Assembly: GCF_000497445.1 (NCBI RefSeq)
Contig: NZ_CM002285.1
Location: forward strand, 9,068,033-9,107,477
DNA length: 39,445 nucleotides
Source: Streptomyces roseochromogenus subsp. oscitans DS 12.976
Lineage (GTDB): Bacteria; Actinomycetota; Actinomycetes; Streptomycetales; Streptomycetaceae
Direction of reading: 5' to 3'
Each line of letters begins with the position of its first letter. The first letter of the stretch is position 1. Below are positions 1-39,445 of the stretch, in pieces. The notes below the pieces were generated by a model. The model did not search any database and was not told where the DNA came from. It saw only the letters and a program-made list of their open reading frames with translations. The translations under genes were made by a program, and so were the position numbers.

Positions 1-1
1 G

Positions 2-2239
2 TGGAAGCTGGTGACCGGTACCTTCCTGCTGTTCCTGGGCGCCCTGGTGGGCCTGTTCGGGTACGCCTACGCCACGACGACGATCCCCAGCGCCAACCCC
101 AGCACGCAGCAGCAGAGCAACACCTACTACTGGTCGGACGGCTCGGTGATGACCACGCAGGGGTCGACCAACCGGCAGAACGTCGACCTCTCCCAGGTCC
201 CGATGCTGGTGCAGTGGGACTTCCTCGCCGCGGAGAACGCCACTTTCTACAGCGACCCCGGCGTCGACACGCAGGGCATGCTCCGCGCCGTCTATCACAT
301 GGCCACCGGCGGCGAGGTGCAGTCCGGGTCCACCATCACCCAGCAGTTCGTGAAGAACACCTACCTCAGTCAGGACCAGTCGGTCACCCGCAAGCTCAGG
401 GAGATCATGATCTCCCTGAAGATCGGCGGCCAGATGTCCAAGCGGCAGATCCTCCAGGGGTATCTCAACAGCTGCTACTACGGCCGCGACGCGTACGGCA
501 TCGAGGCCGCGGCGCGCACCTACTACCACGAGCACGCCTCCCAGCTGACCGTCAGCCAGGGCGCCTTCATCGCCGCCACGGTCAACGAGCCGAGCCTGCT
601 GATGCACGCCGACACCGACCCGCAGGCCAAGGCCCAGGCCGCGGCGCGCTGGAAGTACGTACTGGACCGCATGGCCAAGATCAACAAGATCACCGCCGCG
701 CAGGAACAGCAGTACCTGGCCGCCGGGTTCCCGACGCCCAAGTCCTACGCTCCGTCGGCGGGGATGTCCGGGCAGACCGGCTACCTGGTGCAGACCGCGG
801 AGAAGTACGTCGAAGCCCACGCGTCCCTCACGGACCAGCAGCTGGGCCACGGCGGCTATCAGATCTACACCACCTTCGACAAGAAGAAGGTGAAGGCGCT
901 GTCGGCGTCCGTCGCGGCGATGGAGCAGAAGCACCTCGACCCGCGACACCGCTCGGCCGACAAGGACGTCCAGGTCGGGGCGGCGTCCATCGATCCGTCC
1001 TCCGGCGCGGTCGTGGCGCTGTACGGCGGCGCGGGCTGGGACAAGGGCCACTGGACGGACAACGCTGACGCCACCGGTGTGCCGGTCGGCTCCACCTTCA
1101 AGCCGATCGACCTGGCCTCCGCCCTGGACCACGGTGCCGTCCTGTCCCCGGGCCAGCAGGCCTCGCCGATCACCCCGGACTCCAAGTTCAACGGCGACGA
1201 CGGAATCACCATCAAGAACCAGCAGGGTCAGGAGCTGCAGGACCCGAGCGACCCCACCGGGCTCCTCCACCAGCGCAACGACGTGCCCACGAAGTGGGGT
1301 TACATCACCCTGCGCAAGGCGATGGAGCAGTCGGTCAACACCCCCTACGTCCAGCTCGGCGAGTACGTCGGCTACGACAACGTGGAGGGCGAGGCCCTCA
1401 AGGCGGGTCTGCTGCGCAAGAGCCTTCAGTACGACACCCCCGGCTTCTACATCGGCACCTCCACTCCGTCGGCGATCCGCATGGCCGACGTGTACGCCAC
1501 CTTCGACGACGAGGGCGTCCAGCACGAGCCGTACTCGGTGACCAAGGTCGTCGCCGACGGCCAGCAGCTGCCCGGCTTCGAGGCGCCGAAGGGCGCCACC
1601 GCCATGCCCTCCTCGACCGCCGACACCGTCACCGACGTCCTGCAAGGTGTCGTGAAGAGCGGAACCGGCACCAACGCGCAGGCCCTGGGCCGCCCGGTGG
1701 CCGGCAAGACCGGCACGACCGACGACTACAAGTCCGCCTGGTTCATCGGCTACACCCCGCAAATGGTCACGGCGGTCAGCATGTTCAAGGAGGATCCGAA
1801 GAACGCCGGCCTGCAGTCGATGCAGGGCGTCGGCGGCTTCTCCAAGGTCTTCGGCGCCGACATGCCCACCGAGGTGTGGACGGGCTACATGACCGCCGCC
1901 CTCCAGGGACAGCCCGTACGCCAGTTCCCGGCCGCGCCCTCGCTCGGCCAGGGCGCCAACGAATTCGGCACCCCGACGGCCACCCCCTCGCCCACCGCGA
2001 GCCCCTCGGCCACCCCGACCACGCAGAGTCCCACCGCCGGTGCCTGTCATCACCGGAAGAAGGGCTGCGTCAGCCCGAGCCCGACCGCCAGCTCCGGAGC
2101 CACTCCTACAGATGGGACCGGTGGCGGCCTGACCGGCGGCGCGGGCGATGGTGGCCTGCTGGGCGGCACCACCGGCGGCGGCACCTCACCCACTCCCACC
2201 CCCACACCGACCTCCACCCACCGCGGCCGGCATCCGTAA
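2..2239 (+). CDS. Bifunctional penicillin-binding protein (GT51 transglycosylase + transpeptidase), 5' end cut off
   Basis: Class A penicillin-binding protein that polymerises lipid II and cross-links peptidoglycan at the outer face of the membrane. The frame is open to the window edge, so the start and cytoplasmic tail lie outside; the first visible residues are the hydrophobic anchor (GTFLLFLGALVGLFGYAYA). Counting from the GTG at 11, the GT51 domain covers about residues 65-240, with the catalytic Glu in ENATFYSDPGVD (usual form EDxxF), then GSTITQQFVKN and KRQILQGYLNSCYYGRDAYGI. The transpeptidase has all three motifs: SxxK in GSTFKPI (about 360), SxN in SVNTPYV (about 440) and KTG in GKTGTTDDYKSAWF (about 565). 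The last ~90 residues are a Pro/Ser/Thr/Gly-rich tail, common in actinobacterial PBPs. Complete apart from the N-terminus. Confidence 0.95.
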   Translation, partial: WKLVTGTFLLFLGALVGLFGYAYATTTIPSANPSTQQQSNTYYWSDGSVMTTQGSTNRQNVDLSQVPMLVQWDFLAAENATFYSDPGVDTQGMLRAVYHMATGGEVQSGSTITQQFVKNTYLSQDQSVTRKLREIMISLKIGGQMSKRQILQGYLNSCYYGRDAYGIEAAARTYYHEHASQLTVSQGAFIAATVNEPSLLMHADTDPQAKAQAAARWKYVLDRMAKINKITAAQEQQYLAAGFPTPKSYAPSAGMSGQTGYLVQTAEKYVEAHASLTDQQLGHGGYQIYTTFDKKKVKALSASVAAMEQKHLDPRHRSADKDVQVGAASIDPSSGAVVALYGGAGWDKGHWTDNADATGVPVGSTFKPIDLASALDHGAVLSPGQQASPITPDSKFNGDDGITIKNQQGQELQDPSDPTGLLHQRNDVPTKWGYITLRKAMEQSVNTPYVQLGEYVGYDNVEGEALKAGLLRKSLQYDTPGFYIGTSTPSAIRMADVYATFDDEGVQHEPYSVTKVVADGQQLPGFEAPKGATAMPSSTADTVTDVLQGVVKSGTGTNAQALGRPVAGKTGTTDDYKSAWFIGYTPQMVTAVSMFKEDPKNAGLQSMQGVGGFSKVFGADMPTEVWTGYMTAALQGQPVRQFPAAPSLGQGANEFGTPTATPSPTASPSATPTTQSPTAGACHHRKKGCVSPSPTASSGATPTDGTGGGLTGGAGDGGLLGGTTGGGTSPTPTPTPTSTHRGRHP

Positions 2240-2940
2240 GGCGGCGGCCGGGGCAAGGCACGCCGCTCACGGCTTCGCTGATACCGGAGCCGCGAACGCG
2301 GCCTCGCAGGACTCCACCCCACGGGGGCCGCGGCTTGTCCCGGTCTCCGAAAGTTTCGGCATGCCTTGTAGTGTCGTGCGCGCCGGGCGAGAAACAGCAA
2401 AGGTCGTCACAAGGGGACAAGTGCGCGACGTGCAGATACCAGCGAAGGCCACAGTCGCCTGTGGTTGCGGGAGGACGGCGCCGACTGGGCTGCCAGTCGC
2501 TTATCTCGCCCTTCGGGCGGAGGCAGACGGAGCCGCACTCCGACTGGGTCGACGCGCGTGAACCGGGGCAAGCCAGTGAATATCAGTCCGAATTCCCGGG
2601 GTGGAGCGCGTGTCGCACCGTCGCGGCCCGCCGTGCCTGCCGACGCCCCGCCGGTCCGACTTTGCGCAGGCTGCCACGACGCTGCTGGACAGCGGCACAT
2701 ACATCAACGACACGCCACCGAGCCTTCCCTGGCACTTCGCAGTCTGCTCTTGGCCAAACCTGGAAGATGGGTGAAACAGTGTCGACGACGGCGTTCTGAC
2801 GGCCAGCGGCGCTTCGAAGGCCGGAGACACATAGCAGCCGTCCCCTGAGCCGCCGAGACGCGAGCTGCCGCCTGGGGGCGAAGCCCCGGATCGCCCGTGT
2901 GTGAAAGAGCCATCACCCGAGTACGACCCAGAGGCCGATC
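2240..2940. other. Gene-poor stretch between the PBP and mannosyltransferase genes
   Basis: No convincing complete gene. It holds an orphan CGAAAGTTTCG palindrome (2347-2359) and a small hairpin GGGGC-GAA-GCCCC at 2875-2887. Two short frames look more protein-like than chance but are broken. One around 2450-2510 reads GHSRLWLREDGADWAASRL. The other, 2601-2774, ends in LLDSGTYINDTPPSLPWHF followed by a few residues and a stop. I cannot assign either; they may be debris of a lost gene downstream of the palindrome. Confidence 0.5.
2347..2359. promoter_or_regulatory. CCGAAA-G-TTTCGG palindrome, xylanase-type (CGAAASTTTCG) operator
   Basis: A perfect 13-bp inverted repeat with one central base. 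It matches the CGAAASTTTCG palindrome known upstream of xylan- and glycan-degradation genes in Streptomyces, bound by LacI-family repressors. No intact glycoside hydrolase follows within 500 bp, so the site is either orphaned or controls a gene that has since decayed. The match is seen directly; function is inferred. Confidence 0.5.
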
Positions 2941-4296
2941 TTGACGATTAACGACAACGAATGGATTTTGCGGCCTGGCGCCCGGGGCAGGGCAGTCGTG
3001 TACGCGGCTCGGACGAGTGACGGCCGGCTGCGGCCGCGTGCCGCGTTGTGGATGGCGGGGGCAAGTGTCTTCCTGTTCGGGCTGGTCGGTGCGAGCGCGC
3101 CCAACCCGAACACGCTGAGGGCGCCGATCACCTGGCTCCGGCTGCCCGCCATGTCAGGCACCGTCTCCGGGGTGGCCACCGCTGTCGCCATCGTGCTGTC
3201 GTGTGCCGGAACGCTTGGTCTGCTCCACGCTCACAGCCGAGGTTGGAGCCCCGATCCCCGAACCCTGTTCCGCGCTGGTGCGCTGGCCGTGCTCCTCTTC
3301 GCGAATCTCACCCCCATCGGCTCCTCCGATACGGCGAGTTACGCCGCCTACGGTCGTATCGCCGCGCTCGGTGGTGATCCGTATGTGACGACGCCCGCCC
3401 AACTGGGCGGAGCCTACGCGCATTTGGTCGGCGACGCCTGGCGGAACTCCCCGTCGGTGTACGGGCCGGTCGCCACGTGGTGGCAAGCCGCTGCCGCGTT
3501 CGTGGGCGGTGGCCAGCCGTGGCTGACGATATGGGTACTGATGCTCGCGAACGCGGCCGCCTTCCTGGCCGCCGGCTTCCTGTTGATGCGCACGGCCGAC
3601 GATCCGGTCCGGGCCGCGCTCCTCTGGAGTGCCAATCCGTTGCTGATCGGCGTGCTGGTCGGGGGTGGGCACCTGGACACCGTCGTCGCCGTCCTGGCAG
3701 TCATCGTCGTCCACTTGGCGCGCAGCACTACCGGAAGGCGCCGGGACCTGACCGTCGGAGGCCTGGTCGGCCTGGCCTGCGGCATCAAGATCAGTGCTGC
3801 ACTGCTCGGTGCCGGGGTGATCTGGCTGCTGCTCCGACGCGGCGCCTGGCGGCGGGCTGCCGGCGTGGTCGGCGCGGCCACGCTGATGTTGGCAGTGCTC
3901 TACGGCATGTACGGCCTGCATGCCCTGGACCCGCTCTCCCAAGCGTCGCACATGGTGTCAATGCCCTCATTGTGGGCCGTGTTCGAACACTTTGCGGCCG
4001 CTGTCGTCGGGCGTGGCGCGGCCGAGGCGAGCGTCAGCGTTCTGTGGCCACTGCTGATGCTCGGGCTGGCTCTGGTCCTCCACCGGCACGTCCCTACAGG
4101 GGCCCCTGCCGTCGTCACCGTCCCATTCGTGCTCTCCTTCGCCTGGATCATCGCGGCACCATGGTCGATGCCGTGGTACGCGGCTCTTGCCTGCGCGCTG
4201 GCGGCGCTGTTCTGCCCTGTCCGCCTATCTCAGCTCCTTATCGTGGTCACCGCCGGCCTGGCCCTGTTCCACAACAGCGGCGGTCACGGTTGGTGA
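2941..4296 (+). CDS. Polytopic GT-C glycosyltransferase, MptA/MptB (alpha-1,6-mannosyltransferase)-like
   Basis: Integral-membrane glycosyltransferase of the GT-C fold, most like actinobacterial polyprenol-phosphomannose-dependent mannosyltransferases. These add mannose from a lipid carrier to extracytoplasmic lipoglycan. The 451-residue product has about ten or more hydrophobic segments. Its best signature is in the first large loop (about residues 120-180): SSDTASYAAYGRIAALGGDPY, then SPSVYGPVATWWQ, the family's xDxxxYxxxGRxxxxGxxPY...Y.P pattern with the acidic residue expected at the active site. A second cue is WSANPLLIGVLVGGGHLD near 230. The TTG start at 2941 has a weak ribosome site; GTG at 2998 is an alternative. 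The next gene encodes a secreted alpha-mannosidase, which fits a mannose-related role. Exact acceptor and linkage are unknown. Confidence 0.8.
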   Translation: MTINDNEWILRPGARGRAVVYAARTSDGRLRPRAALWMAGASVFLFGLVGASAPNPNTLRAPITWLRLPAMSGTVSGVATAVAIVLSCAGTLGLLHAHSRGWSPDPRTLFRAGALAVLLFANLTPIGSSDTASYAAYGRIAALGGDPYVTTPAQLGGAYAHLVGDAWRNSPSVYGPVATWWQAAAAFVGGGQPWLTIWVLMLANAAAFLAAGFLLMRTADDPVRAALLWSANPLLIGVLVGGGHLDTVVAVLAVIVVHLARSTTGRRRDLTVGGLVGLACGIKISAALLGAGVIWLLLRRGAWRRAAGVVGAATLMLAVLYGMYGLHALDPLSQASHMVSMPSLWAVFEHFAAAVVGRGAAEASVSVLWPLLMLGLALVLHRHVPTGAPAVVTVPFVLSFAWIIAAPWSMPWYAALACALAALFCPVRLSQLLIVVTAGLALFHNSGGHGW

Positions 4297-4840
4297 CAGT
4301 GCGGTTGTCGGGGTGGAGCCGGGCACCGGGCCCGCTGACCAGCCAACCGGCCATGCGCTGTGCGCGGTCCGGCGCTGACGTCGGGCGGGGCCCGCGACTG
4401 CGCCGACGAATGTCAAAGTTCCTTGCAGCGTCGCTCATTGCTGTTCGCCTTCGCGACCTGCGCGGTGGGCAGCGCGGCGACGGTGGCGAGGAGACAGTTG
4501 TCCGTTGCACACGGAGAACCTGGCGCTCGCTTGTGTCTTTGCTGGTGTTGCACGCCCATGGCGGCCATGCGGACGGAGTCTTCCCCGCTGAGGCTCCCCA
4601 ACTCAGCCCGGCTTCCGGCTGGTCGGGCGAAGCAGGCGACGCACCGGCTGCGAACTTCGCGCTCAGAAACTGCTGTTGACCTCGTTGACACGCCGTAAGC
4701 CCAGGCGTTTCACTCGACACTCGTGTATGGCAACGTTGTCAGGCCGTTCGAGGCGGCCGGCACCGTCGCCTGTCACTGACGTCCCCGTCCTTCGGCACGT
4801 CACCACCTGTGCGAAGCACGAACCGCTGCGGAGGCAACCG
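4297..4840. other. Intergenic region upstream of the GH92 gene
   Basis: Over 500 bp without a recognisable gene. Open frames exist on both strands (for example 4360-4698 forward and 4413-4691 reverse) but resemble no family I know and have mixed codon use. The only clear signal is a LacI-type palindrome at 4728-4741. TTGACA at 4685-4690 could be a -35 box, but I see no good -10 at the right distance. A long frame runs into the GH92 gene from 4676, but its first 55 residues look like translated leader. Confidence 0.4.
4728..4741. promoter_or_regulatory. LacI-family-type operator TGGCAACGTTGTCA
   Basis: A 14-bp palindrome centred on CG (TGxCAACGTTGxCA, one mismatched pair), the usual architecture of LacI-family operators (TGxxAxCGxTxxCA). 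It lies 99 bp upstream of the GH92 start, a typical distance for repression of a Streptomyces glycoside hydrolase. No lacI-type gene is in the window, so the regulator would act from elsewhere. Confidence 0.5.
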
Positions 4841-7800
4841 ATGGTCCGACCCCGACGTTCAGCTGCGCCACGCAACCGAAAAAGACTCCGGCAACGCCTG
4901 GCCGTGATCTCCGTTCTGGGCATCGCGGCACTCCCGCTCCCGGCCATCGGGAACGCCCATGCCGCGAGCGCCGCGACACCGGCCTTGGTGAACGACCCCG
5001 CGTCCCTCGTCAATCCTCTCATCGGCACCTCCGGAGAGGTGGACACCTTCCCCGGCCCCGATATGCCGGCCGGCATGGTGCAGTGGGGTCCCGACACGAC
5101 GCCCGACCGCCCCTCGGGCGGCGGCTACGAGTTCAACGACGACAAAATATCCGGCTTCAGCCTCACCCATGTCTCGGGACCCGGCTGCGGCGTCGCGGGA
5201 GACCTGCCCGTCCTGCCGGTGACCGGCACGCTGTCGGGCAACCTCGGCAACGCATCCGTCGGCTTCAGCCACGACGACGAGCAGACCGGCATCGGTTACT
5301 ACAAGGTCACCGACGCGGGCGGGGTCACGACCCAGCTGACCGACACCACCCGCGCAGGCCTGGGCACCTTCACCTTCCCCGCGGGCCGGCAGGCGAACCT
5401 GCTGTTCAAGCTCAGCGGCGGCGCCACACAGGTGGACGGCACCCGCGTCCAGGTGGTGAACAAGAAGGAGATCAGCGGGTCGATCGACAGCGGTCACTTC
5501 TGCGGCGCGAACAACCGCTACACCCTGCACTTCGACATCAAGTTCGACCAGCCATTCACCGCAAGCGGCACCTGGGTCGGCAGCACCATCAACCCCAACG
5601 CGACGTCGCTGAAGGCGGGCAAGGCCCGGCAGAACCTTCCGGCACACCCGTCGAAGCCGCTGAAGGAAAAGCACTTCACCGTTCCCGCGGCCCCCTCCCC
5701 GACCGTGCACGGGAACGCCGGTAAATCGTCCGGCACGCCGTCCCCGGCCCCGAGTGCCAGCGCGGCGCCCCGGACGTCAACCGGGGGCAAGACCGCCGCG
5801 GGCAACGACGCCGAGCCCCCCACGACGGGCGCGAACGGCATGTACCTGACGTTCGACACCTCCTCCCATACGACGGTGAGAGCAAAGGTCGGCATCTCCT
5901 ACACCAGTGACGCCAACGCGGCCGGCAACCTCGCCTCCGAGGTCAGGAACTGGAACTTCGACGCCGTAGAACAGGCGAACCACGACGCCTGGAACGCGGT
6001 GCTGAACAAGATCCATATCGGCGGTGGCTCCTCGGACCAGCAGGCGCAGTTCTACACCGCGCTCTACCACGCGCTGCTGCACCCGAACGTCTTCTCGGAC
6101 GACAACGGCCAGTACATGGGCATGGACAACCAGATCCATGAGCTGGCCAAGGGCCAGCAAGCCCAGTACGCCAACTACTCGGGCTGGGACACCTACCGCT
6201 CCCAGACCCAGCTGATGGCCATGGTCGAGCCCAAGGTCACCAGCGACGTCGTCACCTCGATGCTCAACGGCTACGACCAGACGGGCCTGCTGCCCAAGTG
6301 GGCCTCGAACAACGGCGAGAGCTACGTCATGGTCGGTGACCCGGCAGCCGGCATCATCGCCGACGCGTACGCCTTCGGCGCCCGGAGCTTCGATGCGGAC
6401 AAGGCGCTCGCCGCGCTCCAGCACGAGGCCACCGTCCCGAACAACGACCGCCCTGGTGAGTCCGTGCGGGACACCAAGGGCTACCTCCCGCTGGACGAGA
6501 ACGACTACGGCTGCTGCAACTTCTACGGCCCGGTGTCCACGCAGCTGGAGTACGACTCCGCCGACTCCGCCCTCGCCGCCTTCGCGAAGTCGCTGGGCAA
6601 GACGGGCGTCTACCAGAAGTTCGCCACCCGTGCCCAGGACTGGATGAACGTCTTCAACCCGCAGACCGGCTACATGCAGGCAAAGAACAAGGACGGCCAG
6701 TTCGCGGGCGGTTTCACCCCGGGTACCTCCAACGGCTTCGTGGAGGGCACGTCAGCCCAGTACACGCCGATGGTCCCGTTCAACCTGCGGCAGCTCATCC
6801 AGGCGCGCGGCGGTGACACGGCGTACTCGTCCTACCTGGACAGCCTGCTCGACAACATCACCGACCCCGGCAACACCAACGCCAACCTGAGCAACGAGCC
6901 CAGCGTGGAAATCCCCTGGGAGTACGACTACACGGGCCGGCCCTGGAAGACCCAGGAAGCCGTCCGCGAGGCCCAGCAGCACCTGTACTTCAACGCTCCG
7001 GTCGGCTCGTTCGGCAACGACGACCTCGGCGCGATGAGCTCCTGGTACGTCTGGTCCGAGCTGGGCATGTACCCCGAGACCCCGGGCACGGACACCCTGG
7101 CGCTCGGCAGCCCGGCGTTCCCGGCGGCCGAGGTGACCCTCGCAGGCGGCAAGACCGTACAGATCAACGCGCCGCAGGCCGCGCCCGATGCGCCGTACGT
7201 GCAATCCCTCGACGTCAAGGGCAAGGAGTGGAGCAACTCCTGGCTGACGTACCAGCAGTTCAAGGGCGCGGGCACCATCGACTTCACCCTCGGCACCCAG
7301 CCCGACAAGTCCTGGGCGTCCGACCCGTCGGCGGTGCCGCCGTCGGACACCACGGGCGGCGACCGTGTCCTGGCCGCGACCGGCCCCTCCAGCGACGGCC
7401 TGGTGCTCCAGCCGGGCGCGTCCGGTGACGCCACGCTCGACCTCACCAACCTCGGCAGCGAGGACATCACCGTCGACTGGAAGGCGACGTCGCCCTCCGG
7501 CGTCACGCTCGACTCCGCGTCCGGCTCGGTGGAGGTGCCCGCCTCGGGCAGCGCCGAGGCGAAAGTCCATGTGACAGCGGGCGCGAGTGAAGGAACGTTC
7601 CCGGTCGCCTTCGCGCTGACCGACCACAACTCCGGGGCGGCACTGAGCGGGGCGGCCCTGCCCGTGGCCGTGGCCAAGGCCGGCGAGCTGTGGCCGTACG
7701 ACACCAACGAAGGCATCTACCCCGACGGCACGAGTTTCTCGGGCGGCTTCGACAGCGGCGGCTGGGCCTTCTCGCAGAACGCGCTGGCGGCGGCCGGCGT

Positions 7801-8269
7801 CACCAGCGGCTCCACCGTCACGGTCGACGGCATCCCCTACACCTGGCCGACGGTGACGTCCGGTCAGCTGGACAACCTGGAGATGGCCGGCCAGACCATC
7901 CCGATGCCGGCCGGCACATCGGGCGCGTCGCTGGGCCTGCTGGGCACGGCGGCCAACGCACCGACCGACGGCAGCGGGGTCTCGGGCACGATGACCGTCA
8001 CCTATACCGACGGCACTTCCTCGAAGGCGACGGTCGGCTTCTCGGACTGGACGCTCAACGCCGGTTCGAGCAAGCCCATCGCGGGTGACGCCACGGCCGT
8101 CACCACGGGCTACCGGAACACCGGCAGCGGCGGCCGGGACGGCGTGAAGACCTACGTCTTCGCCACGAAGGTCCCGCTCGACGCGTCCAAGCAGGTGGCG
8201 TCGATCACCCTGCCGGTGACGGGCTCGACAGGCACGGACCACCTGTTCGCCTACGGCTTCGGCCAGTGA
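4841..8269 (+). CDS. Secreted GH92 alpha-mannosidase with C-terminal beta-sandwich domains
   Basis: Exported exo-alpha-mannosidase of glycoside hydrolase family 92, a calcium-dependent inverting enzyme trimming mannose from glycans outside the cell. The ATG at 4841 was chosen because GGAGG (4830-4834) precedes it by 6 nt and it opens a classic signal peptide (RPRRSAAPRNRKRLRQR, hydrophobic core, then AHA-ASA). The GH92 core covers about residues 55-820: FPGPDMPAGMVQWGPDT, GYEFNDDKISGFSLTHVSGPGC (about 95), GWDTYRSQ, NEPSVEIPWEYDYTGRPWKTQ (about 685, the region of the general acid Glu) and DDLGAMSSWYVWSELGMYP (about 730). A Ser/Pro/Ala/Thr-rich linker (about residues 282-330) interrupts the N-terminal domain. 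After 850 come a NEW3-like Ig-type domain and a terminal beta-sandwich seen in actinobacterial glycosidases. The product has 1142 residues, longer than the ~750 of a bare catalytic unit. Confidence 0.93.
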   Translation: MVRPRRSAAPRNRKRLRQRLAVISVLGIAALPLPAIGNAHAASAATPALVNDPASLVNPLIGTSGEVDTFPGPDMPAGMVQWGPDTTPDRPSGGGYEFNDDKISGFSLTHVSGPGCGVAGDLPVLPVTGTLSGNLGNASVGFSHDDEQTGIGYYKVTDAGGVTTQLTDTTRAGLGTFTFPAGRQANLLFKLSGGATQVDGTRVQVVNKKEISGSIDSGHFCGANNRYTLHFDIKFDQPFTASGTWVGSTINPNATSLKAGKARQNLPAHPSKPLKEKHFTVPAAPSPTVHGNAGKSSGTPSPAPSASAAPRTSTGGKTAAGNDAEPPTTGANGMYLTFDTSSHTTVRAKVGISYTSDANAAGNLASEVRNWNFDAVEQANHDAWNAVLNKIHIGGGSSDQQAQFYTALYHALLHPNVFSDDNGQYMGMDNQIHELAKGQQAQYANYSGWDTYRSQTQLMAMVEPKVTSDVVTSMLNGYDQTGLLPKWASNNGESYVMVGDPAAGIIADAYAFGARSFDADKALAALQHEATVPNNDRPGESVRDTKGYLPLDENDYGCCNFYGPVSTQLEYDSADSALAAFAKSLGKTGVYQKFATRAQDWMNVFNPQTGYMQAKNKDGQFAGGFTPGTSNGFVEGTSAQYTPMVPFNLRQLIQARGGDTAYSSYLDSLLDNITDPGNTNANLSNEPSVEIPWEYDYTGRPWKTQEAVREAQQHLYFNAPVGSFGNDDLGAMSSWYVWSELGMYPETPGTDTLALGSPAFPAAEVTLAGGKTVQINAPQAAPDAPYVQSLDVKGKEWSNSWLTYQQFKGAGTIDFTLGTQPDKSWASDPSAVPPSDTTGGDRVLAATGPSSDGLVLQPGASGDATLDLTNLGSEDITVDWKATSPSGVTLDSASGSVEVPASGSAEAKVHVTAGASEGTFPVAFALTDHNSGAALSGAALPVAVAKAGELWPYDTNEGIYPDGTSFSGGFDSGGWAFSQNALAAAGVTSGSTVTVDGIPYTWPTVTSGQLDNLEMAGQTIPMPAGTSGASLGLLGTAANAPTDGSGVSGTMTVTYTDGTSSKATVGFSDWTLNAGSSKPIAGDATAVTTGYRNTGSGGRDGVKTYVFATKVPLDASKQVASITLPVTGSTGTDHLFAYGFGQ

Positions 8270-8649
8270 GACCCGGCGGACACTGACGACGGTGGCCGGT
8301 TCCCGGGGCGCGAGCCACGGGGACCGGTCGGCGGTGCTGTCGGTGATCCGGGCTGTGCTGGTGGACCAGGACAGCGCAGTCGGCTTCCTGGGCGAGGTCT
8401 TCGCCCAGGATCAGGCAGAGTTCTTCGACCTGATGGTGCAGCTTGCCGACTTCGCCGCCCTGTGTATGCAGTTCCGCGGCCGCGCGGCTGGGGCCGGGTG
8501 TGGGATCGGGTCGGCGGGCCCGCGTGGGCCGGCTCCGGGGCGCACCTCCGAGGACTGCCCTGGCCGCCGTTCTCGGCCTCGCCGCGGTCGTGTCTGACGT
8601 GAGAGAGGGCGGGATCGGTGTGAGACTGGGCATGGAAGGGGTGATCCGT
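8270..8649. other. Intergenic region with an unassigned open frame
   Basis: Between the mannosidase stop and the phosphatase start. A forward frame, 8292-8597, has strong third-position GC in its middle (AVLSVIRAVLVDQDSAVGFL and the acidic/hydrophobic stretch after it), but has no clear ribosome site and ends in Arg/Pro-rich noise. The reverse strand of the same segment also reads as a plausible helix (GEVGKLHHQVEEL), so the frame may mirror a relic coiled-coil gene. I recognise neither. Confidence 0.35.
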
Positions 8650-9858
8650 GTGTCGGACCCATCGCACGCGTCCTCCGGTCCCGACACCGCCGTCGACGAG
8701 AATCTGCTGGAAGAGCTGATCAGCGAGGCGCAGACGGCCCTGCCCTTCGAACTGCCCGACCTGGCCAACCGGTGCGCCTCGGCCCTCGGCCTGGACACCG
8801 CGTTGATCTACCTCGTCGACCTGCAGCAACAGCTGCTCATCCCACTCGACGAAGCCTTGGATTCGCTGCCGGTGGACCGCTCGTCGGCCGGCTGGGCGTA
8901 CCGCACGGTCTCCCCGCAGGTGGCCGCGGCCGATGACGGCCTGATCATCTGGATGCCGCTGGTCGACGGTTCGGAGCGGCTGGGCGTGCTGGCGGTACGG
9001 ACCGCCTCGCTCGACGAGATGCGGATGCGCCGCAGCCGGATGCTGGCCCATCTGTTCGCCATGCTGATCACCTCCAAGCGGGCTTACAGCGACTGGCTCG
9101 CCGCCCGCTCCCGCACCGCGCCCATGCAGTTGCCGGCCGAGATGCTGCGGGCTTTCCTGCCACCCCACACCGTCGGCAGCAGAAGGTGCGTCTCGACCGC
9201 GGTCCTGGAACCGGCGTACGACATCGCCGGCGACGCCTACGACCACTCGGTGGTCAAGAACGTGCTGCACACCATGATCCTCGACTCCATGGGGCACGAT
9301 CTGATCGCCGGCTTGACCACGTCGGTCGCCATGGCGGCGGCGCGCAACGCCCGCCGCGGCGGTGGCGGCCTGGCCGACGTCGTAGGCTCCGTCGACCGGG
9401 CGCTCGCCGAGTGGCTGCCCGACCACTTCTGCACCGGCGTGCTGTGCCGACTCGATGCCGAGACCGGGATGCTGCACTGGGTCAATTGCGGTCATCCGCC
9501 ACCGCTGCTCATCCGTGCCGAGCGGGTGCTCGCCGGGGCGCTGGACAGCCCCCCGCAGCCGCCGATCGGCCTGGCCGGCCCACTCGCCCCGGCAGCCCGG
9601 CAGGTCCACGAGACGAGACTGGAACCGGGTGACTGCGTCCTGCTCTACACCGACGGTGTCGTGGAGGCTCGCGACGCGGACGGTGCGGAGTTCGGCCTCG
9701 ACCGGTTCACCGACTTCATCATCCGCTCCCATGCCGCCGGCCAGCGCCCGGCCGAAGTGCTGCGGCTGCTCATCCACGCCATCCTCGATTACCAGCGCAA
9801 CCAACTGCGGGACGACGTGACCATCCTGCTCTTCGAATGGCGCCCGCAGCACCGGTGA
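8650..9858 (+). CDS. SpoIIE/PP2C-type serine phosphatase with N-terminal GAF-like domain
   Basis: Predicted PPM-family phosphatase of the SpoIIE/RsbU type, which normally dephosphorylates an anti-sigma-factor antagonist to switch on a sigma factor. The N-terminal ~190 residues (ELPDLANRCASALGLDTALIYLVDL... to MLITSKRAYSDWLAARS) look like a degenerate GAF sensor. The phosphatase domain follows: AYDIAGDAYDH in place of the common GGDWYD, MILDSMGHDLIAGL with the metal-binding Asp, VNCGHPPPLLI, VLLYTDGVVEARD and RDDVTILLFEW. GTG 8650 was chosen for GGAAGGGG (8634-8641) 8 nt upstream; ATG 8632 and GTG 8620 are in-frame alternatives. There is no HATPase domain, so its partner kinase is encoded elsewhere. 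It converges on the ABC importer operon. Confidence 0.88.
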   Translation: MSDPSHASSGPDTAVDENLLEELISEAQTALPFELPDLANRCASALGLDTALIYLVDLQQQLLIPLDEALDSLPVDRSSAGWAYRTVSPQVAAADDGLIIWMPLVDGSERLGVLAVRTASLDEMRMRRSRMLAHLFAMLITSKRAYSDWLAARSRTAPMQLPAEMLRAFLPPHTVGSRRCVSTAVLEPAYDIAGDAYDHSVVKNVLHTMILDSMGHDLIAGLTTSVAMAAARNARRGGGGLADVVGSVDRALAEWLPDHFCTGVLCRLDAETGMLHWVNCGHPPPLLIRAERVLAGALDSPPQPPIGLAGPLAPAARQVHETRLEPGDCVLLYTDGVVEARDADGAEFGLDRFTDFIIRSHAAGQRPAEVLRLLIHAILDYQRNQLRDDVTILLFEWRPQHR

Positions 9859-9928
9859 CGCGGTATTGCGCTTGAAACCGACGACCCGCGGTCGCCCGGA
9901 AGAGCGGCCCTCGCGCGCGACGTCTCTG

Positions 9929-11092
9929 TCACTTGCCCCAGATCTTCCGGTACGCCTCTCGGTAGCCCGAGGGGTCCCAAGCGGTGGCCCCATCGCTGTT
10001 GGCCGCTGTGGAGATGTGCACGGGCGCGACATAACCGCTGGCCGGACGGCCGGAGAAGGCACGGTTGAACTCGTCGAGGATCTGCCAGCCCTGCAGCGAC
10101 AGCGGTTCGGGGACGGTGGCCGCCTGGTACTGCTCGCTGTTGATGCGCTGGAACGCGGACGGGTCGCCGTCGCCGGCGCCGATGTTGAAGGGCGGGCCGG
10201 AGCCTTTCTCCCCGGCCGAGCGGAAGGCGGGGGCGGCGTCGGCGAAGTACAGGTCGTTGATCGCGACGGAGTAGGTCCACCGGCTCCCGAAGCGGGAGAG
10301 AAGGACGGAGACCTCCCTGGGGGTACGGCTGCTCGCGTCCGGGATCGGGATGTTCTCGTACGCCAGCATCCGCACGCCTGCACAGGCGGCCAGCCCCTTC
10401 CTGATCAGCTCGGACTTGTGCTTGGCGAAGGGGATCGAGGCGTCGGTGAAGAGGACGACCCCGGCATCGCCGTGGGAGCGTGAGATGACCCACTGCGCGC
10501 TGATCGCGGCGACCTCGTCGACGTTGGTGGTGACGTTGGTGAAGAGCCTGGGTTTCACGCTGGGGCCGGGGGATGCGACCGCGTGCCAGCCGATCAGCGG
10601 GATGCGCGCGGCGGTGGCCGACGCGACTTGCTGGGAGGTGGAGTTGGGGTCGAAACCGCCGATGACGATGCCCGAGGGCCTGAGTGCGACCGCCTCGCTC
10701 AGCGCCGCCTGGATGCCGGCGGGGGTGCCCTCGCCGTCGATCACCCGGACGTTCCAGCCGATGACCCTCGCGGCCTCCTTCACGCCCTGCGCGACGCCCG
10801 CGACTCCTGGGTTGGTCATCGTCTGCGCGACGTAGACGATCGTCTTGCCGGACACCGCCGCGGAGCCACTGGTCGGCCCGTTCCAGGGGATCTCGGACTT
10901 CTCCGCCCGGGCGACGGCGGTCTGGGCCCTGGCCTGGGCGGCGGGGCAGCCGCCCGGACCGGCGGTGGAGACCCCGGGGCCGTTCGACGAGCCGCGTTCG
11001 CACCCTGCCAGGGCGCTCGCCGCTGCCAGCAGGGCGAGGGAGACGGATCGCACCTTGACGATGCCGGGGAGGGCCTTGCGGTTGCGGTGCAC
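9929..11092 (-). CDS. Sugar ABC transporter substrate-binding lipoprotein
   Basis: Extracellular solute-binding lipoprotein of the ribose/galactose type (Peripla_BP_4 group), delivering a sugar to the permease encoded just upstream. GTG start at 11092 with GAGGAG 6 nt before it. The N-terminus is a lipoprotein signal with lipobox LAGC (about residues 27-30). The body alternates beta strands and helices as in type I binding proteins: KTIVYVAQTMTNPGVAGVAQGVKEAA, GIVIGGFDPNS, IPLIGWHA, DAGVVLFTD, YSVAINDLYFADAAPAF and GWQILDEFNRAF. It is the last gene of a three-gene leftward operon (ATPase, permease, binding protein), 66 bp after the permease. The ligand cannot be read from sequence; no sugar kinase or isomerase lies nearby. 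Confidence 0.88.
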   Translation of the reverse strand: MHRNRKALPGIVKVRSVSLALLAAASALAGCERGSSNGPGVSTAGPGGCPAAQARAQTAVARAEKSEIPWNGPTSGSAAVSGKTIVYVAQTMTNPGVAGVAQGVKEAARVIGWNVRVIDGEGTPAGIQAALSEAVALRPSGIVIGGFDPNSTSQQVASATAARIPLIGWHAVASPGPSVKPRLFTNVTTNVDEVAAISAQWVISRSHGDAGVVLFTDASIPFAKHKSELIRKGLAACAGVRMLAYENIPIPDASSRTPREVSVLLSRFGSRWTYSVAINDLYFADAAPAFRSAGEKGSGPPFNIGAGDGDPSAFQRINSEQYQAATVPEPLSLQGWQILDEFNRAFSGRPASGYVAPVHISTAANSDGATAWDPSGYREAYRKIWGK

Positions 11093-11158
11093 GGGAGCTC
11101 CTCGCCGAGGAATGAGGGTGACGCGGCCGGAGGGGGACGTGGAGAGCCGTGGCGTGGG

Positions 11159-12253
11159 TCAGGGAGGGGTGCCGGCCGTGCCACCGTCCGGTGCCGAGGA
11201 TGACGGCTCCGGGGGCGGGGTATGCGCGTCACGTGACGCGCCCGCCCCGGCGCGCAGGCGGCGGGCGGAGTAGCCGGCCAGGCCTACGGCGAGAAGGAGG
11301 GTGCCGCCGTGGAACAGGGGGATCGTCCAGAAGTCGGCGCCCATCTGGCCGATCCCGGTGAGGCCGACGGCGAGCACGGCGACGGCGACGAGCGTTCCCA
11401 GGGCGTTGGGGCGGCCGGGTTTCACCGCGGTGGAGCCGAGGAGAGCGCCGACGAACGCGGGCAGCAGATAGTCGAGGCCGACGCTGGGATTGCCGATCTG
11501 CTGCTGGGCCGCGAGCAGCACACCGGCGAAGCCGACGAGCAGTCCCGATGCGGTGAACGCGTAGACGGTGTACCTGCGGGTCGGAATGCCGACCAGGTCG
11601 GCGGCGCGCGGGTTCGAGCCGACGACGTAGAGGTACCGGCCGAGCGGAAGCCGCTCCAGCACCAGCCAGAGCGCGATGGCGAGGGCGAGCACGTAGAAGG
11701 CGGGAACCGGAAGGCCGAGGAACCTGGAGTCGTAGAGATCGGTGAAGGCGGCGGGGAGACCCTGCGGGCCGGGGACGATCCGTCCGCCGCCGGTGACCCA
11801 GCCGGTCACGGCGTACATCATGCCGCCCGTCCCGAGGGTGGCGATGAAGGAGTCGATCCGGCCGAACTCCACGACGACACCGTTGAGGGCGCCCACGACC
11901 ACCCCTCCGGCGATCACCACGAGGCAGGCCCACGGCCAGGGCCACCGCTCGTTGACGATGAGGTGCATCACCATGACGTGCGCCAGGCCGAGACCATAGC
12001 CGATGGAGAGGTCGAACGCGCCGGTCACGATGGGGACGGTGGCGGCGAGCGCGAGGACGGCGGGGATCGACTGGTCGGACAGGGTCGAGTCGACCGTGTC
12101 CCGCGTGGGAAATGTGCGCGGCAAGAGGAGGGAGAAGACCAGGAAGAGCAGAGCGGTGAGGGCCAGGAGGCCGTAGGTACTGACGAGTTGTCCGGCGTGG
12201 CCCCGTCGGTGCTGCCGGGACGGGGACGTGGAGGACGGGGGCGAGGCGCTCAT
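11159..12253 (-). CDS. Sugar ABC transporter permease (RbsC-like)
   Basis: Inner-membrane permease of the ribose-type ABC importer family (BPD_transp_2). The 364-residue product has a variable N-terminus (SASPPSSTSPSRQ) and about ten hydrophobic segments. Family cues are LALAATVPIVTGAFDLSIGY (the conserved TGGIDLS-like loop, here TGAFDLS), GALNGVVVEFGRIDSFIATLGT, GSNPRAADLVGIPTRRY, AFTASGLLVGFAGVLLAAQ and LLPAFVGALLGSTAV. Its ATG overlaps the stop of the ATPase gene by 4 bp (ATGA), showing translational coupling. The same frame is open further upstream but lies inside the ATPase gene, so I reject a longer start. Confidence 0.9.
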   Translation of the reverse strand: MSASPPSSTSPSRQHRRGHAGQLVSTYGLLALTALLFLVFSLLLPRTFPTRDTVDSTLSDQSIPAVLALAATVPIVTGAFDLSIGYGLGLAHVMVMHLIVNERWPWPWACLVVIAGGVVVGALNGVVVEFGRIDSFIATLGTGGMMYAVTGWVTGGGRIVPGPQGLPAAFTDLYDSRFLGLPVPAFYVLALAIALWLVLERLPLGRYLYVVGSNPRAADLVGIPTRRYTVYAFTASGLLVGFAGVLLAAQQQIGNPSVGLDYLLPAFVGALLGSTAVKPGRPNALGTLVAVAVLAVGLTGIGQMGADFWTIPLFHGGTLLLAVGLAGYSARRLRAGAGASRDAHTPPPEPSSSAPDGGTAGTPP

Positions 12254-13779
12254 GAGGTGGTCGCGGTTCCGGAGGGGGGCATGGCCGAGGCCGCCCGGGT
12301 CAGCCCGGCGACCGTGAGGGCCGGACCGCTCAGCTCGGCCGTCACGGACCCGTGGACGAACACCAGGGCGCGCCGGCACACGCCCGCGATCTCCTCGAAG
12401 TCCGTGGAGACGAGCAGCACCGCGAGGCCGGTGGCCAGTGCCTCGTCGAGCAGGCGGTAGATGGCGGCCTTGGCTCCGACGTCCACACTCGCGGTCGGTT
12501 CCTCCAGGATCAGCAGGCGCAGGCTCACCCGGAGCCACCGGCCGATCATGACCTTCTGCTGGTTTCCGCCGGACAGCGTGCCGATGGGGGCCTCGCTGTC
12601 ACGGGGACGCACCGAGAACCGTTCGATCAGGCGGGCGGCCTCGGCGCGTTCACGGCGGGGGGCGATCCAGTGCAGCGCCGGCAGGCCCCCGGCGCGCGGG
12701 TTGGCCAGGAGGTTCTCCCGTACGGTCAGCTCGGCGGCGCAGCCCTCGCGCTGTCGGTCCCCGGGCACGAAGCCGACACCGAGACGAACGGCGTGGGCGA
12801 CCGTGCGGGGCCGGTACGGCCGGCCGCCGAGGAGTGCCCGGCCGTCGAGGAAGGGCCGGGCACCGGCGAGAGCTCGGCCCAGGTCCATGTGCCCGGCGCC
12901 GGAGAGGCCCACCAGGCCGAGCACCTCGCCGGCTCTGAGTTCCAGGCCGACCGGTCCCGCGCCGGCGGTCCGTACGGCGTCGAGGGCCAGGAGCGCCGGG
13001 CCGTCGGCGGGGACGGTGGCGGGGCGGTAGTGCGCCGGTTCGTCGCCGACGATGTCTTGCACCAGACGGGCGGGGCTGTGGCCCGCCAGGGTGCCGTGGC
13101 TGACGAGGCGGCCGTCGCGCAGGACGGCGAAGGCGTCGGCGACCTTGTACACCTCGTCCAGACGGTGGCTGACGTAGAGGAGGCCATGCCCCTGGTCGCG
13201 CAGGGCGCGCAGCACGTGGAAGAGCCGGGTGCAGTCCGTTGCGGGCAGGCGCGCGGTCGGCTCGTCGAGGACGATGAGTTTCGCCTGGGCGGCCAGGGCT
13301 CGGGCGATGGCGACCAGTGAGCGCTCGGCGGGGGAGAGGCGGGCGATCGGCGTGGCGGGGTCGAGGTGCCCGGCGATGATCCGCAGCGCGCCGGTGCAGC
13401 GCTCCCGGGTGCGCTGCCAGGAGATGAGTCCGGCCCGGCGCTGATATCCGGTGCTCAGGGCGATGTTCTCGGCGACCGTCATCCACTCCACGAGGCCGAG
13501 GTCCTGGTGGATGAAGGACATGGCGCGGGAGGCGGCATGACTCCCGAGCGGGTGCCCGTCCACCGTGACCTGTCCCGCGTCGGCGTGGTGGACGCCGGCG
13601 AGCACCTTGATGAGTGTGGACTTTCCGGCTCCGTTGGGGCCGAGGAGGGCGAGGACGCTGCCCGCGTGGACGTCGAGGTCGACCCCGTCCAGGGCGAGGG
13701 TCCCGCCGAACCGCTTGGCCAGCCCGCGGATGCGGACCAGCGGTTCCGTGGAGGTGTCGGGAGGGTCGTGCACGGACAT
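12250..13779 (-). CDS. Sugar ABC transporter ATP-binding protein, two nucleotide-binding domains (RbsA/MglA-like)
   Basis: Cytoplasmic ATPase powering the sugar importer; 509 residues in two tandem ABC domains, the normal size for RbsA/MglA. Domain 1 (about 10-245) has Walker A GPNGAGKST, a divergent signature LSPAERS and Walker B LIVLDEPTARLP. Domain 2 (about 260-505) has the degenerate Walker A typical of this family (GLVGLSGAGHMDLGRAL), signature LSGGNQQKV and LLILEEPTASVDVGA. First gene of the leftward operon. Upstream, between this start and the stop of the preceding phosphatase gene, lies the AT-rich element at 13849-13874, also found before that phosphatase. The ATG at 13779 is clear and the first residues (SVHDPPDTSTEPLVRIRGL) lead straight into the domain. 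Confidence 0.92.
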   Translation of the reverse strand: MSVHDPPDTSTEPLVRIRGLAKRFGGTLALDGVDLDVHAGSVLALLGPNGAGKSTLIKVLAGVHHADAGQVTVDGHPLGSHAASRAMSFIHQDLGLVEWMTVAENIALSTGYQRRAGLISWQRTRERCTGALRIIAGHLDPATPIARLSPAERSLVAIARALAAQAKLIVLDEPTARLPATDCTRLFHVLRALRDQGHGLLYVSHRLDEVYKVADAFAVLRDGRLVSHGTLAGHSPARLVQDIVGDEPAHYRPATVPADGPALLALDAVRTAGAGPVGLELRAGEVLGLVGLSGAGHMDLGRALAGARPFLDGRALLGGRPYRPRTVAHAVRLGVGFVPGDRQREGCAAELTVRENLLANPRAGGLPALHWIAPRRERAEAARLIERFSVRPRDSEAPIGTLSGGNQQKVMIGRWLRVSLRLLILEEPTASVDVGAKAAIYRLLDEALATGLAVLLVSTDFEEIAGVCRRALVFVHGSVTAELSGPALTVAGLTRAASAMPPSGTATTS

Positions 13780-13848
13780 CTCCGAAGGTCGGCCTGGCGA
13801 GTCTTTCCCGACTGTTCGCCCTTGATCCTAGTGGGCCGATCCATGGCA

Positions 13849-13874
13849 TTTTGGATATTTCCTGCTTTATATGA
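13849..13874 (-). promoter_or_regulatory. AT-rich upstream element, copy A (before the sugar ABC operon)
   Basis: An AT-rich island in very GC-rich surroundings. On the forward strand it runs TTTTGGATATTTCCTG then CTTTATATGA. It is 21/26 identical to 16753-16778 and lies 69 nt upstream of the ATPase start. Probably a shared promoter or activator/repressor site; the exact role is not readable. Confidence 0.5.
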
Positions 13875-13903
13875 CCCCAATGGGTCAGCGGCGCCAGCCG
13901 GCC

Positions 13904-16738
13904 TCAGATGCCGTCGAGGCCGCATTCGGCCCAGATGACCTTGCCCTGAGGCAGGTAGCGCGTACCCCAGCTCTGTGCCAGCTGGGCGACGAGGAACAGG
14001 CCCCGGCCGCCCTCGTCAGTGCTGGCCGCCCGGCGCAGGTGCGGGGCGGTGTTGCTGGCGTCGGAGACCTCGCAGATCAGGGTGCGGCCGTGGAGCAGCC
14101 GTACATGGACGGGTCCGGAACCGTGCCGGATGGCGTTGGTGACCAGCTCGCTGAGGATCAGCTCCGCGGCGAACGCGGCTTCGCCGAGTCCCCAGTCGGC
14201 CAGCTGACGCACGGCGCAGGCGCGGACTTCGCCGACGAGGGCCGGGTCGGCCTGGAGGTCCCAGGAGGCGATCCGGTCGGTGTCCAGGGCGTGGGTGCGG
14301 GCTACGAGCAGGGCGATGTCGTCGCCGGGGTGGGCGGGCGCCACGGTGTTCAGGACCACCTGGCAGGTCTCCTCGGGCGTGCGTTCCGGGTGGGCCAGGG
14401 CCTCGCGCAACTGGTCGAGGACCCCGTCGACGTCGCGGTAGCGGTCCTCGATGAGTCCGTCGGTGTAGAGGACGAGCTGGCTGCCCTCGGGGAGGTCCAG
14501 CTCGACGGCTTCGAAGGGCAGGCCCCCGAGGCCGAGAGGAGGCCCGGCGGGCAGTTCGGGGAAGGACACCGTGCCGTCGGGGCGGACCAGCGCGGGGGGA
14601 GGATGCCCGGCGCGGGCCATGGTGCACTGCTGGGTGGTCGGGTCGTAGATGGCGTACAGGCAGGTCGCGCCGATGATGTCCGCTTCGTCGGCGGCTGGGT
14701 CCTCCCGGTCCAGGCGTCCGACCAGATTGTCGAGGTGAGTGAGGACCTCGTCCGGGGAGAAGTCGAGTTCGGCGAAGCTGCGTGCGGCGGTGCGCAGCCG
14801 TCCCATGGTGGCGGCGGAGAGCATGCCGTGGCCGACGACGTCCCCGACCATGAGGCCCACACGGGTGCCGGAGAGGGGGATGACGTCGTACCAGTCCCCG
14901 CCCACGTCGGATTCGGCGGGCAGGTAGCGGTGGGCGACCTCGACGGCGTCCTGGTCGGGCAGCCCCTGGGGGAGCAGGCTGCGCTGCAGCGCCAGGACCA
15001 TGGCGCGTTCACGTGTGTAGCGCCGGGCGTTGTCGATGGACAGGGCGGCACGGGTGGCGAGTTCCTGGGCCAGCGAACGGTCGTCGTCGCCGAAGGGGGC
15101 GCTGTGCTGTCCGCGGTAGAAGGCGGCGACGCCCAGGACGACACCGCGGGCCACCAGAGGGGCCGCGACGAGAGAGCGAACGTGAGCCAGCAGCTCCTCG
15201 GAGTGCTCGGGGTCGTGGGCGAGCCAGCCCGCGGCGACGCTGAGGTCCGGTTCCAGCACCGCCTCCCCGCTGGTCAGACAGCGCAGCTGCGGCGTGGCCG
15301 GGCCGTAGTCGACCTGCTTGCCGACCGGGTGGAAGGGGCAGTCGTCACGGATGCCGTGGACGACCGTACGGCGCAGGTCGCCGTGCGGGTCGCTGGACTC
15401 CTCTCCGCGCAGTGCGGCCTCGGGCAGGTCGATCGTGACGTAGTCGGCGAGTCGGGTCACCGCCGTCTCGGCCAGTTCCTGGGCGGTGCGGCGCACGTCC
15501 AGGGTGGTGCCGATACGCGTACTGGCCTCGGACAGCAGCTCCAGGCGGCGTCGTGCGGCGAGGGCGTACCGTCCCACCTCCGGCTCCCCCACGAGCAGCA
15601 GCCCTCTCGACGGCCGCGTGGAGGAAGGACGGGTGTCTCCCGCTCCGACGACGGTGACGCCCTTGTTGCCCACGGCCACCTGGCCGGGTGCTCCGACGGC
15701 GACGGACCCGGACGGCAGGACGTCACGGGAGGCGGCAGGCTCGGCGGGGGAGCCCGGCAACTCCTCGGTCTGCCGCGGGGTGATGAGGGGATCCGGTGGT
15801 GCGGGGCCGGGCAGGACGGCCTCGATGGCCAGGCCCTGCACCCCGGTGGCACTCGTCATCGGACGGCTCAGCAGCGTGATACACCGTCCGTCGGACAGGG
15901 GGACGCGGACAGCGGCCCGCTGCGCGCAGGAGATCAACTCGGTGGCTTTCTCCATGAGGAGCGCATGGTCACGGGGGTGCTGTCCGAGAGCCAGTTCGTC
16001 CAGCCCCATGGTGTGGTGACGGCCGACGACGGCTTCGGCTTCGGTGTCCAGGTAGGCCCGCAGCAGAGCGCGCTCGCGTGCGGAACTGTGGCTCAGCAGC
16101 CGCCGTTCGATGGCTCGAGCCGCCTTGCGTATCACGGTGGCCAGCGCGGGATGGTCGAAGCTGCGCGGATATCCGAAACACAGGACGCCCTCGATACGGC
16201 CGCTGAGCGGGTCGCGGACCGGAAGCGCGCGGCAGGCGCTTCCCTGAGAGCGCTCGGCGAAGTGCTCGGCACCGTAGACCCGGATGAGCTGCCGCTCCGC
16301 CAACGCGAGACCGATGCCGTTCGTGCCGGCGACCTGCTCGGAGAATACGAACCCCGGCACGCGCTGGATCGCCGGGAGGCTTCTCGCCAGGGACGGCTCT
16401 CCGAAACGACGCAGGAGGACCGTTCCACGCGCGTCGGCGACGCAGATGTTCATCTGACTGCCGGCGAAGCTGTACTGCAGCCGGTCGAGCACCGGCACGG
16501 CCGCGCGGATGATCCGTGCGTCCGTATCGAAATCCTCTTCGAAGGGGAGGTCGGACTGGTCCGGCGAGAGCCCGAGGGACCGGCAGCGCTGCCAGGAATT
16601 CGAGATGGGTGTGCGCACGCCCGCTTCGACCGGCTCACCCTCCAGAAATCGCTCACGCGAACGTACGGGCCCCGTGCCGTCTGGCGCACGTCCCGTCGGT
16701 GTCGGTGCCCCGCCGAACCGAACCACCCTTCGCCTCAC
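13904..16738 (-). CDS. Multidomain regulator: AcoR-type GAF, second GAF, SpoIIE phosphatase, HATPase anti-sigma kinase
   Basis: A 944-residue cytoplasmic regulator that joins a serine phosphatase and an anti-sigma-factor-type kinase in one chain. Residues about 45-220 match the sensor domain of AcoR/DhaR-type activators (ISNSWQRCRSLGL, GFVFSEQVAGTNGIGLAL, SACRALPVRDPLSGRIEGVL). A second GAF lies at about 400-585 (LLSEASTRIGTTLDV to ATRAALSIDNARRY). The PP2C domain (about 600-815) is complete: GGDWYDVIPL, GLMVGDVVGHG, ARAGHPPPALV, VLYTDGLIEDR and GDDIALLVART. The HATPase domain (about 825-944) has its N box (ILSELVTNAIRHGSG) and G box (DEGGRGLFLVAQLAQSWG). The GTG at 16738 leaves only 14 nt to the AT-rich element at 16753-16778, so the true start may lie further in. 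It likely senses a small metabolite and controls a sigma factor. Confidence 0.9.
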   Translation of the reverse strand: MRRRVVRFGGAPTPTGRAPDGTGPVRSRERFLEGEPVEAGVRTPISNSWQRCRSLGLSPDQSDLPFEEDFDTDARIIRAAVPVLDRLQYSFAGSQMNICVADARGTVLLRRFGEPSLARSLPAIQRVPGFVFSEQVAGTNGIGLALAERQLIRVYGAEHFAERSQGSACRALPVRDPLSGRIEGVLCFGYPRSFDHPALATVIRKAARAIERRLLSHSSARERALLRAYLDTEAEAVVGRHHTMGLDELALGQHPRDHALLMEKATELISCAQRAAVRVPLSDGRCITLLSRPMTSATGVQGLAIEAVLPGPAPPDPLITPRQTEELPGSPAEPAASRDVLPSGSVAVGAPGQVAVGNKGVTVVGAGDTRPSSTRPSRGLLLVGEPEVGRYALAARRRLELLSEASTRIGTTLDVRRTAQELAETAVTRLADYVTIDLPEAALRGEESSDPHGDLRRTVVHGIRDDCPFHPVGKQVDYGPATPQLRCLTSGEAVLEPDLSVAAGWLAHDPEHSEELLAHVRSLVAAPLVARGVVLGVAAFYRGQHSAPFGDDDRSLAQELATRAALSIDNARRYTRERAMVLALQRSLLPQGLPDQDAVEVAHRYLPAESDVGGDWYDVIPLSGTRVGLMVGDVVGHGMLSAATMGRLRTAARSFAELDFSPDEVLTHLDNLVGRLDREDPAADEADIIGATCLYAIYDPTTQQCTMARAGHPPPALVRPDGTVSFPELPAGPPLGLGGLPFEAVELDLPEGSQLVLYTDGLIEDRYRDVDGVLDQLREALAHPERTPEETCQVVLNTVAPAHPGDDIALLVARTHALDTDRIASWDLQADPALVGEVRACAVRQLADWGLGEAAFAAELILSELVTNAIRHGSGPVHVRLLHGRTLICEVSDASNTAPHLRRAASTDEGGRGLFLVAQLAQSWGTRYLPQGKVIWAECGLDGI

Positions 16739-16752
16739 TCGCGATAGTCCGT

Positions 16753-16778
16753 TTTTGGAAATTACCTGTCATATATGA
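16753..16778 (-). promoter_or_regulatory. AT-rich upstream element, copy B (before the multidomain phosphatase gene)
   Basis: Second copy of the 26-bp element: forward strand TTTTGGAAATTACCTG then TCATATATGA, where the last ten bases are a perfect palindrome. It differs from copy A (13849-13874) at five positions. It ends 14 nt before the annotated GTG of the phosphatase gene, so it overlaps that gene's promoter or leader. Confidence 0.5.
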
Positions 16779-16849
16779 GAATACGAAGTTTGGGGGCATT
16801 GGTCATGATGCGGCAGATTCATCATGTACATGACCGGTCGGGCCGGTTG

Positions 16850-17818
16850 TCACAGGACCGCCACCGGATTGACGGGCGACCCCGTCCCGCCCGGGACGTT
16901 CAGCGGCGCCACGACCAGCAGGAACTCATACCGCCCGGCCTCCGCGGTGGCGGCGGAGAGGGCTTCCAGATCGAGGTTGTCCAGCAGCGGGACCCCCATC
17001 GCGGCCATGGCCAGGGCATGGACCGGCGAGTGCACGCCCTCCACGGGCGAGGGCCGTACATCACTGTCGCCGTCGCCGCCCAGTAGCGCGATGCCACGCT
17101 CGGCGAGCAGCGGTACCGCGTCCACGTGGAAGCCCGCGCTCGCCGTGTCGGGGTCCCAGGCCCCGAGTTCCGTACGGCGCCGGACCTGCCCGGACCGCAG
17201 CAGCACCGCGTCTCCCTCGCCGATCGTCACATCGAGCGCCCTTTCCGCGGCGGTGATGTCCTGCGCGTGCACCGCTTGTCCCGGCTCCAGCCAGCGGATT
17301 CCGAGGACGGCGGGAAGGTCGAGGAGCACACCCCTGGTGATGAGGGGCCCGAGCGCCGACACTGCGCCGAAGCGGGCGCCCGCGGTGCCGACGACGTCGC
17401 CGGCCCTCCGGCCGTCGTAGAGCTGCCCCCTGTAGGCGATATGGCACAGGGCGTCGAGATGCGTGATGCCCTTGCCGTGGTAATCGGCGGCGATGAAGTC
17501 CTTGTGGGTCGAGGGTTCCGGGCTCTCCACGTCACCGAGATCGGTCATGTGGTGCAGAGCGGGCTTGCGGTTGCCGGGCCCGGGGCGGGTGTTCCAGGGC
17601 AGCGCCAACGGGACGACCGTGCCGGACCGCACTCCGGCCGTGGCCCGCCGTACATGGTCCGCGGTCACTCGGTTCCAGGCACCGCGGTCGGCCGGGTCCC
17701 AGCGACCCCATGTGCGGACCGCCTCGAAGAGCACGTCGAATTCCCGACGGGAGACGGCGGGCCCGTTGCCGGTAGCGGCTGATCCGGGATCGGGGGCATC
17801 GGCGGACTTCGAAGTCAT
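16850..17818 (-). CDS. Cyclase-family (kynurenine-formamidase-like) metal-dependent hydrolase
   Basis: Member of the putative cyclase family PF04199, which contains arylformamidases and isatin hydrolases acting on amide or lactam bonds with Zn or Mn. The 322-residue product carries the metal motif in the form YHGKGITHLDALCHI (about residues 100-115; family pattern HGxxxTHxDxxxH). RGVLLDLPAVLG, GDAVLLRSGQ and a C-terminal segment with GVHSPVHALAMAAMGVPLLDN follow. ATG at 17818. It is divergent from the PAS-GAF phosphatase at 18011, with a striking hairpin in between (17898-17941), and is followed in the same direction by the multidomain phosphatase 111 bp later. Substrate unknown: no tryptophan-pathway genes are near, so formamidase is only the family default. 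Confidence 0.85.
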   Translation of the reverse strand: MTSKSADAPDPGSAATGNGPAVSRREFDVLFEAVRTWGRWDPADRGAWNRVTADHVRRATAGVRSGTVVPLALPWNTRPGPGNRKPALHHMTDLGDVESPEPSTHKDFIAADYHGKGITHLDALCHIAYRGQLYDGRRAGDVVGTAGARFGAVSALGPLITRGVLLDLPAVLGIRWLEPGQAVHAQDITAAERALDVTIGEGDAVLLRSGQVRRRTELGAWDPDTASAGFHVDAVPLLAERGIALLGGDGDSDVRPSPVEGVHSPVHALAMAAMGVPLLDNLDLEALSAATAEAGRYEFLLVVAPLNVPGGTGSPVNPVAVL

Positions 17819-17897
17819 CTGTACTCACCGTTCTCCGGGCGTGACGCAGTGAGCGTGGCGCTCGTGATCAATTCCAGCTTGGCACAGTGGCCGCGCC

Positions 17898-17941
17898 GCT
17901 CGGCCCGGGAACCCGGCTTGACCCGGGTTCCCGGGCCGAGC
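17898..17941. repeat. Perfect 19-bp hairpin with 6-nt loop between divergent genes
   Basis: Stem GCTCGGCCCGGGAACCCGG (17898-17916), loop CTTGAC, and the exact reverse complement at 17923-17941. The stability is that of an intrinsic terminator, yet it lies between two gene starts that point away from each other, 80 nt from one and 70 nt from the other. It would fold in the 5' leader of either transcript that begins beyond it. Confidence 0.85.
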
Positions 17942-18010
17942 CGCGGTGCGGGTGCCGAGCGCCCCGCTCCGGCACGAGCCAAAGGCGCCGCGCCGGAGGC
18001 AAAATGAGGC

Positions 18011-20080
18011 ATGGGCACGACGGACTCCTCCCGAGCAGTCGCCGGCCGGTCGGTGGCCGGCCCCGCCGCGCCGCCCAGTGGCCTGCTCGATCTGCTCAGC
18101 GTCGCCGCGGTGGTGCTGAACACGGCCGGCGAGGTGGTCTTCTGGAGTCCGAAGGCCGAGGAACTGTTCGGCTACACCGCGGCGGAAGCGCTGGGTCAGT
18201 CCGCAGCCCGGCTGACGGTCCACGAGGAGCACCGGGATGAGGTGACCAAACTCTTCGCCGAGATCATGGAATCCGGCACCGACTGGGCCGGGGTGTTCCC
18301 GATCCGGCACAAGGACGGCAGCACCCGCCTGGTGGAGTTCCGCAACATGCGGTTGCTGGACGACCTCGGTGACGTCTACGCCCTGGGGCTCGCCGCGGAT
18401 CAGGCCGCTGTGGAGCGGATCGAGCGAGATGCCGCCCTGGCCATGCGCCTGGTGTCCCAGTCCCCGGTCGGGCTCGCCATTCTCGACCCGGACCTACGGT
18501 ACGTGGCCGTGAATCCCGCTCTCGAACGCATCACCGGTCAGTCCGCGGCCGAGCGTCTGGGCCGACCGGTCGGCGAGGTCCTGACCTTCCTGGACACGGA
18601 CCCCGAGGCGCGTCTGCGCCGTGTCCTGGAGACGGGCGAGTCGGTCGTGGACCGGGACATCGTCTGCCGTCCCCCCGCCGACCCGGACCACGAGCATGCC
18701 TGGTCCGTCTCGTACTACCGGCTGGACGATTCCGGCGGGCGGGTGCTGGGCCTGGCCTATTCCGTCATCGACGTCACCGAGCGTCATCGAGCCGCTGCCG
18801 AGGCGGCACAGGCCCGGCAACGGCTGGCACTGATCGCCCAGGCCTCCGCCTGCGTGGGGTCCACCCTCGACCTGGAGACGACAGCGCGCGAGCTCGCCGA
18901 CGTCGTCGTGCCGGTCCTGGCCGATGTGGCCGCCGTGGACGTGCTCGACAGCGCCCTTGACGGCCGGACCGCGCCGAGCGAGGGACCGGCCCTCTTCCGC
19001 GCGCTTGCCGTGAGGGCGGCCCTCTCCACCGAGGCAGCCCGCGCGGCCGACCCGCCAGGTGGACTCGCCACCTACGGCAGTGACCGCCTGATCACCCGGT
19101 GCGTGCGCACCCGCCAACCGGTAATGGTGCCGCATACCACCCGTCGGGATCTGGAGCGCATCGCCCGCCATGGCGAGGCCGCCTCCCTCCTGGCGACGGC
19201 CGGCGTGCACTCCTATCTGGCCGTACCCCTGATGGCCCGGGGCGAAGTCCTCGGCGCCCTCGACCTCGTACGCACCCGGAACCCCGCTCCTTTCGATGAC
19301 GACGACGTGTTCCTCGCCCTGGAGTTGGCCGCCCGAGCCGCCGTCTGCATCGACAACGCCCGTGGATATCAGGCCCAGCGCCATGCGGCACTCACTCTCC
19401 AGCGCAGTATGCTTCCCCAGCTCACATCGCCCCTGCCGGGCTTGGAGGTTGCCTGCCGCTACCAGCCCGCCGGCGCCGCGAGTGAGATCGGCGGCGACTG
19501 GTACGACGCCATACCCCTGCGGGGAGACAAGACCGCCCTGGTCGTCGGGGACGTCATGGGCAGCGGCATCAACGCCGCCGCCACCATGGGTCAACTCCGC
19601 AGCGCTGCCCGCGCCTTCGCCGAACTCGATCTCGCCCCGGCCGAGGTTCTGTATCACCTCGGTCACCTGACCGAAGGGGTCGAGCAGGCCATCACCACCT
19701 GCATCTACTGCGTCTGCGACCCTCGCCGGGGCCAGTGCCGGATATGCCTCGCCGGACACCTGCCCCCGGCCCTGCTGCGTGTCGGCCACGCACCGCGGCT
19801 TCTCGACCTTCCCACCGGCGCACCGCTGGGCGTCGGCGGGGTCCCCTTCGAGGCCGCCACCATCGCCTTCCACCCCGGCGACGAGCTGGTTCTCTACACC
19901 GATGGCCTGGTCGAAACGCGGAGCGAACCCATCGACGCCCGCCTGGACACCCTGCTCGACGCCCTCGCGGCGACACGTGGCCATGACCTGGAGGAGACCT
20001 GCGACCGCGTCCTGGAGATTCTCCGCCCGCCCGGCGGCGAAGACGATGTCGCTCTGCTCATCGCCCGATCTCAGCCCTGA
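18011..20080 (+). CDS. PAS-PAS-GAF-SpoIIE serine phosphatase
   Basis: Cytoplasmic sensor phosphatase, 689 residues, predicted to act in a partner-switching cascade. PAS 1 covers about 25-130 (VAAVVLNTAGEVVFWSPKAEELFGY); PAS 2 about 145-260 (SPVGLAILDPDLRYVAVNPALERITG ending in VIDVTERHR); a GAF domain follows at about 275-450 (LIAQASACVGSTLDLETTA to LAARAAVCIDNARGY). The PP2C core at about 460-685 is intact: GGDWYDAIPLRGDKTALVVGDVMGSGINAAATMG, LAGHLPPALL, LVLYTDGLVETR and EDDVALLIARS. There is no HATPase domain. GGAGG at 17995-17999 lies 11 nt before the ATG. It ends just before a convergent broken SpoIIE-HATPase gene. Similar domain pattern to 13904-16738 but a different sensor set. Confidence 0.93.
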   Translation: MGTTDSSRAVAGRSVAGPAAPPSGLLDLLSVAAVVLNTAGEVVFWSPKAEELFGYTAAEALGQSAARLTVHEEHRDEVTKLFAEIMESGTDWAGVFPIRHKDGSTRLVEFRNMRLLDDLGDVYALGLAADQAAVERIERDAALAMRLVSQSPVGLAILDPDLRYVAVNPALERITGQSAAERLGRPVGEVLTFLDTDPEARLRRVLETGESVVDRDIVCRPPADPDHEHAWSVSYYRLDDSGGRVLGLAYSVIDVTERHRAAAEAAQARQRLALIAQASACVGSTLDLETTARELADVVVPVLADVAAVDVLDSALDGRTAPSEGPALFRALAVRAALSTEAARAADPPGGLATYGSDRLITRCVRTRQPVMVPHTTRRDLERIARHGEAASLLATAGVHSYLAVPLMARGEVLGALDLVRTRNPAPFDDDDVFLALELAARAAVCIDNARGYQAQRHAALTLQRSMLPQLTSPLPGLEVACRYQPAGAASEIGGDWYDAIPLRGDKTALVVGDVMGSGINAAATMGQLRSAARAFAELDLAPAEVLYHLGHLTEGVEQAITTCIYCVCDPRRGQCRICLAGHLPPALLRVGHAPRLLDLPTGAPLGVGGVPFEAATIAFHPGDELVLYTDGLVETRSEPIDARLDTLLDALAATRGHDLEETCDRVLEILRPPGGEDDVALLIARSQP

Positions 20081-20089
20081 GCGGTCACC

Positions 20090-20816
20090 GTTTCTCCGTC
20101 TCTGAGGGACGGCCAGCTCGGCCCAGATGGTCTTCCCGGACGAGGTGTATCGCGTGCCCTGGCGTTGGGACACCTGGGCGACGAGGAACAGGGCGCGGCC
20201 TCCCTCATCGTCCCGACGCGCGCGCCGCAGGTGAGGTGCGGTGTGCGCGTCGTCGGAGACCTCGCACAGCAGGGAGCGGTCCCTGATCAGCCTCGGCAGG
20301 ACGGGCCCGGTGGCGTACCGGATGCTGTTGGTGACCAGCTCGCTGACCACGAGTCCGGCGGTGAACGCCAGTTCGGGCAGCCCCAGGCCTCCCATTGGCG
20401 CTCGCTGACGGTGCGGGCGTGAGCCACCATGGCCGGGTCGGGCGGCAGGGCCGACAGCGCCCGGTCGCACAGTTCCTCCCATGGGCATCGGTGCCAGGTG
20501 AGCACTTGGGCAAGGCGGTCGATTCCGCTGTCGATGTCGGTACGCCGGTCCTCCACGAGCCGTCGGTGAAGAAGGCCACTACGCTGCCGCCGGACAAGTT
20601 CAGCTCAACGTTCTCGCAGGGCAGGCCGCCCAGCCCCAGGGGCGGTCCCGGTGCCAGCGGGGACAAGGCCACCGAGCCGCTCGCATCGGCCACGATCGGC
20701 GGGGGATGGCCCGCGCTCGCCCGGACGCACCGGCCGCTGACCGGGTCAGAGATCGCGTACAGGCACGTCACCCCGAGCGCCGCGTCGCTCAGCCCGTCAT
20801 TCGCGCCCCGTGCCAC
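20090..20816 (-). pseudogene. Relic of a SpoIIE phosphatase-HATPase gene, 5'-truncated, two frameshifts
   Basis: Three reverse frames in sequence reconstruct the end of a regulator like the one at 13904-16738. Frame 1 (from 20816) gives GLSDAALGVTCLYAISDPVSGRC, ASAGHPPPIV and VVAFFTDG. At about 20559 it shifts to VEDRRTDIDSGIDRLAQVLTW...ERQWEAWG. At about 20386 it shifts again to LPELAFTAGLVVSELVTNSIRYATG...DEGGRALFLVAQVSQRQGTRYTSSGKTIWAELAVP, a whole HATPase domain. Adding one C at each junction (GGCT to GGCCT) restores the frame. The first half of the phosphatase domain (GGDWYD and upstream) is absent, and no stop follows AELAVP before the convergent gene. Either a true relic or partly a sequencing artefact. 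Confidence 0.85.
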
Positions 20817-21100
20817 ACGACGGACGACAACCGCAGGTCCGAGCGGTGGCCCGTGGCTTGAAACGACCCCGTCCCGCGAGGCAACGTATCCTGGCCCATG
20901 ACGACCGACTCCCGTGACCGATGTTGACGGTTTGCTGACCGACAGCCGTGGTGCACGCCGCTGACCTGCGGTAACGATGATGAGTGGCGGCCCGCCCCGC
21001 CCTGCCGAACGCCGTTGTCACACCGCGCGGGAATCCACCGCGCCGCTGATACGTCCGACGTGCCATCGACCCTCATCGCCCCTCATCCGAAAGGCTTCCG

Positions 21101-21439
21101 ATGACTCAGCCTCCCGCCGTTCCGGCCGTTGAGCGCAACGACGCCAAGCACCGGTACGAGATCCTGGTCGACGGCGAGCGCGCCGGGCTGACCGCCTACC
21201 GCGACCGCGGCGAACAGCGTGTGTTCTTCCACACCGAGATCGACGAGGCCTTCGCCGGACAGGGCCTGGCCTCCCGGCTGGTCGAGGAGGCGCTCACCGA
21301 CGTACGGGCGTCCGGGAAGCGGATCGTGCCTGTCTGCCCGTACGTGGCCCAGTTCCTGAAGAAGCACGAGGAGTTCGCCGACATCACCGACGAAGTGACG
21401 CCCGACGTCCTGCAGTGGCTGGAGACCGAACTGGGCTGA
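21101..21439 (+). CDS. Small GNAT N-acetyltransferase (YjdJ-type)
   Basis: A 112-residue single-domain protein of the short GNAT/YjdJ family (predicted acetyl-CoA-dependent N-acetyltransferase, cytoplasmic; substrate unknown). The motif run is typical: RYEILVDGERAGLTAYRD, then VFFHTEIDEAFAGQGLASRLVEEAL (acetyl-CoA-binding loop, here AGQGLAS) and RIVPVCPYVAQFLKKHEEF, which in this family is VxPxCPFVxxYxxxHPE. The ATG at 21101 follows GAAAGG 8-9 nt upstream. Monocistronic and flanked by two relics: a broken SpoIIE gene on the left and a broken phospholipase C gene converging on the right. Confidence 0.9.
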   Translation: MTQPPAVPAVERNDAKHRYEILVDGERAGLTAYRDRGEQRVFFHTEIDEAFAGQGLASRLVEEALTDVRASGKRIVPVCPYVAQFLKKHEEFADITDEVTPDVLQWLETELG

Positions 21440-21444
21440 CCGTC

Positions 21445-22062
21445 CGCACAGCGCCGGGCACAGGGCGCCCGTCCCCGCGGTGACCGTGACGTCGTACCGC
21501 CCCGCTTCGGTGGGCCACGTCAGCTGTGTGCGGTCGCCGGCGCCGTACACGGAGAAGTCCTGGCGGCCGTCGGTGCCGGCGGCGTCCCAGACGTAGGCGC
21601 GGGACGCGTGTGCCGTAACCGTGAACGGGCTGCCGGTGAAGGGCAGGGCGACGTTGGGCAGCACGGTGAAGTGTTAGCCGACGCTGCCGGGGACCCTGAC
21701 CGCCGCAGCGAGTCACCGGCGTCCGCCTTCGCCATCAGGGCGACGGTGTCGGGCAGTTGGGGAATACTGCAGTCGGGCCTGGTGAAGTCGAAGCAGCTGG
21801 TGAGGTCGCCGCAGACGGCGCGCCGCCAGTCGGAGATGTTGGGCTCGTGCACACCGGTGACGCGCTCAGCACCGAAGTGTGGTCGAACACCCGGGAGTTG
21901 GCCCAGCCGCCGCGCGACCACAGCGACACGACCCACAGCGGTACCCGGCTGCCGAGGGGGGAGACGGTGGGCAGGGTGCCGTCCTTGCGGTGCTGGTCGA
22001 ACACCGTGAGGTCCCACTTCGTCATGGCGTTGACGTAGCGCGGGTCGTCCTGGCCTGTCGCC
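21445..22062 (-). pseudogene. Relic of a phosphocholine-type phospholipase C gene
   Basis: Pieces of a secreted bacterial phospholipase C (alkaline-phosphatase superfamily with C-terminal DUF756 domains), in order but in three reverse frames. Near 22060-21880: DDPRYVNAMTKWDLTVFDQHRKDGTLPTVS runs directly into PLGSRVPLWVVSLWSRGGWANSRVFDHTSV. The ~100 residues normally between them are missing. After a shift near 21870: GVHEPNISDWRRAVCGDLTSCFDFTRPDCSIPQLPDT. After another shift and a larger loss: LPNVALPFTGSPFTVTAHASRAYVWDAAGTD...RYDVTVTAG, the last DUF756 repeat. At least two frameshifts and two internal deletions, so inactive. The family hydrolyses phosphatidylcholine or sphingomyelin and recycles phosphate. 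Confidence 0.8.
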
Positions 22063-22297
22063 GCGCTGGGGGTGCGTCGGGGAGGCGAGCGCGATGCTGC
22101 TGCCGGATGCGGCGGCTGGTGAGAGGGAGGACACGGGGTTGGGTCCGCTCCGCCCCGGGTGCCGCCGTCGCCTGGGCCGGACAGGGGGCGGGCTCGACGG
22201 CCACCTCCAGTGCGGTGCGGGCCTGGCCCGGCCCGGAGCGTGACAGGCGTTGAGGCCGTAGACCATCAGCAGTCCCGTGAACGAGGCCATCGTTGGT

Positions 22298-23752
22298 TCA
22301 GAACGGGTAGTCGGCGATGTCCGGGCGCACGGTGACCCACTGCGTCTCGGTGAAGGCCTCGACGTTGGCGGCGGCTCCGCCGAACCGGGACCCGGTGCCG
22401 GACGCCTTGACCCCGCCGAAGGGGGCGTTGGGCTCGTCGTCGACCGTTTGCTGATTGATGTGGATCTTGCCGGAGTCGATCCGGTCGGCGAGCTTCATTG
22501 CCGTGCCGACGTCACCGAGGATGCCGACGGACAGCCCGAACTCGCAGTCGTTGACGATCCGCGCGGCCTCCTCCAGCGTGGCGAAGCCGATGACGGGTGC
22601 GACGGGTCCGAAGATCTCCTCGCGCCACGCCGGCATATCGGTGGTCAGCCCCGTCAGTACGGTGGCACGGTACCCGGCGCCCACGATCTCGCCGCCCGCG
22701 GCCAGCGTCGCGCCCGCCGCGACGCTGTCGGTGACGATCCCGTGCACCCGCTCCAGCTGCCGCCGGTCGATGAGCGGCCCCAGCGCCACGTCCTCCCGCG
22801 CGGGGTCGCCCACGGGCAGCGCCTCGGCCTTGGCCGTGAGCGCGGCGGTGTACTCGTCGAGGAGGGACTCGTGCACGATGTGCCGGCCGGTCGTCATACA
22901 GATCTGCCCCTGATGCAGGTACGAGCCGAACGCACCGGCCGAGGCCGCCTTCTGCACGTCGGTCCCGGGCAGCACCACCAGGGCGTTGTTCCCGCCGAGT
23001 TCGAGGTGGGCCCGCTTGAGCAGCCGGCCGGCCCGCTCGCCGATCGCCCGTCCGACCGGAGTGGATCCGGTGAAGGAGACGACCCGTACCTCGGGCGCCT
23101 CGACGACCGCCTGACCGACCGAGCCGTCGCCCGGGAGCAGATGAAGCACCCCGGCGGGCAGCCCGGCCTCCTCGAAGACCCGCACGATGACGACACCGCC
23201 GCTGACCGCGGTGCGCGGATCCGGCTTGAGCAGCACCGCGTTGCCCAGCGCCAGCGCGGGCGCCACCGAGCGCAGACCCAGGATGAGCGGGAAGTTGAAC
23301 GGCGCGATCACGCTCACCACGCCGGCCGGGCGCCGCCGGGCGAGCGACCAGCGGGCGTCCTCGGACGTGAGTACCTCACCCTGCGGATGGGTCGGCAGCC
23401 CCGCGCACTCGAAGCACTCGCCGAGTGCCAGCTGCACCTCGAAACCCGCCTTGGCCCGTACGGAGCCCGCCTCCCGCACCAGCCAGTCCTCGATCTCGGC
23501 GGCGTGCTCGGTGAACAGCTCGCCCGCCCGGCGCAGTACGGCCGCCCGCTGTTGTGGAGAGGTGGCCGCCCAGGACTGCTGGGCCTCGGCGGCGCGGGCA
23601 GCGGCGCGGCCGACGTCCTCGGCGGTGGCCAGGCCCACCGTGCCTAGCTGAGCCCCGGTCGCAGGCTCGATCACCGGCTGCTCTCGGGTGGCGGCCTTCC
23701 AGCCGTCGCTGAAAAGCTTCTTACTCCAGACGTTACTGTCGAGGAGTGTCAT
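22298..23752 (-). CDS. NAD(P)-dependent benzaldehyde-type aldehyde dehydrogenase
   Basis: Cytoplasmic aldehyde dehydrogenase of 484 residues, closest in feel to the benzaldehyde/vanillin dehydrogenase branch. Motifs: GVVSVIAPFNFPLILGLRSVAPALALGNAVLLKPDP (the N and K of the cofactor site), FTGSTPVGRAIG (NAD loop), LELGGNN with the general-base Glu (about 249), QGQICMTTGRHIVH with the nucleophilic Cys (about 283), and EIFGPVAPVIGF. ATG at 23752 with AAGGAAG 5 nt before it. Directly upstream in the same direction is the C-terminal debris of a thiamine-diphosphate decarboxylase resembling benzoylformate decarboxylase. This suggests the pair once converted benzoylformate through benzaldehyde to benzoate (mandelate pathway). 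The catalytic residues seen are intact. Confidence 0.9.
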   Translation of the reverse strand: MTLLDSNVWSKKLFSDGWKAATREQPVIEPATGAQLGTVGLATAEDVGRAAARAAEAQQSWAATSPQQRAAVLRRAGELFTEHAAEIEDWLVREAGSVRAKAGFEVQLALGECFECAGLPTHPQGEVLTSEDARWSLARRRPAGVVSVIAPFNFPLILGLRSVAPALALGNAVLLKPDPRTAVSGGVVIVRVFEEAGLPAGVLHLLPGDGSVGQAVVEAPEVRVVSFTGSTPVGRAIGERAGRLLKRAHLELGGNNALVVLPGTDVQKAASAGAFGSYLHQGQICMTTGRHIVHESLLDEYTAALTAKAEALPVGDPAREDVALGPLIDRRQLERVHGIVTDSVAAGATLAAGGEIVGAGYRATVLTGLTTDMPAWREEIFGPVAPVIGFATLEEAARIVNDCEFGLSVGILGDVGTAMKLADRIDSGKIHINQQTVDDEPNAPFGGVKASGTGSRFGGAAANVEAFTETQWVTVRPDIADYPF

Positions 23753-23766
23753 CGGTCTTCCTTCCG

Positions 23767-24012
23767 TCACCCGTGACGGGTGAACTCTCCATGAAGCAGC
23801 CGGACTTGGTCGACGGGCAGTGCTCCGGAGGGCGTGGTGAGCGCCGTGCCGACCTGGACGAGCCGGGGACCGCCCGGCGCTTCGGACAGTACGGCCCGCA
23901 GCACGTCCACGCCGCCGACGTGCCGGGGAAGTACCCGTAGGCCTGCGCGATATGGGTGAAGTCCAGGCCCGGGATGGAGAACGTGAGCGCCACCCTGACT
24001 GTCGCCATGCCC
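23767..24012 (-). pseudogene. C-terminal relic of a benzoylformate-decarboxylase-like ThDP enzyme
   Basis: The reverse strand encodes RVALTFSIPGLDFTHIAQAYG. After a frameshift near 23905 it reads VDVLRAVLSEAPGGPRLVQVGTALTTP, with a stop at 23767-23769. This is the usual end of ThDP-dependent decarboxylases of the benzoylformate decarboxylase/acetolactate synthase group (IPGLDFxxIAxxYG...L..AL....GPxLVEV). The rest of the ~520-residue enzyme is absent upstream. Fifteen bases separate its stop from the aldehyde dehydrogenase start, consistent with a former operon. The exact enzyme within the superfamily is inferred from the neighbour. Confidence 0.65.
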
Positions 24013-24179
24013 GCCGCCAGAGTATTCGTGGAGCTGGCGGACCCGACGCCCCACGCTGCGATCGATGGCATCGGCTGGGTTTCGGAAGCCGCAGACCGGG
24101 CGCCGCTGACCGAGGTGAGCAGATATCCCGGATGGACGTGAGCCGAGCTTGTGGCCGTACCGAGGGAAGGAGGCCCAGT

Positions 24180-24347
24180 GTGACGATCCGGTGGATCGAC
24201 GACATCGAGGACGTCAGCTCGACTGAAGGCCGCCGAAGGGGCCGTGGCCTGACGACGCCTCCCGTACGTGCCGCACACCGGGATCCGGCGGACGCCGATG
24301 AGGACTACGGCCTGGTGATCCGCGTCAGGCGGACGGCGCGCCGGTGA
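24180..24347 (+). CDS. Possible small protein, 55 aa, unrecognised
   Basis: GTG at 24180 is preceded by a strong ribosome site, GGAAGGAGG (24165-24173), 6 nt upstream. The frame reads VTIRWIDDIEDVSSTEGRRR then a Thr/Pro/Arg segment and DADEDYGLVIRVRRTARR. No family comes to mind and there is no signal or membrane segment. The N-terminus is acidic and the tail basic. Its last 23 bases overlap the end of the convergent carbonic anhydrase gene. It could be a real small gene or the preserved start of a decayed one. Confidence 0.35.
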   Translation: MTIRWIDDIEDVSSTEGRRRGRGLTTPPVRAAHRDPADADEDYGLVIRVRRTARR

Positions 24348-32444: not shown

Positions 32445-32615
32445 AAGGTCCGGGGCGACGGCGGCTACCGGAAAGCACTTCGTCGGACACGCCGTCACCC
32501 TCGGCATCGACATGGAGATCGTCCAACGCACGCCCGGAAGCGGCGAATTCCCCCCATACTGAAGCGATGGACGGTCGAGCGGACCTACGGATGGCTGATG
32601 CTCCACCGACAGCCC
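32445..32615 (+). pseudogene. IS5-family (ISL2-type) transposase relic, C-terminal end
   Basis: Across two frames the translation is KVRGDGGYRK, then KHFVGHAVTLGIDMEIVQRTP, then ILKRWTVERTYGWLMLHRQ. This is the C-terminal block of IS5-family transposases of the type ...KVWADGGYR...HVxxLGIDVEIVxRxP...KRWVVERTxGWLMxHRRL, containing the catalytic Glu of DDE (VER). At least two frameshifts. Coding is lost just after LMLHRQ, and the kinase-fold gene starts 70 bp later. Confidence 0.8.
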
Positions 32616-32683
32616 TGGCGGATAGGCTCGGCCACGTCCGCGAGATCGCTGCAGCCCTGGTTCCGGGCACCGAGGAGTCGTCG

Positions 32684-33766
32684 ATGCACCATCCGGACCC
32701 GCGGTATGCCGCGCGGCTGGCCACGTATGGAACCGTGGCCACGCGCCTGTCCCTGCTGAGCGACCGTCGGCTCGGCGAGATCGTGGCCGCCGCAGCCCCG
32801 CTCGGGTCGGGCATTGGCGGCAGGTCTTCGGAGCTGGACATCGATGGCGCGCGGGTGTTCGTCAAGCGGGTCCCTGTGACGGACACCGAGTTACGGCCGG
32901 AGAACGCGCGGTCGACGGCAAACCTCTTCGGACTGCCGATGTTCTACCAGTACGGGGTGGGCTCAGCGGGGTTCGGGGCCTGGCGCGAGCTGGCCGTGCA
33001 CGTCATGACCACCAACTGGGTACTCGGGAACGAGTACGAGGGCTTTCCACTGATGTACCACTGGCGCATCCTGCCCGACTCCCCTCCCGAAGGGTTCGCC
33101 GACGGGTTCGGGGGCATCGACGGGGCGGTCGCGTACTGGGAGGGCTCATCGGCCGTGCGTGAGCGTCTGGAGGCCATCGGCCGGTCTTCGTCCAGCCTGG
33201 TGCTTTTCTTGGAACACGTCCCGCAGACACTCGCCGACTGGCTGCACGACTACCGGACCTCGGCGCCGGAGGGCGGAGTGGGCTCGCCGTATCTATGGGT
33301 GGAGGAAGCCCTTGCGCGCGGGACCGCCTTCATGAGCTCACACGGACTCGTCCACTTCGACGCCCACTTCGCCAATGTCCTGACCGACGGTCGACTGCTG
33401 TACTTCGCGGACTTCGGACTCGCCCTGAGCTCCGGTTTCGAACTGTCAGCAACCGAGGCGGAGTTCCTCTCCGCCCACCTCGCGTACGACCGCTGCCACA
33501 CTGCGAGCCATCTGCTCCGCCACCACCTGCCCGATGGCCTGCGCGGCGATAGGGAACACGAGGCGTTCCTGCGCGAGTGGATCGCCGGCCACCGGCCCGA
33601 TGGCGTCCCGCGCGATATCGCCGCGATCATCGACCGGCATTCCCGAGCTGCCGTGATCATGGGCGAATTCGCCCGCCGTCTGCTCACGGAGAGCAAGCGG
33701 ACGCCCTTTCCGACGACCGAGATCGAGCAGACCTGGCGCACCACTGCGATCGCTGCGCCCTGCTGA
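32684..33766 (+). CDS. Protein-kinase-fold protein with a TTA codon
   Basis: A 360-residue cytoplasmic protein with the core motifs of a kinase or phosphotransferase fold. There is a glycine-rich start (APLGSGIGGRSSELDIDG), a lysine in RVFVKRV, the catalytic-loop-like HGLVHFDAHFANVLTD (usual form HGDxHxxN) and a metal-binding DFG in LYFADFGLAL. ATG 32684 was chosen because GAGGAG (32672-32677) lies 6 nt before it and upstream sequence is transposase debris. Residue 70 (VTDTELRPE) is a TTA codon (32891-32893), rare in Streptomyces and dependent on the bldA tRNA, so translation may be restricted to late growth. No partner gene adjoins. Substrate (protein, sugar or antibiotic) is not inferable. 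Confidence 0.75.
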   Translation: MHHPDPRYAARLATYGTVATRLSLLSDRRLGEIVAAAAPLGSGIGGRSSELDIDGARVFVKRVPVTDTELRPENARSTANLFGLPMFYQYGVGSAGFGAWRELAVHVMTTNWVLGNEYEGFPLMYHWRILPDSPPEGFADGFGGIDGAVAYWEGSSAVRERLEAIGRSSSSLVLFLEHVPQTLADWLHDYRTSAPEGGVGSPYLWVEEALARGTAFMSSHGLVHFDAHFANVLTDGRLLYFADFGLALSSGFELSATEAEFLSAHLAYDRCHTASHLLRHHLPDGLRGDREHEAFLREWIAGHRPDGVPRDIAAIIDRHSRAAVIMGEFARRLLTESKRTPFPTTEIEQTWRTTAIAAPC

Positions 33767-33773
33767 GGCCAGC

Positions 33774-33902
33774 ATGTCCGGGACAACGAGTCGCAGCCTG
33801 GAGTCGTCACGTGCCGACGACGCGGGGAAGGTGGTGGGCCTGGCGGTGGCCCCGCTGGAGTCGTGGCGCGCGGTCGCGTCGCGAGTCGCCGCCGGCCGTT
33901 AG
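33774..33902 (+). CDS. Short frame of 42 aa ending at the MITE boundary
   Basis: ATG 33774, with GAGG 5 nt upstream and 8 bp after the stop of the kinase-fold gene. It reads MSGTTSRSLESSRADDAGKV then VGLAVAPLESWRAVASRVAAGR, with TAG at 33900-33902 formed by the first bases of the inverted-repeat element. It may be a gene truncated by the element's insertion, co-transcribed with the kinase-fold gene. Unrecognised; could be chance. Confidence 0.25.
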   Translation: MSGTTSRSLESSRADDAGKVVGLAVAPLESWRAVASRVAAGR

Positions 33903-34091
33903 AGCCTGTCCGGCGGATGCTGGCGCGGACGCGGGGGCTGGCGCGCTCCCCACTGCCTTTCGGGCGTGGGGGCACCCCAGCGGCGTTGTCGTCGGTTGCC
34001 GGCGCTCCGCGTCGGTGCCCCATCGCCCCCGCTCACCTGAGCCGATGAGGCGCCGTCGAGGTACTGCGACCTCATCGGCCGGACAGGCCCT
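33901..34091. mobile_element. MITE-like element of 191 bp with 18-bp terminal inverted repeats
   Basis: The left end AGAGCCTGTCCGGCGGAT (33901-33918) and the right end (34074-34091, reverse complement AGGGCCTGTCCGGCCGAT) agree at 16 of 18 positions. The inside has no coding capacity I recognise and is itself rich in short GC repeats. The size and ends fit a miniature transposable element mobilised by an IS5-type transposase; the TA at 33900-33901 may be the target. No full-length parent is in the window. Confidence 0.65.
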
Positions 34092-34115
34092 GGCGAGGCG
34101 AGTCGCAGTCGGGCG

Positions 34116-35144
34116 TCAACTGGACGGCCGGGGCGGGTCGGAGCCGGTGTCGAGGGCCAGTGCCGCGAAGGTGGCCAGCCAGTGGTCAGTCGTGAAGTCC
34201 TCGCGCTCTACGGCGGGCAGACCCGCCGCCAGGTGGGCTGCGGCAGCATCCGCGAGCCGCGCACGGACCGGCCCGTCCGGCAGCGCGGCGGCGATCGAGC
34301 GCAGCGCGGCGGTCCGGCTGAGGGTCAGACCCAGCAGATGGCCGATCTGCGGGTCGGCGTGGTCGGAGACGACCGGCACGTCCAGCAGCGGACAGGCGGC
34401 GCCGGAGCGCAGTGCGGGCAGGAAGCGGTCGAGCCATGCTGCGAACCGTTCCCCGTCGAGCACCCGGCGCATCGCGTCGGCCTCGGTCAGCGCCGGGGAC
34501 AGGAAGTCCTGGCCCGACGGTTCCCAGTGCGTGGGCGCGTCGTGGTCGTCGGCGAACCAGTCCAGCAGGCGTCGTCGTACCGCCTCGGTGGTGGCGGCCG
34601 GCAGCTCGCCCGTGTCGAGCAGCAGGCCCAGCGCGAAGGCGCTGTTGGGATGGTTGCCGTGGCGCACCGGATACGTGGCCTTCGGCAGCCAGCCGGCCAG
34701 CAGGGTGTCGACGGCGGCGACGCCCGGCGCCAGGGCCTTGGCCCAACGCCCGCCCGCCGCGCCCCCGTACGCCCGGCATTCGGCGGCCAGCGCCACCAGC
34801 CAGGCCCAGCCGTACGGCCGCTCGAAGGAGGGACGGTCGAGGAGACAGGCGGCTTCGACAGCGATGTTCTCCGGCGTGAGGTGCCGGTCGAGTACGGCGA
34901 TGACGGGCGCCGCCTCCGGGAAGGCGGGCGTGGCACCGTGGCGGCGCAGCAGCCGGACGAGCAGCCAGTGCATATGGACCGAGGAGTGCCAGTCGTAGGC
35001 GCCGTGGAAGGCCGGATGCAGGGCGCTCGGCCGTACGTCGTCGTCCGGTGAAGTCATCAGGTGGGCGGGGGAGTGGGGGTACTCCCGGGTGATGTTGGCG
35101 AGGGCGAGCCGGGCGAAGCGGGCCGCGTACGCGGTGAGGGGCAT
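34116..35144 (-). CDS. DUF2891 protein in the 5-oxoproline locus
   Basis: A 342-residue, apparently soluble protein of the DUF2891 family (function unknown). The sequence is helix-rich with repeated aromatic/histidine motifs: REYPHSPAHL, HPAFHGAYDWHSSVHMHWLLVRLLRR, LLDRPSFERPYGWAWLVALAAEC, YPVRHGNHPNSAFALGLLLD, DAPTHWEPSGQDFLSPALTEADAM and DHADPQIGHLLGLTLSR. This layout recalls alpha/alpha-toroid enzymes, with the conserved His/Trp/Glu/Asp residues lining one face; that is inference. Its ATG overlaps the stop of the pyroglutamyl-peptidase gene (TGATG), so it is the last gene of the leftward operon DUF969-DUF979-pcp-DUF2891. No signal peptide. A role in pyroglutamate or pyroglutamyl-peptide metabolism is likely from context. 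Confidence 0.88.
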   Translation of the reverse strand: MPLTAYAARFARLALANITREYPHSPAHLMTSPDDDVRPSALHPAFHGAYDWHSSVHMHWLLVRLLRRHGATPAFPEAAPVIAVLDRHLTPENIAVEAACLLDRPSFERPYGWAWLVALAAECRAYGGAAGGRWAKALAPGVAAVDTLLAGWLPKATYPVRHGNHPNSAFALGLLLDTGELPAATTEAVRRRLLDWFADDHDAPTHWEPSGQDFLSPALTEADAMRRVLDGERFAAWLDRFLPALRSGAACPLLDVPVVSDHADPQIGHLLGLTLSRTAALRSIAAALPDGPVRARLADAAAAHLAAGLPAVEREDFTTDHWLATFAALALDTGSDPPRPSS

Positions 35145-35794
35145 CAGTGGGTGGCTCCCTCGGTGACCTTCAGGTCGTGCCCCGTGGGAGTGTGGGCGGC
35201 GGCGATCAGCAGGGCGCGCAGTCCGTGGGCGACCGTGGTGGGCTCCAGGGCCGGGGCGGTGCCGTCCGTGACCTGTTGCGGCGCCCAGGGTACGTGCACG
35301 AAACCGCCGCGGGCGTGCGGGAATTCGGTGGCGATGAGGTGACCGAGGCCGTACGCGACGTGGTTGCACACGAACGTGCCCGCCGTGTTGGAGACGGCGG
35401 CCGGCACCCCGGCCGCGCGCACGGCGGCGACGCAGGCCTTCACGGGCAGGGTGGAGAAGTAGGCGGCGGGGCCGCCCGGGACCACGGGCTGGTCGACGGG
35501 CTGGTGGCCCGCGTTGTCGGGGATACGGGCGTCGTCGACGTTGATGCCGACGCGTTCCACGGTGACGCCGGGACGGCCGCCCGACTGGCCCAGACACAGG
35601 ATCAGGCCCGGGTTCGTCTCGCGGACGGCGTCGCGGAGGGCGTCGATGGACTTGCCGAAGACGCAGGGGAGTTCGACGGCGGTGACCGTGAGTCCGGCGG
35701 GCGGCTCGGCGGCCACGAGGGAGGCGGCCTGCCAGGACGGGTTGACCGTCTCGCCGCCGAAGGGGGCGAAGCCGGTGACGAGCACGTGGGTCAT
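35144..35794 (-). CDS. pcp: Pyroglutamyl-peptidase I
   Basis: Cytoplasmic cysteine peptidase of family C15 that removes N-terminal 5-oxoproline from peptides. 216 residues, the usual length. Hallmarks: VLVTGFAPFGGETVNPSW at the N-terminus, LPCVFGKS, then the catalytic triad: Glu in VERVGINVDDARIPDN (about 81), Cys in SNTAGTFVCNHVAYGL (about 143) and His in GGFVHVPWAPQQ (about 167). ATG at 35794 with AAGGAAG 4-5 nt upstream. It lies 79 bp after the DUF979 gene and is translationally coupled to DUF2891. The 5-oxoproline it releases is the substrate of the PxpABC enzyme encoded on the other side of the divergent promoter. Confidence 0.96.
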   Translation of the reverse strand: MTHVLVTGFAPFGGETVNPSWQAASLVAAEPPAGLTVTAVELPCVFGKSIDALRDAVRETNPGLILCLGQSGGRPGVTVERVGINVDDARIPDNAGHQPVDQPVVPGGPAAYFSTLPVKACVAAVRAAGVPAAVSNTAGTFVCNHVAYGLGHLIATEFPHARGGFVHVPWAPQQVTDGTAPALEPTTVAHGLRALLIAAAHTPTGHDLKVTEGATH

Positions 35795-35873
35795 GGCACT
35801 TCCTTCACGAAAAGCAGAGGCCGGCGGGTGCCGCGCGGGAGGCGATCCCGGCGCCGGTCGGCGTCGGCATCGG

Positions 35874-36848
35874 TCAGAACGCGAACACCGCCATGATCAC
35901 GGTGGAGCAGACCAGGAGCGGGAGCGCCGTCGGGATCTGGGTCTTGATTGGGCCGTACTGGTCCTTCAGTTCGAGCAGGGTGGCCGGGACGATGTTGAAG
36001 TTGGCGGCCATCGGGGTGCAGAGCGTTCCGGAGAAGCCGGCCAGCATGCCGATCGCGAGGACGGCCGGCGGATTGCCGTGCATCTGCTGGATGAGGACGG
36101 GCCAGCCGATCGCCGCGGTCATCACGGGGAACGCGGCGAAGGCGTTGCCCATGATCACGGTGAACAGGAACATGCCGACGCAGTACGCGAGGACGGCGAG
36201 GTATTTGGAGTTGTCCGGCAGCACATCGTGCACGATCTTGCCGACCTGGGTGCCGACCCCGGCCAGTGCGAAGATCGAGCCGAGCACGGCGAGGAGCTGG
36301 GGCAGCAGCAGCGCGGAGCCCATCGCCTCCAGCATGGAACGCCCGGAGTGCAGCGGCACGGACAGCTTCCGCTCGCCGGTGACGAGCATGCCGACCACGA
36401 GGGCGACGAGGCAGCCGACGCCGAGCCCGAGGAGGGTGGCCTTGCCGGTCTCGAACAGGCCGGACGTGTCGAGGACGGAGGCGCAGACGATGGCGACGAG
36501 CGGGACCGTCAGGGCGGGGATGAAGATCTTGCTGCCGAGCCGGGTCGCCGAGGCCTCGCGTTCCTCGGTGGTGCTGGTGACCGGGGCGCCCTTGCCGAGG
36601 AAGTTGAATCCGGCGAGCACGATCAGGGCGAGGACCGCGACGCCGAGCGGTTCGGCGGGCAGGGTCCAACCGCCGTTCTTCGCCGTGGCGTTGGCGACAC
36701 CGGTGCCGTAGGGGAAGGCGAGCCCGAGCAGGCCCCAGAACGCGGCGGACGTCCACCGCCTGGGATTGCTGCGGTCGGCGGCCATCTGGACAGCCATGAC
36801 GACGAAGACGAGACCCACCAGCCAGTAGAGCCATTCGACCTTGATCAC
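35874..36848 (-). CDS. DUF979 membrane protein, likely 5-oxoproline permease subunit
   Basis: Integral-membrane protein of 324 residues with about nine or ten hydrophobic segments, family DUF979. Comparative genomics has linked the DUF969/DUF979 pair to 5-oxoproline uptake because they recur beside pyroglutamyl peptidase and 5-oxoprolinase genes, as here. Seen: LYWLVGLVFVVMAVQMA, FWGLLGLAFPYGTGVA, GVAVLALIVLAGFNFLG, GSALLLPQLLAVLGSIFA, FLFTVIMGNAFAAFPVM and AIGMLAGFSGTLCTPMAANFN. Its GTG (36848) overlaps the DUF969 stop by 4 bp (GTGA), so the two are coupled. A much longer open frame continues upstream but is the shadow of the DUF969 gene. Transport of 5-oxoproline is prediction, not proven here. 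Confidence 0.9.
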   Translation of the reverse strand: MIKVEWLYWLVGLVFVVMAVQMAADRSNPRRWTSAAFWGLLGLAFPYGTGVANATAKNGGWTLPAEPLGVAVLALIVLAGFNFLGKGAPVTSTTEEREASATRLGSKIFIPALTVPLVAIVCASVLDTSGLFETGKATLLGLGVGCLVALVVGMLVTGERKLSVPLHSGRSMLEAMGSALLLPQLLAVLGSIFALAGVGTQVGKIVHDVLPDNSKYLAVLAYCVGMFLFTVIMGNAFAAFPVMTAAIGWPVLIQQMHGNPPAVLAIGMLAGFSGTLCTPMAANFNIVPATLLELKDQYGPIKTQIPTALPLLVCSTVIMAVFAF

Positions 36849-37564
36849 TTCTTGGTTCCCTTCGGCAGCGGCAGGTCGTGTTCGGCGGCGGCGAGCGCCA
36901 TCTCCCGCTGCAACTGCCGGTCCAGGAGCAGCAGACGGGAGCCGTGGATGAGGAAGGCGCAGACGGCGAGCGGTATCGCCCACAGGGCCAGCTGGGTCGG
37001 CTCCAGGTTCTGGTGGTACGTCGAGTTGACGAAGCCGGTGATCAGAAGGATCGAGCCGATCGCGATGAAACAGTCCTCGCCGAAGAACACGCCCACGGTG
37101 TCGGCCGACGCCGCGTAGGAGCGCACCTTCTCGCGCAGGCGCTCGGGCAGCGGGGCGCCCGTCGAGCGCTCGGCGGCGGCCTCGGCCATCGGGGCGACGA
37201 GGGGCCGTACCGTCTGTGCCGGCCCGGCGATGCTGGTGAGGCCGAGCGCCGCGGTGACCTGACGGACCAGCAGATAGACGGTGAGGAACCGGCCGGCGCT
37301 GAGGCCGCCGAGCCGGCCGATGAGCCTGCGGGCCTGTTCCCGCAGGCCGTAGCGCTCCAGCAGGCCGATCACGGGCAGGACGACGGCGAAGACGGTGACC
37401 GAGCGGCTGTCGGCGAAGGACCGGCCGAAGGCCGCGAGGACCTCCAGCGGGTTCATCCCGCCGATCAGTCCGGTGAAGACACCGGCGACGCCCACCACGA
37501 GGACGGGATTGCGGCGCGTGACGAATCCGAGGATCACCACGACCACGCCGAGCAGAACGATCAT
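36845..37564 (-). CDS. DUF969 membrane protein, likely 5-oxoproline permease subunit
   Basis: Membrane protein of 239 residues, family DUF969, first gene of the leftward operon. Hydrophobic segments include IVLLGVVVVILGFVT, PVLVVGVAGVFTGLIGGM, SVTVFAVVLPVIGLLERYG, RFLTVYLLVRQVTAALGLTSIAGPAQTVRPLVAPMAE, VGVFFGEDCFIAIGSILLITGFV and LALWAIPLAVCAFLI. The GPAQTVRPLVAPMAE and GEDCFIAIGS stretches are the family's conserved core and probably line the substrate path. ATG at 37564 with AAGG about 8 nt before it. The gene is divergent from pxpA, and palindromes in the 170-bp gap (37652-37719) probably control both directions. Confidence 0.9.
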   Translation of the reverse strand: MIVLLGVVVVILGFVTRRNPVLVVGVAGVFTGLIGGMNPLEVLAAFGRSFADSRSVTVFAVVLPVIGLLERYGLREQARRLIGRLGGLSAGRFLTVYLLVRQVTAALGLTSIAGPAQTVRPLVAPMAEAAAERSTGAPLPERLREKVRSYAASADTVGVFFGEDCFIAIGSILLITGFVNSTYHQNLEPTQLALWAIPLAVCAFLIHGSRLLLLDRQLQREMALAAAEHDLPLPKGTKK

Positions 37565-37651
37565 GCGATGGCCTTAGGCGTGAGCGGGCTGGACGCCCGA
37601 GCGGCGCGGATCCGGGGGGCCGAATCCGTGAGGGATGCAGGGACCCTAGGG

Positions 37652-37666
37652 GATCGTTCAACGATC
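37652..37666. promoter_or_regulatory. Operator-like palindrome 1, GATCGTT-C-AACGATC
   Basis: Perfect 7-bp inverted repeat around one base, in the divergent region between DUF969 and pxpA. Near-identical to the palindrome at 37703-37719, with centres 52 bp apart (about five helical turns), so one regulator could hold both on the same face. The form suits GntR/FadR-type regulators; no such gene is visible. Confidence 0.7.
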
Positions 37667-37697
37667 GAACAAGAGCGTGTTCGGAAAAACCATTCCC

Positions 37698-37727
37698 TTG
37701 TCGGATCGTTCAACAATCCATTACGTT
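37698..37727 (+). promoter_or_regulatory. Predicted pxpA promoter TTGTCG-N18-TACGTT, probably leaderless
   Basis: A -35-like TTGTCG (37698-37703) and a -10-like TACGTT (37722-37727) are 18 bp apart and enclose operator 2. The expected transcription start falls at or next to the GTG at 37734. No ribosome site precedes that codon, so pxpA is probably translated from a leaderless mRNA. Confidence 0.45.
37703..37719. promoter_or_regulatory. Operator-like palindrome 2, GGATCGTT-C-AACAATCC
   Basis: Inverted repeat with one mismatched pair of eight, sharing GGATCGTTCAAC and ATC with operator 1 (37652-37666). It overlaps the spacer of the predicted pxpA promoter and ends 14 bp before the start codon, so binding would block transcription. 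Confidence 0.7.
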
Positions 37728-37733
37728 CGCCTG

Positions 37734-38486
37734 GTGATCGACCTCAACGCAGACCTGGGTGAGGGCTTCGGCCGCTGGACCCTCACCGACGACGACGCCC
37801 TGCTCTCGGCCGTGACCAGTGCCAATGTCGCCTGCGGCTTCCACGCGGGCGACCCCTCGGTGATGCGCCGCGTCTGCGACCTCGCCGCCGCACGCGGAGT
37901 CCGGATCGGCGCGCAGGTGTCCTACCGCGACCTGGCCGGCTTCGGCCGCCGCGCCATGGACGTACCGGCCGACGAACTGGCGGCCGAGACGGCCTACCAG
38001 ATCGGGGCGTTGCGGGTCTTCGCGCAGGCCGCCGGCGCCGAGGTGGCCTATGTCAAGCCGCACGGCGCGCTCTACAACCGCACCGTGCACGACGCCGAGC
38101 AGGCCGCGGCCGTGGTGGAGGGCGTGGAACTGGCGGGCGGGGCGCTGCCGGTGCTCGGCCTGCCCGGCTCGCGGCTGCTCGCCGCCGCCGAGGAGGCGGG
38201 CCTCACCGCCGTGCCGGAAGCCTTCGCGGACCGCGCCTACACCCCCGCCGGCACCCTCGTGCCGCGCCGCGAGCCGGGCTCCGTGGTGACCGACGAGGAC
38301 GCGGTGGTCCGGCGCGCGCTCGCGTTCGCGGTGGACGGCGCGGTCGAGGCCGGGGACGGTACGACCGTCCCGGTGGCCGCCCGCTCCCTGTGCGTGCACG
38401 GCGACACGCCGGGCGCCGCCCGGATCGCGGTGCGGGTGCGCGAGGCCCTTACGGCGGCCGGGGTCGAGGTCGGGGCATTCGCATGA
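37734..38486 (+). CDS. pxpA: 5-oxoprolinase subunit PxpA (LamB/YcsF family)
   Basis: Subunit A of the ATP-dependent bacterial 5-oxoprolinase that opens 5-oxoproline to glutamate. The 250-residue product has the family signature from its first residues: IDLNADLGEGFGRW, SANVACGFHAGDPSVM, GAQVSYRDLAGFGRR (usually HPSYPDxxGFGRR, so His to Gln and Pro to Val here), YVKPHGALYN, GLPGSRLL, EAFADRAYTPAGTLVPRREPGSV and CVHGDTPGA. GTG 37734 was chosen because it is the first codon of the conserved block; the longer open frame upstream would cross the operators. The next gene overlaps by 4 bp. The HPS-to-QVS change at a well-conserved loop is worth noting but the metal and nucleotide motifs appear intact. 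Confidence 0.95.
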   Translation: MIDLNADLGEGFGRWTLTDDDALLSAVTSANVACGFHAGDPSVMRRVCDLAAARGVRIGAQVSYRDLAGFGRRAMDVPADELAAETAYQIGALRVFAQAAGAEVAYVKPHGALYNRTVHDAEQAAAVVEGVELAGGALPVLGLPGSRLLAAAEEAGLTAVPEAFADRAYTPAGTLVPRREPGSVVTDEDAVVRRALAFAVDGAVEAGDGTTVPVAARSLCVHGDTPGAARIAVRVREALTAAGVEVGAFA

Positions 38487-39163
38487 CGCCGAGCCGGTCC
38501 GTGAAGGTGCCGACGCAGAGCCGGTCCCTGGAGGCGCGGCCCGCCGGGCGGCACGCGCTGCTCGTCGAACTGCCGGACGCCGAGCGCACCGGAGCCTTCC
38601 ACGCCGAACTCCTGCGCCGGCGCGCCGCGGGAACCCTGCCGCAGGTCGAGGAGATCGTGCCGGGCGCGCGGACCGTGCTCCTCGACGGAGTCGCGCACCC
38701 GGAGGAACTCGCCCGCCGGATCGCCGACTGGGACATACCGTCCCGCGCCGACGACGACGGGGGAGCGGTGGAGATCCCCGTGCGCTACGACGGACCGGAC
38801 CTGGCCCAGGTGGCCGCCCTGTGGGGCGTCGGCGTCGACGAGGTCGCCGCCCGGCACTCCGCGGACACCTACCGCGTCGCCTTCTGCGGCTTCGCCCCCG
38901 GCTTCGGCTACCTCACGGGCCTGCCCGCCGAACTGCACGTACCGCGCCGCGACACACCCCGCACCCGGGTCCCGGCCGGCGCGGTCGCACTCGCCGGCCC
39001 GTACAGCGCGGTGTACCCGCGCGCCACCCCGGGCGGCTGGCAGCTGATCGGCACCATGCCGGACCCGGCACCGCTGTGGGACCTCGGCCGGGAGGAACCG
39101 GCACTCCTGACGCCGGGCACGCGGGTGCGCTTCGTGGCGGTGACAGAGGACGGCACACCATGA
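38483..39163 (+). CDS. pxpB: 5-oxoprolinase subunit PxpB (KipI-like)
   Basis: Subunit B of the PxpABC 5-oxoprolinase, an allophanate-hydrolase-subunit-1/KipI-like protein of 226 residues. Seen: the N-terminal region with ALLVELPDAERTGAFHAEL, EEIVPGARTVLLDG, then IPVRYDGPDLAQVAALWGVGVDEVAARHSADTYRVAFCGFAPGFGYLTGLP (the family core with GFxPGFxYL), VPRRDTPRTRVPAGAVALAGPYSAVYPRATPGGWQLIG and GTRVRFVAV. The first ~20 residues (TPSRSVKVPTQSRSLEARP) are a variable extension. Its ATG overlaps the pxpA stop (ATGA) and its stop overlaps the pxpC start (ATGA), so the three are translationally coupled. Confidence 0.95.
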   Translation: MTPSRSVKVPTQSRSLEARPAGRHALLVELPDAERTGAFHAELLRRRAAGTLPQVEEIVPGARTVLLDGVAHPEELARRIADWDIPSRADDDGGAVEIPVRYDGPDLAQVAALWGVGVDEVAARHSADTYRVAFCGFAPGFGYLTGLPAELHVPRRDTPRTRVPAGAVALAGPYSAVYPRATPGGWQLIGTMPDPAPLWDLGREEPALLTPGTRVRFVAVTEDGTP

Positions 39164-39445
39164 CAGCCAAGCTCACCGTCATACGCTCCGGAGCCCTCAC
39201 CACGGTCCAGGACCGCGGCCGCCGAGGCCACGCCCATCTGGGCGTTCCCCGCTCCGGCGCCCTGGATGCCCCGGCCATGAGCCTGGCCAACCGGCTGCTC
39301 GGAAACGCCCCTGACGCCGCCGTCCTGGAGACCACCCTGACCGGTTGCGCCCTGCGCCCCGACCGCGGCGTGACCGTCGTGGTCGGCGGCGCGCCCTGCC
39401 CGGTGACGGTCGACGGCCGGCCGGCGGCCTGGGGCGTGCCCGTAC
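39160..39445 (+). CDS. pxpC: 5-oxoprolinase subunit PxpC (KipA-like), 3' end cut off
   Basis: First 95 codons of subunit C of the 5-oxoprolinase, an allophanate-hydrolase-subunit-2/KipA-like protein that normally has about 290 residues. The visible part is typical: LTVIRSGALTTVQDRGRRGHAHLGVPRSGALDAPAMSLANRLLGN, then AVLETTLTGCALRPDRGVTVVVGGAPCPVTVDGRP. The ATG at 39160 overlaps the pxpB stop. The window ends inside the gene; a regulator for the palindromes at 37652-37719 might lie beyond it. Confidence 0.95.
   Translation, partial: MTAKLTVIRSGALTTVQDRGRRGHAHLGVPRSGALDAPAMSLANRLLGNAPDAAVLETTLTGCALRPDRGVTVVVGGAPCPVTVDGRPAAWGVPV

Follow-up and report, generated by a model that had tools for sequence, protein, structure and literature searches.

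Operators for dimeric repressors that are common to adjacent operons are a general theme in bacteria. The locus described here, from Streptomyces roseochromogenus subsp. oscitans DS 12.976, resembles such systems in that a short dyad lies over the -35 region or the +1 position of two neighbouring promoters and is conserved in relatives, and differs from them in that no regulator gene was common to the loci among the gene families found in at least 8 of 81 loci. To our knowledge, Streptomyces genomes encode many SpoIIE-type phosphatases whose signals are unknown, and a conserved operator by which one of these is linked to an importer would offer a testable handle on what the phosphatase senses.

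The products of the locus also have described counterparts. Like the SpoIIE/HATPase fusions of partner switching (Rv1364c, 3ke6), the predicted phosphatase carries phosphatase and kinase-like domains in one chain, whereas its N-terminal region is similar to the sensory portion of DhaR. The importer shares with ribose- and xylose-type ABC importers a double-ABC ATPase, a BPD_transp_2 permease and a Peripla_BP_4 binding protein, although the NCBIfam matches listed, for the ATPase the best 25 of 188, all fall under the curated cut-offs. Titles and the openings of abstracts in the wider literature held nothing on this locus, and a search for Streptomyces with SpoIIE, AcoR and GAF found no papers.

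Genes and their starts

The following genes lie in the window, which is the whole 39,445-nt stretch of DNA that was analysed.

9929..11092, minus strand: substrate-binding protein, Peripla_BP_4, weakly like ribose-binding proteins
11159..12259, minus strand: importer permease, BPD_transp_2, with a start placed by inspection
12250..13773, minus strand: sugar-type ABC importer ATPase with two ABC domains, start probably GTG 13773
13904..16726, minus strand: GAF/GAF/SpoIIE/HATPase protein whose N-terminal region is DhaR-like, starting at GTG 16726 or GTG 16738
16850..17818, minus strand: cyclase-family gene upstream of the phosphatase gene, matched in 60 of 80 related loci

A double ABC ATPase, a permease and a sugar-binding protein are encoded in one operon, as for a sugar-type importer, and the SpoIIE phosphatase domain and the HATPase domain of a partner-switching phosphatase occur in one protein. 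The names sugar importer and sensor phosphatase, as first proposed, appear sound at family level, judging by domain matches. Among the 80 fetched loci the ATPase was matched in 79, the permease in 75 and the binding protein in 75; four loci (L062, L068, L080 and L081) yielded no phosphatase start and three (L020, L040 and L062) no importer start. With the window included, a GTG aligned with 16726 is present in 52/77 phosphatase genes, against 40/77 for 16738, and the importer ATPase has the GTG at 13773 in 56/78 against an ATG at 13779 in 21/78. GTG 16726 and GTG 13773 are thus the likely starts of the two genes, as read from aligned sequences.

The 26-bp resemblance

The original prediction rested on two copies of an AT-rich element.

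13849..13874, minus strand: copy A of the 26-bp element, upstream of its -10 box
16753..16778, minus strand: copy B of the 26-bp element, which takes in the final base of its -10 box and extends over the predicted transcription start
13872..13887, minus strand: perfect inverted repeat TGACCC-ATTG-GGGTCA between the operons, sharing the first three bases of copy A and partly conserved

As an observation on one genome the description was accurate: the copies agree at 21 of 26 positions, lie in the same orientation relative to their minus-strand genes and are AT-rich within DNA of 70% GC, and the outer part of copy B, TCATATATGA, is by inspection perfectly palindromic. The gaps to the gene starts, given as 14 and 69 nt, come to about 26 and 75 nt because the likely starts are GTG 16726 and GTG 13773. 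The copies are placed unlike on their promoters: the first base of B is the final one of its -10 box, and A is found upstream of its own. Duplication of a larger segment was rejected, given that the flanks of the copies do not match each other. A match of 21 was never reached by dinucleotide shuffles of the local flanks (0/3000, maximum 20), by shuffled intergenic regions (0/1500, maximum 19) or by shuffled 40-nt cores (0/5000, maximum 20), all of which are local to the copies, while the pair itself had been picked over the whole window.

Across genomes, the element does not behave as a conserved unit. A scan of the 9.78-Mb genome with the two-copy pattern returned copies A and B only, and with up to 3 mismatches the pattern was absent from 99 sampled relatives, which may include genomes without the locus. 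The 16-base core of copy B, again with up to 3 mismatches, matched three places, namely its own, copy A with 2 mismatches and one more, against 3 for a reversed control. The 26-bp form is confined to this genome and, at 18/26, its closest relative in the sample. Over 75 genomes the two promoters of one genome are no more alike than promoters of different species (13.0 against 13.1), with no signal of coevolution between them, and in 5 of 7 near relatives the flanks of copy A are better conserved than copy A itself. Therefore, the element was rejected as a conserved unit: relatives lose it yet keep both genes, an outcome that the original prediction had itself set against a shared 26-bp site. 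As far as alignments can tell, the 26-bp resemblance is particular to this lineage and the window copies are degenerate members of a shorter site. The TGACCC-N4-GGGTCA repeat was also considered as a shared operator, to no result, with matches in 30/77 inter-operon gaps (up to 3 mismatches) and one match in its own genome (up to 1 mismatch).

A shorter dyad in both promoters

The site common to the two promoters of relatives is a dyad that spans some 11-13 bp around a single central base, approximately AATGYC-N-GAWAT or, more loosely, ATRYC-N-GRYAT. It was examined by cross-detection, in which each 14-column window of one aligned promoter, in steps of three, was slid over whole loci of up to about 42,000 positions; 29 thinned loci were used, with this genome and locus L003 excluded from matrices and test alike. 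With the importer block AATGTCTGAAATGT, the phosphatase promoter is the first off-site place in 18/29 loci and among the top four in 27/29; with the phosphatase block CAATGTCAGATATT, the importer promoter comes first in 10/29 and among the top four in 20/29. Windows away from the site mostly fail, with 0-2 firsts for the phosphatase promoter and 0-5 for the importer promoter. On 42 loci, matrices with permuted columns were never as good (0/120 in each direction), and reversed matrices gave 1 first of 42 in each direction. The blocks are symmetric as a dyad should be, given that only 13/2000 and 15/2000 column permutations did as well.

The site is present in both promoters across relatives, more weakly outside the main clade, where the top four were reached in 16/31 and 8/31. 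The main clade omits 31 of the 77 phosphatase upstream regions, window included, that have no -10-like pattern; of the 44 importer rows, 36 remained once the misaligned L026, L034, L037, L041 and L043 and three others, with a gap at the centre or a short flank there, had been removed. A first all-against-all comparison of matrices gave moderate support, with 0 to 8 of 200 shuffles reaching the observed value, depending on width and orientation. Shuffling of promoters within each locus gave a modest signal, with P<0.05 in 11/46 and 6/46 for the two strands of the importer matrix and in 6/39 and 15/39 for the phosphatase matrix. Some choices of strand and length were unremarkable in one permutation test (70 and 175 of 1000 as good), in which thinning had scored shared gaps as identity, leaving 18 and 9 sequences with the window eligible. 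Matrices and blocks for the permutation and shuffle tests were picked after the alignments had been seen, a choice that the 14-column sliding test removed; one matrix test used 73 loci, L003 among them. The loci are related, and the counts are thus not independent.

That two AT-rich promoter regions merely resemble each other by chance, in the window and in relatives, would fit the loss of the 26-bp form, the search of a whole window for the original pair, the general likeness of AT-rich promoters and the modest per-locus signal. Neither the local shuffles nor the whole-locus column permutations reproduce the resemblance, however, and good cross-detection comes only from windows over or adjoining the site, such that chance is an improbable explanation. 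Silencing is a further way to account for two AT-rich stretches in 70% GC DNA, given that Lsr2-like nucleoid proteins silence AT-rich DNA and would need no specific dimer site. AT content alone does not account for the signal, which hinges on the order of the columns, the symmetry of the dyad and the constant spacing; this reading is very unlikely.

In the window, the dyad is predicted at two places.

13848..13858, minus strand: predicted operator core of the importer promoter, centre 13853 (about -35), with 2 mismatches to ATRYC-N-GRYAT
16762..16772, minus strand: predicted operator core of the phosphatase promoter, centre 16767 (about +5), degenerate, with 2 mismatches to ATRYC-N-GRYAT

The phosphatase-promoter matrix, trained without the window and L003, ranks copy B first and copy A second when both strands of the 39 kb are scored together. 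Its top-scoring place contains the core at 16762..16772, and the core at 13848..13858 falls within its second-best place, read on the plus strand, and within the best place of the importer matrix, which ranks copy B only sixth. The register given for copy A is tentative, and a palindromised matrix prefers 13856-13870 there. The predicted cores align poorly with each other (5/21 direct, 8/21 inverted). Near copy A, AATGYCNGAWAT is matched best in the register of the original prediction, with 2 mismatches; near copy B the best matches have 3 mismatches and lie away from the predicted core. In short, a likeness noticed in a single genome can lead to a genuine site although its length and, probably, its register are mistaken.

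Promoter position and control

The promoter boxes of the window are as follows.

13825..13830, minus strand: -10 box TAGGAT of the importer promoter
16778..16783, minus strand: -10 box TATTCT of the phosphatase promoter
16801..16806, minus strand: -35 box ATGACC of the phosphatase promoter, 17-nt spacer, a motif as in excerpts of PMC4895711

The dyad keeps a fixed distance to both -10 boxes. In the phosphatase promoter, TAnnnT with 10 nt to the site centre occurs in 44/46 sequences, which were picked for a TAT-type box in the region, such that the presence of the box, not its spacing, is by construction; in the importer promoter, TAnnnT starts 23 nt past the site centre in 30/36. The site would be centred at about +5 in the phosphatase promoter and about -35 in the importer promoter, with starts predicted from the -10 boxes. 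A pattern of boxes and site together, sought in 61 genomes, was found in this genome only.

Excerpts of PMC4895711 and PMC6344877 describe general Streptomyces promoters with a -10 TANNNT and a -35 NTGACC. The phosphatase promoter, ATGACC-N17-TATTCT, and the importer -10 box TAGGAT look like those of HrdB-type promoters, from which the importer promoter differs in having, by inspection of the alignment, no clear -35 hexamer apart from the operator that sits there.

The original prediction had proposed a sigma circuit, in which one alternative sigma factor, released via the phosphatase pathway, would recognise the shared element, and a product of the upstream operon is indeed a SpoIIE-type phosphatase that has a HATPase domain like that of anti-sigma kinases. 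The circuit finds no support in the promoters, and such a sigma factor is very unlikely: both have general TAnnnT boxes, with xTGACx at exactly 17 nt in 34/46 phosphatase promoters, window included, which is the general Streptomyces pattern in excerpts of PMC4895711, and the site does not hold one position as a sigma-factor element should, being centred near +5 of the phosphatase promoter but near -35 of the importer promoter. In genome scans, with contexts judged by eye from the first residues, none of the further sites lay ahead of a recognisable sigma or anti-sigma gene set.

The same positions, with ordinary TAnnnT boxes, fit a repressor and argue against a dedicated sigma factor. Given that the same dyad lies in both promoters across many related species, one DNA-binding protein probably controls both. 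The idea that one regulator serves both operons, which fails with the 26-bp element, is upheld by the shorter dyad conserved in relatives. Both promoters probably carry an operator for one homodimeric regulator, most likely a repressor of both. A dimer bound to the site would cover the start of the phosphatase promoter and the -35 region of the importer promoter and would most likely obstruct RNA polymerase at each, and the two operons may then be derepressed together, for instance by an imported compound or its product.

Activator-dependent promoters often lack a -35 hexamer, and the importer promoter shows no clear one besides the operator, as would suit an activator or dual-acting regulator, with the importer activated from the -35 region and the phosphatase gene repressed. 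Sites that centre on -35 block more often than they help, however, and a site at +5 can hardly activate; position alone is not decisive, and this alternative is rather unlikely. Searches for RNA elements gave no result: Rfam had 0 matches in the window at gathering scores, and for the conserved importer leader, with 53/78 sequences aligned, the consensus fold was -2.1 with three pairs.

Returning to the repressor, the DNA of the dyad could be used as bait for fishing out the protein that binds it. Perfect forms of the dyad met no bacterial operator in titles or openings of abstracts. Pattern searches for a regulon turned up a single promoter that recurred, along with numerous unrelated places, of which some are start-codon coincidences (ATG-TCN-GAY-AT); reversing the pattern does not give a perfect control, since the result includes TTTA, a rare sequence in such GC-rich coding DNA. 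The promoter of a secreted protein is a possible third target. More tentatively, and with the odds against it, an undescribed, unlinked Streptomyces regulator may co-repress the DhaR-like sensor phosphatase, the sugar-type importer and some small secreted proteins through ATRYC-N-GRYAT, in which case nutrient import would come on in concert with partner-switching signalling. Among the families found in at least 8 of 81 loci, one consists of MarR-type regulators, by Pfam, and occurs in 9/81 loci, the window not among them, about 8 kb away and beside an ABC exporter.

The locus and its gene starts

The genes concerned lie on the minus strand in the following order, and the start codons are likely GTG at 16726 for the phosphatase and GTG at 13773 for the importer.

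Minus strand: cyclase-family gene
Minus strand: GAF/GAF/SpoIIE/HATPase (phosphatase) gene
Minus strand: importer ATPase gene
Minus strand: permease gene
Minus strand: binding-protein gene (the last three belong to a sugar-type importer)

The phosphatase protein is similar in its N-terminal region to the sensor portion of DhaR. Related loci were fetched with the phosphatase N-terminus as query, and among the best 80 of 151 a match was found to the importer ATPase in 79, to the permease and to the binding protein in 75 each, and to the cyclase-family gene in 60. In-frame GTG codons of the phosphatase gene stand at both 16726 and 16738; the downstream one is better kept (52/77 versus 40/77), and by inspection the upstream one is out of frame through a one-base deletion in six homologues (L032, L033, L035, L038, L047 and L052). 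Two further SpoIIE-type phosphatase genes, both on the plus strand, flank the locus at 8443-9858 and 18011-20080. One is convergent with the binding-protein gene; the other encodes PAS, PAS and GAF domains, and its family is represented in 11 of 81 loci, including that of the window.

Conservation of the 26-bp element

Copy A (13849-13874, before the importer operon) and copy B (16753-16778, before the phosphatase gene) are identical at 21 of 26 positions, as originally predicted, a level reached by 0 of 3000, 0 of 1500 and 0 of 5000 dinucleotide-preserving shuffles. At up to three mismatches, a search of the 9.78-Mb genome with the joint pattern finds just these two copies, and 99 sampled relatives, some of which may lack the locus, yield none. 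Searched alone in the same genome, the core of copy B picks up copy A and a single additional place besides its own; the reversed control has three matches.

Among 80 loci, only two, L003 and L004, hold the joint pattern at up to six mismatches. Weighted scores average 13.0 for a genome's own pair and 13.1 across species (75 genomes, window included), and the own pair ranks first in four genomes: the window's and those of L003, L008 and L021. Copy A is less conserved than its flanks in 5 of 7 near relatives, and copy B is conserved as well as or better than its flanks in 6 of 8.

Table. Positions identical to the window in near relatives.
Locus Copy A (of 26) A flanks (of 109) Copy B (of 26) B flanks (of 89)
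L003 24 100 22 72
L005 17 92 15 62
L004 20 74 19 61
L006 12 92 19 61
L042 14 95 19 63
L046 15 87 19 49
L020 – – 20 57
L007 16 84 11 62

By its near-absence from the 80 loci, the scores and the flank comparison for copy A, the 26-bp element is not conserved; for the element as originally described, this is the outcome that the original prediction had named as refuting it. By inspection, the long direct match could reflect the near-palindromic GGWAATWTCC together with A/T runs flanking both copies.

Two other features lie between the operons. A perfect inverted repeat, TGACCC-ATTG-GGGTCA (13872-13887), occurs once in the genome at up to one mismatch and is partly kept in relatives (12 of 77 inter-operon gaps, same threshold). 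The importer 5' leader (13774-13813, about 40 nt, of the AGTCGGGAAGAACTCGCCAGGCCGACCCCCGGAG type) appears to be the most conserved non-coding stretch there; its pattern occurs once in the genome, Rfam has no match to it, and its predicted folding is not convincing.

A shorter dyad in both promoters

The two promoters likely share one operator, a dyad predicted as AATGYC-N-GATAT before the phosphatase gene and AATGYC-N-GAAAT before the importer. The main test, which removes the choice of blocks by eye, used every 14-column window of the aligned promoters, in steps of three, on 29 thinned loci. Among 22 importer windows, the peak AATGTCTGAAATGT placed the other promoter first in 18 loci and in the top four in 27; windows overlapping the peak gave 15/24, 7/13, 3/9, 1/8, 3/9 and 5/15 (first/top four), and those clear of it at most 5 and 7. 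Among 30 phosphatase windows, the counts were 10 and 20 at the peak, CAATGTCAGATATT, 5 to 10 and 7 to 13 for the four directly downstream, which extend over ATATTTCCGAAA, and at most 2 and 7 for the remainder. Dyad symmetry was equalled by 13 and 15 of 2000 permutations in the respective blocks.

Matrices from chosen blocks were also compared. A phosphatase matrix trained without L003 and the window's own genome gave the importer promoter the highest off-site rank in 24 of 73 loci and a top-four place in 35. Within the main clade of 42 loci, that promoter came first in 18 and in the top four in 27, against means of 2.1 and 5.9 for permuted matrices; the importer matrix ranked the phosphatase promoter first in 24 and in the top four in 40, against 3.9 and 10.3, and in each direction 0 of 120 permuted matrices did as well. 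Outside this clade the signal is weaker (top four in 8/31 with the phosphatase matrix, 16/31 with the importer matrix). Support was moderate when the two promoter matrices were compared all against all (0 to 8 of 200 shuffles did as well). Per-locus promoter shuffles gave modest support: P<0.05 in 11/46 loci on the same strand and 6/46 on the opposite for the importer matrix on the phosphatase promoter, and in 6/39 and 15/39 for the phosphatase matrix on the importer promoter. Column permutations did as well in 0 to 175 of 1000, depending on matrix length and strand; for the short matrices the counts were 2 and 0 with the phosphatase matrix, and 0 and 13 with that of the importer.

Within the window, the phosphatase matrix places 16758-16773 first and 13847-13862 second, and the importer matrix scores best at 13847-13860, with a position over copy B (16760-16773, plus strand) in sixth place. 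A palindromised matrix places copy B first and the copy A site at 13856-13870. Each core has two mismatches to the looser ATRYC-N-GRYAT, and the cores align poorly with each other (5/21 direct, 8/21 inverted). Copy A contains a two-mismatch match to AATGYCNGAWAT in the originally predicted register; near copy B the best matches have three mismatches and lie away from the predicted core. Therefore, both elements are picked out, and the exact register in this genome is provisional, especially for copy A. The original prediction probably caught a real shared control site, in a form that is degenerate and lineage-specific.

Control and further candidate targets

A TAT-type -10 box was used to select 46 of 77 phosphatase upstream sequences, window included, so that the box is present by selection; in 44 of the 46, TAnnnT keeps a constant distance of 10 nt from the centre of the site, and in 34 it is preceded by xTGACx with a 17-nt spacer. 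The window's own promoter is ATGACC-N17-TATTCT. In 30 of 36 importer promoters, TAnnnT starts 23 nt past the centre of the site. TANNNT and NTGACC are the general promoter boxes of S. coelicolor (PMC4895711; for HrdB, PMC6344877). Counting the -10 box from -12 (first base) to -7 (last base), the site centres fall at about +5 (phosphatase) and -35 (importer). The effect of the shared operator is probably repression, and these positions fit a model in which one dimer would sterically repress both promoters; we infer protein binding, repression and an inducer alike. The positions do not support the nutrient-responsive sigma circuit that had been proposed.

Regulator genes were surveyed among families found in at least 8 of 81 loci. 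One is a MarR-type family present in 9 of 81 loci and absent from the window's neighborhood, which excludes it as a linked regulator common to the loci. Its gene (552-1004 in the related locus L014, and homologues) adjoins an ABC exporter and stands about 8 kb away from that of the phosphatase. The regulator could be a protein of any family encoded away from the locus.

In genomes hand-picked partly for good sites at their loci, ATDYCNGRYATTT had 34 matches across 12 genomes, against 4 for its reversed control, and AATGYCNGAWAT had 42 across 21 genomes, against 2. By context, 11 of these 42 are at the two promoters, and a twelfth is presumed to be. One other place recurs in this genome and others, some 72 nt before the gene of a small secreted protein (MRKTRKTAV...). 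Of 16 loci queried, 7 promoters were obtained and 4 match the motif; among these 7, family members L185 and L186 gave no match, and a fifth promoter, L181, reads ATATC-G-GGTATTT by inspection. Compared across the L179, L181, L182, L141, L147 and L175 promoters, the sites vary where one or other consensus form is degenerate. A dyad of this kind is seen in six secreted-protein promoters from six genomes, and the window's own genome has one in L176 (1515-1600; C1, near 155087). The small secreted protein belongs to a multi-copy family, with 8 matches in this genome.
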